Shown here in pieces: positions 1-64,000 of a stretch of 64,000 nucleotides of DNA (position 1 is the stretch's first letter; the number at the start of each line of letters is the position of its first letter). Where the stretch lies: NCBI GenBank assembly GCA_003020945.1, contig PXRU01000012.1, forward strand, positions 37,404 to 101,403, in the 5' to 3' direction. A program made the translations under genes and the position numbers. The notes beneath the pieces are model-generated. The model saw nothing but the letters and a program-made list of their open reading frames with translations. It made no database searches and was not told the DNA's origin. The DNA comes from Halobacteriales archaeon QS_6_71_20. Lineage in GTDB: Archaea > Halobacteriota > Halobacteria > Halobacteriales > Haloferacaceae.

Positions 1-600
1 GGCGCCGAGCGTCGGCCCCTCGAAGTAGCGCTCCGCCCGCTCGTCGACGGCGCCGAGGTCGCCGCGCACCTTGTTGAACAGGACGCCCGCGACGCCGGTG
101 CCGTAGGAGCCGGCGTACTCCTGGACCTTCAGCGCGTCCGACAGCGCCGGGATCGTGGGCTGGGTGACGACGACGACGCGGTCGGCGAGCACGATCGGCA
201 ACACCGCCGACTTCGAGGCCAGCGTCGCCGGCGAGTCGAGCAGCAGCACGTCCGTGTCTGCGGCGAGTTCGGCGACGACCGCCCGGAGCCGGGCGGGGTC
301 GGACCGCTCGAACGCCGCGAGGCTGGTGCCGCAGGGGACGACCCGCATCCCGTACCGGTCGTACGTCGCGTCGGCGACGTCGACGGCGGCGTCCGGGGCG
401 GACCCCTCCGGCACGAGCAGGTCCTGCAGCGTGACGGGGGCGTCCGCGAGGCCGGCGTGAAACAGGAGGTTCGCCATCCCCGTGTCGGCGTCGACGACGG
501 TGACATCGTGCCGCTCCGAGAGCGCCATCCCGACCGCGAGCGTGGTGGTGGTCTTCCCGGTCCCACCCTTCCCGCTGGCTACGGCGAACGCCTCGACCAT
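1..600 (-). CDS. MinD/ParA-family ATPase, C-terminus beyond window
   Basis: P-loop ATPase of the MinD/ParA/SIMIBI class, membrane-associated in the family, with roles in positioning or partitioning. The start ATG is at 600 on the minus strand. The N-terminus shows the deviant Walker A (SGKGGTGKTTT, about residues 9-19), the A-prime motif DADTGMAN (about 34-41) and a Walker B-like LLLDSPA. The reading frame is open to the window edge, so the C-terminus, where a membrane-targeting helix may lie, is not visible. Haloarchaea carry several MinD paralogs; which one this is cannot be told. The next upstream gene faces away. Confidence 0.88.
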   Translation of the reverse strand, partial: MVEAFAVASGKGGTGKTTTTLAVGMALSERHDVTVVDADTGMANLLFHAGLADAPVTLQDLLVPEGSAPDAAVDVADATYDRYGMRVVPCGTSLAAFERSDPARLRAVVAELAADTDVLLLDSPATLASKSAVLPIVLADRVVVVTQPTIPALSDALKVQEYAGSYGTGVAGVLFNKVRGDLGAVDERAERYFEGPTLGA

Positions 601-710
601 ACGCGACCTGTGCCGGGTTCTCACTAATACGTTCGGATCGGCGCGCGTGAAATCTACCCCGTCGCCGCCGTTTTGTGTCGTCGGCACGTACCGTTCGGAC
701 GGGTGAAACG

Positions 711-830
711 ATGCCGATACATCCGTACGACCCGACAGAGGACGACTCGCCGTCCCGCCGCCGGCCGGACATCGGCGAGATCGTCGACCGGATCCTGAAC
801 GACGGCGACCGGACGCCGGGCGACGCGTAG
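711..830 (+). CDS. Small acidic hypothetical protein (39 aa)
   Basis: A short open frame starting with ATG just after a purine-rich GGGTGAAACG. The product is hydrophilic and charged: an acidic stretch (PTEDDSP), an arginine run and a predicted amphipathic segment (IGEIVDRILND). Codon use has the G/C-ending third positions of neighbouring genes, which favours a real gene. It lies divergent to the minD-like gene and convergent with the sulfatase-like gene. I do not recognise a family; a chance ORF is possible in DNA this GC-rich. Confidence 0.4.
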   Translation: MPIHPYDPTEDDSPSRRRPDIGEIVDRILNDGDRTPGDA

Positions 831-865
831 CCGTCCGGTCGTCCGCCCGTCGGCCGACGCCTCCG

Positions 866-2311
866 TCAGCGATAGCCCAGCGCCTCCAGTCGGCGCTCGA
901 TCGCGTCCGGTGCCGCCTCGGCTCCGTCCCCGTCCTCGGCGTCGGCGTTTCCGTTGCCGGCGGCCGAGCCGTCCGACAGGAGGGCGAGGCGGTCCTCCGT
1001 CGCTCGCCGCAGTTCGGCGCGCGTCGCCTCCGGCACCGCCGAGCGGTCGACCGGCTCCGTCTCGCCGGGGTCGGCGTCGCGGTCGAACACGCGGACCTGG
1101 CCGTCGCCGCCGCGGAGGTAGCTCCACCGACTCGTGCGCGCGGCCACCAGCGGCGTCCCGTCGCCGAGCCGGCGGGGGATCGGCTGGCTCGTCACCGACT
1201 CCCCACGGACCGCAAGCGAGGTGACGGGGCCGCGGTCGGGCGGCTCGGCGTCCGCGACTGTCGGGAGGAGGCTCTCGCCGGCGAACGCCGCCGGCGGCTC
1301 GACCCCGAGCGCCGCACAGACGGTCGGCGGCACGTCGCGGAGGGGGACGGGCGCCGGCTCCCGACGGGCGGGCGCGCCGGGGTGGTCGACGACGAGGGGG
1401 ACGCGGACGAGTTCGTCGTACAGCTTCGGGTAGTGGGCGAGGTGGCCGTGTTCGAGGAACTCCTCACCGTGGTCGCCCGCGAGTACGACCGTCGTCTCCT
1501 CGCGCAGCCCGGCCGCCTCCAGCTCCTCCAGCACCCGCTCGACCGACTCGTCGATCTGGCGGACGGAGGCGTCGTACAGCGCGCGCAGCGTGCGCAGCGT
1601 GTCGTCGCTCACCTCCCTGCCGAGGCCCGCGCGGAGGTGGCCCAGGAGGGTCTGCAGCGAGCCGACCTCGCCGTCGGTGACCGCGCGGACGTGTCGCGGC
1701 GCCGGGACGTACGGCGTGTGGGCGTCCATGTAGTGGATCCACAGAAAGAACGGCTCCTCGTCGGCGGCGACGGAGTCGACGGTGTCGAACGCCTCCCGCT
1801 CCAGCGCGTGGAGGTGGGAGGTGTCGACGGCGTGGCGGCGCTCGCGCCCGCGCAGCTTCGCGGCGGCGTTGCCCAGCGGCCAGCCGAAGTACTGCACCCA
1901 GCCGTTAACCGTCGGGTGGGTCGTGAGGAAGCGGCCGACGGGCGTGCGCGCGCCGTCGAGGAACGACTCGAACTCGTCGAAGCCGCGGTCGTAGCCGTAG
2001 TGGGCGGTGAGGAAGCCGTTGCCCGCGTTGACGCCGGCGGTGCGGACGCCCGCGGCCGACAGCGCCTCCGCCAGCGTCGGGTCCGTCGCCGGCCCGGGCG
2101 TCGACGCGTCGGCGAACACCGGGCGGGCGCCCAGCAGGTCCGGGAACGAGAACGGCGTCCAGTTGCCGCCGGCGATCGCCGTCTCGAAGGCGGTGCCGCG
2201 GCGCGCCAGCCCGCGCAGCGTCGGCGTGTGGGGGCCGAGCGCGTCCGCACGCAGCGAGTCGACGGTGATCAGCAGCGCGCCGCGGGACGGTGAGCCTCCA
2301 GCCGGTTGCAC
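866..2311 (-). CDS. Sulfatase-like hydrolase (alkaline phosphatase superfamily)
   Basis: 481-residue cytosolic-looking metal-dependent hydrolase. Metal-ligand motifs of the superfamily are visible: the N-terminal LLITVDSLRADAL (about 13-25), WIHYMDAHTPY (about 188-198) and VLAGDHGEEFLEHGH (about 283-297). At the nucleophile site the sequence reads NWTPFSFP; the formylglycine motif CxPSR of true sulfatases is absent, so a Thr or Ser nucleophile is likely and the substrate may be a phosphate ester or phosphonate rather than a sulfate. The C-terminal 40 residues are low-complexity and acidic. No signal peptide is seen. Haloarchaeal sulfatase-like proteins are often linked to cell-surface glycans; here the neighbours do not specify a role. 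Confidence 0.85.
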   Translation of the reverse strand: MQPAGGSPSRGALLITVDSLRADALGPHTPTLRGLARRGTAFETAIAGGNWTPFSFPDLLGARPVFADASTPGPATDPTLAEALSAAGVRTAGVNAGNGFLTAHYGYDRGFDEFESFLDGARTPVGRFLTTHPTVNGWVQYFGWPLGNAAAKLRGRERRHAVDTSHLHALEREAFDTVDSVAADEEPFFLWIHYMDAHTPYVPAPRHVRAVTDGEVGSLQTLLGHLRAGLGREVSDDTLRTLRALYDASVRQIDESVERVLEELEAAGLREETTVVLAGDHGEEFLEHGHLAHYPKLYDELVRVPLVVDHPGAPARREPAPVPLRDVPPTVCAALGVEPPAAFAGESLLPTVADAEPPDRGPVTSLAVRGESVTSQPIPRRLGDGTPLVAARTSRWSYLRGGDGQVRVFDRDADPGETEPVDRSAVPEATRAELRRATEDRLALLSDGSAAGNGNADAEDGDGAEAAPDAIERRLEALGYR

Positions 2312-2399
2312 GGCGGAGAAGGAGAGTGCGCGAGCCTAAGGCTTTCCATGACGGACGCCGACGGCGGCGGGGCCGGGGGGTCCAGATTACGACGCCCTC

Positions 2400-2542
2400 G
2401 AACCCGGTCGTCGAGCTGCAACACACGCCGCTCGCTCGCGCCGCAGTGGGAACAGACATGACAGCAGACGGGGTGTCCTTCCAGGTGCCGTCTGCCACTC
2501 CCTGCCCTCGTCGGTGTGGCCGCACATACCATGGCATTGCAC
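2400..2542 (-). pseudogene. Possible frameshifted small zinc-finger gene
   Basis: Between the sulfatase-like gene and the DUF3194 gene, the minus strand encodes two cysteine-rich stretches in different frames: QCHGMCGHTDEGREWQTA starting at a GTG at 2542, then, one frame over, EGHPVCCHVCSHCGASE followed by RRVLQLDDR. Read together they resemble one haloarchaeal small zinc-ribbon protein with pairs of CxxC motifs. A single indel near 2490 would explain the break. No family was identified and the end is arbitrary. Coincidental cysteine clustering is the alternative. Confidence 0.25.
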
Positions 2543-2591
2543 GTGAACGATGCTGTCGGGTGTTCGATACGTCGAGGCAAGAGTCGGCGGG

Positions 2592-2852
2592 TTACGCCTC
2601 GTCGAACAGCTCGTCGACGGCGTCGCGGGCCGCGCGAGCGGCCTCGTCGGCCACCCGCTCGGGGTCCACGTCGGGGTCCGTCGGCGGGTTGACATACACG
2701 TCCACGTCGAGCACGCCGTCCTCGAACGTGACCGTCACGTCGAAGTCACGCAGCTCCGACTGTCGGTAGCGGTCGAGCACGAGTCCCTCGGCGGCCCGAG
2801 AGGCGGTCGCGACGACCGCCTCGTCGGTCGGCTCGTGCCGCTCGTCGCTCAC
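2592..2852 (-). CDS. DUF3194 family protein
   Basis: 86-residue acidic alpha/beta protein. The pattern of an N-terminal helix, a paired-strand section (FDVTVTFEDGVLDVDVYVN, about 37-55) and a long C-terminal helix (PERVADEAARAARDAVDEL) matches the haloarchaeal DUF3194 proteins usually encoded next to prefoldin beta. Only three bases separate it from the prefoldin beta stop codon upstream, so they are almost certainly cotranscribed as the last genes of the L37Ae-RpoP-Pcc1-prefoldin run. Its biochemical function is not known. Confidence 0.8.
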   Translation of the reverse strand: MSDERHEPTDEAVVATASRAAEGLVLDRYRQSELRDFDVTVTFEDGVLDVDVYVNPPTDPDVDPERVADEAARAARDAVDELFDEA

Positions 2853-2855
2853 GGC

Positions 2856-3257
2856 TTACGCGCCGCCGGCGCCCGGGCCGCCGGGGCCCATGCCCGCCGG
2901 GCCGCCGCCCGCGCCGCCCTGCAGCATCTGCTGGAGCTCCTGCTGGAGCTCCTCGAACTGCTCTTGCACTTTCGTCTCCTGGGAGTCGAAGCGCTCGGCG
3001 CGCATCTCCAGGGTGTCGACCTTCTCGTCGAGGTCGTCGTAGGCGGTGTCGTAGTCGGTCTCGACGAGGACCTCGCCGACCTCGCGGTACATGGTGGCGT
3101 CCTCGTCGATCTCCTCCATCGCGTCCAGCGCGGCCGACGCCTCCGTCAGCGAGGACTGCGTGGACTGCTTCTGCTCGGCGAGCTGCTGGGCCTGCTCCTG
3201 CAGGTCCTGGAGCTCCTCGATCTTCTCCTGTGCTTCCGGCGGCAGATTACCCTGCAT
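2856..3257 (-). CDS. pfdB: Prefoldin subunit beta
   Basis: 133-residue cytosolic chaperone subunit; prefoldin hexamers (two alpha, four beta) hand unfolded proteins to the thermosome. ATG at 3257 was chosen because the family N-terminus ([19 protein letters not shown]) begins there; the open frame runs 23 codons further upstream but only through repeat DNA. Two long coiled-coil helices (about 5-45 and 75-115) flank the small beta-strand hairpin region ([15 protein letters not shown]). A glycine/proline-rich low-complexity tail ([14 protein letters not shown]) ends the protein. Same operon as L37Ae, RpoP and Pcc1, a conserved archaeal neighbourhood. Confidence 0.95.
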
Positions 3258-3301
3258 ACTCAGACGGTCGGGCTTCGGGGTGAAAAGCCCGGTCATTGGG
3301 A

Positions 3302-3415
3302 GCGTGGGCGAGCGAAGCGAGCCCACGATGCGAGCGAGGAGTGGAACGACCCGCGAGCGGTGCGAGGGTGAGCGAGCGAGCCCTCGATACGAACGACGAA
3401 CGGTCGCGAGCGAAC
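3302..3415 (+). repeat. GAGCGA-rich hairpin repeats inside the information operon
   Basis: The spacer between pcc1 and pfdB holds repeated GAGCGA/GCGAGC words forming two hairpins: stem GTGGGC/GCCCAC at 3304-3326 around a GAGCGAAGCGA loop, and stem CGAGGG/CCCTCG at 3363-3386. Similar words recur near 26380-26420, 20165-20190, 41515-41530 and inside the ThiN-type gene (about 12445-12640). They look like a dispersed haloarchaeal repeat. They lengthen an otherwise tight operon to a roughly 200-base gap. Confidence 0.5.
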
Positions 3416-3465
3416 CCGGTTCGGCGAGGTGGCCTTCGCGTCGCCACGGTCGCGGCCCGGCCGCC

Positions 3466-3676
3466 CTACCGGTCGGCGGCCGCCGCGACTGTCTCGGCGG
3501 CCGCGGGCGCGGACGGTCACCTCGACGGTCGCGCCGTCGCGGGTCGCCGCGGCGGTCGAGCGGTCGTCGTCGATCTCGCCGACCTCCACGCGGACCGCCT
3601 CGTGGACGGCGCGGGCGCGCCGCCGGTCGGGTTCGGGAAACGAGAGGACCGCGCAGTGGTCGTACGCGTCGGACAC
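3466..3676 (-). pseudogene. pcc1: KEOPS subunit Pcc1, internally deleted and frameshifted
   Basis: Pcc1 dimerises the KEOPS complex, which makes the t6A modification of tRNA. From GTG at 3676 (10 bases after the rpoP stop) the family N-terminus is clear: [20 protein letters not shown], then [10 protein letters not shown] and EVTVRAR. At about 3497-3512 the frame changes: the ORF then reads an arginine-rich nonsense tail, while another frame gives [11 protein letters not shown] and a stop at 3466-3468, which fits the normal Pcc1 C-terminus. The usual segment between them (…LRAGVNTW… in relatives) is missing. So about 20 residues and the frame are lost. The gene is normally important, so a sequence error is a serious alternative. 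Confidence 0.7.
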
Positions 3677-3686
3677 GGCGTCCGCG

Positions 3687-3821
3687 TCAGTTGACGTCGA
3701 CTTCCTTCACGACGGGCGCGCGCTCCTTGAGGAGCACGCGGTGGCCGCAGTACGGACACCGGACGCCGCCGTACTCGTCCAGTTCGACGTCGCGCTTGCA
3801 CCGGGAACACTTGTAGCTCAT
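3687..3821 (-). CDS. rpoP: DNA-directed RNA polymerase subunit P (Rpc12/Rpb12-like)
   Basis: 44-residue zinc-ribbon subunit of archaeal RNA polymerase, binding the RpoB/RpoD/RpoN/RpoL side of the core and needed for promoter opening. The sequence shows [20 protein letters not shown] then [19 protein letters not shown]: two CxxC knuckles and the basic C-terminal tail typical of the family. Both stop and start are clear. It is too short for most ORF callers. It sits 18 bases after the L37Ae gene and 10 bases before pcc1 in the same operon. Confidence 0.95.
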
Positions 3822-3839
3822 CTGTGTGGGTGGAGAGAG

Positions 3840-4136
3840 TTACTCCTTGTCGCTCGCGTCGTCGCTCTCGTCGTCCTCGTCGAGCACCTCGCGGATGCTG
3901 CGGCGGACGGAGCGACCGCCCGGCGTCTCCGGGCGGTAGGCGCCGCCGGTGAACTTCTCGCCGGTCTCCTCGTTGACCCACACGCCCGTGCCGAGGCGCT
4001 TCACGGAGTCGCCGTCGACGGTGGCGCTTTCCATCTCCGCTTCGATGTCGGAGACGCGCTTGCGGGACACACGCCCGTATCGCGCGCCGAACCGCCCGGC
4101 GCTGCCGACCGTCCGCGCTTTCTGCTGTTCGGCCAT
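3840..4136 (-). CDS. rpl37ae: 50S ribosomal protein L37Ae (eL43), cysteine-free form
   Basis: 98-residue large-subunit ribosomal protein. ATG at 4136 gives the family N-terminus, [20 protein letters not shown]; the open frame upstream of it is non-homologous. The C-terminal half ([23 protein letters not shown]) is also typical. The middle, where the family normally has a four-cysteine zinc finger (CPxC ... CxxC), reads [21 protein letters not shown]: there is no cysteine anywhere in the protein. The acidic tail [13 protein letters not shown] is haloarchaeal. First gene of the operon with rpoP, pcc1 and pfdB; a T-rich TATA-like box lies about 30 bases upstream. Confidence 0.92.
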
Positions 4137-4160
4137 ATATGACCGGATTCGCCGCTCGGC

Positions 4161-4170
4161 GTCAAAAACC
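4161..4170 (-). promoter_or_regulatory. Putative promoter of the L37Ae operon
   Basis: The minus strand reads GGTTTTTGAC here, the only A/T-rich stretch in the 130-base gap between the divergently oriented flanks. Its centre is about 29 bases upstream of the L37Ae ATG at 4136, the spacing expected for a leaderless archaeal transcript. Confidence 0.4.
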
Positions 4171-4263
4171 CCGCGACTTCCGCCCATGCGCGCTGCCGGC
4201 CCGAGAACGCCGTCGTCGGCGGCGACTCGGGCCGCCGGTTCTCGGGCGCGGATGTCGATCGGG

Positions 4264-5034
4264 TCAGCCGTGCCCGTCCTCGCCGAAGCCGGCGTCGGTC
4301 AGCACCTCGTTGAGGGCCGCCCGCACCCGCTCGCCCGTCTCGCGGTCGCCCGCGGTCGTGACGACGCGGTTCTCCTGGACGCTGGAGCCGTCTCTGAGCA
4401 GCAGCCGCACGTTCCCGTGCTGGTCGGCGCGGGTCACCTTCGCCCGGAGCCCGCTCTGTGATCCTTGCCCGCCCGCGTCGATGGGGCCCGGGATGACCTT
4501 CTTGACGTGGGGGTGCTCGGCGGCCGTCAGCACCGCCTTCATCCCGGTCCGGTCGCCGATGAGCGTCGAGTGCGACCCCCCGAGCTTCTCGCCGGGGGGC
4601 ATCTCCACCGTCGCCAGCGCCGGCTCGCCGCGCCGCTCCAGCACGGCGCCGACGGGGTCGTCGTCGGGGACGCGGTAGAACTCGTAGTGGAGTTGGGCGC
4701 GCGCCTCGCGCAGCGGGTCGCGCTCGCCGGCCGCGTACACCGTCTCCGGCCGCTTGCGCCGCGCCTCGTCGGCGACCCGGCCCGCGAAGTTCCGGAGGTA
4801 CATCGTCGCGGTGCGCTCGCCGTCGTCCGGCACCGCCGTCACCGTCGTCTCCCCCAGGACCAGCGACGACGGGTCGAAGTCGTCGCCCGTCCGCTCCGGC
4901 TCGAAGCCGATCATCGTGAGCGTCGCGCGGCGGTCGCCGAACTCGATCACGACGCTCTCGCAGTTGGCGGCGTCACAGGAGAGACAGTAGTCGCCCGGCT
5001 TCTCCAGGGGGGTGCGACACCGCCGACAGTTCAT
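4264..5034 (-). CDS. DUF2103 predicted metal-binding protein
   Basis: 256-residue protein with an N-terminal zinc knuckle pair (NCRRCRTPL, then [10 protein letters not shown]) and a C-terminal half rich in conserved family features, including [20 protein letters not shown] (about 152-171) and [16 protein letters not shown] (about 174-189). This matches the archaeal COG4031/DUF2103 family. The zinc ribbon and small basic patches suggest nucleic-acid or nucleotide binding, but no activity is established. Monocistronic by position; the gene downstream on the same strand is the L37Ae operon, 127 bases away. Confidence 0.82.
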
Positions 5035-5080
5035 GCGGGAGGAACGCGCGGCGCGTGGATAAGCGCGTCCGTTCGGCTCC

Positions 5081-5212
5081 GGTCCCCGGTCAGCCGGTGC
5101 CGTACTCGGCGACGGTCCCCAGTCACCCCGTGCCGTACTCGGCGACGGTCCCCAGTCACCCCGTGCCGTACTCGGCGACGGTCCCCAGTCACCCCGCGCC
5201 GTACTCGGCGAC
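5081..5212. repeat. Four 33-bp tandem repeats over the 3' end of the enolase-superfamily gene
   Basis: Units at 5081-5113, 5114-5146, 5147-5179 and 5180-5212; the middle copies are identical and the outer ones differ at a few bases. Read on the minus strand each unit encodes VAEYGxG followed by a TGA stop, so the gene's last codons and its stop have been copied three times downstream. The unit length is a multiple of three, so frame is kept: suppression of the first stop would add repeats of the same end. Confidence 0.9.
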
Positions 5213-6307
5213 GACCTCGTCGGGAATCTCGACGCCGAGGCCCGGTTCGGTCGGCACCCCGACGGTCCCGTCCGCGAGGTCGAGGCCGCCGACCAGCAGC
5301 GGCTCCAACAGTGGGAAGTCGGTCACGTCCAGTTCGAGCCACCGGGCCGTCGGGGCGGTCGCCATCGCCTGCATCGTCGCCGCCAGCCCCACGCCCGTCG
5401 CGAAGCAGTGCGGCGTCGGCACCACGTCGAACGCCTCCGCGAGCGCAAGCACCTTCCGGGTCTCGGTGATCCCGCCGCACCGCATCGCGTCGGGCATGGC
5501 GTAGTCGGCGGCGTCGGCCTCGAACAGTTCGCGGAACCCCCACTTCGTGAAGCGGTTCTCGCCGGTCGCGATCGGCGTGTCCAGCTCCCGTCGCAGCGCC
5601 GCGAGCCCCTCGACGTCGCGCGGCTGGAGCGGCTCCTCGTACCAGTACACGTCGTAGTCGGCGAGCATCCGGCCGACGCGGCGCGCCTCGGCGCGGTCGT
5701 AGCCGCAGTTCACGTCGACCATGAGCTCGGCGTCGCCGATCGCCTCCCGCATCGCGGCCACCCGGGCCTCGTCGGCGTCGCGGCCGCGGCCGAGGTGACA
5801 TTTCACCGCGTCGAAGCCGCGGTCGACGTACCCCGCCGCGCGGTCGGCCATCGCGTCGGGGTCGTCGAAGAACAGGTCGCTGGCGTACGCCCGGAGCCGG
5901 CCGTCTCCGGCGGCGGTGGCGTCGGCGTCGCCGCCGAGCAGCCGGTGGACCGGCGCGCCGAACTGCCTGCCAGCGAGGTCCCACAGCGCGATGTCGATCC
6001 CGCTGGCGGCGGCGATCCGTTCGCCCCGCGGGTGGTCGTACAGCGCCTCGGTACACATCGTCGCCCAGTGGCGCTCGACGTCGGTCGGGTCCGCCCCGAC
6101 GAGCGCCGGGGCCAACTCCGCGTCGATCAGCCGCTCGATCGTCGCCGGCGCGGGGCCGACCGCCTCGCCGATCCCCCGGCTCCCGTCGGCCGTCTCCACG
6201 ACGACGAGCGCGGCGGCGCGCCGTCCGATCGACCGGTCGCGGGAGAGGCCGGCCGGCTCATCGAGGTCGACCGCTAGCGGGACCGTCCGGATCTCTCTGA
6301 TCTCCAT
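5189..6307 (-). CDS. Mandelate racemase/muconate lactonizing enzyme family protein
   Basis: 372-residue enolase-superfamily enzyme (Mg-dependent abstraction of a proton alpha to a carboxylate). Visible motifs: VKCHLGRG with the barrel lysine, ELMVDVNCGYD, YWYEEPLQP and ATGENRFTKWGF carrying the D/E/E metal ligands in order, then PDAMRCGGITE and PTPHCFATGVG, whose Asp and His fit the mandelate-racemase subgroup rather than the muconate cycloisomerase one. An acid-sugar dehydratase is therefore plausible, but the substrate cannot be read. ATG at 6307 (MEIREIRTV) is preferred over GTG at 6319. Its stop codon lies inside the 33-bp tandem repeats. Confidence 0.85.
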   Translation of the reverse strand: MEIREIRTVPLAVDLDEPAGLSRDRSIGRRAAALVVVETADGSRGIGEAVGPAPATIERLIDAELAPALVGADPTDVERHWATMCTEALYDHPRGERIAAASGIDIALWDLAGRQFGAPVHRLLGGDADATAAGDGRLRAYASDLFFDDPDAMADRAAGYVDRGFDAVKCHLGRGRDADEARVAAMREAIGDAELMVDVNCGYDRAEARRVGRMLADYDVYWYEEPLQPRDVEGLAALRRELDTPIATGENRFTKWGFRELFEADAADYAMPDAMRCGGITETRKVLALAEAFDVVPTPHCFATGVGLAATMQAMATAPTARWLELDVTDFPLLEPLLVGGLDLADGTVGVPTEPGLGVEIPDEVVAEYGAG

Positions 6308-6460
6308 ACGCCGGGCCACGCTCTGGCCCGTGTTAACTGTTGACTCGGCAACGGGCCGCAGCCGGCGCCCGTGCGGGGCAGGGGGCCTCGACGCGACCGA
6401 TCAACGCGCGACGACCGCGACCGTCTCCGCGAGGCCGTCGGGGTCGTTCCGGGGTGACCG

Positions 6461-7849
6461 CTATAGCCGCCCGGGATCACACTTCAGGTACTCCCGCAGC
6501 AGCGCCGTCGCGTACGAGCCGGAGGGGAGCGCGAACTCGAACACCGGGTCGCCGTCGCGTTCGGCGACGGTCAGGTCGGTCCGCACCACGACCGCCCGGC
6601 GGGTGCCGCTCGACCCGAACTCCCCGGGGAGCTCGAAGTCCCCCGGCGTCACGTCCAACTCCCCGAGCACGTCGCGCTCGATGGCGCCGGGCTCGCCGTC
6701 CGCGAGGTCGGTGTCGGTCCCCACCAGCGGCGCGGTGACGAACGCCCGGCCGCGCTCGCAGTGGCGTGCGAGCGTGTCGACGCGGGCGCCGGTCGCCCGC
6801 TGGAGGCGGTCCATGTCCGGCTTCGGGAACGACACGTCGCGCTCGAGGAACGCGACCACGTCCCCCTCGACCGGGCGGGTGAACGGCAGGCCGCGCCGGA
6901 GCCGCTCGCTACAGATCCGGTTGAACACGTACGACTGGGCGGCGTTGACGAACAGCCGCTGGAGGTTCGAGGGCACCGCCTCAAGCGCCGCCCGCGGGTC
7001 GGCACCATCCGCGAGTCGGTGGAGCATCGACCGCTCGTAGCGCAGCCGACCGGGCATCGCCTCCAGGGCGGCCTCCCAGTCGGGGTCGGCCGCGCTCGCC
7101 TGGTCCTCGACGACCTCGCGGGCGCGCCGTGACCCCGCCGGCTCTGCCTCGTTCGGGTTGCCGCAGTACGCCAGCACCGCGCCGCGCCAGTCGCCCCGTA
7201 CCGCCGCGAGGCCGACCTCGTGGGTGACCGGCCGACGGCTGCCGAAGCGCTGGTGGCCGAAGTAGTTGGGCACGGCGACCGCGACGGGGCTGTCGTCGTC
7301 GCCGTCGAGGGCGTCCGGGCCGTCCTCGACCGCGTCGCCGAGCGCGTCCGGGTCGGCGCCGGCGGCGAACGCCCGGAGGGCGGCGGTGATCGGCGCGGGG
7401 TCGCCGTCGCTCTCGCGGACGCGGATCTCGAACTCGTTGCCCGCGAGGTCGCCGAACGTGAGGTCGCGCCCGACGCGGCCGAGCACCTCGACCTCGGCGC
7501 CGTCGAGGTCGGGGATCGCCTCGGGCTCGGCGTCGCGGACGGTGAACAGCTGCGTCGTCACCGCGTGTTTGTCCTTCGTGCCCGCCCACGAGACGCGCTC
7601 GCGGCTGGCGCCCACGGCGTCCGACAGCGCGCCCGCGAAGTCGTTCGTGTCCCACCCGCGCAGGGTAGCCCGCAGGAGGAGACACGGGTACGAGCCGGCG
7701 TCGGCGTCGAGCGGCTCGGGCTCCATCCGCTCGCGCTCGCGCACCCGGAAGTCCTCGGGGGCGACGCGCAGGCGGCCGCCGATGCCGTCGGCGTCGCTAA
7801 CGTAGCGATCGACGCCGGTCGCCCGCTCGCGGGGGTGGGCCTCCCGCAT
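6461..7849 (-). CDS. truD: tRNA pseudouridine synthase TruD
   Basis: 462-residue enzyme converting U13 of tRNAs to pseudouridine. The catalytic block [19 protein letters not shown] (about 79-97) holds the invariant GTKDK with the nucleophilic Asp; the NYFGHQRFG motif and [17 protein letters not shown] region are also typical of TruD. Length fits archaeal members. The ATG at 7849 overlaps the pth2 stop codon by the ATGA arrangement, so the two are translationally coupled. The terminal [10 protein letters not shown] is characteristic of archaeal TruD. Confidence 0.95.
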
Positions 7850-8193
7850 CAGTACAGCGAGAGGTCGCCGGTCACCTTGTCGACGGTCGACTCCTCGCCG
7901 GGGCCGACCGCCAGCGTCGTCACCGTGCCGGAGTCCAGTTGCGTGCGGCCCGCATCGCGGATCACCGCGTGGGGCAACCCCTCGCGCCCGGCGCGGTCGG
8001 CCAGCTCGAAGACCTGCGACTCGCCGGCGGCCTTGAGGACCACCTTCGTCTGTCCCTCCCCCTTCCAGGCGCGGCGGGTCTTCGCGCCGGTGTCCTCGTA
8101 CGCCGACAGCGACGCGTGGGCGACCTGTGCGGCCAGCTTCCCGGTCCCCATCCCGAGGTCCGTGCGGACGACGACGGCCTGCTTCGTGCTCAT
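7849..8193 (-). CDS. pth2: Peptidyl-tRNA hydrolase Pth2
   Basis: 114-residue archaeal/eukaryotic-type peptidyl-tRNA hydrolase, which rescues tRNAs from dropped-off peptidyl-tRNA. The N-terminus [20 protein letters not shown] and the following [12 protein letters not shown] carry the conserved lysine/aspartate and serine region; the C-terminal [20 protein letters not shown] and GPG motif are typical. ATG at 8193 is supported by alignment to the family start. Coupled to truD downstream by an ATGA overlap, a common haloarchaeal pair. Confidence 0.96.
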
Positions 8194-8395
8194 ACGTCGC
8201 GTCGGCGGGGGCCGCGGAAAGCGCTTCGGGAGCGCGGCCGACGGAGCGGAACGTCGGCGCTCGGGGGTGACGACCGCTGGGGGAGCGGCCGCTCCGCGAG
8301 GCCCGCCCGGTCGAGAGGGATAAACGGTCCTCCCGAGTGCGCTCACCCCGCACAGGCCGCGGAGGTTCAAGCGTCCGAACGCCCTATTCGTACGT

Positions 8396-8773
8396 GTGAG
8401 CATCAGAAACGACGGCGCCGGCGACCGCCCGACGAACGGCTCCTTCGCCGACCACGGGATCCCCGACGGCCGCATCCTCCTGACGGGCGCGGCCCGGGCG
8501 ATCGGCGCGCCGCCCGAGGAGACGGCGGTGGTCGACGACCTCCTGCTGGCGACGGTCGCGGCCGGCTTCCGCGAGGCGTTCGCGGCCGCAGCCGGAGAGC
8601 GACCGCCCGACGACGTGGAGGCGGCGATCGACGACGCGGTCGCGTGGACGCGCGCCGAGGCCGCCGGCGAGCGAGTGCACCTGCGCGACCGGCTGCTGCC
8701 CGCGTTCTACCGCCGGCTCGACCGGTTCCACAACGCCTACCACGACGGCGACGGCCCCGTCGTGACGGTCTGA
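8396..8773 (+). CDS. Hypothetical protein, helical, 125 aa
   Basis: Acidic, mostly helical protein starting at GTG 8396 ([10 protein letters not shown]). Features seen: a central helical stretch [20 protein letters not shown], a predicted helix [20 protein letters not shown], and a conserved-looking end [18 protein letters not shown]. No cysteines, no membrane segment. Codon use agrees with neighbours. I do not recognise the family. Transcribed away from pth2 and ahead of the Yip1-like gene, 58 bases later, with which it might be cotranscribed. Confidence 0.65.
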
Positions 8774-8831
8774 GGTCGGCCGATCGACGGGAAGGACAAG
8801 ACGTTTCACGGAGCCGAGATAGCCGCCGGCG

Positions 8832-9548
8832 ATGGCAGGTCCCCGCACGCCCCTCCTCCGGCCGGACAGCTACTTCGGTGCCCACGACGGCTCCCCGCCG
8901 TTCGCGCACGCCGCGGCCGCCGTCGCCGTCGTCACGCTCGTCACCGCCGGCGGTCTGGCCGTCCTCCTCGGCGAGTTCGCCGCCGCCCTCGACGTGCCCG
9001 TGACGGTCGACAACCCCGCGTATCCGGGCGACCGGTTCTGCGAGGACTCGCCGCTCGACGACACCCCCTCCGGCTGTGGCGAGCCCGCGACCGTCGAGCG
9101 CGAGGCGGGCGCGCTCGTCGCCGAGGAGCTGTCGTGGCTTCCGCCGGCCGCCGTCGCGCTCGTGCCGCTGGTCTGGCTCCTCCAGGGCGCGGTCCTCCAC
9201 GCCGCGAGCGCGCTCGCCGACGGGAGCGGGTCGTTCGGCGACACGCTCTCGGTCGTCGCCTGGGGGATGGTCCCGGCGCTCGCGCGGCTGCTCGGGATCG
9301 GCGCGCTGGTGGTGTACCGGCTGCGGACGACGCCGCTGCCGGACAACCCCGAGAGCGCGATCGCGGCGCTGCAGGCGTCGATCGCGGGGGTCGAGGCGGT
9401 CGGGATCCTCGCGGCGGTCGCCGTCGCGCTGTGGGGCGGCGCGATCCGGTCGTACGGGCTGGCGGCGGCGCGGGACCACTCACTCGGGGAGGCCGCGGGC
9501 GTCGTCGCCGTGCTCACGCTCGTCGGGCTGGTGTTGGAGCTGGTCTGA
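8832..9548 (+). CDS. Yip1-domain membrane protein
   Basis: 238-residue integral membrane protein. Hydrophobic segments are visible at about 23-50, 102-125, 140-160, 180-200 and 215-238, with a soluble loop between the first two containing two cysteines ([15 protein letters not shown]) likely facing out. The first part, LLRPDSYF near the N-terminus followed by the helix, and the [19 protein letters not shown] segment resemble haloarchaeal YIP1-family proteins. Function unknown in archaea; probably membrane organisation or transport. Confidence 0.75.
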
Positions 9549-9578
9549 ACCGGAGCGCACGCGCCCGGCGGGAGGGAA

Positions 9579-9588
9579 GCTTTACGCC
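9579..9588 (+). promoter_or_regulatory. Putative TATA element of dcd
   Basis: GCTTTACGCC, the most A/T-rich stretch before the dcd gene; its centre is about 28 bases upstream of the ATG at 9611, compatible with a leaderless transcript. Confidence 0.4.
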
Positions 9589-9610
9589 GCCGGCCGCCCC
9601 CCCTCACAGC

Positions 9611-11704
9611 ATGATACTCTCGGACACCGACATCCTCGCGCGGCTCCGGGACGGCGACCTTGTCGTCGACCCGCTCGACGACGTGGACACGCAGGTCCAG
9701 CCCGCGAGCGTCGACCTCCGGCTGGGCTCTGAGTTCCTAGAGTTCCGGCGGACGAACATCCCCTGCATCCACCCGAACGACGCCCGCGAGGTCGACGAGT
9801 ACGTCGACGAGACGCACGTCCCCGAGGGCGACGACTTCATACTCCACCCGGGCGACTTCGTGCTCGGCACGACGAAGGAGACGGTCGCCATCCCCGACGA
9901 CCTCGTCGCCCACGTCGAGGGTCGCTCGTCGCTGGGGCGGCTCGCCATCGTGGTCCACGCATCACTCCCGGCTGACGAGGAGGTGTTCTTGTGGACTCCC
10001 GACGAGGGCTTCGGATTCTACGAGATCGGTGACATCGTCGAGAACGAACGGTCCGCGCGTGCCGTCTCGTTCGACCCCCGGACGCTACGGATCGGAACAC
10101 ATCGGGTGTCGGATCACATCCGGAACCCGACGAAGCGGATCTATCGGGTCACGCTCGAATCCGGCCGGGAGGTACTGGTCACGAAGGATCACAACCTGTT
10201 CACGTTGGACGAGGACGGCGGCGTAGCCCGGATCGAAAGCGAGAACGCCGAGGACGAACTCGTGATGGTCCCCGACAGGCTACCGGAGCCTGCGGCACCC
10301 GAGCGAGAACTCGATCTGATCGACCTGTTCGATCCAAACGAGGATGACATCACGGTGTACGCCGCCGACGGGCTCGGAGAAGTCGACTGGTCGGACGTGC
10401 CGAACGGCTCTCGACGCCACTACGAGGGGCGTGCGAGCGCACCGATGAGTGCGACCTGCCTCTCGTCGCTGCCGTCGACCGCGGAGATCGCGTTCAAGCA
10501 GAGCGGGGTCCGGCTTCCGCGGACCCTACCGATCACGACGGAACTGGCTTGGGCGCTCGGGTTCTACATCGCCGAGGGGTATCGACGGCGGAAACACATC
10601 GTCGTGGGTAATACGAACCGAACGTACCTCGAACGGTTCGCGTCGGTGTTCGAAGAGAGCGAGGTCGAGTGCTCGTGGTACGAGCGCGACAACGGGATGA
10701 CGATCCTCACCGTCTGCTCCGCGCTCTGGTCGAAGGTGTTCGACGTACTAGCCGGTTCGGGGTCGGAGAAATCCGTCCCGGATCGGGCATGGAACTGGTC
10801 GAACGAGACACTGGAGGCGCTCTATCAGGGATTGATCGACGGGGACGGCCACAGCCGGGAGAGACGGAACACGCTGTACACGGCCAACGAAGAACTCGCT
10901 AACCGCGCGATGTATCTCGGCGCGCGCCTCGGCCTCTTGAACTCCGTGTACCACCGCGAACGGGAGACCTACATCGAGATGAGCGACGTGACCGTCGAGA
11001 GCGAGGAGTGGGCGGTGGACTTCAGCGAGAACGGCTACAAGCGAGGGCAGTACGTCCCGACGCCGAGCGCACTACTCGAACGGTATCGTGCCCGCGCGAA
11101 CCTCACCATGGCCGAGGCGGCCGAGCACATGGGATACTCGTCACCGAGTAGCGTCTCGAACATCGAAAACGAGGAGTGGGAGTCGACCAAGCGTGAGACG
11201 CTTCGTCGGTTCCGTGACTGCTACCGCGATCACGGCGTCGACACGACGAGGCTCGATCAAGTGATCGATAGCGACGTTCGGTTCGAACGGGTCGGATCTG
11301 TCGAGGAGACCGACCGCGTGGAGCCGACGTACGATCTCGAAGTCCAGCCGAACGGTCGGACGATCGAGAACTTCATCGGCGGACGTGGAGGGGTCTTCCT
11401 GTCGAACACCGCCGGGCTCTGCGATCCGGGCTACCGGGGTCAGATCACGCTGGAGCTGTCGAACCTCGGCAACGCCCCCGTGGCGCTGTCGCCCGGGATG
11501 CGCATCTCCCAGCTCACGTTCACGGAGCTGTCGACGCCCGCGGACCGGCCGTACGGCGCCGAGCGGGGGTCGAAGTACCAGGGACAGACCGGACCGCAGG
11601 CGTCCCGGATCGGCGACGACCCCGAATTCGCAGCACGGGGCGCTGACGGAACGGTCGACGAAGCGGACGACGACCCCGACGGCGGCCGGGAGGAGGGGCC
11701 GTGA
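9611..11704 (+). CDS. dcd: dCTP deaminase containing an intein
   Basis: Host enzyme deaminates dCTP to dUTP for thymidylate synthesis; the trimer's active sites lie at subunit interfaces. The 697-residue precursor consists of an N-extein of 117 residues, a 482-residue intein and a C-extein of 98 residues. The N-extein ends with [16 protein letters not shown], the C-extein starts [17 protein letters not shown]; joined they give the uninterrupted family motif with its catalytic Ser/Arg and Glu. So the gene is inactive until splicing. The spliced protein is about 215 residues, slightly longer than usual because of an acidic tail ([14 protein letters not shown]). Stop codon overlaps the GTG start of the next gene. 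Confidence 0.95.
9962..11407 (+). mobile_element. Intein with LAGLIDADG homing endonuclease and HTH domain in dcd
   Basis: 482 residues from Ser1 to Asn482. Splicing blocks: A at the N-terminus ([12 protein letters not shown]), B at 69-80 ([12 protein letters not shown], with the TxxH Thr74 and His77), F at 453-472 ([15 protein letters not shown]) and G (GGVFLSN). The penultimate residue is Ser, not His, and the +1 extein residue is Thr. Homing endonuclease motifs are at 199-207 (LGFYIAEGY) and 288-297 ([10 protein letters not shown]). A helix-turn-helix-like segment lies at about 373-402 ([20 protein letters not shown]). Base composition is less GC-rich than the exteins, with more A/T-ending codons, suggesting acquisition by transfer. 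Confidence 0.93.
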
Positions 11705-12807
11705 GGTTCGTCGAGGAGGTCGTCGTCGAGGAGTTCCTCCCCACGGTGCGGTCGATGCTCGCCGAGGAGCTGCGCGACCGCGGCCTCACCCAGCGGGAGG
11801 TGGCGGACGCGCTCGGCATCAGCCAGTCGGCGGTGTCGAAGTACGCCCACGGCGACGTGGCGACGAACGACCGCGTCGCCGACGATCGCCGCGTCCGGGA
11901 GACGGTCGAGCGGGTCGCCGCGGGGCTGGCCTCGGGCGACGTGAGCCGGGTGGCCGCGCTGGTAGAGCTCGAGGTATTGGTCCGCCGGCTGGAGGCGGGC
12001 GATCTGCTCGCGGACCTCCACGAGACGGCGATGCCGGAGCTGGCGGACGCGGAGTACGACTTCGCGGTGCACGACCCCGACAGCCGGCTGCGCGACCGCG
12101 AGCGCGCCCGCTCGTCGCTGCGCCGGGGGCTGCGCACGCTCACCGCGGCGTCAGGGTTCGCGGGGCTGATCCCCAACGTCGGGTCGAACCTCGCGGAGTG
12201 CGTCCCCGACGCCGCCGACATCGAGGACGTGGCGGCCGTCCCCGGGCGGGTGTTCGACGTGAAGGGGACGGCGACAGTGCCGGGCGACCCCGAGTTCGGC
12301 GTCAGCGAGCACGTCGCGGGCGTGTTACTGTCGGCGCGGGCGGCCGGCGTCGACGCCCGCGCCGCGGTGAACGTCCGCTACGACCCCGACCTGGTGGCCG
12401 CGCTCGCGGACGCCGGCGTCGATGCCGTCGAGTTCGAGCCGCGCGACGGGAGCGAGACGCGTCGCGCCTCGAACGCGAGCGGGGAGCGGGGCGACGCCGA
12501 ACGGAGTAAGGCCTCGATGCGAACGGAGAGCGAGCGCGGTCGAGCACAGCGAGACCGCGACAGCGAACGGGAAGCGGAGCGACCCGTGAGCGGAGCAAGT
12601 CGTAAGCAAAGCGACCCGGGAGCGGGCGAGACGGACGCCGACACGGCCGACGACCCCGTGCGGGCGGCGCTCGCGGGCCGCGACCTCGGCGACGCAGACG
12701 TCGTCGCCGTCTACCAGACCGGCGGCGTCGGCGTCGAGCCCGTCCTCTACGTGCTCGGCCCGGACGCGCCGACGGTCGCGCGGGTCGTCCGCGACGCGCT
12801 GCTGTAG
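11701..12807 (+). CDS. HTH plus ThiN-domain protein (thiamine regulator type)
   Basis: 368-residue protein. An N-terminal helix-turn-helix ([23 protein letters not shown], seen at about 29-51) precedes a ThiN (thiamine-phosphate synthase-like) domain with [16 protein letters not shown] (about 149-164), the [12 protein letters not shown] region and the C-terminal [19 protein letters not shown]-ThiN proteins act in archaea as thiamine-responsive repressors (ThiR); that is knowledge of the family, not shown here. GTG at 11701 overlaps the dcd stop. Between about residues 248 and 318 the ThiN domain is split by a low-complexity Arg/Ser/Glu stretch whose DNA resembles the dispersed GAGCGA repeats. 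Confidence 0.85.
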
Positions 12808-12809
12808 CC

Positions 12810-13405
12810 GTGCGCGACGGCCTCCTCCCCGGTCTCGACCGGCTCGCGGGCGGGGACCCGGCGTCCGCGCCGGAGTTCTACACCCGGGTCGCCGGCGTCT
12901 ACGACGCGCTCGCCCGGCACGGCCCGTTCGTGGGGCGGCTCCGACGGGCGCTGGCCGACACGCTCGCCCCCGAGCGGGGCGCGACCGTCGTCGAGTTCGG
13001 CTGCGGCACCGGCGCGAACCGGCCGTATCTGACCGAGCGGGTCGGCCCCGCGGGAACGTACGTCGGCGTCGACTTCGCGCCCGGCGTCCTCCGGGTCGCC
13101 CGCGAGCGCGGCCGCCCGCGGTCGACACCTGGGCGGGAGTCGTCGGCTCCGGCGGACGGGTCGCGCTCCTCGACTTAGCGCGGACGACCAAGGCGGGCTG
13201 GCGCGCGCTCAACCCCGCGTTCCGGGCGTTCGTCCGCGCGGGGTCGCCGCCGGGCACCGCCCAACGGCTGGAGCGGTCGCCCGCCGCCGTGCAGGACGAG
13301 CGCGTCGCCGCCGCACACCGCCGGCTCCGAGCTCGCTGCCCGGACGCGACGTCCCGGACGCTGCTCGGCGGCTTCGGCCGCGTCACCGCCGGCACCGTGG
13401 AGTAG
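12810..13405 (+). pseudogene. Class I SAM-dependent methyltransferase, deleted and frameshifted
   Basis: From GTG 12810, two bases after the upstream stop, the first 105 residues are a methyltransferase N-terminus with the SAM-binding motif ATVVEFGCGTGANRPYL and YVGVDFAPGVLRVARERG. Just after that (about 13105-13125) homology stops and the frame ends in a proline/serine-rich tail at 13178. In another frame the C-terminal half follows at once: DTWAGVVGSGGRVALLDLAR, NPAFRAFVRAGSPPG and a stop at 13405. About 35-45 residues between motif I's following strand and the GGRV strand are missing. The frame is lost, so no full enzyme can be made from this sequence as given. Confidence 0.75.
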
Positions 13406-13431
13406 CGGTCGACACCGCGCGTGGATGGGCA

Positions 13432-13491
13432 CTATCGAGGGGTAGCTGGCGCTACTGTGGAGTGGCTGGCGCTACCGAGGAGTAGCTGACG
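13432..13491. repeat. Three 20-bp tandem repeats after the methyltransferase remnant
   Basis: Units at 13432-13451, 13452-13471 and 13472-13491, each of the type CTACYGWGGAGTAGCTGGCG with small differences. The same pattern, GCACCGTGGAGTAGCGGTCG, is present at 13392-13411, where it contains the methyltransferase stop codon. So the unit appears to derive from the 3' end of the gene. Confidence 0.75.
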
Positions 13492-13526
13492 GACTCCCCG
13501 CGAGCGCGGACAGTAGGCGGCCCGCG

Positions 13527-13685
13527 CTACCCCCGGTTCGCGCGCGCCTCGCGCACCCCCCTCCCGTCGCGGACGAGGTCCTCACAGCGGGGACACACCC
13601 GCGGTCCCGCGCTCCCGTCCGGCGCGAACACGCGCGCGTACCGATCGGTGACCATCGACTCACAGTTCTGGCACTTCCGGCCCAT
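13527..13685 (-). CDS. DUF7563-like small zinc-finger protein (52 aa)
   Basis: Short cytosolic zinc-ribbon protein not reported by length-filtered ORF finding. From ATG at 13685 it reads GRKCQNCESMVTDRYARVF, PDGSAGPRVCPRCEDLVRDG and VREARANRG. The CxxC...CxxC pair with VTxxYxRVF between them is the haloarchaeal one-finger-pair family often annotated DUF7563. The function is unknown; such proteins may bind nucleic acid or partner proteins. Convergent with the methyltransferase remnant; divergent from the glutathione-transferase-like gene. Confidence 0.85.
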   Translation of the reverse strand: MGRKCQNCESMVTDRYARVFAPDGSAGPRVCPRCEDLVRDGRGVREARANRG

Positions 13686-13818
13686 ACGGCCCGCGTTGGA
13701 ACCGCCCCGTTATAATTTCTTGGCTCGGCGTGAGAAATCATATCGTCGCCGGCCCGAAACGGGCGGCGGCGACGCCGGCCGCGACGGTCGGGGACGGCCC
13801 TGCACGCGCGCCGGACGG

Positions 13819-13827
13819 GTTTATTCG
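13819..13827 (+). promoter_or_regulatory. Putative TATA box for the glutathionyl-hydroquinone reductase gene
   Basis: GTTTATTCG, an A/T island in GC-rich DNA with its centre about 27 bases before the ATG at 13850. The spacing predicts a leaderless message and supports that start over the longer upstream frame. Confidence 0.5.
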
Positions 13828-13849
13828 CGCGGAGCCCGTCTCGATCCGT

Positions 13850-14881
13850 ATGAGCGACGTGACGAACATGCTCGTCGACGGCGAGTGGCGCACCGGCGTA
13901 CGGCGCGACACCGGCGACTCCGGCGAGTTCGAGCGGACCGAGACGAGCTTCCGCGACTGGATCGACGGCTCGGTCCCGGCGCCGGGCGCCGACCCCGTCG
14001 ACAACCCCCGGTTCCCCGCGGAGCCGGACCGCTATCACGTCTACATCTGTCGGGCCTGCCCGTGGGCCCACCGCGTCGCGCTGACGCGCTCGCTGACGGG
14101 GCTGGAGGACGCGATCTCGCTGTCGCTCACCCGGCCGGAGCGCTACGACGAGGGCTGGGAGTTCTCCGAATCGGAGCCGGACCCGCTGTACGGCGCCGAC
14201 TACCTCCGGGAGATCTATCGGCGCGCGGACGACGACTACACCGGGCGCGTGACGGTGCCCGTACTGTGGGACAAGCGGGAGGAGACGATCGTCAACAACG
14301 AGAGCGAGGAGGTCATGCGGATGCTCGACACCGCCTTCGACGGCCTCGGCAACGGGGTCGACCTCTGGCCGGAGGGGTACCGCGAGGCGGTCGACGAGCG
14401 CATCGCCGACATCTACCCGCGGATCAACGACGGCGTCTACCGCGCCGGCTTCGCGAGCACGCAGGCGGCGTACGACGAGGCCGTCGACGACCTGTTCGAG
14501 GCGCTCGACGAGTACGAGGAACTGCTGAGGGAGCGTCGTTACCTCGCCGGCGACCGCCTCACCGAGGCCGACGTGGCGATGTTCGCGACGCTGGTGCGGT
14601 TCGACCACGTCTACCACACCCACTTCCGGTGCAACCGCCGCGGGATCCACGAGTACGAGCACCTCTGGGCGTACACGAGGGATCTCTACCGGACGCCCGG
14701 CGTCGCCGAGACGGTGAACATGGACCACATCACCCGCCACTACTACGGCTCACACGAGAGCCTCAACCCCAAGCGGCTCGTGCCGACCGGGCCGGACATC
14801 GACTTCACGGAGCCGCACGAGCGCGACCGGCTCCCGGGCGGCCCGCCCGCGGCGCTGACGCCGGACGCGAGTGCGGACTGA
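13850..14881 (+). CDS. Glutathione S-transferase family, glutathionyl-hydroquinone reductase-like
   Basis: 343-residue protein of the ECM4/YqjG (Xi-class) group, which reductively removes thiols from thio-conjugated quinones. Thioredoxin-fold N-terminal part has the catalytic Cys motif RYHVYICRACPWAHRV (about 62-77, here CPWA) and TVPVLWDKREETIVNNESEE; the helical C-terminal domain has YLAGDRLTEADVAMFATLVR and FRCNRRGIHEYEHLWAY, typical of this class. Haloarchaea lack glutathione and use gamma-glutamylcysteine or other thiols, so the cosubstrate is uncertain. ATG at 13850 matches the family N-terminus (NMLVDGEWRT) and the TATA spacing. Confidence 0.9.
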   Translation: MSDVTNMLVDGEWRTGVRRDTGDSGEFERTETSFRDWIDGSVPAPGADPVDNPRFPAEPDRYHVYICRACPWAHRVALTRSLTGLEDAISLSLTRPERYDEGWEFSESEPDPLYGADYLREIYRRADDDYTGRVTVPVLWDKREETIVNNESEEVMRMLDTAFDGLGNGVDLWPEGYREAVDERIADIYPRINDGVYRAGFASTQAAYDEAVDDLFEALDEYEELLRERRYLAGDRLTEADVAMFATLVRFDHVYHTHFRCNRRGIHEYEHLWAYTRDLYRTPGVAETVNMDHITRHYYGSHESLNPKRLVPTGPDIDFTEPHERDRLPGGPPAALTPDASAD

Positions 14882-14943
14882 GAGGCCGGGGCGCGACCGC
14901 CGTCCGTCGACCCGGCCGGGGTGCCCGTCTCGTCCGGATCCGG

Positions 14944-15900
14944 TCAGTGCGAGCGCACCCGCTCCGTCTCCCGGCCGACGACCGACCGGAGCCGGGAGAG
15001 CTCCGCGGCGAGCGGCTCGCGGACGACGACCGCGAACCCGGCCGCGATGACCGCAAAGCCCGCGAGCGTCGACGGGGAGACGGTCTCCCCGAGCAGCGCC
15101 CACCCGCCCAGCGTCGCGACCGCCGGGACGGCGTAGAAGACGAGGTTCGCCCGGATCGGCCCGACCTCGTCGAGCAGGCCGAAGTAGGCGACGAACGCGA
15201 CGGCCGTCGAGCACACGCCGACGAACCCGAGCGCGGCAAGCGCCGGGAGCGTCCACGCGGCCGCCGACGGCTCCTCGCCGGCGCCGACGCTCGCGAGGTG
15301 ACACAGCAGCGCCGCGGCGGGCACCGCCCACGCCGTGCGGACGGCGTTGGGCATCGACGAGTCGGCCCGCCTGACGAGCACGCCCCCGAACGCGCCGCTG
15401 CCCGCGGCGGCGACGACCGCGACCGTCCCCGCGAGCCCGCCGCCCAGCAGCGTCGCGGGGTCGACGCCGACGACCAGCGCGACGCCGACGAACCCGAGCG
15501 CCACCCCGACGGCGTCGCCCCGCGAGAGCGCCTCGTCCGCCAGCAGACCCGCCGCGAACGCCGGCGTGAGGATCGGGTTGAGGCTGTACAACACCGACGC
15601 CACGCCGCTCGTGACGTGCTGCTGGCCGAGGAAGATGAACGCGTTCGTCAGCCCGACCGCGAACACCCCCGCCGCGAGCACGCCCGCGACGTCGCCGCGG
15701 GTGCGGGGGAGCCACCGCTCGCGGGGGTACGTCGCGGCGACGTACGCGGCGAGCAGGACCGCCCCGACGTCGAACCGCAGCGCCACGAACAGCAGCGGCG
15801 GGAGGTCCGCCAGCCCGACCTTCGCGGCGACGAACGTCCCGCCGAAGCAGACGCTCGCCGCCGCGAACAGGCCGAGCAGTCGGTACCCGCTGCGCGCCAC
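14944..15900 (-). CDS. EamA/DMT-family transporter
   Basis: 318-residue ten-helix permease of the drug/metabolite transporter superfamily. Two homologous EamA halves can be seen: the first starts GLFAAASVCFGGTFVAAKVG and includes FIFLGQQHVTSGVASVLYSL; the second starts GTVAVVAAAGSGAFGGVLV and includes the Pro-rich NLVFYAVPAVATLGGWALLG. The C-terminal tail is short, charged and cytosolic. Substrates in this family range from amino acids to nucleotide sugars, and nothing here narrows that. It is convergent with the preceding gene. Confidence 0.88.
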   Translation of the reverse strand: MARSGYRLLGLFAAASVCFGGTFVAAKVGLADLPPLLFVALRFDVGAVLLAAYVAATYPRERWLPRTRGDVAGVLAAGVFAVGLTNAFIFLGQQHVTSGVASVLYSLNPILTPAFAAGLLADEALSRGDAVGVALGFVGVALVVGVDPATLLGGGLAGTVAVVAAAGSGAFGGVLVRRADSSMPNAVRTAWAVPAAALLCHLASVGAGEEPSAAAWTLPALAALGFVGVCSTAVAFVAYFGLLDEVGPIRANLVFYAVPAVATLGGWALLGETVSPSTLAGFAVIAAGFAVVVREPLAAELSRLRSVVGRETERVRSH

Positions 15901-16114
15901 GCTACCGCCTCCGCCGGCACGCCGGTCCGTCCGGCCGGCGCTCCGGACACACGTTCGACACTGTCACTGACTCCGGGTAGGAGAGGGAGATATCTGAGGC
16001 TGTCCGGAAACCGCTTCACAGCGCGCTCCTCCGGGCCGTTTCGTGGGGTCTTCACGCCGTGAAACGGTTTCGCGAGACGAAAACAGCTATCCGTGGACGA
16101 CCGGAACACGGAGC

Positions 16115-17050
16115 ATGGACTCGGCGCTCGAAGAGATCGAGTTCCTCGCGTTGTCGGCGAACCGCGTGACGGTGCTCGAACGGCTGGCGGAGGCGCCGCA
16201 CACGCGGGTGGAACTGGCGGAGGCGACCGACGCCTCACAGCCGACGCTGGGGCGGATCCTCCGGGACTTCGAGGGGCGTCAGTGGGTCGCTCACGACGGG
16301 ACCGCGTACGTCGCGACGGCGACCGGCCGGCTCGTCGCCGAGGAGTTCCGCTCCCTTCGCGGGACCGTCGAGACGGAGCGGCGGCTCAGACCGGTGATCG
16401 AGTGGCTCCCGACCGAGGAGATGGCGGTCGACCTCCGGCGGCTCGCGGACGCACGCATCACCAGCCCCAGCCGGACGCGCCCCAGCGCGCCGGTCGACCG
16501 ACTGCTGGAGCTGATCCGCGACGCCGGCCGCGTCCGGATCGTCTCGCACGCGTTCAACGAGGCGAGCCTCGACGCGATCCGCGAGCGGGCGGTCGACGGC
16601 GAGGGACCGTTCGCGTTCGAGGGGGTGTTCTCGCCGGCCGCGCTCGACGCGGTGGCGCGCGACGACCGCCTCCGCGACCGGCTCCGCGAGCTGGTCGACG
16701 CCGACCGCGCCGAGATCCGCATCCACGACGGCCCCGTCCCGCTCGCGGTGACGATTACCGACGACGTCGTCCACCTGCTGTTGCGCGACGACGGGGGGCT
16801 GTTGCGTGCCGCGGTCGACTCCGACGACGAGGCGGTGCTGGCGTGGGCCGAAACGGCCCACGAGCGATACTGGAGCCGGTCACCGCGGGGGCGTCCGCCT
16901 CGGGGGTGCGGGCGGGACGTTCGCCTCGACACTCCGGGCGGGACGTTCGCCTCAACGCTCCGAGCGGGACGTTCGCCTCGGCGCTCCGGGTGGAGGTGCC
17001 GGCCGGTGGCTGTGACCGCCGACGGTCGCCGACCCCGCTTCCACACATAG
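16115..17050 (+). CDS. Winged-helix transcriptional regulator with repeat-derived C-terminal tail
   Basis: 311-residue regulator. The N-terminal winged helix (NRVTVLERLAEAPHTRVELA, about 15-34, then SQPTLGRILRDFEGRQW) and the C-terminal sensor-like domain (RIVSHAFNEASLDAI, EIRIHDGPVPLAVTITDD, LLLRDDGGLLRAAVDSDDEA) match a large haloarchaeal HTH family with a DUF1724-like effector domain. Relatives normally end soon after the AETAHERYW motif; here the frame runs 50 more residues through three 26-bp repeats. ATG at 16115 is chosen because family similarity begins there. Confidence 0.8.
   Translation: MDSALEEIEFLALSANRVTVLERLAEAPHTRVELAEATDASQPTLGRILRDFEGRQWVAHDGTAYVATATGRLVAEEFRSLRGTVETERRLRPVIEWLPTEEMAVDLRRLADARITSPSRTRPSAPVDRLLELIRDAGRVRIVSHAFNEASLDAIRERAVDGEGPFAFEGVFSPAALDAVARDDRLRDRLRELVDADRAEIRIHDGPVPLAVTITDDVVHLLLRDDGGLLRAAVDSDDEAVLAWAETAHERYWSRSPRGRPPRGCGRDVRLDTPGGTFASTLRAGRSPRRSGWRCRPVAVTADGRRPRFHT
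16914..16991. repeat. Three 26-bp tandem repeats at the 3' end of the regulator gene
   Basis: Units start at 16914, 16940 and 16966 and share GGGACGTTCGCCTC plus a more variable 12-base part. Because 26 is not a multiple of three, each copy is read in a different frame (GTFASTLRA in one). The repeats begin about 45 bases after the last codons that look homologous to relatives. Confidence 0.85.
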
Positions 17051-17080
17051 GTTGAAGCGGCCGGCCGCCGACCACGGAGT

Positions 17081-18232
17081 GTGCCCGACCCCACCGCCCG
17101 CGTCAGGAGCTGCGACCGATCGCGCATCCGGGTGATGTTCGACCTCGCGCAGGAACTCGAACGCGAGGGGCGCGACCTCGTCCGCCTGGAGGTGGGCGAG
17201 CCGGACTTCGACACCCCCGAACACGTCGTCGACGCCGCCGTCGCGGCCGCCCGCGGGGGCCACACCCACTACACCTCAAACGCCGGCCTGCCCGAACTCC
17301 GGGCGGCGATCGCCGACACCCTCGCCCGCGAGTACGACGTGCGCCACGACGCCGACGGGATACTCACGACCACCGGCGGGATGGAGGCGCTCCATCTCGC
17401 GGTGCTCGCGACCGCCGACCCGGACTCGGAGGTGCTCGTCCCCTCGCCCGCGTGGCCGAACTACTGGACGCAGGCGCGCCTGGCCGACGCCGTCCCCGTC
17501 GAGGTGCCGATGCCGGCGCCGGACTACGATCTGGACGCCGACACGCTGATCGCGGAGATGGACGACGACACCGCGGTCGTGATGCTGTGTTCCCCCTCGA
17601 ACCCGACCGGCCGCGTCGCCGACCCCGGCGAGGTCCGGGCGGTCGTCGACGCCGCCGCCGACCGCGACGCGTACGTGATCGCCGACGAGGTGTACGCGAA
17701 GCTCACCTACGACTGCGACCCGCGGGGCGTCGCGGCGCTGACGGGCCACCCCGACCACGTGCTCACGGTCGGCTCCTGCTCGAAGACGTACGCGATGACG
17801 GGCTGGCGCGTCGGCTGGCTCGCGGGCGACCCCGCCGTCGTCGACGAGGCGACGAAGGTGCGGGAGTCCACGACCGCCTGCACCGGCAGCGTCGCCCAGC
17901 ACGCCGCCGTCGCCGCGCTCACCGGCCCGCAGGAGCCGGTGGAGACGATGTACGCCGCCTTTCGCGAGCGCCGCGACTACGTCGCCGACCGCCTCGCCGA
18001 CATGGACGGCGTGACCGCGCCCGAACCGGAGGGCGCCTTCTACGCGTTCCTGAACCCCGACACCGAGGAGGCGAGCCTCCCGCTGGCGAGACGACTGTGC
18101 GAGGAGGCGGGCGTCGTACTCGCGCCCGGCGACGGCTTCGGCGAGGCCGGCGAGGGACAGCTCCGGCTCTCGTTCGCCAACTCGATGGCGCGACTGGAGG
18201 AGGGGCTCGACCGGATCGAGGCGGCGCTGTAG
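17081..18232 (+). CDS. Class I/II pyridoxal-phosphate aminotransferase
   Basis: 383-residue fold-type I PLP enzyme, aspartate/aromatic aminotransferase-like. Seen: LEVGEPDFDTPEHV (about 38-51), TTGGMEALHLAV (cofactor-phosphate loop), CSPSNPTGRV, IADEVYAKLTYD and the Schiff-base lysine in SCSKTYAMTGWRVGWLAG (about 229-246); the terminal QLRLSFANSM carries the substrate-carboxylate arginine. GTG start at 17081 lies 30 bases after the preceding stop. The amino-acid pair cannot be read with certainty. The next gene faces it from the other strand. Confidence 0.92.
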   Translation: MPDPTARVRSCDRSRIRVMFDLAQELEREGRDLVRLEVGEPDFDTPEHVVDAAVAAARGGHTHYTSNAGLPELRAAIADTLAREYDVRHDADGILTTTGGMEALHLAVLATADPDSEVLVPSPAWPNYWTQARLADAVPVEVPMPAPDYDLDADTLIAEMDDDTAVVMLCSPSNPTGRVADPGEVRAVVDAAADRDAYVIADEVYAKLTYDCDPRGVAALTGHPDHVLTVGSCSKTYAMTGWRVGWLAGDPAVVDEATKVRESTTACTGSVAQHAAVAALTGPQEPVETMYAAFRERRDYVADRLADMDGVTAPEPEGAFYAFLNPDTEEASLPLARRLCEEAGVVLAPGDGFGEAGEGQLRLSFANSMARLEEGLDRIEAAL

Positions 18233-18259
18233 CGGCGTCAGTGCGGCGACCCGGGACGG

Positions 18260-18994
18260 CTACCGCATCAGCTCCCCGCCGTTGACGTTCAGCGTCTCGC
18301 CGGTGACGAACCGCGCGTCACGGAGGTACGCGACCGCCTCGGCGATGTCCGTCGGCTGGCCGTAGCGGCCTACCGGGATCTCCGCGAGTTCCGCCCGTTT
18401 CTCCTCGGCGGTCCGGTCGCTCGTCATGTCGGTCTCGACGTGGCCCGGCGCGACGGCGTTCACCCGGACCTCCGGCGCGAAGTCGCGGGCGTGACTCTTC
18501 GTCACCGACAGCAGCGCCCCCTTCGAGCCGGCGTAGTGCACCTCGATCGGCGCGCCGGTGTACGCCAGGATCGAGGAGACGTTCGTCACCGAGGGGGTGG
18601 GGTCGGCGTCGCTCTCGCGGAGGTGCGGGAGCGCGGCCTTGGTGACGGCGAACACGGAGTTGACGTTCACGTCCATCACGCGGTCGAAGTCCGCAGGATC
18701 GAGGTCCGCGGTGTGGACGTGCTGGTCGATCCCGGCGTTGTTGACGACATGGTCGAGGCCCCCCAGCTCCGCGACCGTCTCGTCGACGAGGCGGGCGGCG
18801 GCGTCCGGGTCGGAGACGTCGGCCCGGACGACCGTCGCCTCCCGGCCCCGCTCGCGGACCGCCGCGGCGGTCTCCGCGGCCGCGTCGGCGGAGGTGTGGT
18901 AGTTGACCGCGACGTCGTGGCCGTCGGCCGCGAACCGCTCGGCGACGGCGGCGCCGATACCCCGGGAGGAGCCGGTGACGAGTGCGACTGACAC
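18260..18994 (-). CDS. SDR-family oxidoreductase (FabG-like)
   Basis: 244-residue classical short-chain dehydrogenase. Cofactor motif ALVTGSSRGIGAAVAERF (about 4-21) and NNAG; catalytic Ser, Tyr and Lys in VSSILAYTGAPIEVHYAGSKGALL (the Tyr-x-x-x-Lys is YAGSK); VNAVAPGHVETDM is the PG motif; ends with VTGETLNVNGGELMR. This is the 3-oxoacyl-ACP reductase-like arrangement, NADP(H) likely because of the sequence after strand 2, but haloarchaeal relatives serve in many pathways. Single gene, divergent from the molybdopterin oxidoreductase. Confidence 0.9.
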   Translation of the reverse strand: MSVALVTGSSRGIGAAVAERFAADGHDVAVNYHTSADAAAETAAAVRERGREATVVRADVSDPDAAARLVDETVAELGGLDHVVNNAGIDQHVHTADLDPADFDRVMDVNVNSVFAVTKAALPHLRESDADPTPSVTNVSSILAYTGAPIEVHYAGSKGALLSVTKSHARDFAPEVRVNAVAPGHVETDMTSDRTAEEKRAELAEIPVGRYGQPTDIAEAVAYLRDARFVTGETLNVNGGELMR

Positions 18995-19110
18995 ACCGGA
19001 CCGACGGCCGAGCGGGACTTGGGCGTTGCCGTCGCGGCCGTCCGTCGAACGCCGGCGCCGGCGCGCGTCCCGCCGGCGGACCTATCTCCCTCGAACGCGT
19101 ACGTCCGCTC

Positions 19111-20159
19111 GTGTCGAAGCGTTCCGCCCGCGGCGCCCTCGCCCGCGTCCGGACCGCCCTCGGCGACGCGCTCGCCCGGGTAGTGCCGCGGCCGCGCGTC
19201 GTCGACTGGGCGATCGCGGTCGCCGTCGCCGTCGAGGTCGCCTCCGGCCTCTACTCGTTCACCCGGGGCACCCCCGACGGCGCGTGGGTGTTCTGGCTCC
19301 ACTCGGCCGTGGGGCTGACGCTCGCGGGGCTGGTGGCGTGCAAGCTGTGGCGGGTGCGCCGGCGCGTCACGAGCGCGGCGGCGTGGGACCGCTTCACGCC
19401 CGTCTCCGTGCTCCAGGCGGTCGTCACCCTGGTCGTCCTGGGAACGGGCGTGTTCTGGGTGCTCGGCGGCAACGTCCCGATCCTCGCGTGGACCACCCTC
19501 AACCTCCACGTCGGGCTCGGCCTGCTGCTGGTGCCGCTGGTGCTGTGGCATCTCCGGGGGCGCTACCACTCCCCGCGGGCGGTGGACGCCGACCGGCGGG
19601 CCGCGCTGCGGGCGGGCGCGCTGCTGGTCGCCGGGACGGCGGCATGGCGCGCGACCGAGGCGGCCGACCGCGCGCCGTCACCTCGTGGGTCGCCGACGAC
19701 CCCGACCCGGTCGACCGGGGCGAGTGGACCCTCACCGTGGGCGGGCTGGTCGAGGAGGAACTGGACCTCGCGTACGAGGCGGTCGCCGCCGGCGGGCCGG
19801 ACGTGACGGTGTCGGCGACGCTCGACTGCACCTCCGGCTGGTACACCCACCAGCGCTGGGGCGGCGTCCGCATCGGCGACCTCCTCGCGGCGGCGGGCGC
19901 GAGCGACGACGCGCGCTACGTCCGGTTCACCTCGGTGACGGGCTACCGCTGGTCGCTCCCGGTCGCGGAGGCCCGGGACGCCCTGCTTGCGACGCACGTC
20001 CGCGGGGAGCCGCTGTCGCACGGCCACGGCGGCCCCGCGCGTCTGGTGGCGCCCGACCGCCGGGGGTTCCAGTGGGTGAAGTGGGTCGAGTCGGTCGAGG
20101 TGCGCGAGCGCGGCGACCCGACGCAGTGGCTCGTGACGCTGATCTCCGGGTTCGAGTAG
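19111..20159 (+). pseudogene. Molybdopterin-dependent oxidoreductase with membrane anchor, frameshifted
   Basis: From GTG 19111 the first frame encodes a cytochrome-b561-like membrane domain: VDWAIAVAVAVEVASGLYSF, FWLHSAVGLTLAGLVACKLW, VLQAVVTLVVLGTGVFWVLG and NLHVGLGLLLVPLVLWHLRG. At about 19660-19680 the frame must change to reach the sulfite-oxidase-like domain: VTSWVADDPDPVDRGEW, SATLDCTSGWYTHQRWGGV with the molybdenum-binding Cys, YRWSLPVAEARD and GGPARLVAPDRRGFQWVKWV. The linker seen in relatives (RRFTGSYE…FPVTSW) is missing, so about 20-25 residues plus the frame seem lost. Oxidises an unknown substrate at the cell surface in the family. Confidence 0.75.
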
Positions 20160-20268
20160 CGCGTCGCCGAGCGAACGACCCGAGCGAGGCGACAGCCGGC
20201 GACGGTGAGGTCAGTGAGCCGAACCGCCCGAACGGACGTTCTCGGGGGTCCGACCGAGGACGGCTCGT

Positions 20269-20820
20269 TCACTCCTCGTCGCCGCCGTAGGCGGTAGCGT
20301 CAACGGCAACACCGTCGGCATCGACACCGTCGACCGCCGCGGCGTCGGCGCCGCTCGGACTGACGAGGTGGACGTGCCCGTCGGACGCCACCGCGTCGGC
20401 GACGCTGGCGGGGAAAAACGGCGCCTCGGCCGCGCGCAGCTCCGGGAGCGTCCGCCAGTACGCCTCGTACTCGAACGGGTCGTCGCCGTCGCCCTCGACG
20501 CCCGCGAACCGTTCGCGGTCGTACAGCGCGCCGTCGGCGAACGTCGCCTCGCGCACGACCGCGAACTCGTGGCGGGCGTCGCCGTCCCACTCGAACAGGT
20601 TCTCGACGGTGCAGACCGTCGGGCCGGCCTCGACGGCGACGCCCAGCTCCTCGCGGAACTCCCGCTCCAGCGCCGTGTCGCTGGGTTCGCCGGGGTGGAT
20701 CCCCCCGCCGATGAAGCGGTGGAAGTGGGTGTCGTCGGTTCCCGGGAGTCGCTGGACGAGGTACTCGTCCGTGTCCGGACGGGCGACGGCGCCGAGGGCG
20801 ACGCCGCGGATGTCGGGCAT
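20269..20820 (-). CDS. NUDIX hydrolase
   Basis: 183-residue pyrophosphohydrolase. The Nudix box is clear: FIGGGIHPGEPSDTALEREFREELGV (quoted in part: GGGIHPGEPSDTALE, REFREELG), about 36-61, with the glycine, glutamates and REEL core. The surrounding fold (LVQRLPGTDDTHFHRF before, TVENLFEWDGDARHEF after) is standard. Relatives that read 'TVENLF' act on nucleotide-type substrates, but none can be assigned. A low-complexity Ala/Asp tail (residues 160-183) follows. Start ATG at 20820. Confidence 0.9.
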   Translation of the reverse strand: MPDIRGVALGAVARPDTDEYLVQRLPGTDDTHFHRFIGGGIHPGEPSDTALEREFREELGVAVEAGPTVCTVENLFEWDGDARHEFAVVREATFADGALYDRERFAGVEGDGDDPFEYEAYWRTLPELRAAEAPFFPASVADAVASDGHVHLVSPSGADAAAVDGVDADGVAVDATAYGGDEE

Positions 20821-21024
20821 GATCAGCGTGTGATCCGTGGGTGAGCGTAGTGATGTTGATCCGTTCGTGTCCGTCGGGACGACCGCACCCGCGACAGCGA
20901 CCGCGAGCGTCCCCGTTCAGCCCCGCCCGAGGACAGAACGGGGATCGTTCCGGCGGCGCTCCGGATACCCCCTTCCCCGGACGCCGGACTCGGAGACGGG
21001 GTGTCGTGGTCGTCGCCGCCGGGG

Positions 21025-21891
21025 TCACCCGAGGTCGCCCTCGCGGATCGCGCGCTCGGCCTCCGCCAGCGCGGCCTCGCGGTCGAACGCCTCGACGACC
21101 TCCCGGATTTCCTCGTCGCTCGCGTCCGCGAGGTCGCGAGCGTGGCGAGTGACGTTCGGCACCGCCCGAATGATGTTGTCGACGACGGGGACAGCGGCGA
21201 CCTGCGCCGACCGGCTCATGGGGTTGAGGTCGATCACGATCTCGGTCTTGCCCATCGCGCCTAACGCCTCCGCGCGGTCGCCGTCCTCCAGCGGAACGAC
21301 CACCACGTCGGCGTCGGCGATGCCGTCGGCGTCGACCGTCGCGCGCTCGTGGCTCAGGCCGGGGATCCGGCCGTCCGCCGTCAGGCCCTTCACCTCGCTC
21401 GCGCCGTGCTCGCGGAGGTGGTCGGCGATGGCCGCCATGCGCCCGGGCGTGCGGTTGAACAGGTTCACCTCGACGTCGGCGTCCGTCGCCTCCGCGAGGT
21501 CGACGACCTCCCCGGGCACCAGCGCCGCGACGTTGCCGTTCACGGAGACGACCGGGTGCTCCGCCAGCAGGAGGTGGGCGGCCGCCGCGCGGGCGGCGTC
21601 GTCCGCCGAGGGGAGCGTCTCCTCGCCCAGTAGGTAGTCGAACGCCTCGCCGCGCCCCTCCGCGATCAGCCCCTGTTTCGAGGTGATCCCTCGCTCCACC
21701 CCGCGCTCGATACGGTGGCGGGTGAGCAGCGACTGGCGGCGGGGGTGGTCCTCCGGGATCTCCGACTCGTGCTCGGGGTCGGCGGGGACCTCGGGGTCGC
21801 TCGGGACCGCTGAGTCCCCGTCGCCGTCGACGGAGCCGGAGTCGGGCTCTGGGTCGAAGTCGGAGTCGGGATCGGCCGCCTCGTCGGTCAT
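21025..21891 (-). CDS. 4-phosphopantoate-beta-alanine ligase (archaeal PPS)
   Basis: 288-residue archaeal phosphopantothenate synthetase: it joins 4-phosphopantoate and beta-alanine with ATP in CoA synthesis. An acidic haloarchaeal leader (about 1-48, Asp/Glu/Pro-rich) precedes the family core: HPRRQSLLTRHRIERGVERG, GLIAEGRGEAFDYLLGE, HPVVSVNGNVAALVPGEV, EVNLFNRTPGR and the C-terminal DLNPMSRSAQVAAVPVVDNI. Pairs with the pantoate kinase gene 69 bases away on the same strand, whose product is its substrate supplier; this pairing is strong support. Confidence 0.93.
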   Translation of the reverse strand: MTDEAADPDSDFDPEPDSGSVDGDGDSAVPSDPEVPADPEHESEIPEDHPRRQSLLTRHRIERGVERGITSKQGLIAEGRGEAFDYLLGEETLPSADDAARAAAAHLLLAEHPVVSVNGNVAALVPGEVVDLAEATDADVEVNLFNRTPGRMAAIADHLREHGASEVKGLTADGRIPGLSHERATVDADGIADADVVVVPLEDGDRAEALGAMGKTEIVIDLNPMSRSAQVAAVPVVDNIIRAVPNVTRHARDLADASDEEIREVVEAFDREAALAEAERAIREGDLG

Positions 21892-21960
21892 ACCCGGGAC
21901 TCGTGGGTCCGACGCGAAAAGCCCACCCGATCCGTCCCGGCGGCCCTCGCCGACGGCGGG

Positions 21961-22872
21961 CTACCCGTCCCGCGTCAGGGTCGCCCCCGTCGAGTGGATC
22001 GAACACGCCTCGGCGTCGTAGCCGGCGTCCGACAGGCCGGTGCCGAGCGCGTAGACGGTGCGACCGAGCATCGCCATGGAGGCGAGGCCGCCCTCGGCCT
22101 CGACGGCCTCGACGGCCTCGGCGACCTCCGGGACGAGCAGGCCGGCCTCGTCGGCGAACTCCCGGCCAGCCGCGAGCAGTTCCGGCACGCCCGGGCGACG
22201 CAACAGCCGCGTCAGCGCCGCCTCGCCCGCCTCGCGGACGGGAGCGAGATCGCCGCCGAGCACGCGCTCGGTCGACAGCTCGCCGAAGGAGACGTACTCG
22301 ACCCGGGGGCGGGCGGGCACGCCGTCCATCCGACCGTCCCCCGGCGCGCCCGGCTCCAGCCGGATCGGGAGGCCGCCGCGGAACTGGCCGACCACGTCGC
22401 CCAGGCCCGTCCCGGCGGCCGCCTCCGCCGTGTGGGCGACGCGCACGAGGTCGTTCTCGGTGCGGCCGAGGTCGAAGACGGCGTCGGCCGCCAGCGCAGT
22501 CGCGAGCGCGGCCGCCCCCGAGACGCCGAAGCCCGCCCCGACCGGCACGTCGCTTTCCACCTCGACTTCGGCGGCGGCGTTCAGCTCCGACAGCACGCGG
22601 TCGACCGGCTCCATCTCGGCGGGAACGCCGTCGAGCAGGAGGTCGGGGTCGGCGGTCGCCTCCCTCGTGCCCGCGGCGGAGCGGGCGTCCCCGCCCGCTC
22701 GGGGGGCGGTCCCGGCGTCCGGCGCGTCCTCGGGCGCGCGCACCGTCACCTCGACGCCGTCCGCCAGCGCCAGCCCCGCCCCGCGGGAGCCGGCGCGGGC
22801 GGGCGTCCGGTCGGGGTACGGCGCGAACAGGGCGGTGACGTGCCCCGGCGCGAACGCGGTCGCCTCGTCCAT
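21961..22872 (-). CDS. Pantoate kinase (GHMP family)
   Basis: 303-residue archaeal PoK, phosphorylating D-pantoate. The N-terminus ATAFAPGHVTALFAPY and SRGAGLALADGVEV, the GHMP loop VPVGAGFGVSGAAALATALA (about 151-170) and AEAAAGTGLGDVVGQFRGG are diagnostic; the C-terminal SMAMLGRTVYALGTGLSDAGY is also conserved. ATG at 22872 fits the family start; the frame is open further upstream but only through the cupin remnant on the other strand. It precedes the phosphopantothenate synthetase gene in the same orientation. Confidence 0.92.
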   Translation of the reverse strand: MDEATAFAPGHVTALFAPYPDRTPARAGSRGAGLALADGVEVTVRAPEDAPDAGTAPRAGGDARSAAGTREATADPDLLLDGVPAEMEPVDRVLSELNAAAEVEVESDVPVGAGFGVSGAAALATALAADAVFDLGRTENDLVRVAHTAEAAAGTGLGDVVGQFRGGLPIRLEPGAPGDGRMDGVPARPRVEYVSFGELSTERVLGGDLAPVREAGEAALTRLLRRPGVPELLAAGREFADEAGLLVPEVAEAVEAVEAEGGLASMAMLGRTVYALGTGLSDAGYDAEACSIHSTGATLTRDG

Positions 22873-22977
22873 ATCCGGCGAACCGGCGGGGCGCGAGTAT
22901 GGGTTTCGGTTCCGGGCGCCGCCGCCGGACCCGCGGGATTTCGTCGCCGGCCGCGGCCCCTCCTCCCATGGAGCACG

Positions 22978-23250
22978 TCGTCGACGACCTCGGCGACTCG
23001 CTGCAGCCGACAGCCGTGATGCGCACCTCACCGAGCCGCTTGGCTGTTCGGACCTCGCGATCGACTACTACGAGCTAGGGCCCCCGGCGACTCCGTCGCG
23101 TTCGCATACCACGCCCACGGGCTGCAGGCGGGGGTGTTCGCGTCCTCTCGGGCACCGCGACGTGGGTTGTCGGTCCCGAGCCGGACGCGGACGCCGACGA
23201 GGCGGACGGCGACCCCGACGGCCCCGGCTCGGTCGGCCTTGGCGCGGTCG
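22978..23250 (+). pseudogene. Decayed cupin-domain gene
   Basis: From ATG 22978 one reads EHVVDDLGDSLQPTAVMR, then after small indels LTEPLGCSDLAIDYYEL, then PGDSVAFAYHAHGLQ, then LSGTATWVVGPEPDADADEA. In order, but in several frames, these are the first two-thirds of a haloarchaeal cupin protein (the HAH region is the metal motif). At least three frame changes are needed (near 23035, 23080 and 23140), and the C-terminal cupin strands and zinc ribbon are not found. Multiple independent lesions indicate a true pseudogene rather than one error. Confidence 0.65.
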
Positions 23251-23313
23251 ATCCCAGTGAGAACGGGCGCGTTCGGCGATCCGGCGGACGAGCGAGGGCC
23301 GCGGGGGACGCGG

Positions 23314-24618
23314 CTACGGCGAGAGCCGCTGGCGGTCCCGCGGGAAGAGGACGGCCTCGCGGATGTTGTCGAGGTCGAGCATCGTCACGAGGAGGCGCTC
23401 GGCGCCCATCCCCCAGCCGGCGTGGGGCGGCACCCCGTAGCGGAACATCTCCGTGTAGTAGCCGAACTCCTCGGGGTCGAGTCCCTGCTGCTCGAACCCC
23501 TCGATGAGCCGGTCGTAGCGGTGTTCGCGCTGGCCGCCGGAGACGAGCTCCATCCGCGGGTGCATCATGTCGAAGCCGGTGGACGTCTCCTCGTCGTCGT
23601 CGTGGTCCTTGATGTAGAACGGCTTCACCTCGGAGGGCCAGTCGGCGACGAAGTAGTGCTCGCCGACCTCCCGGCCGAGGATGTGTTCGGCCTCCGTCGA
23701 GAGGTCGTCGCCCCAGACGAGGTGCTCGTCGAGCTCGCCGGTCGCGTTGACGCGGTCGAGCGCGTCCCGGTAGCTCAGACGGGGGAACTCGCCGTCGGGG
23801 ACCGCGAACTCGTCGGCGAGGCCGAGCGTCTCCAGCTCGTCGGCGCAGTCGTCCGCGACGGCCTCGTAGGCGGCCGTCGTCACCGCCTCGGCGACGTCCA
23901 TCGCCTCGGTGTGGTCACAGAAGGCGCCCTCGAAGTCGATGGAGGTGGCCTCGTTGAGATGGCGCGGCGTGTTGTGTTCCTCGGCGCGGAAGATCGGGCC
24001 GATCTCGAAGACGCGTTCGAGGTTGGAGCCGGCAAGCAGCTGCTTGAACAGCTGCGGGCTCTGGTTCATGAACGCCTCCTCGCCGAAGTAGGAGACGGGG
24101 AACAGCTCCGTGCCGCCCTCGGTGCCCGTGGCGACGATCTTCGGGGTGTTGATCTCGGTGGCGTCGTGCTCGCGGAACGCCTCGCGGACGGCACGCTGGA
24201 CCGCCGAGCGGATCCGGAAGATCGCCTGTACCTCCGGCTTCCGGAGGTCGAGCGTGCGGTTGTCAAGCCGGGTCGGCAGCTCCGCGTCCACCTTCCCGGA
24301 GGGGTCCAGCGGGAGTTCGGGGTCGGCGGCCGCGACGACCTCGATCGCCGTCGGGACGATCTCGACGCCGGTGGGGGCGCGCGGCTCCTCCTCCACGTCG
24401 CCCTCGACGCGCAGGACGGACTCGCGGTGGGCGTCCAGCCCGGTCTCCACGAGCGCGTCGTCCATCCCGTCCTTCTCCAGTTTCACCTGGATGCGCCCGC
24501 GCTTGTCCCGGAGAATGAGAAAGGCGATGCCGCCCAGGTCCCGCGTCTCGTGGAGCCACCCGGCGACGGTGACCGTCTCGCCGGGGGCTGCGTCCGCCGT
24601 GTAGGTGCGTCCGTGCAT
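23314..24618 (-). CDS. aspS: Aspartate--tRNA(Asp/Asn) ligase, archaeal type
   Basis: 434-residue class IIb synthetase. N-terminal OB-fold anticodon-binding domain ([20 protein letters not shown], about 16-35), then the class II core: motif 1 around [20 protein letters not shown], motif 2 [19 protein letters not shown] and motif 3 [20 protein letters not shown] near the end. [12 protein letters not shown] is the ATP/Asp pocket segment. Archaeal AspRS enzymes of this type are often non-discriminating and charge tRNA-Asn, which then needs the GatCAB amidotransferase; gatB is present at 34.4-35.8 kb, consistent with that route. Confidence 0.95.
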
Positions 24619-24709
24619 ACGGTTCGGTTCCGCCGCGAGGGTTTAAACTCGGTCGATCCGTGCTGTCACGCCTCCGCAAGGCATATCCGGCGCGACGGCG
24701 CGGCGAGCG

Positions 24710-24976
24710 TCACTCCCGCCGGGGTGTCGAGTCGTACTCGCTGGCGCCGAACAGTCGCCGGCAGGCGCCGTAGCCCAGCATGAACATCCCCGGGACGACC
24801 GCGACGGCGGCGACCGCCCGCTCGGCCGGGGGCGCCGGCACGAGGAGGTACACCGCCGCCCCGATCGCGAGCGCGACCGCGAACGGGCCGTACCGCACGG
24901 CCGACGACTCGCCGTCGAACGTCCCGATGCCGCTTTTCGACTCCGCCCCGTCTCCGTGATCCGTCTCCTCCGACAT
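24710..24976 (-). CDS. Small two-helix membrane protein (DUF7315-like)
   Basis: 88-residue protein with an acidic N-terminus (SEETDHGDGAESKSG) and two hydrophobic segments: RYGPFAVALAIGAAVYLLVP (about 28-47) and AVAAVAVVPGMFMLGYGACR (about 54-73), then a charged tail. ATG at 24976 fits haloarchaeal relatives of this small family. No enzymatic motif. It lies between aspS and the GGGP synthase gene on the same strand. Confidence 0.75.
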   Translation of the reverse strand: MSEETDHGDGAESKSGIGTFDGESSAVRYGPFAVALAIGAAVYLLVPAPPAERAVAAVAVVPGMFMLGYGACRRLFGASEYDSTPRRE

Positions 24977-25140
24977 CGACGGATCGTGGGGCTCCAGCGG
25001 CCTAAATCGCGCGGCCGCCGCGATCGAGAGCCGGCGGGCCGAAGCGGGCGAAGCCGGAGAAGCGACCGGGAGGAAGGGAGCCGAGCCGGGGCGAGAGGCG
25101 GGAAAGATGAAGAGCGGACCGAGCGTGGAGCGGGCGCGGC

Positions 25141-25869
25141 TCAGACGTCGGGCGTCCCGGTCTCCGCGTGGGCGTCGTTCGCGCCCTCGACGGTGTCGCG
25201 GACGGCGTCGCTCCCCTCGTCGTGGAGGAGGTCCCCGACGACGACGGTGTCGGACACCTCGCCCATGGCGTAGGCGTCGTCGTAGTCGTGGACGCCGCCG
25301 CCGTAGAAGAGGGTGGCCTCCTCGAGCGCCTCGTGGGCGGCCCGCACCGTCTCGCGGTCGCCCAGCGTGCCGGAGTACTCGACGTAGACGATGTCCTGTC
25401 CGAACATCCGTTCGGCGACGCGGGCGTACGCGCCCACCTCGTCGGGCGCAAGGTCGCAGTCGGCGGACGTGAGCCGGGCCGCGGAGGCGTCGGGGTTGAG
25501 CACGATGTACGCCTCCGTGTGGGTGCGCGCCCAGTCGAGGTCGTCGGCGATCCGCACCCACTCCTTGTGGGCGCCGGTGATCCAGAACGGCTCGCCGGCG
25601 TTGAACACCGTCGGGATGAGGTAGCCGTCGAGCGCCTCGTCCTCGACGACGACCGCCGGGTTCGACGGCTCCTGGTACAGCGGCACGTCGTGGGCCTTGC
25701 ACGCCTCGATGACGCGGGTCGCCTTCTCGGAGGTGACGTCGAGGGTGCCGCCGATCTCGACCGCGTCCGTGCCGGTGCGGCAGGCGTCCGCGAACGTCTC
25801 GTCGCCGTACAGTTCCTTGTCCGGGTCGATCTTCAGGACGTGGTCCCACTCGGCCCACGGCGCGCTCAT
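25141..25869 (-). CDS. Phosphoglycerol geranylgeranyltransferase (GGGP synthase)
   Basis: 242-residue TIM-barrel prenyltransferase making the first ether bond of archaeal membrane lipids, between glycerol-1-phosphate and geranylgeranyl diphosphate. Motifs: [11 protein letters not shown] at the start, [14 protein letters not shown] (about 36-49), [38 protein letters not shown] and the phosphate-binding end [34 protein letters not shown]. The KIDPDK start marks the haloarchaeal group I enzymes. Monocistronic by spacing. Confidence 0.95.
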
Positions 25870-26124
25870 GTCGACTATGGGTGGTGTGAGGACGGGTAAA
25901 AAGGGCGTGGATGCGGGAGAGAGGCGATCGTCGGGGGAATCCGACCTACGCTGTCGAGATACTCTCCCGTAACGGTGCGTCGTATTCGGGCGACAGCGTC
26001 CGTCGGAGGGTCGGTCCGGAGGGCCGCGGCTGAATATACGTTCAGTCAGTCATAAACGTACTGCTGTTCGGCGACGCCGAACGGGACCCGGTTCGGTCCC
26101 CCGCGGGGGCCGCCCGCCGGGGAC

Positions 26125-26313
26125 TCACTGCCCGTCCGCGATCGAGACGACCGGCCCCTCCCCACACTCCGGGCAGGCCTCGTGGTCCGTCCGGAACCGC
26201 TCCTCACACGCCCGACAGCGGTAGTCCGCGCTCCGCTCGGCCTCCCGCTTCGCGTCCTGTTTGAACTGTTCGACCGTCCGCCCGATCCGTTCGAAGAACC
26301 CCATCGGTCCCAT
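26125..26313 (-). CDS. Small zinc-ribbon protein (62 aa)
   Basis: From ATG at 26313: GPMGFFERIGRTVEQFKQDA, then RSADYRCRACEERFRTDHEA, CPECGEGPVVSIADGQ. An amphipathic N-terminal helix followed by a CxxC...CxxC zinc ribbon, a layout common among small haloarchaeal proteins of unknown role. A second ATG (MGFFERIG) nine bases on could be the true start. The proximal upstream DNA contains AAAAGCG as a possible promoter element. Flanked by repeat-rich, gene-free DNA. Confidence 0.75.
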   Translation of the reverse strand: MGPMGFFERIGRTVEQFKQDAKREAERSADYRCRACEERFRTDHEACPECGEGPVVSIADGQ

Positions 26314-26489
26314 GCATTGAGTACGACCGGGGAGAAAAGCGTTGGCCGGATCGGCGCTCCGGCCGTTCGAGGGGCGGAACGCGAGCGAACTCCCCAGCAA
26401 GCGAGCGAAGCGACCGAGCGGGCCGACGACCGGGCGGCGGCGATGTCGCCGAATCCAGGGAGGAATGTGTCCGACTCGCGCTCTGTCGA

Positions 26490-26508
26490 GGGCCGGCGAA
26501 GCCGGCCC
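26490..26508 (-). terminator. Perfect 8-bp hairpin after topA
   Basis: GGGCCGGC GAA GCCGGCCC, a perfect stem with a three-base loop located 20 bases after the topA stop on the minus strand. It could help termination or stabilise the 3' end. Archaeal termination mostly needs U-rich tracts, which are not obvious here, so the role is a guess. Confidence 0.4.
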
Positions 26509-26527
26509 ACGGCGTAGACGGCGGGTG

Positions 26528-29174
26528 CTAGTCCGCCTTCGCCTGCCAGTCGCGCACCGTGTCCGGGCCGACGCCGTCGACCCGGTCGGCGAGCGCGTCC
26601 GGCTCCATCTCCTTCAGCGAGGAGACGTCGTCGACGCCGGCGTCCTTCAGCTTCTCGGCGGTCCGCTCGCCGATGCCGTCGATCGCCTCCAGCTCGGAGT
26701 CGCCCCGCCGGGACTGGAACTCCCGGTAGTTGCAGATCGGACAGCCCAGCTCCCACGGCTCCTCGCCCGAGTGGACGACCAGATGCGGGAGGTCGTGCTC
26801 CTCGCAGGTCCCGTCGGTCACCTCGATCTCCCCGCGGCGCGGCAGCGGCAGCGAGTACTCGCAGTCCGGGTAGCGGGTGCAGCCGACGAGCCGGGAGCCC
26901 GAACGGAGCCGCTTGATCGCCAGCTCCCCGTGTTCCGAGGGGTCGCTCGACTCGCGGCTCACGGCGGTCGCCGCTCGGTCCTCCGGGGCGCTCGGGTCGC
27001 TCGCGCCTCGCTCCCGCTCCTCGTCTCCGTCCGCGGCGCCTCGGGCCGCGCTCTCGCCGCAGTCGGGGCAGACGCCGATCACCTCGTCGTCCTGTTCGTC
27101 GGCCTCGTCGGCCTGACACTGCGGGCAGCCGTGGACGAACGTCTTGCGTCCCGCCAGCATCTTCACGTGATCGAGGCCGTGCTCCTCGCAGTCGTCGTCG
27201 AGGATGAGCGGCTTCCCGGTCGACGGCAGCGGGAGGGTGTACTCGCAGTCCGGGTAGCCGTCGCAGCCGACGAAGTACGAGCCCGAGCGGGACTTCCGCA
27301 CCAGCAGCGTGTCGCCGCACTCCGGACACGGCCCGAGCTGTTTGTCCGCCTTCAGCGACTGCTGGAGGTGGTCGCCCACCGCCTCGCGGGAGTCCGCGAG
27401 CTCGTCGAACACGGCCGCGAGCATCTCGCGGGACTCGTCGGCGACCGCCTCGAACCTCTTCTCGCCGGCCGCGATCGCCTGCATGTCCGCCTCCAGCTGG
27501 GCGGTCATCTCATCGGAGACGATGCGGTCGGCGAACTCCTCGCTGGCCTCCACGACCGCCTCCGCCAGCCCCGTGGGGCGGGGCGGGTCGCTTTCGATGT
27601 AGCCGCGGTCGTACAGCTTCTGGATCGTGTTGTGTCTCGTCGACTTCGTTCCGATCCCGAGGTCCTCCATCGTCTCGATGAGCCGCGACTGGCCGTACCG
27701 CCGCGGTGGCTGGGTCCGTTTGGCCGCCGAGCGCGTCTCCGTGACCGACAGCGTCTCCCCCTCGCGCACGTCCGGCACGAAGCTCTCGTTGGTCGAGAGG
27801 TACGGGTACACCGCGTGGTACCCCTCCTCGACGAGGCGCTTCCCGTTGGACTTCAGCCGCAGCGGGCCGTCGTCGATGCCGACCGGCTCGTCGGCGTCCG
27901 CGATCTCGGTGACGACGCGGAGATGCTCCCACTCGGCCTCGGGCGCACACGTCGCGAGGAAGCGCCGCACCACCAGCTCGTACAGCTCCCACTCGTCGTC
28001 GGACAGCTCCGAGGGCGCCGGCAGCTCGCCGGTCGGGTGGATCGGCGGGTGGTCGGTCGTCTCCTCGTCGCCCTCGGTCGGCTCGACGTCGTCGAGCCCC
28101 AGCAGGTGCTCGGCGTCGTCGCCGAACCGCCGACCCGCCGACAGCTCCTCCAGCAGTTCGCGCTCGTCGAGGTCGTCCGGGTAGACGGTGTTGTCCGTCC
28201 GGGGGTAGGTGATGAAGCCGGACGTGTACAGGTCCTCGGCGGTGCTCATCGCGCTCTGTGCGGAGTACCCCTGCGAGGAGGCCGCCCGGATGAACTGCGT
28301 CGTGTCGAACGGCGCGGGCGGCTCGTCGGTCCGGTCGCGGCGCCGCACGGAGGCGACGGTCCACGGCCTCGTCCCAGACGCGCTCGGCCTCGGTGCCGTC
28401 GTCGCCCTCGTAGAAGAACTGCGCCTCGAACGCCTCCTCGGGGTCGGCGGCGCCGGCCGGCGTCTCGCGGTCGTCCGTCCCGGTCGCGGCGTCCGGCCGC
28501 TTCAGCAGGTCGGCGAACAGCTCCCAGTAGTCCTCGGGGTCGAACGCCTCGATCTCCCGCTCGCGGTCGACGATCAGCTTCAGCGTCGGCCCCTGCACCC
28601 GGCCCACCGAGATGAAGTCGTCGCCCAGCTGGCGGGCCGACAGCGAGAGGAACCGCGTGAGCGACGCCCCCCAGATGAGGTCGATGATCTGGCGGGCCTC
28701 CCCCGCGGCCGCCAGGTCGAAGTCGATCTCGTCGCGGTCCTCGAACGCCGCCCGCACCTCGCGCTCGGTGATCGACGAGAAGCGCACCCGGTCGACGGGG
28801 ACGTCCTCGTTCACCTCCCGCACCAGCTCGTACGCCTCCTTCCCGATGAGCTCCCCCTCGCGGTCGTAGTCGGTCGCGATGACGACCCGGTCGGCCTCCC
28901 GCGACAGCAGCCGCAGCGCCCGGACGATCCCCTCCTGTGTGGGGCGCTTCCGGACGGGCGCGTCGATCAGCTCGACCGGCTCGACGTCGCGCCAGTCGTC
29001 GTACTCCGGCGGGAAGTCGACCGCGACGACGTGGCCCGAGAGGCCGATACAGCGGGTGCCCCCCCAGCGGTAGATGTTGACGCCGGCGCGCCGCTCCGTG
29101 TCGAACTCCCCGTTCGAGAGGATCTCCGAGAGGCGCCGCGCGGCGTTGTCCTTCTCGGTGACGATCAGTTCCAT
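26528..29174 (-). pseudogene. topA: DNA topoisomerase I, with an apparent internal deletion and frameshift
   Basis: Type IA topoisomerase, which relaxes negative supercoils. ATG at 29174. First frame: Toprim domain (LIVTEKDNAARRLSEILSNG, ATDYDREGELIGKEA, SITEREVRAAFEDRDEID) and GRVQGPTLKLIVDREREIEA up to ERVWDEAV. At about 28355-28370 the frame has to change to continue with VASVRRRDRTDEPPAPFDTT, the catalytic tyrosine segment GFITYPRTDNTVYP, DLGIGTKSTRHNTIQKLYDR, three zinc ribbons (CPECGDTLLV, CDGYPDCEY, CPICNY) and a C-terminal helix-hairpin-helix pair. About 10-14 residues usually present at the break are missing. As given, no full-length enzyme results; see findings. Confidence 0.8.
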
Positions 29175-29253
29175 CAGTTGCCGGGAGGTATGCCGAAACC
29201 CCGGGTAAACCTTTCGCGGTTCGGCGTGGCGACGTCGCGGCGGGGCGCCACGG

Positions 29254-30780
29254 CTACTCGTCGGGGACGTCGTCGGCCACCTTGTGCAGATGCCATCGGT
29301 CGTACAGCAGGTCCACGTTGGCGCCGTCGGCCGCGCGGGGACCGGGCGCGCCGCCGTCGCCGGCGCCGACGCGGAACTCCACGGGCGCCCGCCTGCCGGC
29401 CTCGGTGGGCGTGTAGAACGCGTACGGGTCGTCGTCGTCCGTCTCGAACAGCGGCAGCGACTCCCCGCCGAGCGGCCCGGCGAGCTCCAGCCGGAGCGTC
29501 CCCCCGTCGCGGGCGACGGACGCCCGCTTCAGGCCGCGGTACGACGCGTACTCGCCGGTGAGCCGGTCGAACCGGCGGCGGCGCTCAAAGAACGGGACCG
29601 CCTCGGCGGGCTCCCGGCCGAGCGCGCACGCGAACACGCCCTCGCCGAGCCGGGCCAGCGGGTACGTCGGCGACGAGTTCGCGGCGACGACGACGCCCAG
29701 GTCCGCCGCCCGCGAGAAGCCGACGTACGCCGAGGAGACGGCGATCGACCCGGAGTGGCCGACCAGCTCCCGGCCGCAGCAGGACCGCCGACGCCACCCG
29801 AAGCCGTACGCGCCCGCCGGCGTGTCGACCCGCCCCTCGGTGAGCGTCGCCGCCGTCTCGGGCGGGACGACCTCCCGGCCGTCGACGCTGCCCTCGCCGA
29901 GGAACAGCCGGACGTACGTCGACAGCTCCGACACCGGCGCGAGCAGTCCCCCCGCCGGGCGCGACAGCTCTCGGGTGGGCAGCGACGCCGCGACCAGCTC
30001 CTCGCGCCCGCGACCCCCGTCGCCCGACGCGCGTCTCCCGTCCGGTCCCCCGCGGAGGTACGGCGTCGCGTGGTCGTCGTCCATCGCGAAGGCGGCGTCG
30101 TCGAACGTCGTCCGCTCCATCCCCAGCGGGTCGAGCACGTGCTCGCCCACGTAGCGGTCGTACGGCCGCCCGGTCGTCTCCTCGATCACCCACCCGAGGA
30201 GGACGTACCCCGCGTTCGCGTAGGCGAACCGCTCGCCGGGCGCGCCGACGCGCTCGTCGGTCGCGCCGCCCGGTCCCGGGGCGCCGACCGCGTCGCCGAC
30301 GGCACCGATGTCCTCGCGGCCCATCGCTCCCTCCAGGTGCGCGCGGAAGTCCGCCTCGCTCGCCATCGGCAGCGTGTCCGTATCGCGGCGGAGGCGTCGC
30401 CCGATGAGCGCCTCGCTGGTCCCCAGCGACGGCAGCCCCGAGCAGTGCGACAGCAGGTGGCGCAGCCGGATCGCCTCGCCGCGCTCGTCGTCGCCCAGAT
30501 CCACGTCGAGGTACGCCGAGACCGGGTCGTCGAACTCGAGCATGCCCGCCTCCCGGAGCTGTGACAGCGCCAGCGCCGTCACCGATTTCGTCACCGACCC
30601 GACGCCGTACAGCGTCTCCGGCGTCGCCGGCCGGTTGCCGGCCAGGTCGCGCGAGCCGAAGCCGTCGGCGTACACCGTGCCCGTCTCGTCGACGACCGCG
30701 ACGCTCACGCCGGGAAGTCGGTCGCGGCGCATCGTCCGCCGGCAGAGAGCCGCCGTCCGCGAGCGCGCCGTCTCGTCCAT
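29254..30780 (-). CDS. Serine hydrolase, beta-lactamase/class C penicillin-binding protein family
   Basis: 508-residue hydrolase. The catalytic SxxK is in GVGSVTKSVTALALSQ (about 57-72); the YxN motif is FAYANAGYVLLGWVIEE; the HxG-like motif ELVGHSGSIAVSSAY is near 345. The C-terminal third, after FFERRRRFDRLTGEYASYRG, is an accessory domain seen in haloarchaeal relatives. No signal peptide, so intracellular in this model. ATG at 30780 is taken because it precedes family similarity; the longer frame upstream is arginine-rich. Substrates are probably esters or D-peptides; beta-lactam resistance should not be inferred. Confidence 0.88.
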   Translation of the reverse strand: MDETARSRTAALCRRTMRRDRLPGVSVAVVDETGTVYADGFGSRDLAGNRPATPETLYGVGSVTKSVTALALSQLREAGMLEFDDPVSAYLDVDLGDDERGEAIRLRHLLSHCSGLPSLGTSEALIGRRLRRDTDTLPMASEADFRAHLEGAMGREDIGAVGDAVGAPGPGGATDERVGAPGERFAYANAGYVLLGWVIEETTGRPYDRYVGEHVLDPLGMERTTFDDAAFAMDDDHATPYLRGGPDGRRASGDGGRGREELVAASLPTRELSRPAGGLLAPVSELSTYVRLFLGEGSVDGREVVPPETAATLTEGRVDTPAGAYGFGWRRRSCCGRELVGHSGSIAVSSAYVGFSRAADLGVVVAANSSPTYPLARLGEGVFACALGREPAEAVPFFERRRRFDRLTGEYASYRGLKRASVARDGGTLRLELAGPLGGESLPLFETDDDDPYAFYTPTEAGRRAPVEFRVGAGDGGAPGPRAADGANVDLLYDRWHLHKVADDVPDE

Positions 30781-30914
30781 ACGGACGGGTCGGCCCGGCA
30801 CGACTTCAAGTCGGGGTCGGCGGCTGCGAGCCGGCGCCCGACGCGTCACCGCGTTCGGGGCGTCGTGGCTCCGCTTCCCGAAGGGGTATGCCTCCGGCCG
30901 CCCCGCGGTGGGGT

Positions 30915-31658
30915 ATGCCCGAGACCGACCGCGACCTCGCGTGCATGACGTGGGAGGAGGTCGGCGACGACCTGCTGGCCGCCGACGGCGTCGTCGTCCC
31001 GACCGGGAGCACCGAACAGCACTCCGTCCACCTGCCGGTGTCCGTCGACTCGCTGCGGGCCGACCACCTCTCGGCGGCGCTGGTGGAGGCCGCGCCCGAC
31101 CACGACCTCCACCTCCTGCGGGCGCCGACGCTCCCGTACGGCGACTCCGCCCACCACATGCCGTTCCCGGGCACCGTCACCCTCTCGCAGGACACCTACC
31201 GCGACGCCCTGATCGACATCGGCGCCTCGCTGGCGGAACACGGCGCCGAGCGGGTGGCGTTCCTCAACTGCCACGGCGGCAACCGGGAGGCGCTGTCGCT
31301 CGCGACCGACCGGCTGAACCGCGACCACGACGTCGCCGCCCACTTCGTCCACTGGACGGACTTCGCCCGCGAGGAACTGGAGGACCGCTTCGGCGAGGGG
31401 TGGGGTCACGCCGGCGACCACGAGACGAGCTTCGTGGAACTGGTGCGCGAGGACCTCGTGCGGACCGAGAGGAAGGAGCCGCAGGACGCCCGCGAGCTGC
31501 CGGAGACGCGGTCGTACGCCCGCTTCTCCGACGTGAGCGAGCGGGGCGGCCTCGGCGACCCGACGAACTCGGACCCGGAGTTCATGGCCGAGGTGATCGA
31601 ACACACGACCGACCGGATCCTGGCGGCGCTGAACGAGGACATCGAGAACGGCTGGTGA
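30915..31658 (+). CDS. Creatininase family protein
   Basis: 247-residue metal-dependent amidohydrolase-like enzyme. Ligand motifs of the family: VVVPTGSTEQHSVHLPVSVD with Glu, His and Asp, LNCHGGNREAL (about 115-125) and HAGDHETSFVELVRED. In archaea, family members include MptE-unrelated creatininase and the ArfB-type formamide hydrolase of riboflavin/F420 synthesis; the latter is possible but not provable from sequence alone. ATG at 30915 fits the family N-terminus (MTWEEVGDDL). Divergent from the serine hydrolase. Confidence 0.88.
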   Translation: MPETDRDLACMTWEEVGDDLLAADGVVVPTGSTEQHSVHLPVSVDSLRADHLSAALVEAAPDHDLHLLRAPTLPYGDSAHHMPFPGTVTLSQDTYRDALIDIGASLAEHGAERVAFLNCHGGNREALSLATDRLNRDHDVAAHFVHWTDFAREELEDRFGEGWGHAGDHETSFVELVREDLVRTERKEPQDARELPETRSYARFSDVSERGGLGDPTNSDPEFMAEVIEHTTDRILAALNEDIENGW

Positions 31659-31904
31659 GGCGGCCGACGGACGCGACCGCGGTCGCCGCCTCGACCACGG
31701 GTCGGGGGCGGACCACGCGGTCCCCGGACCGTCCGTCGCGTACGGGGGAGGAGGCGGATCGCGGCCCGGGACCGCCCTCGACATCCGTGGGAACCGACCC
31801 ATCGGCGTACCGGGAGCCGCCCGCCCGACGTCTCGGGGGACCGCCCGGCCGCGACCGAGCGCGGGGGATCGACTTTGCGGCTCCGCGACGTAACGGCCGC
31901 ACGA

Positions 31905-32183
31905 ATGCTGCAGAGCTTCTTCGACCCCGGTCACGGGTTCCTCTCGTCGCCCGAGGAGGTCGCCGTCGCGGTCGCGGCGGTCGTGGTGTTCACGCTCGTC
32001 GGCGGGGCCGCCGAGTACCTCGGCGACGCGAAGGGGGGTGCCGTGATCGGAGCGCTCGCCGGCTTCCTCGTCGTGCTCCTCGCGTGGGGGTCGCCGGTGC
32101 TGGCGGACGAGTGGCACTACGCGGTCGCGGTCGCGGTTCCCGTCGCCCTCGTCGTCCTCCGGTATCGCGGCCGAGGGGAGTGA
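31905..32183 (+). CDS. Small membrane protein (92 aa)
   Basis: From ATG 31905: LQSFFDPGHGFLSSPEE followed by three hydrophobic segments, VAVAVAAVVVFTLVGGAA, AVIGALAGFLVVLLAWGSPV and YAVAVAVPVALVVLRYRG, with a charged C-terminus. The SSPEEVAVAV pattern recurs in haloarchaeal hypothetical proteins. No recognised domain. The 245 bases before it, up to the creatininase stop, contain no gene I can support. Confidence 0.6.
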   Translation: MLQSFFDPGHGFLSSPEEVAVAVAAVVVFTLVGGAAEYLGDAKGGAVIGALAGFLVVLLAWGSPVLADEWHYAVAVAVPVALVVLRYRGRGE

Positions 32184-32222
32184 CCGCCCGCCGCCCCGGC
32201 CGACGCCGACCCGCCGCCCGCC

Positions 32223-34121
32223 TCAGACGTGCCGGTCGAGGAACTCCGCAATCGCCTCGAACTCCGTGATCAGGTTCTCCCGCGAGGTGGTGTGGTGGCC
32301 CTCGTCCTCGAAGATCAGCGTCTCGACGGGCACCCCCCGCTCGCGGACCGCCTCGGCGACCTGCTCGGCCTCGCCCACCGGCACGCGCGGGTCGTTGGCG
32401 CCGTGCTGGACGAACAGCGGGCACCGAACCTCGTCGATGCTCGTGAGTGGCGAGACCGACTGCAGGAACTCGCGGTCGTCCGCCAGGGAGCCGTACTCGG
32501 CCTCGCGGTGGCTCCGCCGCCACTCGCCGGTGTTCTCCAGGAACGTGGTGAAGTCCGCGATGCCGACGAAATCGACCGCCGCGGCCCAGAGGTCGGGGTA
32601 CTCGGTGATCGCCGCCAACACCATGAACCCGCCGTACGAGCGGCCGTAGGCGACGATCCGGTCGTCGTCCACCGCGGATCGCCCGTGGAGCCACTCGACG
32701 CCGGCGGCGACGTCGGCCACCGAGTCCATCCGGTTTTCTACGTCGTCGAGGTGGCCGTATGCCCTTCCGTAGCCCGAGGAGCCGCGGACGTTCGGCTCGA
32801 ACACCGCGTACCCGCGGTTCAGGAAGTACTGCTTCGTCGGGGAGAACCACGGCCGGCGCTGGTGTTCGGGCCCGCCGTGGATGTCGACGATGGCCGGCAC
32901 ACCCTCGCCGTCCGGGGCGGGGTCGGCCGCGTCGACGCCCGGCGGAAGCGTCCAGTACGCCGGGATCTCCCGGCCGTCGAACGTCTCGAAGCGGACCGTC
33001 TCCGGCTCGTGGAACGCCGACCCCGGGAGGCCGTTCCGGCCGACGGGCGTCCAGTCCGTCGCGTCGCCGACGCCGTCGGCGCCGACCGCGCGGACCCGGA
33101 CGCCGTACGGCTCGGTCGGCGACGTGTGCGTGTACGCCAGGCGCTCGGCGTTCGGACCGAACGTGAGCCCCGCGACGACCCCGTCGACCGCCGGCACCTC
33201 GACCGGGTCGAGCGTCGGGGAGGCCGGATCGCCGGCGAGCGTTCCGGCGTGCAGTCGGGAGTAGCCCCCCTCGTTGACGGCGTACGCGAGCCGGTCCGTC
33301 GCCCGGTCGTACGCGAGCGCGTCGACGTCCCACGCGTCCGTCCCGGGCTCGCCCGTCGCCTCGTCGTCCCCCGCGACCGGCGTGACGTCGCCCGAACCGA
33401 GTGAGACGCGACCGACGTAGGCGGTGTCGCGGCCGCGGTTCGTGACACAGAGGAGGCCGCCCTCGCCGTCGAAGCGGACGTGCGAGTACGTCGCCTCCGA
33501 GTCGTCGGAGAGCCGCGTCGTCTCGCCGGAGTCGAGGTCGAGGACGAGCAGCTCCTCGTCGTAACTGGAACGGGGGTTCGAGAGCACCAGCCGGTCGCCG
33601 TCGGGGCCGAACGCCGCGACGTTCAGCCAGCCGCCCGGGCCCTCGTACACGAGCCGGGGATCGCCCCCGTCGACCCTCTGCACGTACACGTCGAACCGGC
33701 CGTCCGCCTCGCGGTTCGCGGTGTACGCGACCCGCTCGCCGTCGGGGCCCCACGCGCCCCAGGCGTGTTTCGACGCGGGGTCGTCGGTGAGGGGGCGCTC
33801 GCCGCCGGCGTCGAGGTCGTGGCGGATCAGCTGGTCGCGCTCGTCGCTCCCGCGGTCCATCGCGTACACGAACGACTCGTCGGTCGGCGAGGCCGCGAGC
33901 GCGGAGACGCGCTCCTCGTGGGGCGTGAGGCGCTCGGGCCAGGCGCCCGGCACGTCGGCGGTCCACACCTGCGGGGTGCCGGAGGTGTCCGCGAGAAACA
34001 GCAGGCGACCCGCCGGGGTGAACGCGGGCGAGTCGACGTGTTCGACGGCCAGAAAGCGGGCGATGCCGTAGTCGGCGTCGCGGTCCCCGTCCGAGCGCGT
34101 CGTGTCCGCGGTGTCGGTCAT
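32223..34121 (-). CDS. S9-family peptidase (prolyl oligopeptidase/acylaminoacyl peptidase type)
   Basis: 632-residue serine peptidase with an N-terminal beta-propeller (repeats such as SPAFTPAGRLLFLADTSG, SALAASPTDESFVYAMD, AFGPDGDRLVLSNP) and a C-terminal alpha/beta-hydrolase domain starting near PAIVDIHGGPEHQRRP. The nucleophile Ser is in VAYGRSYGGFMVLAA (about 500-514), the Asp in VQHGANDPRVPVGEA and the His in EDEGHHTTSREN. No signal peptide; acts on short peptides in the cytosol in the family. Typical length. Single gene. Confidence 0.92.
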   Translation of the reverse strand: MTDTADTTRSDGDRDADYGIARFLAVEHVDSPAFTPAGRLLFLADTSGTPQVWTADVPGAWPERLTPHEERVSALAASPTDESFVYAMDRGSDERDQLIRHDLDAGGERPLTDDPASKHAWGAWGPDGERVAYTANREADGRFDVYVQRVDGGDPRLVYEGPGGWLNVAAFGPDGDRLVLSNPRSSYDEELLVLDLDSGETTRLSDDSEATYSHVRFDGEGGLLCVTNRGRDTAYVGRVSLGSGDVTPVAGDDEATGEPGTDAWDVDALAYDRATDRLAYAVNEGGYSRLHAGTLAGDPASPTLDPVEVPAVDGVVAGLTFGPNAERLAYTHTSPTEPYGVRVRAVGADGVGDATDWTPVGRNGLPGSAFHEPETVRFETFDGREIPAYWTLPPGVDAADPAPDGEGVPAIVDIHGGPEHQRRPWFSPTKQYFLNRGYAVFEPNVRGSSGYGRAYGHLDDVENRMDSVADVAAGVEWLHGRSAVDDDRIVAYGRSYGGFMVLAAITEYPDLWAAAVDFVGIADFTTFLENTGEWRRSHREAEYGSLADDREFLQSVSPLTSIDEVRCPLFVQHGANDPRVPVGEAEQVAEAVRERGVPVETLIFEDEGHHTTSRENLITEFEAIAEFLDRHV

Positions 34122-34361
34122 GCCCGAACGCCCGGCGGCCCGCGGCTAAAGCGTTGGCGAGGCGGCGAGCCGTGGACTGACCGCGGGTCGCCGCCGGAGC
34201 GGCCGCGGGCCCGAATCCCGGGGTCGGCCGCGATCCCATCGGGGCCGCCGCAGAGCACTTCACCTCCCGTCCGGTGGCGACGACCCCGGCGACGCTCCTC
34301 GGAGCAGCGCCGCCGCGGCCGCTCGGTCCTCACTCGTTCAGTCGCTCGCGTAACATTGCGT

Positions 34362-35828
34362 TCACGTCGTCGGGGGCGGCATCACCTGCCCGACGAGGAA
34401 GTTGATCGCGCCGCCCTCGCCGGCGTGGTAGTCGTCGACCGCGTCCGGGTTCTCCGCGATCGCCGCCGCGACCGCGTCCGCGACCTCGTCGTCGTCGGCG
34501 GTGCCGAGCCCCTCGCGCTCGATCACCTCGTCCGGGGGGAGTCCCTCGTCGAGCATCGTCCGGAGGACGACCTCCTCGGCGTTCTTCGTGGTGACCTCCT
34601 CGGTCGCCACGAGCTCGATCAGCCGCGTGAACTCGTCGAGGCGGTCGGTGACGTCCTCGACGGCCATGTCGCGGTAGTTCAGCTCCCCGAGCAGGGTGTC
34701 GGCGACCCACGCGGCCGCGAGGTCGGGGTCGAACTCCGCGGCGACGTCCTCGTAGAAGTCCGCGACCGCCTTGCGGGAGGTGAGCTTCGAGGCGGCTTCC
34801 CCGTCGAGGTCGTACTCGGCGCGGAAGCGCTCGCGGCGGGCGTCCGGCAGCTCCGGGATGGCGATGCGCTCCTTCCAGTCGGACACCTCCAGGGCTGGGA
34901 GGTCGGCCTCGCCGAAGTAGCGGTAGTCCTTCTCCGCCTCCTTCGAGCGCATCGAGACGGTGTTGCCGTGTGTCTCGTTGTAGTGACGTGTCTCCCGGGG
35001 GACGGCCTTCCCGCGCTTGAGCAGGTTCTCCTGGCGGTTGCGCTCGTAGCTCAGCGCCGTCTCGGCGCCCCTGTGGCTGGAGATGTTCTTCACCTCGGTG
35101 CGGTTCGCGTCCTCGAGCACCGCGCCGTCGACGTCGCCGTCTGCGTCGACCTCGTCGGCGTCGACCATCGAGAGGTTCGCGTCGATGCGGAGGCTGCCGT
35201 CGCGGCCGGCGTCGAACACGCCGAGGTACTCGAGCACCTCCTCCAGCTTCTCGAGGAACGCGCGGACCTCCGAGGGGTCGCGGAAGTCCGGCTCCGTGAC
35301 CACCTCCATCAGCGGCGTGCCGGCGCGGTTGTAGTCGATCAGCGAGTAGTCCGCGCGGTCGACGGAGGTGGTGCGCACGTCGAGGTCGGCCGGCCCCTCG
35401 CGGACGTGGCGCAGGCTCCCGGGGTCCTCCTCCAGGTGGGCGCGGCGGACGGTCACCGTGCGGCGCTCGCCCTCGTGGGAGAACTCGAGCTCCCCGTCGG
35501 CACACAGCGGGGCGTCGTACTGGGTGATCTGGAAGTTCTTCGGGAGGTCGGGGTAGTAGTAGTTCTTCCGGTGGAACCGGGTCCGCTCGGGGATGTCGGC
35601 GTCGAGCGCCTTCCCCACCTTGACGGCGGCCTCGACGGCCGCCTCGTTGCACACCGGGAGGGCTCCGGGGAGCCCGAGACAGGTGGGACAGACGCGCGTG
35701 TTGGGCTCCTCGTCCTCGGCGGGGTCGGTGGCGCACCCGCAGAAGACCTTGGTGTCCGTCTCGAGTTGGACGTGGACCTCCAGCCCGATGACGGGCACCA
35801 GCTCCGCCCGTTCGGCTGCTCGTGCCAT
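34362..35828 (-). CDS. gatB: Asp-tRNA(Asn)/Glu-tRNA(Gln) amidotransferase subunit B, altered C-terminus
   Basis: 488 residues in this frame. GatB activates mischarged Asp-tRNA(Asn) or Glu-tRNA(Gln). VIGLEVHVQLETDTKVFCGC with its zinc cysteines, VCPTCLGLPGALPV, FHRKNYYYPDLPKNFQITQ, DYNRAGTPLMEVVTEPD and ETRHYNETHGNTVSMRSKEA are typical, and the YqeY-like tail domain is present. At the end the frame reads NFLVGQVMPPPTT and stops at 34362, whereas another frame continues PDDVNAMLRERLNE and stops at 34330, which is the normal GatB terminus. About 20 bases (coding QKTGGS-like residues in relatives) seem missing at 34375-34382. The last 15 or so residues are affected. Confidence 0.9.
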   Translation of the reverse strand: MARAAERAELVPVIGLEVHVQLETDTKVFCGCATDPAEDEEPNTRVCPTCLGLPGALPVCNEAAVEAAVKVGKALDADIPERTRFHRKNYYYPDLPKNFQITQYDAPLCADGELEFSHEGERRTVTVRRAHLEEDPGSLRHVREGPADLDVRTTSVDRADYSLIDYNRAGTPLMEVVTEPDFRDPSEVRAFLEKLEEVLEYLGVFDAGRDGSLRIDANLSMVDADEVDADGDVDGAVLEDANRTEVKNISSHRGAETALSYERNRQENLLKRGKAVPRETRHYNETHGNTVSMRSKEAEKDYRYFGEADLPALEVSDWKERIAIPELPDARRERFRAEYDLDGEAASKLTSRKAVADFYEDVAAEFDPDLAAAWVADTLLGELNYRDMAVEDVTDRLDEFTRLIELVATEEVTTKNAEEVVLRTMLDEGLPPDEVIEREGLGTADDDEVADAVAAAIAENPDAVDDYHAGEGGAINFLVGQVMPPPTT

Positions 35829-35944
35829 CGTCGGACCCGGGTTCGCGTCGCCGCAGGTAAAGCCTGACGGGACGGTCGTACGGCGAACCGGGGCGTGGTC
35901 CGTTCACGGAACTGGTACGCAGACGGATTCGATCCGTCAATAGG

Positions 35945-35953
35945 GTTAATCAG
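35945..35953 (+). promoter_or_regulatory. TATA-like element of the DUF7344 gene
   Basis: GTTAATCAG lies with its centre 28 bases before the ATG at 35977, in the A/T-richest part of the intergenic region; a leaderless start is predicted. Confidence 0.45.
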
Positions 35954-35976
35954 ACTACACGCAGAAAGACACCCGC

Positions 35977-36339
35977 ATGGATTCGCTAAGCGAGATATTC
36001 TCGCTGCTCACGGAGGAACGTCGCCGGTTCGTGCTGTACTATCTCGACACCGCCGACGAGGGCGTCTCCGTCGACGAACTCGCACAGCAGGTGTACGAGT
36101 GGGAGGAGGACCCCTCACGCGAGGAGATACCCGCCGAAGCGTACAGGGAGACGATGATCTCGCTCACGCACAGCGACCTTCCGAAGATAGACGACGCCGA
36201 CCAGGTCACGTTCGACCGAACCAGCGGAGAGATCCGGATCACGGACATGTCCGCCGAGGCGGAGCTGATCCTCTCGGTGAGCGAGGCCATCGAGCGGCCG
36301 GACGGTGCCTGCGACATCGTCGCCGAGAAGCTCGGATGA
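35977..36339 (+). CDS. DUF7344 winged-helix domain protein
   Basis: 120-residue haloarchaeal helix-turn-helix protein: LSEIFSLLTEERRRFVLYYL (about 3-22) is the signature opening of this family, followed by DEGVSVDELAQQVYEWEEDP and a wing-like SDLPKIDDADQVTFDRTSGE. The C-terminal helix (AELILSVSEAIERPDG) may dimerise. It is a probable DNA-binding regulator; its target is unknown. Monocistronic with a TATA-like box at leaderless spacing. Confidence 0.82.
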   Translation: MDSLSEIFSLLTEERRRFVLYYLDTADEGVSVDELAQQVYEWEEDPSREEIPAEAYRETMISLTHSDLPKIDDADQVTFDRTSGEIRITDMSAEAELILSVSEAIERPDGACDIVAEKLG

Positions 36340-36400
36340 GCCGGACGGGGGAATACGTCCGCGGGGCGGTTCGAGCCACGGCTGCGTCGACCGGACTCGA

Positions 36401-36631
36401 CTACCGCGCGTACAGCTTCGCGCCCAGCAGCCCAGTCGGTCGTGAGCGGTCCGTCGGCGACACCGCGACGTACGGGCGGTCGACGGGGCCGAACACGTCG
36501 ACGACGCGCCCCACGACGTCGAGCGACTCGTCGACGACCTCGCGGCCGAGGGTCACGGGCTCGGCGCCCGCGGAGGCGCGCACGACCGCTAGCCCCTGAG
36601 CGGTGCGGACGACCTCGCCGACGCGCTCCAC
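36401..36631 (-). CDS. gar1: H/ACA RNA-protein component Gar1
   Basis: 76-residue small beta-barrel protein of the archaeal H/ACA ribonucleoprotein, which guides pseudouridine formation in rRNA with Cbf5, Nop10 and L7Ae. ERVGEVVRTAQGLAVVRASA, REVVDESLDVVGRVVDVFGP and VDRPYVAVSPTDR are the conserved strands of Gar1. Start ATG at 36631 is three bases after the SRP19 stop, so the two are cotranscribed, a common haloarchaeal arrangement. Confidence 0.93.
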   Translation of the reverse strand: MERVGEVVRTAQGLAVVRASAGAEPVTLGREVVDESLDVVGRVVDVFGPVDRPYVAVSPTDRSRPTGLLGAKLYAR

Positions 36632-36634
36632 GGG

Positions 36635-36916
36635 TCAGTCCCCGCGAATGACGCCGAGATAGGCCCCGACGGCCTGCACGAGGTCGTTCTTCGCGGTGTC
36701 CTCGGTCCCGGTGACGAGCACGCGCCCGCGGGCCTCGAACTCCCGGCTGTACGCCACGTCGCGTTCGATCCGGGCGTCGTAGCCGACCTGCTGGACGGCC
36801 TGCGCGATCTCGTCGACCGTCGGCCCGGGGACTGCGAGGTCCTCGGGGACGCGTCGCCCCTCGGCACGGCTGTGTGCCGCGTCGAAGTACGCGGGCCAGA
36901 GGACGTTCTCGACCAT
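36635..36916 (-). CDS. srp19: Signal recognition particle protein SRP19
   Basis: 93-residue subunit that folds 7S RNA so that SRP54 can bind. [20 protein letters not shown] (about 5-24) is the family signature with the basic RNA-contact residues, followed by [20 protein letters not shown] and [23 protein letters not shown] at 36916 is the family start (MVENVLWP). First gene of the pair with gar1. No 7S RNA gene was recognised in the 150-base gap upstream. Confidence 0.94.
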
Positions 36917-37063
36917 ACCAGAGGGGCGACGGCCGCGCGGAAAAAGGGTGCTATCGTGGGCCGTCGTCGCGCCGCCCTCGGCGGGGACGAGCGGGGGCGG
37001 GGGATCGCTCCACGTCGGCCGTGTCACGCGGCGGCGGCAGCAGTCGACGGAGGGTCGCGTCGC

Positions 37064-38269
37064 CTACCGCGCGCGCCGCGCCAGCAGCGCGGACGAAAGC
37101 ACCGCGAACAGCGCGGCGACGACGCCGAAGCCGGGCGTCGCGGTCGACGTCCCGTCGGCGTCGGTGGTCCTGGTCGACTCGGCCTGGGTGGTCGTCTCAG
37201 GTGTGGCCGTCTCGGTCGCGGTCGCGGTCTCGGTCTCCATCGAGGCGGCGACCTCCTGGCGGCTCCGGAACTCCGCCTCGGCGGCCGCCTCGGGGTGGAA
37301 CCCCTCGGTCAGCGACCGTACGCCCATCACGACCGAGCGGGGGGCGGGCTGGTTCATCCAGCTGCGGTTCACCTCGACCACGTCGTCGTTCTCGACGGCC
37401 GGCGTGCTGGCGTACGGCTCCTGGCCGACGAGGTACGCCGAGAAGCCCGTGACCACGAGGTAGTCGGGCGCGAGCTCGACGACGACCTCGTCGTTGACCT
37501 GCGGGTAGCCCGTGAGGTTGCGCTCGGCGGCGACGTTCGCGCCGCCCGACACCGACACCATCGCGTCGATGAACGTCTCCGTCCCGGCGACGTAGCCGCC
37601 GCCGAGCGGGTAGATCACCCGGACGTCGTCCACGTCGGCGGTCGCCTCCGCGGCGGCGTCGACGTTCGCGTCCATCCACGCGTTCGTCTCGGCGGCGCCC
37701 GCACAGTTACCCGTGAGGCGACCGATCCGCGTCGTCTTCTCGCGGACGTCCTCTATGGTCGTCGCCGCCGGGAAGTGGAACACCGTCACCCCGGCGTCGC
37801 GCAGCGCCTGCACCGTCTCGGCCGAGGAGGCGTTGGGCGCGAGCACGAGGTCGGGGTTCGTGCCGACGACCGTCTCGACGCTCACGCCGAAGCCGGCCGC
37901 CGAGACGTTCTCGCGCTCGTCGGCGCCCTCCAGGTAGGAGGCGTACTGCGTCACGCCGACGACCTGGTCCTCGCCGCCGATCTCCCACATCGTCTGGGCG
38001 GCGCTGGGGTTCAGCGTCGTGATCCGCTCCGGCCGTTCCTCCAGCGTCACCTCGGTCCCGGTCGCGTCCTCCGCGGAGTAGGGGTAGCCACAGTCGGCCT
38101 GCGTCCGCGCGAGCGAGTCGGCGTCGGCCGACCCCGCGTCCGCGGTCGTCGCGTCGACCGGTCCGTCCTGCGCCGTCGCCGTCGCCGCCGCGGCCCCGAC
38201 CGCCGGGACCGCCGCCGAGACGGCGAGCACCAGTGCCATCAGCAGCGTCAGCCGCGATCGTCCGTACAC
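37064..38269 (-). CDS. btuF: PGF-CTERM-anchored ABC transporter substrate-binding protein
   Basis: 401-residue secreted binding protein of the cobalamin/siderophore (TroA/BtuF) class. From GTG 38269: a basic start, then the signal sequence LTLLMALVLAVSAAVPAVGA; the ligand-binding lobes contain VTLEERPERITTLNPSAAQT, VVGVTQYASYLEGADERENV, GTNPDLVLAPNASSAETVQA and DYLVVTGFSAYLVGQEPYAS. The C-terminus has a Thr-rich stalk (ETATATETATPETTTQ) and ATPGFGVVAALFAVLSSALL then RRAR, a PGF-CTERM signal processed by archaeosortase A, whose gene is at 45.1 kb. GTG 38269 is favoured by the promoter spacing. Symbol by similarity; the ligand may be B12 or another chelate. Confidence 0.88.
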   Translation of the reverse strand: MYGRSRLTLLMALVLAVSAAVPAVGAAAATATAQDGPVDATTADAGSADADSLARTQADCGYPYSAEDATGTEVTLEERPERITTLNPSAAQTMWEIGGEDQVVGVTQYASYLEGADERENVSAAGFGVSVETVVGTNPDLVLAPNASSAETVQALRDAGVTVFHFPAATTIEDVREKTTRIGRLTGNCAGAAETNAWMDANVDAAAEATADVDDVRVIYPLGGGYVAGTETFIDAMVSVSGGANVAAERNLTGYPQVNDEVVVELAPDYLVVTGFSAYLVGQEPYASTPAVENDDVVEVNRSWMNQPAPRSVVMGVRSLTEGFHPEAAAEAEFRSRQEVAASMETETATATETATPETTTQAESTRTTDADGTSTATPGFGVVAALFAVLSSALLARRAR

Positions 38270-38293
38270 ACCGTGGAGCACCCACGAAGACAA

Positions 38294-38303
38294 TAAGTAC
38301 TTA
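38294..38303. promoter_or_regulatory. Palindromic shared TATA element between btuF and btuC
   Basis: TAAGTACTTA, a perfect 10-bp palindrome, centre 38298.5. It lies 29-30 bases from the start GTG of each flanking gene (38269 on minus, 38328 on plus), which is the expected TATA-to-start distance for leaderless transcripts on both sides. It could serve as a single TATA box read in both directions or as an operator. Confidence 0.6.
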
Positions 38304-38327
38304 CCTACTGCAACCGGCTTTGCGGTC

Positions 38328-39461
38328 GTGTCACACGAGTGGCGACGCGCCGCGGCGTACTCGGCGGTCCTCGCGGCGGCGACGGCCGTCGTCGTCACCG
38401 TCAGCGCCGGGATCGGGCCGGTCGCGATCCCCGCGGGGACGGTCGTCGCGGTCGTCGCGAACGCGGTCGCCGTCCCCGCGAGCGTCGAGTGGGTCGGCGC
38501 GGCCGGCGGCCCCGCGACCGCCGGACTCCCGCTTCGCGTCGGCTTCACGCACCCGTTCTCGTTCCCGGTGTCGGGGACCCACGAGGCGATCGTGATGCGG
38601 GTGCGGCTCCCGCGGATCCTGCTGGCGACGTTCGTCGGGGTCGCGCTGGCGGCCGCCGGCACCGTCATGCAGGGCTTCTTCCGCAACCCGATGGCCGACC
38701 CGGGGATCATCGGCGTCTCCTCGGGCGCCGCGGTGGGCGCGGTGGCGTGGATCGTCGCTCCCTCGGCGCTGGTGGCGCTGCTCGGCCCCGTTCGCCCGCT
38801 GCTGGCCGACGGCGTCGGCCTCCAGATCGCCGCCTTCTGCGGCGCACTGGCCGCCGGCTTCGGCGTCTACCTCATCGCGAGCCGGGACGGGCGCACGCCC
38901 GTGGCGACGCTGCTGCTGGCGGGCGTCGCCGTCCAGACGTTCCTCGGCGCCGTCGTCTCGTATCTCCTGCTCCACTCGGGGGAGTCGATCCGCCGGGTGA
39001 CGTACTGGCTGATGGGCCACCTCAGCGGCGCGAACTGGGGTGAGGTGGCCGCCGCCGCGCTCGTCGTCCCGCCGCTGACGGTCGCGCTGTTCGCGTACGC
39101 CCGCGACCTGAACGTGCTCCTGCTGGGGGAACGCGACGCCGTCGCGCTCGGCGTGAACGCCGAGCGGAGCAAGCGCGTCCTGCTGGCGGTGTCGTCGGTA
39201 CTGACGGGCGCGGCCGTCGCCGTCTCCGGCGTCATCGGCTTCGTCGGGCTCATCGTCCCCCACGGCGTCCGCCTCGTCGTCGGTCCGGACCACCGGGTGC
39301 TGCTCCCGACGAGCGCGCTCGCGGGCGGGAGCTTCCTCGTCGCCGCCGACACGGTCGCCCGCGCCGGCGTCGCCGAACTCCCGGTGGGCATCGTCACCGC
39401 CGCCGCGGGCGCGCCCTTCTTCCTGTACCTGCTTCGCACGCGGGAGGTGTACTCGCTTTGA
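38328..39461 (+). CDS. btuC: Cobalamin/iron-chelate ABC transporter permease (FecCD/BtuC)
   Basis: 377-residue inner-membrane permease, about ten helices. Family signatures: HEAIVMRVRLPRILLATFVG (about 84-103), VMQGFFRNPMADPGIIGVSS, TYWLMGHLSGANWGEV, LLGERDAVALGVNAERSKRV (EAA-like coupling helix) and SGVIGFVGLIVPHGVRLVVG, PTSALAGGSFLVAADTVARA. Start GTG at 38328 fits the palindromic promoter. Its stop codon overlaps the start of the ATPase gene (GTG/TTG region at 39458), so the two are coupled. Confidence 0.93.
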   Translation: MSHEWRRAAAYSAVLAAATAVVVTVSAGIGPVAIPAGTVVAVVANAVAVPASVEWVGAAGGPATAGLPLRVGFTHPFSFPVSGTHEAIVMRVRLPRILLATFVGVALAAAGTVMQGFFRNPMADPGIIGVSSGAAVGAVAWIVAPSALVALLGPVRPLLADGVGLQIAAFCGALAAGFGVYLIASRDGRTPVATLLLAGVAVQTFLGAVVSYLLLHSGESIRRVTYWLMGHLSGANWGEVAAAALVVPPLTVALFAYARDLNVLLLGERDAVALGVNAERSKRVLLAVSSVLTGAAVAVSGVIGFVGLIVPHGVRLVVGPDHRVLLPTSALAGGSFLVAADTVARAGVAELPVGIVTAAAGAPFFLYLLRTREVYSL

Positions 39462-40399
39462 GTTCCGACCCCGGAACCGGTTCGGCCGTCGACCCCGGAC
39501 GGACCGGGGGCGGCTGCGACGGTCCCCTGATCGCCGTCCGCGACCTCGTCGTCTCGCGGGGGGGCGAGCGCGTCCTCGACGGCGTCTCCCTGCGCGTCGA
39601 CCGGGGGGAGCTCGTCGGCCTCGTCGGCCCCAACGGGGCGGGGAAGACGACGCTCGTGTCCGCGTGCAACGGGACGCTCGCGCCCGACGCCGGCGTGATC
39701 GAGCTGAACGGGCGCGACCTGACGACCCTCTCGCATCGCGAGACGGCCCGCGTCGTCGCCACCGTGCCACAGGAGACGAACACGGCCTTCGAGTTCAGCG
39801 TCGAGGCGGTCGTGGAGATGGGGCGGACCGCGTACGTCTCCCGGTTCGGGACGACGACGGCGGCCGACCGCGAGGCGGTCCGCCGGGCGATGGAACGCGC
39901 CGAGGTCGCGGAGTTCGCCGACCGCTCGGTGACGACGCTGTCGGGCGGAGAGCGCCAGCGCGTGCTGCTCGCGCGGGCGCTCGCCGCCGGGACGCCCGCG
40001 CTCCTGCTGGACGAGCCGACCGCCAGTCTCGACATCAACCACCAGCTCCGGACGCTGGAGCTCGTCCGGGCGGCCGTCGACGGGGGGAAGGCCGCGCTCG
40101 CGGCGATCCACGACCTCGACCTCGCGGCCCGCGTCTGCGACCGGCTGGCGTTCGTCAACGACGACCCCGCGGTCGGCTCGCCGATGGTGACGGCGCTGCG
40201 GGACGGCCAGCGCGGGCGCTCGCTCGGGGGGACGGCCGGCGGCGGCGATCGCGTTGATGCCGACGGCGACAGCGGTGACGGCAGCGACGACCGCGACGAC
40301 GGCGGCAGCGACCACGCCGGTGCCGACGACGGCGACGACGACCGCGCCGGCGACAATGACGGCGGCGACGGCGACCGCGCGCCGGAGCCGGACCGGTAG
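39458..40399 (+). CDS. btuD: Cobalamin/iron-chelate ABC transporter ATPase, with internal deletion
   Basis: 313-residue ATPase energising the btuC permease. Walker A VGPNGAGKTTLVSACNG (about 46-62), Q-loop ATVPQETNTAFEF, signature LSGGERQRVLLARALAAG, Walker B ALLLDEPTASLD and H-loop AAIHDLDLAARVCDRLAF are all present. Directly after CDRLA the sequence reads VNDDPAVGSPMVTALRD, which in relatives comes about 35 residues later, after the ADGR/AAGPP/VLT segment that closes the nucleotide-binding domain. So an in-frame deletion is likely. The last 60 residues are an Asp/Gly-rich low-complexity tail from GACGGC-type repeats. Confidence 0.88.
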   Translation: MSSDPGTGSAVDPGRTGGGCDGPLIAVRDLVVSRGGERVLDGVSLRVDRGELVGLVGPNGAGKTTLVSACNGTLAPDAGVIELNGRDLTTLSHRETARVVATVPQETNTAFEFSVEAVVEMGRTAYVSRFGTTTAADREAVRRAMERAEVAEFADRSVTTLSGGERQRVLLARALAAGTPALLLDEPTASLDINHQLRTLELVRAAVDGGKAALAAIHDLDLAARVCDRLAFVNDDPAVGSPMVTALRDGQRGRSLGGTAGGGDRVDADGDSGDGSDDRDDGGSDHAGADDGDDDRAGDNDGGDGDRAPEPDR

Positions 40400-40429
40400 C
40401 CCTTTTCGCGCGGCCGGCCGAGACGGGGT

Positions 40430-41359
40430 ATGCCCACGCCGTGCGTCCGCGCGCCCGTCGTCGAGGGGGAGGCGACGCGGGAGACGCTCGCCGAGGCCGG
40501 CCTGCTCGACGGCGACCGCGAGATCGCCGTCGAGGACGGCGAGATCTTCCTCCCGGTCGTCGACGCCGACGCCGCCCGCGCCGCCGGCCACGAGGTCGTC
40601 GACCGCGACACCGCCGAGCGGACCGGGCCGCGGCCCCCGGCGGAGATCCTCGGCTTCGACCCCTCCTACGGGCGGCTCGGCGACATCGTGATCCTCGACG
40701 AGGACGACCCCGAGCGCGCCCGGGCGATCGCCGACGCGATCGTCGAGTCGGACGTTCCCTGCGAGACGGTGGTGAACCGCGCCTCGGAGGTGCGCGGGGA
40801 GTACCGCGTCCGCGAGTGGGACCTGCTGTACGGGGAGCGCACGGAGACTGTCCACCGGGAGTACGGCCACGAGTTCGCGCTCGACATCGCCGCGGTGTAC
40901 TTCTCCCCGCGGCTGGCCACCGAGCGCCACCGCGTGGTCGAGCGGGTCGCGGCGGGCGAGCGCGTCGTCGACATGTTCGCGGGCGTCGGCCCGTTCGCGG
41001 TGCCGGCGGCCAACGCCGAGCGCAACGGCGTCGCCGACCGGGTGACGGCGCTTGAGGGCGACGTGCGCGAGACGACCGCCGGCCGCGACGGCTGGGCCGA
41101 CCGGGTCGTGATGAACCTCCCGCACAGCGCCGACGCGTTCCTCGACACCGCGGTGCGACTCGCCGGCGACTCGTGTGTGCTCCACCTGTACGACATCAGC
41201 CACGAGGACGACCCCTTCGGCCCGAGCGAGCGGGCGGTCCGGGCCGCGGCGGAGCCGGAGGGGTACGAGGTGGAGCCGCTGACCCGGCGGGAGGTGCGCT
41301 CGTACGCCCCCCACGAGGTGAACGTCTGTCTGGACGCGCGGATCTCCCGGACGGAGTGA
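40430..41359 (+). CDS. trm5: tRNA (guanine37-N1) methyltransferase Trm5/Taw-type, missing motif-II segment
   Basis: 309-residue class I methyltransferase modifying G37 of tRNA, or an aminocarboxypropyl variant of wyosine synthesis. The D1/D2 regions (GDIVILDEDDPERARAIADA, TVVNRASEVRGEYRVREWDL, EYGHEFALDIAAVYFSPRLA) and the SAM motif I VVDMFAGVGPFAVPAA (about 177-192) are clear; NLPHSADAFLD is motif IV and the end APHEVNVCLDAR is typical. After VPAA it jumps to NAERNGVADRVTALEGD: the usual GAxVVGVDxNPxAxxYLRE strand-helix, about 20-24 residues with SAM-ribose contacts, is missing in frame. Typical length is 330-340. Confidence 0.88.
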   Translation: MPTPCVRAPVVEGEATRETLAEAGLLDGDREIAVEDGEIFLPVVDADAARAAGHEVVDRDTAERTGPRPPAEILGFDPSYGRLGDIVILDEDDPERARAIADAIVESDVPCETVVNRASEVRGEYRVREWDLLYGERTETVHREYGHEFALDIAAVYFSPRLATERHRVVERVAAGERVVDMFAGVGPFAVPAANAERNGVADRVTALEGDVRETTAGRDGWADRVVMNLPHSADAFLDTAVRLAGDSCVLHLYDISHEDDPFGPSERAVRAAAEPEGYEVEPLTRREVRSYAPHEVNVCLDARISRTE

Positions 41360-41398
41360 CCGTGCGACCGCGGGCCACGGCGTCGCGCAGTCGGAATC

Positions 41399-41406
41399 CT
41401 TATTCC
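41399..41406 (+). promoter_or_regulatory. Putative TATA element for the tRNA-Thr gene
   Basis: CTTATTCC, an A/T-rich box about 32 bases before the 5' end of the mature tRNA. Confidence 0.4.
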
Positions 41407-41434
41407 CGTCATGGCAGTATCGGGGAGTGCACGC

Positions 41435-41507
41435 GCCGGTGTAGCTCAGCTGGCAGAGCGATTCCTTCGTAAGGAATAGGCCGAGGGTTCAAATCCCTCC
41501 ACCGGCT
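41435..41507 (+). tRNA. tRNA-Thr, anticodon CGT
   Basis: A complete cloverleaf: acceptor GCCGGTG pairs with CACCGGC, discriminator T, D arm TAGCTC with AGC TGG loop, anticodon stem ATTCC/GGAAT with loop TTCGTAA (anticodon CGT for codon ACG), T arm GAGGG/CCCTC around TTCAAAT. No intron. CCA is not encoded. ACG is frequent in this GC-rich genome. tRNA 3' ends are common integration sites, but no integrase or second copy of the 3' half was seen in this window. Confidence 0.97.
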
Positions 41508-41850
41508 CTCCTGACCGAGCGAAGCGAAGTCGAAGTGTTCCTCGCGGAGGATCTGAATCGGGGAGAGGAGCAACGCGGAACGACCGTGGTTCATCCCTTC
41601 GCCGGCTTCCCGCAGCGAGTCCCGGCGTCCGGTCACGGCGCACTCGGCGACGCACTCTCCGACGTCGCCGAGCCCCGAGACGGCTTCGCAGCCGACCCGA
41701 CGGTGCCGTTCACACGGGAGTCGCCCCGACCCGGCCTCCGCATCCGCGCCGCTCGAAACGCGACGCCGGCTCGACCGAGGACGGCCGCGGCGAGGTCGGA
41801 ACGCCGCCCGAGGCGGGCGTCCCGCGAGACGTGCGCCGTAGGAGGTGTAC
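41508..41850. other. Gene-free stretch after tRNA-Thr
   Basis: About 340 bases. It begins with a GAGCGAAGCGAAG repeat word and AGGATCTGAATCGG-type sequence often found after haloarchaeal tRNA genes. No coding frame here has a recognisable product or protein-like composition, and no second tRNA was found. Confidence 0.5.
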
Positions 41851-42420
41851 TCAGTTCGTCCGCGTCGAGTATTCCGTCCACGGACTGTCGCGGCCGACCG
41901 TCACGCACCGGTCCTCGCTGACCTGGATCTCCAGGTCGTCGATCCGAAACGAGACGCGCACGTCACGCGCGCCGCCCCCGGAGGCGCCGTCGAGCAACGC
42001 GTCCAGCGCTTCGGGATCGAGGAACTCGTACAGCGGGTCCACGTCGTTCGGATCGATCCCCTTCGCCGCCGCGATGGCCCGGACGACCCCGTGAGACAGC
42101 GGCTCGCTCTCGGCGAAGGTCAGCTCGAACACCGGTTGATTCGGATCCTGAACCCAGATCTCGCCGTCGGTGTCGACGGTCACGCGGTGTTCGTGATAGA
42201 CGAAACTGACCCGGGTGAGACGCTCCTGCCGTCGGATGAGCGCGTCGAAGACGATCGGGTCCATGACGGACTCGATGGGTTCCAACTCCTCCGGGTCCGT
42301 GCCGGTCACCTCCGAAAGCGAGGAGACGATGACGCCGCTCCCCGACTCGGAGTCCGGATCGAACGTAGTATGATACCCCTCGATCGGGGACCCACGCTCG
42401 ATCTCTTGACCTTCAGTCAT
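41851..42420 (-). CDS. Tandem HalOD1 output-domain protein
   Basis: 189-residue acidic protein with two copies of the haloarchaeal HalOD1 output domain: VIVSSLSEVTGTDPEELEPI with ESVMDPIVFDALI (about 29-60), and HGVVRAIAAAKGIDPNDVDP with LYEFLDPEALDALL (about 110-145), each followed by strands (TRVSFVYHEHRVTVDTDGEI; DVRVSFRIDDLEIQVSEDR). HalOD1 proteins are thought to act as output or adaptor modules in signalling. ATG 42420 is supported by a TATA box 26 bases upstream. No sensor domain is attached. Confidence 0.85.
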   Translation of the reverse strand: MTEGQEIERGSPIEGYHTTFDPDSESGSGVIVSSLSEVTGTDPEELEPIESVMDPIVFDALIRRQERLTRVSFVYHEHRVTVDTDGEIWVQDPNQPVFELTFAESEPLSHGVVRAIAAAKGIDPNDVDPLYEFLDPEALDALLDGASGGGARDVRVSFRIDDLEIQVSEDRCVTVGRDSPWTEYSTRTN

Positions 42421-42440
42421 GACTCCGCTATCGCCGTGCT

Positions 42441-42450
42441 CTCATAAATG
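42441..42450 (-). promoter_or_regulatory. TATA box of the HalOD1 gene
   Basis: Minus-strand CATTTATGAG, centre 26 bases before the ATG at 42420, within an unusually A/T-rich region (42441-42480) with TAATTTTTATTA just upstream. Predicts a leaderless transcript. Confidence 0.6.
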
Positions 42451-42584
42451 AATTTCCTGTAATTTTTATTACCTATGGCCAGATCTACAGGATCGGGCCA
42501 CCTCGCTGCATATGTAGCACCGTCGGTCGGACGAATTCGAAGAATACGGGGGTCGATCTGCTGATCTGATACCGGTTCCGTCGG

Positions 42585-43094
42585 CTATTCGTCCTCGTCG
42601 TCGCCGTCCTGCTCGTTCATCTCCTCCGCGGCCTCCGAGAAGTAGAAGTGATTGAACGGCTGCACTTTCCGCTGTTTCATGACCTCCGAGCTGTCGACCT
42701 CGACGCCGAGGTCGTGGATCGCGTCCGTGATGCGGACGACGTCTTTCGTGTCGCGGCCCACTACCTCGACCCGGATGTTTCGCCTCCCGGTTATCATCTC
42801 GCGGACATCTACGACCCCTTGGACGTTCAGCAACTGCTCGACGACCTCGCCCCGCTGTTTCGGCGGGGCGGTGATGACGAACATCAGGTGAAGCGGCAGG
42901 TTGGCCGACTCGTAGTCGATATCGGGATGGTACCCCTTGATGATCCCGTCGTCCTCGAGCTGGTCGATGCGGTTGCGGATCGTGCTGGCGGAGACGCCGG
43001 TCTTGTCGGCGATGTCTCCCGACGTGGTGTTCCGGGCGTCCCGCTGGAGCATGTAGAGGATGCCGCGGTCGACGTTATCCAGATCGCGCGCCAT
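42585..43094 (-). CDS. Lrp/AsnC-family transcriptional regulator
   Basis: 169-residue feast/famine regulator. Winged HTH at DRGILYMLQRDARNTTSGDI and KTGVSASTIRNRIDQLEDDG (about 9-50), then the RAM-type ligand-binding domain (HLMFVITAPPKQRGEVVEQL, VVDVREMITGRRNIRVEVVG). An acidic tail EQDGDDEDE ends it. ATG at 43094 is chosen because the family N-terminus (RDLDNVDRGIL) starts there. An imperfect palindromic A/T-rich region upstream (GATGCATATATCGGTACAAA) could be both promoter and autoregulatory site. Confidence 0.9.
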   Translation of the reverse strand: MARDLDNVDRGILYMLQRDARNTTSGDIADKTGVSASTIRNRIDQLEDDGIIKGYHPDIDYESANLPLHLMFVITAPPKQRGEVVEQLLNVQGVVDVREMITGRRNIRVEVVGRDTKDVVRITDAIHDLGVEVDSSEVMKQRKVQPFNHFYFSEAAEEMNEQDGDDEDE

Positions 43095-43458
43095 AGGCGG
43101 AAGATGCATATATCGGTACAAAGTAGCTACGAAACGACGCGTTCCGGTCGCGTTCCCGCGCGCGGTTCCGCCGTCAGACCGTCGTCGAACGTCCGTGTCC
43201 GGCGATCTCGGCCGACCTCGCTCGAACCGCAGCTCGGGCGGCCTCGACCCGGGACCCGTATCCGACGGCTCCATCGCGGGCCCGTACGTGATACAGTCGA
43301 TCGCCCCGGGAGTCGCCACGGTGGGGGCGGCCCGGGTCGCGGGCGATCCGCGGGCTCCGACTGCCTCCGTAGCGCGGGCGTCGGGACCACTGGAAGTCCG
43401 ATCGGGGCGGGTCGGGCCGGAACGAAACCGGGAAGCGCCGCGCCGACGTTCTCCCGGT
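43095..43458. other. Intergenic region between the Lrp and dphB genes
   Basis: 364 bases between divergent genes. The first 35 hold the Lrp promoter (TACTTTGTA, minus strand, 43117-43125, and the GCATATATC box at 43106-43114). The rest is GC-rich with no frame I can support as coding and no obvious RNA gene. Confidence 0.45.
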
Positions 43459-44271
43459 GTGCTCAGCTTCGTCGGGCTCGGCCTCTGGGACGAGCGCTCG
43501 GTGACCGTGGAGGGGCGCGAGGCGCTACAGTCGGCCGACCGGGTGTTCGCGGAGTTCTACACGAGCCGGCTCGCGGGCACGACCGTCGAGGAGCTGGCCG
43601 ACCACCACGGCGTCGACATCGAGGTCCGCGACCGCGCGGGCGTCGAGCGGGAGCCGGGGCCGGTCCTCGACGCCGCCGCCGACGGCGACGTCGTCTTCTG
43701 CACCGCCGGCGACACGATGATCTCGACGACGCACGTCGACCTGCGGGTACGGGCGGCCGAGCGCGGCATCGATACGCGGGTGATCCACGGCGTCACCGCG
43801 CAGTCGGCCGCCTCGTCGCTGACGGGGCTGCAGAACTACCGCTTCGGCAAGGCCGTCACCCTCCCGTTCGAGTACGCCCACGGCGCCGACGGGACGCCCG
43901 CAAGCGTGCTCGACGGGATCGCGGCGAACCGCGAGCGCGGCCTCCACACGCTCGTGTATCTCGACATCAAGGTCGCCGGCTCCTCGCCCGCGGGCCCCGC
44001 CGAGGGCGAGCCCGACGAGTACATGGCCGCCGACCACGCGGCCGCGGCGCTGGCGCGCGACTGGGAGGAGGACGCCGTCGGCGTGGCGGTCGCCCGGGCG
44101 GGGAGTCCGGAGCCGGTCGTCGCCGCCGACGCGCTCGGGGCGCTCGCGGACCGAGAGTTCGGCGACCCGCTCCACATGCTCGTGATCCCGGGGGAGTTAC
44201 ACCACCTGGAGGCGGAGGCGCTGGCGGAGGTGGCGGGCTGTCCGCGGGACGTGCTGCCGGGTGAAGAGTGA
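43459..44271 (+). CDS. dphB: Diphthine synthase
   Basis: 270-residue SAM-dependent methyltransferase methylating the modified histidine of elongation factor 2 on the way to diphthamide. Family motifs: LSFVGLGLWDERSVTVEGRE at the start, VFAEFYTSRL, VVFCTAGDTMISTTHVDLRV (SAM loop), VIHGVTAQSAASSLTGLQNY, RFGKAVTLPF, ERGLHTLVYLDIKV and LHMLVIPGELHHLEAEAL. GTG at 43459 matches the family start. Length is typical. Neighbouring Lrp regulator faces away. Confidence 0.95.
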   Translation: MLSFVGLGLWDERSVTVEGREALQSADRVFAEFYTSRLAGTTVEELADHHGVDIEVRDRAGVEREPGPVLDAAADGDVVFCTAGDTMISTTHVDLRVRAAERGIDTRVIHGVTAQSAASSLTGLQNYRFGKAVTLPFEYAHGADGTPASVLDGIAANRERGLHTLVYLDIKVAGSSPAGPAEGEPDEYMAADHAAAALARDWEEDAVGVAVARAGSPEPVVAADALGALADREFGDPLHMLVIPGELHHLEAEALAEVAGCPRDVLPGEE

Positions 44272-44341
44272 AACACGGCGAAGGTCGAACCCGGATCCGG
44301 CGATTACCGTTGTCTCGATCGAGCGTGAACGGGAGGCCGGG

Positions 44342-44761
44342 TCAGTGGATCCGCTCTAACAGTCCGTCGAAGTCCGAGTCGAAGCTCATGATCGAGTCGA
44401 TCCCGCGCGAATCACACAGCGATATCGAGACCGCGTCGGTGAAGCTCAGATCGTGGTCCGAGAACCGCTGAAACGTCCGCCAACCGGTTTCCACGTCGTC
44501 GGCGTCGAGCGTGACGAGTTCGAACACGGACGGAAACGGCTCCGCTCCGAGGATCCGACGGCCGATCGTCGTCGCCGACTCGACGGAGCGGGTACGGCGT
44601 CTCGTCAACGTAACCGCTTCGTTGACTACGTACTCGCTGGTGTACGGCACCCCGTACTTCCCGTCCAGTACCGACTCCATCAACTCGACTGCTCGATCGT
44701 GTCGTTCGGCATCCGTATCGTGGTGAGCGTAGAACACACCGGTGTCCACGAAGACGGTCAC
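44342..44761 (-). CDS. PIN-domain toxin VapC (module 1)
   Basis: 139-residue PIN ribonuclease. The metal-binding acidic residues are in FVDTGVFYAHHD (Asp near 6), YVVNEAVTLTRR (Glu), LSFTDAVSISLCDS (Asp) and IMSFDSDFDGLL (Asp), in the standard order. VapC toxins typically cleave tRNA or rRNA in archaea. GTG start at 44761 overlaps the antitoxin stop (GTGA), showing coupling. All four catalytic positions are intact, so it is probably functional. Confidence 0.9.
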   Translation of the reverse strand: MTVFVDTGVFYAHHDTDAERHDRAVELMESVLDGKYGVPYTSEYVVNEAVTLTRRRTRSVESATTIGRRILGAEPFPSVFELVTLDADDVETGWRTFQRFSDHDLSFTDAVSISLCDSRGIDSIMSFDSDFDGLLERIH

Positions 44762-45033
44762 TCGTAGAGGATATCGTCGATGTCTTCCTCGGAGGTTGTC
44801 ACGCCGGAGGCGGTCGTTCCCTTGTGGAACGCATCGCGTTCGTCTTCGTCGAGCGGGACACGTTCGGGACGGAACGAGTCGACGAGCTCCGTCTTCGATT
44901 CGACCGCACCGTCGACAAGCCGTGCGAGGAGTTCCTGCTGTGTGACCCGTCGTCCGGTCTGCAGCCGAACCTCCGCCCGAAGACGTTCGAGCCGCGATTT
45001 CGTCTCGTCATCGACCTTTACCGATGTGGACAT
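44758..45033 (-). CDS. VapB-type antitoxin (module 1)
   Basis: 91-residue acidic protein: TSVKVDDETKSRLERLRAEV is a ribbon-helix-helix opening, and RRVTQQELLARLVDGAVES continues it; the acidic C-terminus EEDIDDILYE is the usual toxin-neutralising tail. Encoded directly before the PIN toxin with overlap, transcribed first as expected for an autoregulating antitoxin. Confidence 0.85.
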   Translation of the reverse strand: MSTSVKVDDETKSRLERLRAEVRLQTGRRVTQQELLARLVDGAVESKTELVDSFRPERVPLDEDERDAFHKGTTASGVTTSEEDIDDILYE

Positions 45034-45083
45034 ACCGAATAGTAGCGGTTACCACCGAGTAAACGTTTCCACTAGGGACCCCG

Positions 45084-46094
45084 CTACAGCTCGTTCGGGC
45101 CGTCGTGATCGCCCGGCTGTCCCCCGTCGGCCCGAACCGGCTCCTTCGGAAGGTCCAACGACTCCAGCAGGTCGTACTCCTCCTTGGTGACCATGTACAG
45201 CACGTCCTCGATCACGGTGACGAGCTCGGGCAGCTCGCGGACGACGAGGTAGGTGATCCCGACGAGCGCGACGACCGCGAGCACCTGCGAGATGACCCGG
45301 TCCGAGAGGAAAAACGACACCATGTACGGGTCCGAGGAGCCGAACAGCAGCAGCACCTCGTCGACGAACAGCTGGAGGCGCTGGTTGCCGAAGGTGACGC
45401 CGATGAACGTCGTTCGAGCGATGTTCAGCGCCCAGATGATCGGGATCGAGACGGCAAGCGCCCGGAGCTTCCGGCCCAGCGGGGCCCGAACCGCGGCGAT
45501 CAGGCCCGCGAAGATGGCCATGCTCCCCAGCCCGGTGCACGCGAGGACGATCTCGAACAGGAGGCCGTGCCCCTCCGGCGTGACGAAGCGGTAGGCGTTC
45601 CGGTAGCCGAGGATCGGCCCCTCGACGAGCTCCGGGTGATAGCCGAACTGCGCCATCGCCCAGCCCGTCTGAGCGGTGACGAGCGAGATCAGCCCGCGTT
45701 TCAGCGGCTCGACCGTCTCGAACGGGAGGTACACCAGCCCCATCGCGGCGACCGCCCGCGAGAGCACGTACAGCGAGTCGCGGCCGTTCCACAGCAGCCA
45801 GCCGGCGTACAGACACGCCGGCACCGCCGCGAGCGACAGCGCGCCCTCGACGTAGCTCTTCTGGGTGAACGCGAAGTGGGGGAACAGCGCCAGCCAGAAG
45901 CCGGCGAACAGCCCCCAGCCGCCGGTCGCGAGCGCGCGCTCGGGTGCGACCGCGAGCGCGTCGAGCCTGCGGCGGAGCGCGGCGAGCGCGTCGTTCTCGA
46001 CGGCGCGGCGGCGACGCAGCCACTCGACGCCGGCGGCCGCGACGAACGTCGCGATCACCGTCCACCCCAGCAGGTCGGTGAGGGGACTCGCCAT
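45084..46094 (-). CDS. artA: Archaeosortase A
   Basis: 336-residue polytopic membrane enzyme that removes the PGF-CTERM tail and transfers surface proteins to a lipid anchor. About eight helices; the catalytic Cys lies in FEIVLACTGLGSMAIFAGLI (about 186-205) and the conserved Arg in WALNIARTTFIGVTFGNQRL, matching the Cys/Arg arrangement of exosortases and archaeosortases. The cytosolic tail is charged (EYDLLESLDLPKEPV). It lies 3-10 kb from its likely substrates, the S-layer glycoprotein and a paralog, and its promoter is leaderless-spaced. Two TA modules flank it. Confidence 0.94.
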   Translation of the reverse strand: MASPLTDLLGWTVIATFVAAAGVEWLRRRRAVENDALAALRRRLDALAVAPERALATGGWGLFAGFWLALFPHFAFTQKSYVEGALSLAAVPACLYAGWLLWNGRDSLYVLSRAVAAMGLVYLPFETVEPLKRGLISLVTAQTGWAMAQFGYHPELVEGPILGYRNAYRFVTPEGHGLLFEIVLACTGLGSMAIFAGLIAAVRAPLGRKLRALAVSIPIIWALNIARTTFIGVTFGNQRLQLFVDEVLLLFGSSDPYMVSFFLSDRVISQVLAVVALVGITYLVVRELPELVTVIEDVLYMVTKEEYDLLESLDLPKEPVRADGGQPGDHDGPNEL

Positions 46095-46116
46095 TCGTTC
46101 GGGGAACGGCGTTCTC

Positions 46117-46125
46117 GGATAAAGC
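46117..46125 (-). promoter_or_regulatory. TATA box of artA
   Basis: Minus-strand GCTTTATCC, centre 27 bases before the ATG at 46094, the only A/T island in the intergenic gap. The spacing predicts a leaderless artA transcript, separate from the TA genes upstream. Confidence 0.55.
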
Positions 46126-46160
46126 CCTTGTCGTCTCGCGTGTTGCGAACGCGAGGGCGG

Positions 46161-46592
46161 CTACGCGTACGGGTCGTCGGGGCCGTCCAGACGAGTGACC
46201 CCGTCGATCACGTCGAAATCGTCGTCGAACGAGTAGAGCCACTCGATGCTCTCGCGTTCCATGTGTGCGACGAGCGTCGCGTCGCCGAACGCGATCCCGT
46301 CATACGTCTCGAACAGTTCGACCGCGCGACGGAAGTCCGCCTGCGCGGAGTGGACGAGTTCGAATCCAGCCGAGTCGGAGAGGCGGGCCCGGAGGTCGAC
46401 GGCGATGTCGTGTCGGTGCCGTTCGTGAATCCAGTTCAGCGACTCCAGTAGTACGTAGTCGGTAACGCGGGCGGCCGGGAGGTCGCCCCGATCGATGCCG
46501 AGGACGATGTCCGTTGCGCGTCCGTGGCGATCCCCGGCACCCGTGTCCTTGTAATCGATGAGGACGTTGGAATCGACGACGGCGCGAGCCAT
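46161..46592 (-). CDS. PIN-domain toxin VapC (module 2)
   Basis: 143-residue PIN ribonuclease. ATG at 46592 gives ARAVVDSNVLIDYKD; further catalytic residues are in YVLLESLNWIHERH, IAFGDATLVAHME and YSFDDDFDVIDGV. The upstream part of the open frame is the antitoxin gene in another frame and is excluded. The start overlaps the antitoxin stop (ATGA). Intact, likely functional. Confidence 0.9.
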   Translation of the reverse strand: MARAVVDSNVLIDYKDTGAGDRHGRATDIVLGIDRGDLPAARVTDYVLLESLNWIHERHRHDIAVDLRARLSDSAGFELVHSAQADFRRAVELFETYDGIAFGDATLVAHMERESIEWLYSFDDDFDVIDGVTRLDGPDDPYA

Positions 46593-46864
46593 CAGGTGTC
46601 CTCCGGGAACGTGGAGTCCGCCTCGCACCCGGCTACGTCGTGCGTCTCGAGACAGTCACCACCCATGTCCGCCTTCCGATCGTCGTCCCCGAACGCGCCG
46701 TAGCGTTGTCGAACGATCCGGACGGACAGCCCTCCCTCCTCGTCGACGTCCCATCGGAGTTTGTCGCCCGCCTCGATGTCGAGCCGGCGGCGGAGCGACG
46801 CCGGGATCGTCACCATCCCGCTGTCGCTGACCGCCGTTTCCTCCGGGGACTTGTCGGTCGCCAT
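46592..46864 (-). CDS. AbrB/SpoVT-type antitoxin (module 2)
   Basis: 90-residue antitoxin with the swapped-hairpin AbrB domain: VSDSGMVTIPASLRRRLDIE and AGDKLRWDVDEEGGLSVRIV (about 12-51). The tail (ADMGGDCLETHDVAGCEADS) is acidic and cysteine-containing. ATG at 46864; 4-base overlap with the VapC start. It probably binds its own promoter together with the toxin. Confidence 0.88.
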   Translation of the reverse strand: MATDKSPEETAVSDSGMVTIPASLRRRLDIEAGDKLRWDVDEEGGLSVRIVRQRYGAFGDDDRKADMGGDCLETHDVAGCEADSTFPEDT

Positions 46865-46959
46865 GTGTATCGGTACGGATCGGCACCGTATACATGTTGC
46901 GCCACATGTGGTCGACCGTCGACCCAAGGGCACTGTCGATCCGGCCGGCCGCGATGGCC

Positions 46960-47022
46960 GTCGCTGGTCGGCGAAGCGCGTCGAAATAATAGGTCCACGT
47001 GAAGCGGGACGCGACCGGGTTA
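46960..47022. repeat. Dispersed repeat copy R1 at the 3' end of VapC module 3
   Basis: 63 bases from GTCGCTGGTCGG to GACCGGGTTA. It is the diverged relative of R2 and R3 (about 85% identical by eye) and contains the stop codon of the VapC gene at 47020-47022. It lacks the inverted repeat present in the other two. Confidence 0.75.
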
Positions 47023-47475
47023 CGGGCTCGGGAGATCGACATCGTCGGGGACGAGCGAGAACCCCAGCGTCCGGAAGTCGCTGTCGAACGCGAACACGTG
47101 GTCGACGTTCCGTTCGCGGGCGAGCACTCCCGTCACGTGGTCCACGAACGAGATCTGCTGGTCGTCGAAGCGACCGAACTCCGCACAGACCGTCTCGAAC
47201 CCCGATCCGTCCGGATGCAACACCGTCACCGTCGACGAGTCCCGAACTCGCCGGAGCGTCTCCACGGCCTGCGCGTGGCCCGCCTTCCGGAGCACGAGCG
47301 TCGCCAGTTCGCCGAGGACGTAGCCGGTCGTGTACATCGGGCGAAACCGGAGGTCCCCGGCAGCGATCGCGTCCATGACCGCGCGGGCCCGCTCGTGTCG
47401 AGGAGCGTTCTCGACGAAGTGAGCGAAGAACGCCCCCGTGTCGACGAACAGCGGCGTCGTTCCGGGGCCGCTCAT
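47020..47475 (-). CDS. PIN-domain toxin VapC (module 3)
   Basis: 151-residue PIN ribonuclease. PLFVDTGAFFAHFVENA, YVLGELATLVLRKAGHA, ISFVDHVTGVLARE and VFAFDSDFRTLGF hold the acidic site in the usual order. Similar in layout to module 1 (both begin FVDTG), suggesting duplication. ATG at 47475 overlaps the stop of the gene upstream (ATGA). The 3' end including the stop lies in repeat R1. Confidence 0.9.
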   Translation of the reverse strand: MSGPGTTPLFVDTGAFFAHFVENAPRHERARAVMDAIAAGDLRFRPMYTTGYVLGELATLVLRKAGHAQAVETLRRVRDSSTVTVLHPDGSGFETVCAEFGRFDDQQISFVDHVTGVLARERNVDHVFAFDSDFRTLGFSLVPDDVDLPSP

Positions 47476-47834
47476 CCGTCGGTCTCGCCGTAGAGCACGT
47501 CGTCGATCCCGTCCTCGTCGACGGGGTCGTCGACGGCAAACGAGGGCGCGGCGAACAGCGGGTCGTCGGCGTCCGCCTCCTCGGCGGTCGGGTCCGTATC
47601 CGTCGCGTCCCACCAGACGACGGTTCGACTGCCGAGCGTGACCTTCTCCAATCGTCCGTCCTCGGCCAACCGACGGAGCCGACGGTAGGCGGTCGACCGG
47701 TCGATTCCGAACCGATCGGCCACCTCGCCCGCGGTGTGAAACGGTCGTCCCTCGGCGAAGTACCGGACGACCGCGTCGTCGCCGATCTCGGAGTCGAACC
47801 GTCCGCGCTCGTCGCGGTCGGTGTGCTCGGACAT
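47472..47834 (-). CDS. HTH-type antitoxin (module 3)
   Basis: 120-residue winged-helix protein: FHTAGEVADRFGIDRSTAYR and RLRRLAEDGRLEKVTLGSRT (about 33-72) form the DNA-binding part, and the acidic tail (DEDGIDDVLYGETDG) resembles VapB tails. Overlaps the start of the PIN toxin gene, so it is the likely antitoxin although it lacks a ribbon-helix-helix or AbrB fold. ATG at 47834 is preferred to upstream in-frame sites because the sequence before it is not protein-like. Confidence 0.82.
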   Translation of the reverse strand: MSEHTDRDERGRFDSEIGDDAVVRYFAEGRPFHTAGEVADRFGIDRSTAYRRLRRLAEDGRLEKVTLGSRTVVWWDATDTDPTAEEADADDPLFAAPSFAVDDPVDEDGIDDVLYGETDG

Positions 47835-47995
47835 GCTCGATCGCGCTACCGACCGTACAGTCCGTACACTAATAGGTGTGTCCGTCGGGATGCTGCACAC
47901 GACGTAGTGTTCGGGATGACGGCCGACCGTTCGGGCGCGAATCCCGACGAGGGAGGCCACGTCTCGGACCGCTCGACCCGGAGAGACCGAGTGCC

Positions 47996-48164
47996 GTCGC
48001 TGGTCGGTGAAGCGCGCGAAAGAATGGGTCCGCGTGAAGCGGAACGCGACCGGGTTACGCCCGGTCAGTCGTGATTAGTTATCCTGACGGCGAGCCGCCG
48101 GCAGCGCGGCGCCGAGCAGGGCGACGACCGCGAGGACTGCGCCGAAGCCGGGCGTCGACGTCTC
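47996..48164. repeat. Dispersed repeat copy R2 with duplicated PGF-CTERM end
   Basis: 169 bases matching R3 (49099-49268): the first 78 are identical as far as I can compare, and the rest differ at about nine positions plus one indel. It includes the 3' end of an S-layer-type coding region (see 48075-48224) and the hairpin GACCGGG TTACG CCCGGTC at 48048-48066. Confidence 0.85.
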
Positions 48165-48224
48165 GGTCGGGTCGTCGGTCCCGGTGCCGGTGGCCGGCGG
48201 CTCCTCGGAAGCGCCTCCGGTCAC
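48075..48224 (-). pseudogene. Orphan PGF-CTERM remnant
   Basis: The minus strand encodes TETSTPGFGAVLAVVALL then GAALPAARRQDN and a stop at 48075, nearly the same end as the S-layer glycoprotein (STPGFGAVLAVIALLG, AALLAARRQE). Upstream it has a short Thr/Pro/Gly stretch but no globular domain; the frame starts just after the stop of the broken VapC of module 4. It is therefore a duplicated or left-over anchoring signal with no body, part of the R2 duplication. Confidence 0.7.
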
Positions 48225-48272
48225 CTTACCCGACAGTACAGGCGCTCGGGCGCGGTCGACAGCGTTCGGCCG

Positions 48273-48706
48273 CTAGTCGGACACGTACAGTTCGACGGTC
48301 AGTTCGGTCACTCCGGCCTGCTCTCGGATCCGGTTCACGAAGTCGCGCCGGTCGTCCGTGACGACCGGTTCGTCGTACTCCAGCGCCGTCGCCGCGATGG
48401 TCGCGTCCGCGGTCCCGACGCCCGTTCCGTTCGGATCGGCCGCCTGAGTCCGTCCCTCGATCCCTCCGGCCCGTTTCGCGATCGACGCCGTGAGATCGAC
48501 CTGTGGAAGCCCGTCGAGCAGGCGCTCGAACTTCTCGCGGTTGTGCTCAGTCTCGGTTCCCTTTCCGACGGCCACCTATAGTTCGAGCATCACAATCGGG
48601 GAACCCGCCTGATCCGGCCGTCACGTTCGAGCTCGCGTGCCTTCTCGATCGCCTCCGGTCTGTTGGCGTCGATGTCGATCAGAAAGTTCGTATCGAGTAC
48701 CGCCAC
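48273..48706 (-). pseudogene. PIN-domain toxin VapC (module 4), broken
   Basis: From GTG 48706: AVLDTNFLIDIDANRPEAIE, then RELERDGRIRRVPR; a frameshift near 48600-48605 is required to continue as IVMLEL, where a TAG stop (48576-48578) falls at a position where tyrosine is expected, and then VAVGKGTETEHNREKFERLL, GTADATIAATALEYDEPVVT and a stop at 48273. Two lesions, a frameshift and a nonsense codon, are in the toxin while the antitoxin gene next to it is intact. The remaining frame lacks the N-terminal Asp. Confidence 0.8.
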
Positions 48707-48949
48707 CTACGGCTCTCCGTCCGAAACCTCCGCGGCCTCCTCGGAATCGGAGCGTGCCGTCCGTCTCAGCGTCTCCTTCCGCGCCGCCGCCGTCTCCTCG
48801 TCGTGCGGTTCGTCCTCGTCGGCCAGATCGAGCAGCGAGACATCGCCCATCAGCCGGGTGATAGCCTCCGAGACCGTCTCGTCGTCGCGCTTGTGCGCCC
48901 TCACTCGTTCGTACACCTCCTCGTCGAGCCGCACAGTTCTCGTTCCCAT
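48707..48949 (-). CDS. VapB-type antitoxin (module 4)
   Basis: 80-residue protein, GTRTVRLDEEVYERVRAHKR then ETVSEAITRLMGDVSLLDLA: the ribbon-helix-helix like UPF0330/VapB archaeal antitoxins, with an acidic tail (EEAAEVSDGEP). Stop at 48707 abuts the GTG of the toxin. The frame is intact even though its partner is broken. Confidence 0.85.
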   Translation of the reverse strand: MGTRTVRLDEEVYERVRAHKRDDETVSEAITRLMGDVSLLDLADEDEPHDEETAAARKETLRRTARSDSEEAAEVSDGEP

Positions 48950-49098
48950 GCGTATATATCCGTGAACGACGGACTTGACTGTTCGCCCCGCCCGGTCCGT
49001 CGACCGGGAGTCGACGTATCGGCGTCGACATCACCTCCCATGGACCGGTATCCGGCCGGTCTGCCGAGATCGAGCGAACGCCGTCCGGAAGAGTGGCC

Positions 49099-49268
49099 GT
49101 CGCTGGTCGGTGAAGCGCGCGAAAGAATGGGTCCGCGTGAAGCGGAACGCGACCGGGTTACGCCCGGTCAGTCGTGGTTAGTTACTCCTGACGACGGGCC
49201 GCCAGCAGCGCGGCGCCGAGCAGAGCGATGACCGCGAGGACCGCACCGAAGCCGGGCGTCGACGTCTC
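49099..49268. repeat. Dispersed repeat copy R3 at the 3' end of the S-layer gene
   Basis: 170 bases, parent-like copy: it spans the S-layer stop codon, the last 28 codons (PGF-CTERM) and 80 bases downstream. Matches R2 over its whole length and R1 over 63 bases. Confidence 0.85.
49151..49169 (-). terminator. Hairpin after the S-layer glycoprotein gene
   Basis: GACCGGG TTACG CCCGGTC, a perfect 7-bp stem with a five-base loop, 13 bases after the stop codon. The same hairpin is in R2 (48048-48066). It could terminate or stabilise this presumably abundant mRNA. Confidence 0.45.
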
Positions 49269-51782
49269 CGTGTCCTCGGTGGTGTCGGTCTCGTTCATCG
49301 GCTCGGTGGTCGTCTCGGTGACGTCGGTGGTCGTCGTTCCGGGCGTCGTCGTGACGTCGGTGGTCGTCGTTCCAGGCGTCGTCGTGCCGGGCGTCTCCGT
49401 GTCCTCCTGCGCGACGACCTCACCGTCGGCGCTGGCGAGCTCGGAGTCGCTCCGCACGCTCACGGTGAACGTGTCACCCTCGGACTGCTCCGAGAAGTTG
49501 AACGTGCCGTTGAACGTACCGTCGGCCTGGACGGTCGCGGTCTGCGTGTTGAAGAACCGCGGCTGCGTGTCCTCCGAGGAGCGGACGCGAATGGTCAGCT
49601 CCGTACCGGGCGCGAGATTGGTCGTACCGGAGATCGCCTCTCCGTCAGCGGCGGTGACGTTCACCGGGTCGCTGTCGAGGCTGGTGTCGGGCGACTCGAC
49701 CTCGAAGGTCGCGTTGACCGACTGGTGATCAGCCTCGTCCTCGGAGTCGAGGAGACGGTCGTCGACGACCGTGAACTCGGGCTGGTACTCGTCGCCGTCG
49801 CTGAGACTGGCCGAGTCACCGTCCTGAGTGACGTTGAGGTTGCTCGAGCCAGTGTTGACCGCAATGTAGTAGACACCATCGCCCTCGACGACGGTGACTG
49901 CGTCACCGGAGCTGAGGACGTTGATGACCTTCGGGTCGCGGTTCTGGACCGGGTTCGCCTGCTCGACCGTGAGCGTGACGGCGCCTTCCTGAATCGCGGC
50001 CGTGAGGTTACCGTTGGCCTCGATGGCGCCCTCCAGACCAGTCGCGCTGACCTGGTGGACGACGTAATCGCCCGCGGTGATGGTGTCGTCCTGCGTGACG
50101 GCACCGTCCTCAACGAGCGAGTTGATGTCGCTCTCGGTCACACCGTCCTCGCCGTCGGCGTCGAGGTCGGCGCCACCGGGCGCGGTCCACAGCTGCATGT
50201 CGTCAGTGGAGCGCTCCTCGATGAAGAGCGTGCCAATGTCGTTCGGCGACTCCACTGTATCCGACGGGCTGCTGGATGTGCTCGTGTAGATCGTGTACTC
50301 GCCGGTCGCAAGGATAGCGGAGATACTCTCGCTGTCCTCGACGGTCACGGAGTCATCGCTGTCCTCCGTGGAGGCGATCACGCCCTGCGAGCTGTTGCCA
50401 GCCGTGTAGGTGTTGAACTGAACGGTGACCTCGCCGTCAGCGTCGCCGTCCGCACCGTCCTCGACGCTGATGTTGGCCTGGTAACCGTCCTCTTCGCTGT
50501 CACCGACGATGAGGGTGCCGCTCGTCGCGGCGCCGTTCATCTCGACGGTGACATTCGCGACGTCGCCCTGCGCGACCTCGACGTTGCTGTTAGCGAAGGA
50601 CGTCTCGCCGGCACCGACGTCGTTCACCGTGATCGAACCGGTGTCCTCGACGCCCGTGTCCGTCACCTCGAACGTGAGGTTGTAGTCGCCGCCGTCGATA
50701 CCGGAGAAGTTGGCGTCAGCGGCCTGACTGCCGCCAGTGACCTGCAGTTCGACGCCGTCGTCGTCGTCGCCGGTGTCGACCGCGCCGAAGTTATCGTCGA
50801 AGATGTCGGCGAGGTCTTCATCGGAGAGACTCTCCGAGGTGACGGTGACGTTGTAGTCGTCAGCGCGGTTCGTGGAGTCGAACTCGATCTCGACGCCGGT
50901 CGTGCCGTCGTTGTCGACCGAGTCGCTATCGAACGCGGCGCTGAAGTCCTGCTCGCGGATGGTGAACGTGATGTCCGCGTCGGACGGGTTCTGACCGTCG
51001 TTCGAGATGAAGTAGGTCGTACCCGCGTCCAGCCCGGATGTGGAGACGTTCACGAGCCCGTTATCGCCGTCGCCCAGCGATCGGACGGGCGACCCCGTGT
51101 CCGAGTCGACGCGCTCGTAGAGCTGGTAGCCACCATCGGCGGAGTTGTTATCGTTGAAGGCCGCGTCGTACGAGGCCGTCTGGCCCGCGAAGACGATGCC
51201 GCCGTCGTTGAAGTTGGTGTCGTCGTCGGTGTCAACGACAGTCAGCGTCACACCCGTCGACCGAGTGTCGACCTCGGTGGTGCCGTCAGCGTCTACGTCG
51301 CTCCTGGCACCGATGTCGACGGTCGTGTTCTGATTGACGCTCGGCGCCTCAACGGAGTCGATCGTGAACGAAACGTTGATCGTCTCGCTCGCGTTACCGT
51401 TTGAGTCGTCGAACGTGATCGTGACCTCGTTGTTCGTCGTGTCAAGGCTGGACCCGACGTTTGTCGTGCCCTGGCTGCCGGACTCGTTGCCGGTAACAGC
51501 CTCGTTCGTGATCGACGAGGAGTTCAGGTCGACAGCGTTCGTGAACTCGACGGTGACGGTACCACCGGAGGTGTTGTCACTTAGGTCCACGTCATCGATC
51601 ACTAGCGTTACGTCGTGAGAGTTTGTAGTCCCTTCATCCACGGAACTGGGATCTAGGCTCCCAGTCGCGAGTGTAGGGGCCGCAGCAGCCGTTCCTGTAA
51701 ACGCGACAGTGCCAGCGAAGACGCTGAACACCATCAGCGCTGTCAGGACCAGCGCGCGGATCTTGTCGTTGTGTTCTGTCAT
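49182..51782 (-). CDS. csg: S-layer glycoprotein (PGF-CTERM, BGTF domains)
   Basis: 866-residue secreted, very acidic cell-surface protein. ATG 51782 gives TEHNDKIRALVLTALMVFSV, a signal sequence ending near FTGTAAAAPT. The body is beta-rich with many NxS/T sequons (e.g. NASETINVSF, VNVSTSGL, ANFSGI) and repeated domain-like blocks (FSAAFDSDSVDNDG; DYNVTVTSESLSDEDLADIF). A Thr-rich stalk, with 33-bp DNA repeats (TTTPGTTTTDVT twice), leads to STPGFGAVLAVIALLGAALL and RRQE, the archaeosortase A signal. Leader mRNA of about 110 bases is predicted by the TATA position. Confidence 0.93.
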   Translation of the reverse strand: MTEHNDKIRALVLTALMVFSVFAGTVAFTGTAAAAPTLATGSLDPSSVDEGTTNSHDVTLVIDDVDLSDNTSGGTVTVEFTNAVDLNSSSITNEAVTGNESGSQGTTNVGSSLDTTNNEVTITFDDSNGNASETINVSFTIDSVEAPSVNQNTTVDIGARSDVDADGTTEVDTRSTGVTLTVVDTDDDTNFNDGGIVFAGQTASYDAAFNDNNSADGGYQLYERVDSDTGSPVRSLGDGDNGLVNVSTSGLDAGTTYFISNDGQNPSDADITFTIREQDFSAAFDSDSVDNDGTTGVEIEFDSTNRADDYNVTVTSESLSDEDLADIFDDNFGAVDTGDDDDGVELQVTGGSQAADANFSGIDGGDYNLTFEVTDTGVEDTGSITVNDVGAGETSFANSNVEVAQGDVANVTVEMNGAATSGTLIVGDSEEDGYQANISVEDGADGDADGEVTVQFNTYTAGNSSQGVIASTEDSDDSVTVEDSESISAILATGEYTIYTSTSSSPSDTVESPNDIGTLFIEERSTDDMQLWTAPGGADLDADGEDGVTESDINSLVEDGAVTQDDTITAGDYVVHQVSATGLEGAIEANGNLTAAIQEGAVTLTVEQANPVQNRDPKVINVLSSGDAVTVVEGDGVYYIAVNTGSSNLNVTQDGDSASLSDGDEYQPEFTVVDDRLLDSEDEADHQSVNATFEVESPDTSLDSDPVNVTAADGEAISGTTNLAPGTELTIRVRSSEDTQPRFFNTQTATVQADGTFNGTFNFSEQSEGDTFTVSVRSDSELASADGEVVAQEDTETPGTTTPGTTTTDVTTTPGTTTTDVTETTTEPMNETDTTEDTETSTPGFGAVLAVIALLGAALLAARRQE

Positions 51783-51920
51783 GGTTTGGTTAGGTCGCAC
51801 TGCATCCGGCGACAACACGCTTCGCCCGGGCCTGCTCCAGAACGCCCGCGAGGCGGACTCGGCGAGGGGTACTCGTTGCTGTCACCATGGGTAGGGGTAC
51901 GGACGTACCCTGCATCGGAC

Positions 51921-51930
51921 CTTATAAATC
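51921..51930 (-). promoter_or_regulatory. Strong TATA box of the S-layer glycoprotein gene
   Basis: Minus strand GATTTATAAG, the best TATA match in the window, about 140 bases before the ATG at 51782. Transcription should begin near 51896-51899, giving a leader of roughly 115 bases, unusual among the mostly leaderless genes here. A GGGTAC/GTACCC inverted repeat lies at the predicted start site (51894-51911). Confidence 0.7.
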
Positions 51931-52007
51931 TCTTGTGGTACTCGACCCGCCGCGTCAACGCTTCACACACCCGAAAACGGCTCCGTCGGACGCTCTCGCC
52001 GATTTGG

Positions 52008-52018
52008 GTTTAAATACT
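52008..52018 (+). promoter_or_regulatory. Plus-strand TATA element before a possible short gene
   Basis: GTTTAAATACT, an excellent TATA-like sequence, centre about 29 bases before an ATG at 52042. Back-to-back with the S-layer promoter at 51921-51930. Confidence 0.5.
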
Positions 52019-52041
52019 TTGTGTGAAAAGGGGAGCGGACT

Positions 52042-52296
52042 ATGAGCGCCGCGGCGACGCCGACCCGCCGGACCGGGGGTGTCGCGGCGCGGTCGGGCTC
52101 GCGCGCGGTCCCGAGCGACGCAAGGGGATTCAGGATCGGGCCGTCGGCTGCGGGCGGCGTTTCCGTGCGTCGTCGCGCGGGTGCGCCGCGGGCGACCCGG
52201 TCGAACGGCGCCATCACGCCCGGGACGGACCCGCAGTCGCCGTCGTTGGGGGCGAGCCCATCGCGCCGGCGTCACCCTCCTCCCCCACAAACTTGA
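52042..52296 (+). CDS. Possible short or truncated gene (84 aa)
   Basis: ATG at 52042 sits at leaderless distance from a strong TATA sequence; it reads SAAATPTRRTGGVAARSGSR, then a Ser/Pro/Arg-rich low-complexity sequence to a stop at 52296. The composition after about residue 30 is like a non-coding frame. It may be the 5' end of a lost gene (the promoter surviving) or not coding at all. I recognise no domain. Confidence 0.3.
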   Translation: MSAAATPTRRTGGVAARSGSRAVPSDARGFRIGPSAAGGVSVRRRAGAPRATRSNGAITPGTDPQSPSLGASPSRRRHPPPPQT

Positions 52297-52321
52297 GGTA
52301 ATGCGGGGGGTAGCACTCGAT

Positions 52322-52582
52322 ATGGGCGAGTCCACCCGCGTCACCGAGAAGGGGCAGGCGACGATCCCGAAGTCCCTCCGCGAGAAGTACGACCTGGAAC
52401 CCGGCGACGAGGTCGTCTGGGTCGACACCGACGAGGGCATCGTCGTGAACAAGCGCACGCGAGCCGGCGGACGCGGGATGCTGCTGCCCGACGACACGTC
52501 CGACGAGAAACGCGAGGCGGTCGCCGAGGAGCTGTCGCGGCGGCTCCGCGACCGCCGCGACCGCGACTACCGAGAGGCCTGA
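52322..52582 (+). CDS. AbrB/SpoVT-type antitoxin (module 5)
   Basis: 86-residue antitoxin: GESTRVTEKGQATIPKSLRE and KYDLEPGDEVVWVDTDEGIV (about 2-41) form the AbrB fold with TIPKSLR motif; the C-terminus is Asp/Glu/Arg-rich (SDEKREAVAEELSRRLRDRR). ATG 52322. The only TA module on the plus strand. Its partner, the next gene, begins one base after its stop. Confidence 0.9.
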   Translation: MGESTRVTEKGQATIPKSLREKYDLEPGDEVVWVDTDEGIVVNKRTRAGGRGMLLPDDTSDEKREAVAEELSRRLRDRRDRDYREA

Positions 52583-52583
52583 G

Positions 52584-52990
52584 GTGGCGACGTACACCGC
52601 CGACGCCGTCGCGCTGCTCGTCTACCTCGTCGATGCGCTTCCCGAGACGACCGATCGAGTGTTCGCGGAAGCCGAAGCCGGAGGACGGTCGTACAGGCAC
52701 CGAGTACGGCACTCGCGAAAGTGTTGTACGCCGTCGGCCACGACAAGGACGTTCGAGGCGTCAGGCTCACCGGAACGACCGAGGACGCTCGTCGTGCCCT
52801 GATCGAGAACGGTCCCGTCTCGGTCGCACCGATCGACGACGCCGAGCTGGTCGAATACGCGCGGATCACGGACGAGTTCACTATCCACGACGGCATTGTC
52901 GTCGCCAGCCACCGAGCACGGGACACGGACGCGATCCTCACGACCGACGGCGCCGTCCGGGACGCTGGGTATCGGGTGCTCTGGGACTGA
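52584..52990 (+). pseudogene. PIN-domain toxin VapC (module 5), frameshifted
   Basis: First frame from GTG 52584: ATYTADAVALLVYLVDALPE then TTDRVFAEAEAGG; at about 52680-52690 the frame changes, and the second frame continues VVQAPSTALAKVLYAVGHDK and PIDDAELVEYARITDEFTIH, DGIVVASHRARDTDAILTTD up to a stop at 52990. One base gained or lost explains it. Catalytic residues are distributed over both frames, so no active toxin results from this sequence. Confidence 0.8.
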
Positions 52991-53157
52991 GTGCCACGGA
53001 GGACACACACCGTGTATTCCGGCGCAGCAAGTGTGTCGTCCGATGCCTCGGCGTTGAGCGGCGACCACTCGTCGCCGACTACTGCGGGGACCTTCTCGCG
53101 TGGCTCCCCGGCCCCGGCCGCGCGGGGCTCCCCGTCGGCGGTGGACCGGTCCCCTCG

Positions 53158-55269
53158 TCAGCCCCCCGCCGTCGCGTTCTCCGCGACGACCACACCGTCG
53201 GCGGTCGCCGAGAAGGCGGCCCGGTCGACGCTCACCTCGAAGGCGTCGCCCGCCGACTGCTCGCTCAGGTTGAACGCGGCCGCGAACGTGCCATTCTCGG
53301 CGACGGCGACCGTCCGCGTGTCGCTGAACGCGGGCGTCGTGTCGTCGGTCGACCGGATCGAGACGACGACCGCCGTCCCGGGCGCGACGGTTGTCGTCCC
53401 GGAGATCTCGGCGCGCTCGGCGGCCGTCGCCGTCACGATGTCGCTGTCGTTGCCCGCGAAGCCTCCCTCGGCCGCCTCCACCGTGACGTTCGCGGATGCG
53501 GTCTCGCCCCGAGCGGCGGTCCCGTTGCCGTCGGCGCCCGCGGCGTCGCCGTCGAGCAGACGCCGGTCCCGGAGCGTGAACTCGGTCGCGACCGTGTCGC
53601 CGTCCTCGAAGGTGATGTTCGGGTCCGCGAACGCCGCCGCCGGCACGGCGTCGTACTCGAGGACCACGTAGTAGGTGTCGTTCCCGGCCGCGACGACCGT
53701 CAGCGCGTCGGCGATCCCGGTGTCGTCGGCGAGCGCCTCGGAGACGTTGACCGTCGCGGGCGGCCGGTTCAGGTCGGGCGGTCGCTCCTCGTAACGAAGG
53801 TGCAGCGCCGCGTCGTCGCCCTCGGGGGCGGCGACGGCCGCGAGGAACGCGTCGGTGACGTCGCCGCCGGTTCCGTCGGTCCCGAGCAGCCCCGAGAGGC
53901 CGGGCGCGGTGACCCGGTGGACGAGGACGTCGCTGTTCTCGCCGGCGGGGTCGACCGCGAGCGTGTCCGTCCGCGTCAGCGTCCCGTTCTCGACGGCGTC
54001 GAGGACGGCCGCGGTCGCGTTCCCGTCGCCGGCGGCCGTCTCCCGGATCGTCTCTCCGGTCTCCGGCGGCGCCCGCCACAGCGCCTGGCCGGGCGGGTCG
54101 CGCTCGGCGACGAACAGCGTCGCGAGTTGATCCGGCGTCTCCCGCACGGCGGCCGGGTCCTCGTCCGTTCCGACGGAGACGACGTAATCGCCGGCTTCGA
54201 GCAGGCTGGACAGCTCCGTCTGGTCGGTCGTCCCGTCGAACTCGACCTCGTCCGCGCCGACGCTGTCGCCGGCGACCCGGACCGCGTCTGCGTCGGCCGA
54301 GGTGTTGCCGGCGGTGTACGTGTCGAACGCGACCGTTACCTGACCGTCGTTGTCACCGTCGGTCACAGTGACGTTGGCCTGATACCCGTCGGCACGCTCG
54401 TCGCCGACGAGCACCGTCGCCGTCCGAACGGTGCCGTCGAACTCGACGGTGAGCGTCGCCACGCCGCCCCGCGGGACGGTCGTGTTCGTCCGCGCGAGCG
54501 ACGCCTCGCCGGCGTTCTCGACCGTCACGGACGCGGCGTCGGCGGCGCCGGTGTCGACGGCCTCGAAGGCGAACTCGGACTCGCCGGCGTCGACGCCGGA
54601 GAGGTTCGCGTCGATCGCCCCGCCGACGTCCTCGATGACGATCGACTCCTCGCCGGCGATCCTCGGCTCCTCGGCCGCGAACACGACGGCGAGTTCGCCG
54701 GAGTCGAATCCCTCGGCGGAGACGGCGACGTCGAACTCGTCCCGGTTGGAGTCGACCGCGATCTCGGCGGTCGTGTCGCCCCTGTTGGCGACCGACTCGG
54801 CCTCGAACGACGTCGAGAGCGTCTGCTCGACGAGCTCGACGGTCGCGTCGGTCGTCTCGCTGACGTTCGGTCCCCGGAGGAAGTACCGCCCCGGCCGGAG
54901 GTCGGCGGTGTCGATACCGACGACCGCACCCTCGTCGTTCGTCCGGACCGTGCCCCGGGACGTGCTCGCCGTGATCTCGGTGCTGTCGGTGGCGTCGACC
55001 GAGCGGAGTCGGTACTGGCTGTTCGGCTCCAGCCCGGTGACGTTGAGCGTCTGTCCCACGTAGACGGTGTCCGTCTCGGAGCCGTCGACCTCGTAGGTCG
55101 GCGTGTTCGGTTGCTGCGTCGTCTGCGTGGCGAGCCCGCCGGCGGAGGCGGGCGTGGCCGCGGACGGTGTCGCCGCCGCGGGCCCGGCAAACGCGACGGC
55201 ACCGACGCCGGCGGCGGTGATCGTGAGGGCTGTCAGAAGGAGCGCACGTATCGTGTTGGATCCTGTCAT
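53158..55269 (-). CDS. S-layer glycoprotein paralog lacking the PGF-CTERM anchor
   Basis: 703-residue secreted protein, related to the csg gene 2 kb away over its full body: the start NTIRALLLTALTITAAGVGA, the motifs GYQANVTVTDGDNDGQVTVA, FDTYTAGNTS, TLSTSFEAESVANRGDTTAE, and ALTVVAAGNDTYYVVLE align with csg's. The end FNLSEQSAGDAFEVSVDRAA, then DGVVVAENATAGG stops where csg's Thr-rich stalk begins (QSEGDTFTVSV in csg). So the anchor is missing; the product may be released or held by protein contacts. Many Asn sequons. No frame just downstream encodes a Thr-rich stalk. Confidence 0.85.
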   Translation of the reverse strand: MTGSNTIRALLLTALTITAAGVGAVAFAGPAAATPSAATPASAGGLATQTTQQPNTPTYEVDGSETDTVYVGQTLNVTGLEPNSQYRLRSVDATDSTEITASTSRGTVRTNDEGAVVGIDTADLRPGRYFLRGPNVSETTDATVELVEQTLSTSFEAESVANRGDTTAEIAVDSNRDEFDVAVSAEGFDSGELAVVFAAEEPRIAGEESIVIEDVGGAIDANLSGVDAGESEFAFEAVDTGAADAASVTVENAGEASLARTNTTVPRGGVATLTVEFDGTVRTATVLVGDERADGYQANVTVTDGDNDGQVTVAFDTYTAGNTSADADAVRVAGDSVGADEVEFDGTTDQTELSSLLEAGDYVVSVGTDEDPAAVRETPDQLATLFVAERDPPGQALWRAPPETGETIRETAAGDGNATAAVLDAVENGTLTRTDTLAVDPAGENSDVLVHRVTAPGLSGLLGTDGTGGDVTDAFLAAVAAPEGDDAALHLRYEERPPDLNRPPATVNVSEALADDTGIADALTVVAAGNDTYYVVLEYDAVPAAAFADPNITFEDGDTVATEFTLRDRRLLDGDAAGADGNGTAARGETASANVTVEAAEGGFAGNDSDIVTATAAERAEISGTTTVAPGTAVVVSIRSTDDTTPAFSDTRTVAVAENGTFAAAFNLSEQSAGDAFEVSVDRAAFSATADGVVVAENATAGG

Positions 55270-55692
55270 GATGTGGTAGGGTCGTGGTGTCCCGGGGCGG
55301 CGACCGTACCCGGGAGTCGATCGGCGGTTCGCTGCGCGGACGAGTCGGCGGCGGACGGCCGCGAGGCGTCTACTCGGAACGGCATCGATGATCGGAGCGT
55401 ACGGGCAGACGGCCCGGGCGACCGAAACTCTTTGTCAACGAATGGATACATTTAGCGACGGTTGCGTCGCTGCGAGCTACCGGTTACCTTCGGGTGGCGG
55501 CAGGGTCGGTACACGAGACCGGGACACCGGGACGGACTGGCACGCCGAGACGGGACCGGCATACTGTGACCATCGCCCACTCGCCCGGGCGCCCGCGCGA
55601 CGCGACGTCACGCTCCGGCGTCGGCGACGAGCCTCGGGGACATCGCCGAGTTGAGGAGGGGGCGACGCCACGGAAACACGAGGACCGACACC
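55270..55692. other. Intergenic region before the S-layer paralog and the next gene
   Basis: About 420 bases between divergent genes. An A/T-rich part at 55440-55460 (ATGGATACATTTAGC) may hold promoter elements for the S-layer paralog, which would then have a long leader like csg. No additional coding frame with protein-like composition and no repeat was found. Confidence 0.4.
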
Positions 55693-56028
55693 GTGGCGAA
55701 CCACGTCCCCGACCGAGTGCTGGAGCGGATCGACGCCTTCGGCGAGGGACTGCTGTACGGCGACCCGCCGGACGTGGCGGGGGAGCTCCGCACGGATCTC
55801 CGGGTCCGGATCCGTGCGACCGGCGACCGCACCGCGACCTGCGTGTACCTGACCGAGCACACGCGCGCGCCGACGACGTTGCGGGGACGGGGCTCGTTCG
55901 TGACGACCATCGTCGACGCCGTCGACGAGCGACTGCGGACGTGGGGCGTCGAGCCGCCGCCGGCGTATCGGTACGTCGACACCCGGGACGGGACCCACAG
56001 GTACGAGGGGGAGTTGCGCCTCCCCTGA
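55693..56028 (+). CDS. Hypothetical protein (111 aa)
   Basis: GTG 55693 starts ANHVPDRVLERIDAFGEGLL, followed by YGDPPDVAGELRTDLRVRIR, CVYLTEHTRAPTTLRGRGSF and THRYEGELRLP. Alternating charged and aliphatic residues suggest a small alpha/beta protein; no cysteine motif except CVYLTE. I do not recognise the family; it may be a haloarchaea-specific protein. The start is uncertain because the frame is open 14 codons further upstream. Confidence 0.55.
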   Translation: MANHVPDRVLERIDAFGEGLLYGDPPDVAGELRTDLRVRIRATGDRTATCVYLTEHTRAPTTLRGRGSFVTTIVDAVDERLRTWGVEPPPAYRYVDTRDGTHRYEGELRLP

Positions 56029-56099
56029 TCCCCGGTCCGGGATCGACGCGCGCCGGGGGCGGGGGCAGTTTCACCACGACCCCGGCCGAACGGGTTGGT

Positions 56100-56984
56100 A
56101 TGACCGCGAACCGGGCGCCGGTGGGCGTCCCCTTCGGCCACGAGTTCCGCGACGCCGCCGGCGTCCGCCTCCACGTCGTCGCCGCCGGCGACCCCGCGGA
56201 CCCGCTCGTCGTGCTGCTCCACGGCTTCCCGGAGTTCTGGTACGGCTGGCACCGACACGTCGAGCCGCTCGTCGAGGCGGGCTACCGCGTGCTCGTGCCC
56301 GACCAGCGCGGGTACGGTCGCAGCGGCAAGCCCGCGGGCGTCCGCCCGTACCGGATCACGGCGCTGTCGCGCGACGTGGTCGAGGTGATCCGGTCGGACG
56401 GCTACGAGTCGGCACACGTCGTCGGCCACGACTGGGGCGCGGCCGTCGCGTGGGACCTGGCGCTGCGCCGTCCCGAGCGGGTCGACCGGCTCGGCGTCGT
56501 CAACGTTCCCCACCCCACCGCGTTCCGCCGAACCCTGCTCGGGAACCGCGAACAGCTGCGCCGGAGCTGGTACGTGTTCGCGTTCCAGCTGCCGTGGCTT
56601 CCGGAGCGGGCGGCCGCCCGCGACGACTTCGCGCTGTGGACGCGGGTACTGACCGAGAGCGTTCCGGGGGGGACGTTCGACGACGCGGATCTGGACCGCT
56701 ACCGCGCCGCCTGGGGCCGGGAGCGCGCCGCCCGGTCGATGGTGAACTGGTACCGGGCGCTCCTCCGGTACCCGCGACCTCCGCCGCGCGAGTCGGTCTC
56801 GGCGCCGACGCTGATCGCGTGGGGCGAGCGCGACGAGGCGCTCGTCCCCGAACTGGCCCCGCGGAGCCTGTCGTTCTGTGCGGACGGCCGGCTGGAGCGG
56901 TTCCCCGACGCCGGCCACTTCCTCACCCACGAGCGGCCGGACGCGGTCGCCGACCTGCTCGTCGACCACCTCGGCGGCGAGTAG
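56100..56984 (+). CDS. Alpha/beta hydrolase, epoxide hydrolase-like
   Basis: 294-residue hydrolase. The oxyanion-hole HGFPEFWYGWHRHVEPL (about 41-57), nucleophile Asp in VGHDWGAAVAWDLAL (HDWG, about 103-117), an acid in WGERDEALVPELA and the His in FPDAGHFLTHERP complete a Asp-His-Asp/Glu triad typical of soluble epoxide hydrolases and haloalkane dehalogenases rather than Ser hydrolases. Cap-domain tyrosines (RSWYVF, NWYRALLRYP) also fit epoxide hydrolases. ATG at 56100 is the family start; the substrate is unknown. Confidence 0.9.
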   Translation: MTANRAPVGVPFGHEFRDAAGVRLHVVAAGDPADPLVVLLHGFPEFWYGWHRHVEPLVEAGYRVLVPDQRGYGRSGKPAGVRPYRITALSRDVVEVIRSDGYESAHVVGHDWGAAVAWDLALRRPERVDRLGVVNVPHPTAFRRTLLGNREQLRRSWYVFAFQLPWLPERAAARDDFALWTRVLTESVPGGTFDDADLDRYRAAWGRERAARSMVNWYRALLRYPRPPPRESVSAPTLIAWGERDEALVPELAPRSLSFCADGRLERFPDAGHFLTHERPDAVADLLVDHLGGE

Positions 56985-57116
56985 CGCGGGACGCTCCGGA
57001 GGGCCGAACGGAATCACGGCCGGAGAACGGCCAGCGGGTCGGGTTCGGCGCGCGGCGACCGTGGTGACGGTCCGTCGAGCGGAGAGCGGTCGGCGATCGG
57101 GCGAGCGCCTCCGGCC

Positions 57117-57302
57117 TCACGGCGTCGCTTCCACGGCGTAGCGCGCGATCGAGTGGCCACAGGCGGGGCACACGTCCGTCCCTTCCCCGGCGTTCTGTCC
57201 GCAGTGTCTACACTCGTAGTGGTCATCGCCGACGTCCAGTCCGCAGTGGCTGCAATCGTAGCTGTCGATCCGGCCACCCCAGGGTTGTGCTAACAGGTTC
57301 AT
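57117..57302 (-). CDS. Small double zinc-ribbon protein (61 aa)
   Basis: From ATG at 57302: NLLAQPWGGRIDSYDCSHCG, LDVGDDHYECRHCGQNAG, TDVCPACGHSIARYAVE. Three CxxC knuckles, i.e. one and a half ribbons, with little else. Such small zinc proteins are numerous in haloarchaea and mostly uncharacterised. It sits alone between the epoxide hydrolase-like gene and the VOC gene. Confidence 0.75.
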   Translation of the reverse strand: MNLLAQPWGGRIDSYDCSHCGLDVGDDHYECRHCGQNAGEGTDVCPACGHSIARYAVEATP

Positions 57303-57473
57303 CCCGTGTCAGTGCAGGATGGGTTCACGGTTAATACCGCGTGGTCGTTTCGTGCTCCGGCGGCGCCGCCCGGGCGATGCAACCGGCCGAAACGGTGCCG
57401 AGGGGAACACGACCGACCGTTGCAGACGGTTTCACGGCCGCGCCGTCGCGAGGTTCGATGGAGTTCGACCGAT

Positions 57474-57533
57474 CCGATATGGAGGGGCGCAATCCGACGT
57501 GGAGGGGCACGGTCCGACGTGGAGGGGCGAGAA
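57474..57533. repeat. Three 20-bp tandem repeats downstream of the VOC gene
   Basis: Units at 57474-57493, 57494-57513 and 57514-57533; each contains CCGAYRTGGAGGGGC with variable last bases. Located 24 bases after the stop of the VOC gene (minus strand). Confidence 0.8.
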
Positions 57534-57556
57534 GGTCGCGTGCGCCGGGTGCCCGG

Positions 57557-58309
57557 TCAGCGCTCGATCAGTTCGATCTCGTGGCCGTCTTGGTCCTTCG
57601 TGAACGCGTAGTTGTGGTCACACGACGCCGGGTCCCGGTAGTCCTCGGACTCCCGGGTCAGTACGGTCTCCCAGTCGTCCTCCAGGTCGTCGACGCGGAC
57701 GCAGACGTGGCCCCACGCGTCGCCGAGGTCGTACGTGCGCCCGTCGTAGTTGTAGGTGAGCTCCATCGCCATCGCCTCCTCGGCGGCGCCCTCCGGCTTC
57801 ATGAAGTAGTTCGCGAAGGAGTCCGCCTCCCAGCGCCCGGTGTGCTCGTACTCGAAGGTGCGCGTCCAGTAGCCGAGCGCCTCCGTGGCGTCCTCGACGC
57901 GGATCATCGTGTGGTCGATCGACCAGCGAGCGCCGTGGTCGCGCTCGACGATCTCGATCTCGTGGCCGTCGGGGTCCGTGACGAACGCGTAGCCGGGGTT
58001 CTCCTCGGGCGGGCGGTAGTCCTCGACGCCCCCGTCCATCAGCTCGTAGTACGCCTCCTCGACGTCCTCGACGCGGACGGCGATGTGTCCCCAGCCGTCG
58101 CCCATCTCGTAGGTGTGGTCGCCGTGGTTGTAGGTGAGTTCGAGGATCGCGCCCTCCTCGTGCATGTCCTCGGGGCCGAGGAAGTAGTTCGTGAAGTCCC
58201 CACCGTCCATCTCGCCTTTCACCTCGTAATCGAGGTGGGTCGTGTACCAGTCGATCGCCTCCTCGTCGTCCTCCACCCGCATCATCGTATGGTCGAGCGT
58301 GTACGCCAT
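57557..58309 (-). CDS. Double VOC-domain (glyoxalase-like) protein
   Basis: 250-residue protein of two homologous vicinal-oxygen-chelate modules, each beginning LDHTMMRVEDDEEAIDWYTT / IDHTMIRVEDATEALGYWTR and ending DPDGHEIEIVER / DQDGHEIELIER. The His and Glu positions in each (e.g. HTMM, ELTYN, GHEIE) could bind a metal. Glyoxalase I is the best-known member, but dioxygenases share the fold; the substrate is not determined. ATG at 58309. Confidence 0.92.
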   Translation of the reverse strand: MAYTLDHTMMRVEDDEEAIDWYTTHLDYEVKGEMDGGDFTNYFLGPEDMHEEGAILELTYNHGDHTYEMGDGWGHIAVRVEDVEEAYYELMDGGVEDYRPPEENPGYAFVTDPDGHEIEIVERDHGARWSIDHTMIRVEDATEALGYWTRTFEYEHTGRWEADSFANYFMKPEGAAEEAMAMELTYNYDGRTYDLGDAWGHVCVRVDDLEDDWETVLTRESEDYRDPASCDHNYAFTKDQDGHEIELIER

Positions 58310-58379
58310 ACGGAATCCACCGGCCGCGCGGTCGAAAAGGATACCGACGGCGGATGCGAGCACCTCCCGCCGGCCGGGG

Positions 58380-59150
58380 TCAGTCGTCGAGCGCCTCGGC
58401 GGCGTTCTCCCGCGGTTCGTACCCCAGCAGGCGCATCGTCTCGGCGATCGAGTGGACGCGGTCGTCGTTGCGTGACACCGCGTTGACCGTCACGGGGTTC
58501 TCGGGGAGGTCCGCGGTCGCGGCCTTCCGGTGGACGTCGCGACAGTCGGCGGGACCGAGCCAGAGCGCGCGGGCGAACCGCGCCTCGTCGGGGGCGGCGT
58601 CGTCGACGACCTCGCGGAGGTCGGCCGCGCTCATGTACCAGCCGATCCGCAGGTTGACCACGTCGAGGCCCTCGCGGTCGGCGTACAGGGTCGTCAGCGC
58701 CTCGCAGGCGGCCTTGCTCGCGCCGTAGAGGGAGTCGGGGCGCGGCGGCGCGTTGGCGCCGACCGTCCGGACGGGTCCCTCCGTCATGCGCTCGGGGGTG
58801 GCGCCGCCGGAGTTGTACGCCCCGACGGCGTGGTTCGAGGAGGCGAACACCACCCGGTCGACGCCGTTCTCGACGGTCGCGTCGAGGACGTGTTTCGTCC
58901 CCCGGACGTTCGTCTCGACGGCCGTCTCCCAGTCGGCGTCGACCGAGGAGGCGCCCGCGAGGTGGACGACGACGTCGAGGTCGTCGAGCGTCGCCCGAAC
59001 CTCGTCGGCGTCGGTCACGTCGAGCAGTTCGGCGTCGATGTCGTCGTGTTCGGAGTGGGTGAACGCGCGGAACTCGTCGGCCCCGTCGAAGGCGTCGAGG
59101 AGTTCCCGGCCGACGTCGCCCGCCGCGCCCGTGAGTCCGATGCGTGTCAC
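58380..59150 (-). CDS. NAD-dependent sugar dehydrogenase, Azf-like SDR
   Basis: 256-residue extended SDR with TGAAGDVGRELLDAFDGADE (about 7-26) as nucleotide-binding loop, VVHLAGASSVDADWE, ASSNHAVGAYNSG, and the catalytic YGASKAACEALTTLYA. The combination ASSNHAVGAY and HLAG matches the haloarchaeal Azf glucose-6-phosphate dehydrogenase family. Whether it is Azf itself or a paralog is uncertain: the length is about right and the active site is intact. Confidence 0.85.
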   Translation of the reverse strand: MTRIGLTGAAGDVGRELLDAFDGADEFRAFTHSEHDDIDAELLDVTDADEVRATLDDLDVVVHLAGASSVDADWETAVETNVRGTKHVLDATVENGVDRVVFASSNHAVGAYNSGGATPERMTEGPVRTVGANAPPRPDSLYGASKAACEALTTLYADREGLDVVNLRIGWYMSAADLREVVDDAAPDEARFARALWLGPADCRDVHRKAATADLPENPVTVNAVSRNDDRVHSIAETMRLLGYEPRENAAEALDD

Positions 59151-59229
59151 GGCGGACGGTCGCCCGCGAGCACCGTAACGGTTGATCGCGGTTCCGGCTC
59201 CCCGGGATCGCGGGCGGGGCGATCGGGGG

Positions 59230-60639
59230 TCAGATCCCCGACGGCGCCACGTCGCACACGTCGCGGAAGGCGCCCTGGACGACCTCCGAGAGCGCGGGGT
59301 GGACGTGGATCGTCTCCGCGATCCCCGTCGCGTCGGCGCCGGCCGCGACCGCCGTGCTCACCTCGTGGATCAGCGTCGACGCCTCGGGGCCGACGACGTG
59401 ACAGCCCAGCACCGCGTCGTCCTCGCCGACGAGCACCTTCACGAACCCGCCATCGTGGTCGAGCGTCGTCCCGAGGGCGGTGTCGTCGTACGCGAAGGTA
59501 CCCACCTCGTAGCTGCCGTCCTCGAGTTCATCTTCCGTCTTCCCAAGGCTCCCCACCTGTGGGGAGCCGAAGATCGCGTGGGCCATGCCCGGGTACTCGA
59601 CCGGCGACTCGCCGTCCCGCACCGCGTTCTCGACGGCGTACTTCGCCTCCGTGTCGCCGGCGTGTTTGAACGGGTAGTTGCCCGCGATGTCGCCGATCGC
59701 GTACACCCCCTCCGCGGAGGTACGGAGGTACTCGTCGGTGTCGACGTACCCCTCGTCGGTCGTCTCGATCCCGGCCGCGGAGACGTTCCACGTGTCCGAG
59801 TTGGGGCGTCGACCGATCGCGAGCAGGAGGCGGTCACCGGACACCTCGATGGTCTCGTCATCGTCGTTCTCGGCCGTGACCCGTTTGCCGCCGTCCGTGT
59901 CCTCGATCGCCGTCACGTCGTAGCCGAGGTGGACGTCGTGTTTCCGACGGTATACGTCGGTGACGTGGGCCGCGATCTCGGGGTCCTCGCGGTCGACGAG
60001 GACGTCGCTGTGGTCGACGATGACCACCTCGGCGCCCATCTGCGAGAAGAAGTGGCTCAGCTCCGCGGCGATGTACCCGCCGCCGACGACCACGAGACGG
60101 TCGGGGCGTTCGGACAGCCGGAGGGCGTCGTCGCTCGTGAGGAACTCCGTCTCCTCGGTCCCGTCGATAGAGTCGGGGACTATCGGCCGGGAGCCGCCCG
60201 CAAGGACGACCCGCTCACCGGTGATCCTGTCTCCGCCCGACTCCGCTGTGCCGGAGCCGTCGCCGGCGTCGACCTCGACGGTCCGCTCGTCGACGAATCG
60301 GCCCTCGCACTGGTAGAGGGTGACGCGCTCGTGGTCGCGTGCGCGCTCGGCTTTCGCCTCTGCGGCCTCGCGTATCGTCGTCCGAACGTCGTCGACGATG
60401 CCCGCGAAGTCGATCGCGTCGACGGACGCCTCGACGCCGAGGGAGTCGGCCCCGCGGATCGTCTCGGCGACATCGGCCCGACGGATGAGCTTCTTCGAGG
60501 GGTTGCAGCCGCGGTTGAGGCAGGTTCCCCCGAGTCTGTCCCGCTCGACGAGCGCGACGTCGCTTCCCGCCTCGGCGGCCGCCGAGGCGACGATGTTGCC
60601 CGTACCACCGCCCAGAACGACGAGGTCGAAGTCCGACAT
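59230..60639 (-). CDS. FAD-dependent pyridine nucleotide-disulfide oxidoreductase (Lpd/MerA-like)
   Basis: 469-residue flavoprotein. FDLVVLGGGTGNIVASAAAE binds FAD; the redox cysteines are in RLGGTCLNRGCNPSKKLIRR (about 36-55); RLVVVGGGYIAAELSHFFSQ binds NAD(P)H; YAIGDIAGNYPFKHAGDTEA and the C-terminal HIHALSEVV-type segment (IHVHPALSEVVQGAF) carries the base His. Such proteins include dihydrolipoyl dehydrogenases, mercuric reductases and related enzymes; no lipoate complex genes are nearby, so a stand-alone disulfide reductase is possible. Confidence 0.9.
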   Translation of the reverse strand: MSDFDLVVLGGGTGNIVASAAAEAGSDVALVERDRLGGTCLNRGCNPSKKLIRRADVAETIRGADSLGVEASVDAIDFAGIVDDVRTTIREAAEAKAERARDHERVTLYQCEGRFVDERTVEVDAGDGSGTAESGGDRITGERVVLAGGSRPIVPDSIDGTEETEFLTSDDALRLSERPDRLVVVGGGYIAAELSHFFSQMGAEVVIVDHSDVLVDREDPEIAAHVTDVYRRKHDVHLGYDVTAIEDTDGGKRVTAENDDDETIEVSGDRLLLAIGRRPNSDTWNVSAAGIETTDEGYVDTDEYLRTSAEGVYAIGDIAGNYPFKHAGDTEAKYAVENAVRDGESPVEYPGMAHAIFGSPQVGSLGKTEDELEDGSYEVGTFAYDDTALGTTLDHDGGFVKVLVGEDDAVLGCHVVGPEASTLIHEVSTAVAAGADATGIAETIHVHPALSEVVQGAFRDVCDVAPSGI

Positions 60640-60798
60640 CTGCGGGTCCGGCGGCTACGGCGCGCGGACGTTTCGGTGTTCCGTGAGTTCCCGGCCGGCT
60701 GTTTTTCAGCCGGGAGCCGGTATGTCGCTCATGCGCACGGTCCCGGCTCCGAGCGTCGTCCCGGTCGCCACCCCCGGCCGCCCGGGGAGGGAGGTCGA

Positions 60799-62655
60799 AT
60801 GACCGAGGACGCCTACACCCCCATCGAGGAGTACGGCGTCGTCGGCAACCTGGAGACGTGTGCCCTTGTCGCGCCGGACGGGTCGGTCGACTGGTTCCCC
60901 GTCCCGCACGTGGAGTCGCCGAGCCTCCTCGCCGCGGTCCTGGACGCGGAGGAGGGGGGTCGGTTCCGGATCGCTCCCGCCGACCCGTTCGAGACGAGTC
61001 GGGCGTACCGCGAGGGGACGAACGTCCTCGAAACGACGTTCGCGACGGCCGACGCGACGGCGACGGTCACGGACTTCCTCCCGCCGGCGGGGCGGGTCGA
61101 CCACCCGAAGACGGTCCTCTACCGGAGGGTGACCTGCTCGGACGGGCCAGTCGACCTCGACGTGGAGTTCGATCCCCGGTTCGACTACGCTCGCGCGGAG
61201 ACGACGACGGTTCGGACGGACAGGGGGGTCCGCGCGGCGGGCGACGGGAAGCGGACGCTGCTAGAGAGTCCGGTCGACCTGCGCGTCGCCGACGGGCGAG
61301 CGACCGGCGACCTGACCCTCGGGGCGGGCGAGACCGCGTGGTTCCTGCTGCGGTGTGCCGGCGCCGAGGACGCCTCGACCGACCCCGAGGCAGCACTGCG
61401 GGCGACGGTCGACTACTGGCGCGACTGGGTCCACAGCTGCGGGGACGGTCCCGGCGAGTGCGCCTTCGGCGGGCCGTGGCACGAGACGGTGGTGCGGTCG
61501 GGGCTGGTCCTGAAGCTCCTGACGCACGCCGAGACGGGCGCGTTCGCCGCCGCCCCGACGACGTCGCTCCCCGAGGACGTCGGCGGCGTCCGGAACTGGG
61601 ACTACCGCTACAACTGGTTGCGCGACGCCGGCTTCGCGATCCAGGCGCTGTTGAACCTCGGCCACGTCACGGAGGCGGAGGAGTACTTCGAGTGGTATCT
61701 CGACCAATGTGGCACCGACGACCCGGCCGATGTCCGGCCGGTGTACGGCCTCCACGGCGACACCGACCTCACCGAGCGTGAGCTCGACCATCTCGAAGGG
61801 TACAGGGGCTCCCGTCCGGTCAGGGTCGGGAACGGGGCCGCGGAACAGACCCAGCTCGACGTCTACGGGGAGCTGCTGCTCGCGGTCGACGAGATGCGAT
61901 GTCACGGGCACGAGCTCGGCCGCGACGACTGGACGGCGGTCCGCGATGTCGTCGACCACGTCGTCGAGGCGTGGGACGACCGCGGCGCCGGCATCTGGGA
62001 GGTCCGCGGCGGCGAGGAACAGTTCGTCTTCTCGAAGGTGATGTGCTGGGTCGCCCTCGACCGGGGGATCGCGATCGCGACCGAGACGGGACGGGAGGCC
62101 CCGCTCGACGCCTGGCGGGACGCCTGCGACCGCATCAGGGCGAGCGTCATCGAGAACGGTTACGACGAGGAGCTGGGAACGTTCGTCCAGTCGTACGGCT
62201 CGGAGACGGTCGACGCGACGGGGCTGCTGATACCCGTCGTCGGCTTCCTCCCGTTCGACGACGACCGGGTCCGGGGGACCGTCGACGCGGTGGAGCGGCG
62301 ACTCGCCGAGAACGAGGTGTTCGTCCGCCGGTACGACGGCGACGACGGCCTGCCGGGGTCGGAGGGGGCGTTCGTCCTCTGTTCGTGCTGGCTGGTCGAC
62401 GCGCTCGCGCTCGGCGGGCGCGCCGCGGAGGCGCGCGACCGGTTCGAGTCGCTGCTCTCGGCGGTCGGCCCCCTCGGCCTCGTCGCGGAGGAGATCGACA
62501 CGGAGACGGGCGAGCACCTCGGGAACTACCCTCAGGCGTTCAGCCACATCGGGCTGATCAACAGCGCCCTCCACCTCGGACTCGCGGAGGGGCGTGACCC
62601 GCCCGGGCCGAAGCCGATGGGCGCCCGTCTCGGCGACCCGATCCTCCCGGAGTGA
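60799..62655 (+). CDS. Glycoside hydrolase family 15 protein (glucoamylase/trehalase type)
   Basis: 618-residue intracellular glycosidase. N-terminal beta-sandwich (YTPIEEYGVVGNLETCALVA), then the alpha/alpha barrel with GGVRNWDYRYNWLRDAGFAI, TQLDVYGELLLAVDEM, EVRGGEEQFVFSKVMCWVAL and the catalytic acid/base pair in GPLGLVAEEIDTETGEHLGN and FSHIGLINSA. In haloarchaea such proteins are often annotated glucan 1,4-alpha-glucosidase or trehalase; the substrate is unproven. No signal peptide. ATG 60799 fits the family start (EEYGVVGN). Confidence 0.9.
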   Translation: MTEDAYTPIEEYGVVGNLETCALVAPDGSVDWFPVPHVESPSLLAAVLDAEEGGRFRIAPADPFETSRAYREGTNVLETTFATADATATVTDFLPPAGRVDHPKTVLYRRVTCSDGPVDLDVEFDPRFDYARAETTTVRTDRGVRAAGDGKRTLLESPVDLRVADGRATGDLTLGAGETAWFLLRCAGAEDASTDPEAALRATVDYWRDWVHSCGDGPGECAFGGPWHETVVRSGLVLKLLTHAETGAFAAAPTTSLPEDVGGVRNWDYRYNWLRDAGFAIQALLNLGHVTEAEEYFEWYLDQCGTDDPADVRPVYGLHGDTDLTERELDHLEGYRGSRPVRVGNGAAEQTQLDVYGELLLAVDEMRCHGHELGRDDWTAVRDVVDHVVEAWDDRGAGIWEVRGGEEQFVFSKVMCWVALDRGIAIATETGREAPLDAWRDACDRIRASVIENGYDEELGTFVQSYGSETVDATGLLIPVVGFLPFDDDRVRGTVDAVERRLAENEVFVRRYDGDDGLPGSEGAFVLCSCWLVDALALGGRAAEARDRFESLLSAVGPLGLVAEEIDTETGEHLGNYPQAFSHIGLINSALHLGLAEGRDPPGPKPMGARLGDPILPE

Positions 62656-62753
62656 GAGGGCGCCCCGACGGACACGCGAGCAGTCCGGCTCGGCCCCGGT
62701 AATTCTCTTGCCAGTGCGGAACGCTTTGGGGGCTCGACCCGGTTGGGCCGGCC

Positions 62754-63217
62754 GTGTACTCCCGACACCACGCGGCGGTCTCCGCGGTCGTCGCCGGCGG
62801 GCTGGCCGCGACGCTCCCGCTCGGGGCGAGCACCTCGACCACTTCCTGGTCGCCCGTCTCGTCCGCGGCGACTGGGCGAACGCGCGGCGGGCGCTCGCCG
62901 ACCCGCGCGCGGCCGTGCTCGACCAGTCGGCGCTGTTCGACCCCGGCGACCTGTGGCCGCTCCAGCGGCTCCTGAGCCACGCGGTCGTCGCCCCGCCCGC
63001 GGTCGCCGCGGCGTGGGCGGTCGGCGGCGTCGCCGCCGGCGCCGACGCGGGTGTGACCCCGGAAGCGGCGGCGCTCTCGCTTGCGGTCGTCCTCTACGTC
63101 CACGTGCTCACGGACCTGATCTGGGACGTGTGGCGCCAGGAGCGGTACCACGACAGCGTCCGCCGCGTCGCCGGCGACGACGCCGTCGCGACGGACGCGG
63201 CCGACCCGACGGAGTGA
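62754..63217 (+). pseudogene. Haloarchaeal membrane protein, deleted and frameshifted
   Basis: First frame from GTG 62754: YSRHHAAVSAVVAGGLAATL, PLGA, then non-protein-like; a second frame from about 62828 continues EHLDHFLVARLVRGDW, DPGDLWPLQRLLSHAVVAPP, LSLAVVLYVHVLTDLIWDVW and a stop at 63217. Relatives have a second hydrophobic segment and a (D/E)HFL motif here; the segment between them seems lost together with the frame, at about 62820-62830. The tail is a soluble Ala/Asp stretch. Function unknown. Confidence 0.7.
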
Positions 63218-63224
63218 TCGCGCC

Positions 63225-63695
63225 TCACGCCACTGTCCACGCGCGGTAGCGCCACGCGGCGACGCCCCACAGGGCGAGCGTCCCGACGGGGTAGCCCGTC
63301 CGCAGGGGCTGGAGGCCGAACCGGACCGCCACGGAGGCGTTCACCGCGCCCGCGAGCACGAGCAGGCCGGCGGTGACGCGGGGGTCCTCGCGGTCGGCCA
63401 GCCCTGTCGCCGCTGAGGCGACCGAAAGCAGCCAACAGCCCGAGGCGAACGCCCACCGCCACAGCTCCGGGGTGCGCGAGAGGTCGAAGTACGTCGACAG
63501 GGGGCGGGCGTACACCACCGGGGTGAACGAGAGGCCGCCCCACGCGAACCGGAGGAACGGGACGCCGCTGTCGGCGAACGTCTGTACCGACCACGGCACG
63601 ACGCCACAGACGAGGACCGCGACCAGCACCCGTTCGGGGGTCGCGCTCAGGAGTCGCGCCGCCGCTCGCCGACCGGGGAGACGGGGGTCGGACAC
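63225..63695 (-). CDS. TIGR04206-like membrane protein
   Basis: 156-residue protein, four hydrophobic segments: VLVAVLVCGVVPWSVQTF, WAFASGCWLLSVASAATG, AGLLVLAGAVNASVAVRFGL and TGYPVGTLALWGVAAWRYR. It resembles a haloarchaeal protein family of unknown function with a YxRPLSTYFDLSR segment between the first two. The stop is two bases after the DRG gene stop on the same strand. Confidence 0.75.
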   Translation of the reverse strand: MSDPRLPGRRAAARLLSATPERVLVAVLVCGVVPWSVQTFADSGVPFLRFAWGGLSFTPVVYARPLSTYFDLSRTPELWRWAFASGCWLLSVASAATGLADREDPRVTAGLLVLAGAVNASVAVRFGLQPLRTGYPVGTLALWGVAAWRYRAWTVA

Positions 63696-63697
63696 GG

Positions 63698-64000
63698 CTA
63701 CTTCCGCGCGACGATCCGGAGCACGTCCTCGTCTGCGAGCTCGTGGCCCCGACCGACCTGCTGGTCGTCGTGTTTCGCGGAGGCGCCGGTGACGCGGGCG
63801 AACTTGAACCGCTCGTCGAAGCTCCCCCCGAGCTTCGCGCAGGCGTCGCCGACGGTGTCGCCCTCCCGCAACACGAGCGGCTCCTCGCGGTCGACGCCGC
63901 GGCCCGGCTTGTCCATGTAGATCCGGATGAGCCCGAGTCGCTCGAAGACCCGCTGTTTCAGCGCGTCGAGCCCCTTCTCCTCGGCGGCGGAGATGAACGT
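63698..64000 (-). CDS. DRG/Obg-type GTPase with TGS domain, 3' part
   Basis: Only the C-terminal part lies in the window; the frame continues beyond 64000. FISAAEEKGLDALKQRVFER (last G-domain residues), LIRIYMDKPGRGVDREEPLV and the TGS domain LREGDTVGDACAKLGGSFDE, RFKFARVTGASAKHDDQQVG, HELADEDVLRIVARK match archaeal DRG GTPases, which act in translation. Its product ends here; the G1-G4 motifs are outside the window. Confidence 0.9.
   Translation of the reverse strand, partial: TFISAAEEKGLDALKQRVFERLGLIRIYMDKPGRGVDREEPLVLREGDTVGDACAKLGGSFDERFKFARVTGASAKHDDQQVGRGHELADEDVLRIVARK

Follow-up and report, generated by a model that had tools for sequence, protein, structure and literature searches.

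The dCTP deaminase gene (dcd) of Halobacteriales archaeon QS_6_71_20 carries a long in-frame insertion, and the question that it raises is whether this insertion is a working intein, given that the two histidines that usually assist asparagine cyclisation are absent from it. In the window (the whole stretch of 64,000 nucleotides analyzed, from contig PXRU01000012.1), translation showed that the dcd frame runs on the forward strand from the ATG at 9611 to the TGA at 11702–11704 and is open over 697 codons, with no stop. The insert (9962–11407) comprises exactly 482 codons in frame, from TCA (Ser1) to AAC (Asn482); it is placed between the VVHA and TAGLCDPGY motifs of dCTP deaminase and followed by the codon ACC (Thr) as residue +1. 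Both dCTP-deaminase halves were matched by TIGR02274 (210.5 bits, cut-off 92.8) and by Pfam DCD, and the insert itself by Pfam Intein_splicing (1.2e-16), NCBIfam intein_Nterm (1.4e-7) and Pfam LAGLIDADG_3 (3e-10). The sequence-only reading had placed an intein at these positions in an uninterrupted dcd frame, and the frame, the domain matches and the homologues confirmed it to the base. The computed masses are 77.8 kDa for the precursor, 54.7 kDa for the intein and 23.1 kDa for the joined dCTP deaminase of 215 residues. The G+C content of the intein is 62.8%, compared with 71.5% for the window (6 of 626 counting windows were lower).

When dcd is aligned with the mycobacterial dCTP deaminase 2qxx, residues 113 and 114 of the latter flank the junction, so that the insertion does interrupt the conserved core of the enzyme, as had been proposed; from the dCTP-deaminase literature, we take the loop at the junction to be the holder of catalytic residues. 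The splicing blocks and the two LAGLIDADG motifs that had been read from the sequence are also present. LAGLIDADG_3 gave two stretches at a lenient limit of E 1 and one at 0.001; support for the first motif (ALGFYIAEG) thus comes chiefly from inspection of the sequence and from the homologues. A helix-turn-helix at intein residues 370–421 (HTH_31) had escaped the earlier reading. The coordinates of these features are collected in the table below. A Yip1-domain membrane protein is encoded just 5' of dcd (8832–9548), and a gene for a helix-turn-helix and ThiN-domain (PF10120) protein at 11701–12807 shares 4 bases (GTGA) with dcd at the stop codon, which points to translational coupling of the two genes.

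Features of the interrupted dcd gene, with positions in the window
Feature	Position	Strand	Basis
dcd N-extein, 117 residues, ending in VVHA	9611..9961	+	TIGR02274 positions 1-113, Pfam DCD
Intein, 482 residues, Ser1-Asn482	9962..11407	+	45 distinct complete copies (this one counted), same junction
Block A, 13 residues, Ser1 nucleophile	9962..10000	+	Ser1 45/45
Block B, with T74 and H77	10163..10201	+	T74 and H77 45/45
LAGLIDADG motif 1, ALGFYIAEG, acidic E205	10553..10579	+	E 40/45, A 5/45; weak in Pfam
LAGLIDADG motif 2, 10 residues, acidic D295	10820..10849	+	D 43/45; LAGLIDADG_3
Helix-turn-helix domain, after the endonuclease and before the C-terminal splicing block	11069..11224	+	HTH_31 22/22; model helices
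Block F, with Asp458; Glu469 at the position of the usual His	11321..11374	+	alignment of 45 copies
Block G, RGGVFLSN, Ser481 in place of the penultimate His	11384..11407	+	Ser 45/45, Asn482 45/45
dcd C-extein, 98 residues from Thr+1 (TAGLCDPGY), stop codon included	11408..11704	+	TIGR02274, frame

The predicted structure of the insert is, with confidence, an intein fold. An AlphaFold model from a 22-row alignment reached a pLDDT of 90.1 and a pTM of 0.88, and when this model was compared with the PDB by Foldseek, the best match was 2cw7 (PI-PkoII; E 2.3e-27, TM 0.71 by query length), followed by 7qss, 7qsu and 7qst (VMA inteins), 1dq3 (PI-PfuI) and PI-SceI entries. PI-PkoII is thus the closest solved fold, with 19% identity in the fold alignment and a sequence-only match confined to precursor residues 150–245. 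In the helix-turn-helix region, the model places helices at residues 369–378, 383–389, 396–402 and 411–423. HTH_31 was found in 22/22 members of the alignment used for the model and for this check (22 of the 24 class-genome copies, L017 and L022 being left out). Among other inteins, it was absent from the single Pol II and the single RNA polymerase intein checked, and one helicase frame gave matches below the threshold; the domain is not claimed as unique to dcd inteins.

Full-length relatives (residues 1–482) were found in 24 of the 391 genomes of the class, the present one counted, all at E ≤ 5.3e-145, the next-best of the matches listed having an E-value of 7.5e-16. The insertion lies at the same dcd junction in 24/24. 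A dCTP-deaminase match above the cut-off was obtained in 388 of the 391 genomes (no clear dcd in G331, G345 and G376); judged by the best E-value per genome among the matches listed, the split dcd occurs in those 24 only, and a single interrupted dcd site was seen among these matches. When named genomes were scanned, 46 loci were recovered, of which 38 (L034–L071) are dcd inteins and eight are different inteins or weak matches. The named holders include Halonotius, Halovenus, Natronococcus, Halorhabdus, Halorubrum vacuolatum, Halegenticoccus, Halorutilus and others, and the junction is the same in the 35 loci that are complete. The window, 23 other class-genome loci and the 38 named loci made 62; dropping three incomplete ones left 59, and merging 14 identical inteins left 45 distinct copies. 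The dropped loci were L069 and L070, at contig ends, and L067, from a metagenome bin, in which the frame breaks within the intein after LLDGDG by sequencing error or as a pseudogene. Within the genus (11 genomes), the intein is carried by this genome and by G088, and in each of the other nine HA^TAG is read without interruption at the corresponding codons.

Three further loci deserve mention. L065, from a Methanonatronarchaeales bin, carries a dcd intein at 49% identity on a long branch in both trees, and it is the only holder in the named scan whose title places it elsewhere than in the haloarchaea (two others are titled simply uncultured archaeon). In one congener (G222), dcd without the intein scores equally at two places of the same contig, L081 (C1:5645–6196) and L091 (C1:2885714–2886265), perhaps because the contig ends overlap in the assembly.

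Ser1, T74, H77, D458, E469, N470, S481 and N482 were invariant in 45/45 distinct complete copies, and Thr+1 follows the intein in 24/24 class genomes and 35/35 complete named loci. In the consulted part of PMC4031507, class 1 inteins are defined by a nucleophilic Cys, Ser or Thr at residue 1. The dcd intein has Ser1 at this position, Asn482 followed by Thr+1 as the C-terminal Asn with Cys, Ser or Thr, and T74 and H77 as the assisting Thr and His of block B. Class 2 inteins (Ala1 with Cys+1) are ruled out by Ser1 and Thr+1; according to the same excerpts, KlbA-type members of that class share the Ser at G:6 and differ in Ala1 and Cys+1. Class 3 inteins (Cys at F:4, without a residue-1 nucleophile) are ruled out by Asp458 at F:4 and by Ser1, both in 45/45.

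The C-terminal end is non-standard: block F reads ENF, with Asp458 kept, and block G reads FLSN^T. The penultimate His at G:6 is replaced by Ser481 and the His at F:13 by Glu469, in 45/45 copies each, F:13 having been located visually by the xNF motif that dcd and PolB inteins have in common. Both histidines are usual assisting residues, F:13 being the less conserved, and both stand outside the class 1 definition. As described in the part of PMC4031507 at hand, they assist the cyclisation of the last Asn in the standard mechanism; they are dispensable in some inteins, and G:6 is a different residue in about 5% of the functional ones. Their absence may make this step, the third, slower in the dcd intein. 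In this genome, the dcd intein is detected by the NCBIfam N-terminal intein model; the C-terminal counterpart matched eight other sites there and none at the dcd intein.

These eight further matches in the genome (2.65 Mb) lie on C1, C2, C4, C8, C10, C17 and C26; two are in one C17 frame, and one is a PolB YGD^TDS intein on C10. They served as a control, read by eye, although they come from a profile that favours standard C-termini. One match was incomplete; of the other seven, six had His at G:6 and one (L139) had Ser, five had a residue other than His at F:13, and none combined the two losses. L139 (C4:24214–24282) ends in VSN^C, with a His near F:13 by eye. Glu at F:13 was also found in L137, L140 and two helicase inteins (L028 and L030), each of which has a G:6 His, so it is not special to dcd inteins; among the inteins compared here, it is the pair of Glu at F:13 and Ser at G:6, not the Glu alone, that sets dcd inteins apart. 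In a class-wide sample of best-scoring intein ends, which is biased to standard ends, 29/30 carried HNF and HN, the remaining end not being parsed.

Both acidic residues of the two-motif LAGLIDADG endonuclease, E205 and D295, are present in this copy. E205 is lost in 5/45 dcd inteins (L027, L055, L061, L064 and L068) and D295 in two of these five, L027 and L068, the endonuclease of L068 being so diverged that its alignment is unsure. In all five, the splicing residues S1, T74, H77, D458 and N482 stay intact, as expected if the host needs the spliced enzyme. The dN/dS of the endonuclease part was 0.05–0.21 over the 13 computable of 14 chosen pairs, which fits selection on the endonuclease. The endonuclease parts of L068 and L070 are strongly diverged (39–40% identity), the splicing blocks being kept in L068; this looks like the decay stage of a homing cycle.

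When the window was compared with the intein-bearing congener, the exteins were 97.3% identical (dS 0.35) and the inteins 73.2% identical (dS 1.16). The bootstrap difference in dS was 0.53–1.16, with 0/2000 replicates at or below zero, in a contrast that is one pair with an intein dS near saturation. The extein dS against the nine intein-free congeners was 0.33–0.52, similar to that of the intein-bearing one. The intein of the window is closer to that of L034, an uncultured archaeon (81%), though the L034 extein is only 82% identical. On the basis of synonymous divergence, the intein and its host gene appear to have had different histories. A conflict between the intein and extein trees is suggestive, the AU tests being marginal or not significant: with groups chosen after the trees had been seen, the window and L005 as a clade gave p = 0.0496 for the intein, and for the extein (44 of 45 rows, L041 being left out for masked letters upstream) neither the window with L034 (p = 0.0989) nor the window with L005 and L034 (p = 0.336) was rejected. 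Over the 14 chosen pairs, intein dS was below extein dS in nine and above it in four, with one not computable, so that there is no single direction.

Phage, plasmid and viral sequences were also searched. The plasmid search returned no dcd-intein relative, the IMG/VR pattern scan returned 46 stretches of which none was confirmed as one, and the phage search with the intein returned three weak Klebsiella-phage matches only (E 4e-3 to 5e-3). With the whole precursor as the query, 65 phage records were matched, and among the best 25 of these none had one place covering 80%. From these searches no vector is known, and one of these kinds is rejected on that footing. No close donor emerged either: other inteins, among those listed, were 21–37% identical to the dcd intein over partial matches. 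An origin from the PolB YGD^TDS intein is likewise rejected: the C-terminal ends are similar, but the PolB intein of this genome reached only 4.2e-8 against the dcd-intein profile, a much weaker match than those of the inteins in Pol II, helicase and RNA polymerase, and for this reason no donor is named.

The dependence of the host on splicing was assessed from its other DCD-family gene. This gene, on C25, scores as a dUTPase (218.5 bits, cut-off 130) and not as a dCTP deaminase (47.4 bits, cut-off 92.8), which rules it out as a backup; the genome (32 contigs, 93.9% complete) yielded no second dCTP deaminase, and the interrupted dcd is thus the only one recognised. Since the core is interrupted and no second enzyme was found, it is a sound inference that dCTP deamination here depends on splicing. 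With a dN/dS of 0.05 in the comparison with the intein-bearing congener, the dcd halves look to be under purifying selection. Essentiality of dcd is not claimed, as dTTP may come from other sources.

An insertion that has lost both histidines could have lost splicing with them, leaving dcd inactive, and the NCBIfam C-terminal model, which misses this intein, could be cited for it. Such a dead insertion is highly improbable: the same Glu and Ser pair recurs in 45/45 copies over many genera with all nucleophiles intact (which also rules out decay in this copy alone), the dcd halves seem to be selectively constrained, no other dCTP deaminase was found, and the histidines are not a universal need in the portion of PMC4031507 cited above. 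That the recurrence is itself an artefact of assembly or binning joining unrelated sequence, as a draft genome of 32 contigs might allow, is a negligible prospect, given an exact in-frame junction in 45 distinct copies, some in records titled complete genome or chromosome, e.g., Halovenus salina NZ_CP112972.

A post-translational switch, in which slow or salt- or stress-dependent splicing meters dCTP deaminase and thus the dTTP supply, would suit an intein that splits the conserved core of the sole dCTP deaminase recognised, with C-terminal blocks that could slow step 3, and conditional splicing has been reported for an archaeal RadA intein (PMC5790916, in the part consulted). We consider it quite improbable as well, since a needed regulatory role is at odds with the patchy presence (24/391) and the empty sites in 9/11 genus members, and since the divergence fits a mobile parasite. 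Most likely, as far as comparison of sequences can tell, the dcd intein is active and mobile, with a non-standard C-terminal step, and the insert is very probably a full-size LAGLIDADG intein of class 1 type belonging to the 'dtd' allele.

Under this preferred reading of an active, mobile intein, the 77.8-kDa precursor would be made, and Ser1 would attack in an N-O shift aided by T74 and H77. Thr+1 would then take over the N-extein, and Asn482 would cyclise and release the 54.7-kDa intein, leaving the 23.1-kDa dCTP deaminase with its VVHA–TAGLCDPGY loop restored. The freed intein would act as a homing endonuclease with an added helix-turn-helix, cutting empty dcd alleles, into which repair would copy the intein.

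The sequence-only reading had regarded dcd as a possibly poorly catalogued haloarchaeal intein location, and in the sense of an uncatalogued one this found no support. In the part of Soucy et al. (2014; PMC4071816) consulted, dCTP deaminase is a newly found intein host, 'dtd', with six Halobacteria sequences. The recurrence of the insertion in relatives stands, in 24/391 class genomes and 45 distinct copies; the claim to novelty is weakened by that report. The present intein shares the host gene and the class with 'dtd', being an insertion in a Halobacteria dCTP deaminase, and from the single interrupted site among the 391 genomes (matches listed) we infer that it is a member of that allele, here represented by 45 distinct copies against six. 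Another intein within dCTP deaminase, that of cyanophage CL131 (MG209611 gp069), excises in E. coli with a product of ∼25 kDa, and two more cases, in bacteria, are mentioned (PMC6293099, excerpts). It differs in Cys1, a VKN end and an HNH endonuclease, and its site, by reading, follows KSTYAR, 131 residues in, before CGII (the excerpts give residues 1–132 as the N-part); a common site is ruled out by the junction comparison. No biochemical study of a haloarchaeal dcd intein was found in the open-licence literature, subscription papers lying outside the scope.

A bolder proposal is that dcd inteins form a distinct Ser1/Thr+1 splicing subtype in which the two histidines have given way to a fixed Glu at F:13 and a fixed Ser at G:6 that carry out or time Asn cyclisation, perhaps adapted to high salt, with splicing setting the amount of dCTP deaminase; we regard this as doubtful. 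While dcd has been in print as a haloarchaeal intein host since 2014 (PMC4071816, consulted part), what is new here is the set of 45 distinct copies, the loss of both assisting histidines throughout, the splicing residues intact despite endonuclease decay, and the discordant divergence. The family-wide unusual C-terminal end is the main specialist interest, and dcd inteins offer a natural test of Asn cyclisation without the usual histidines, in a simply assayed enzyme.
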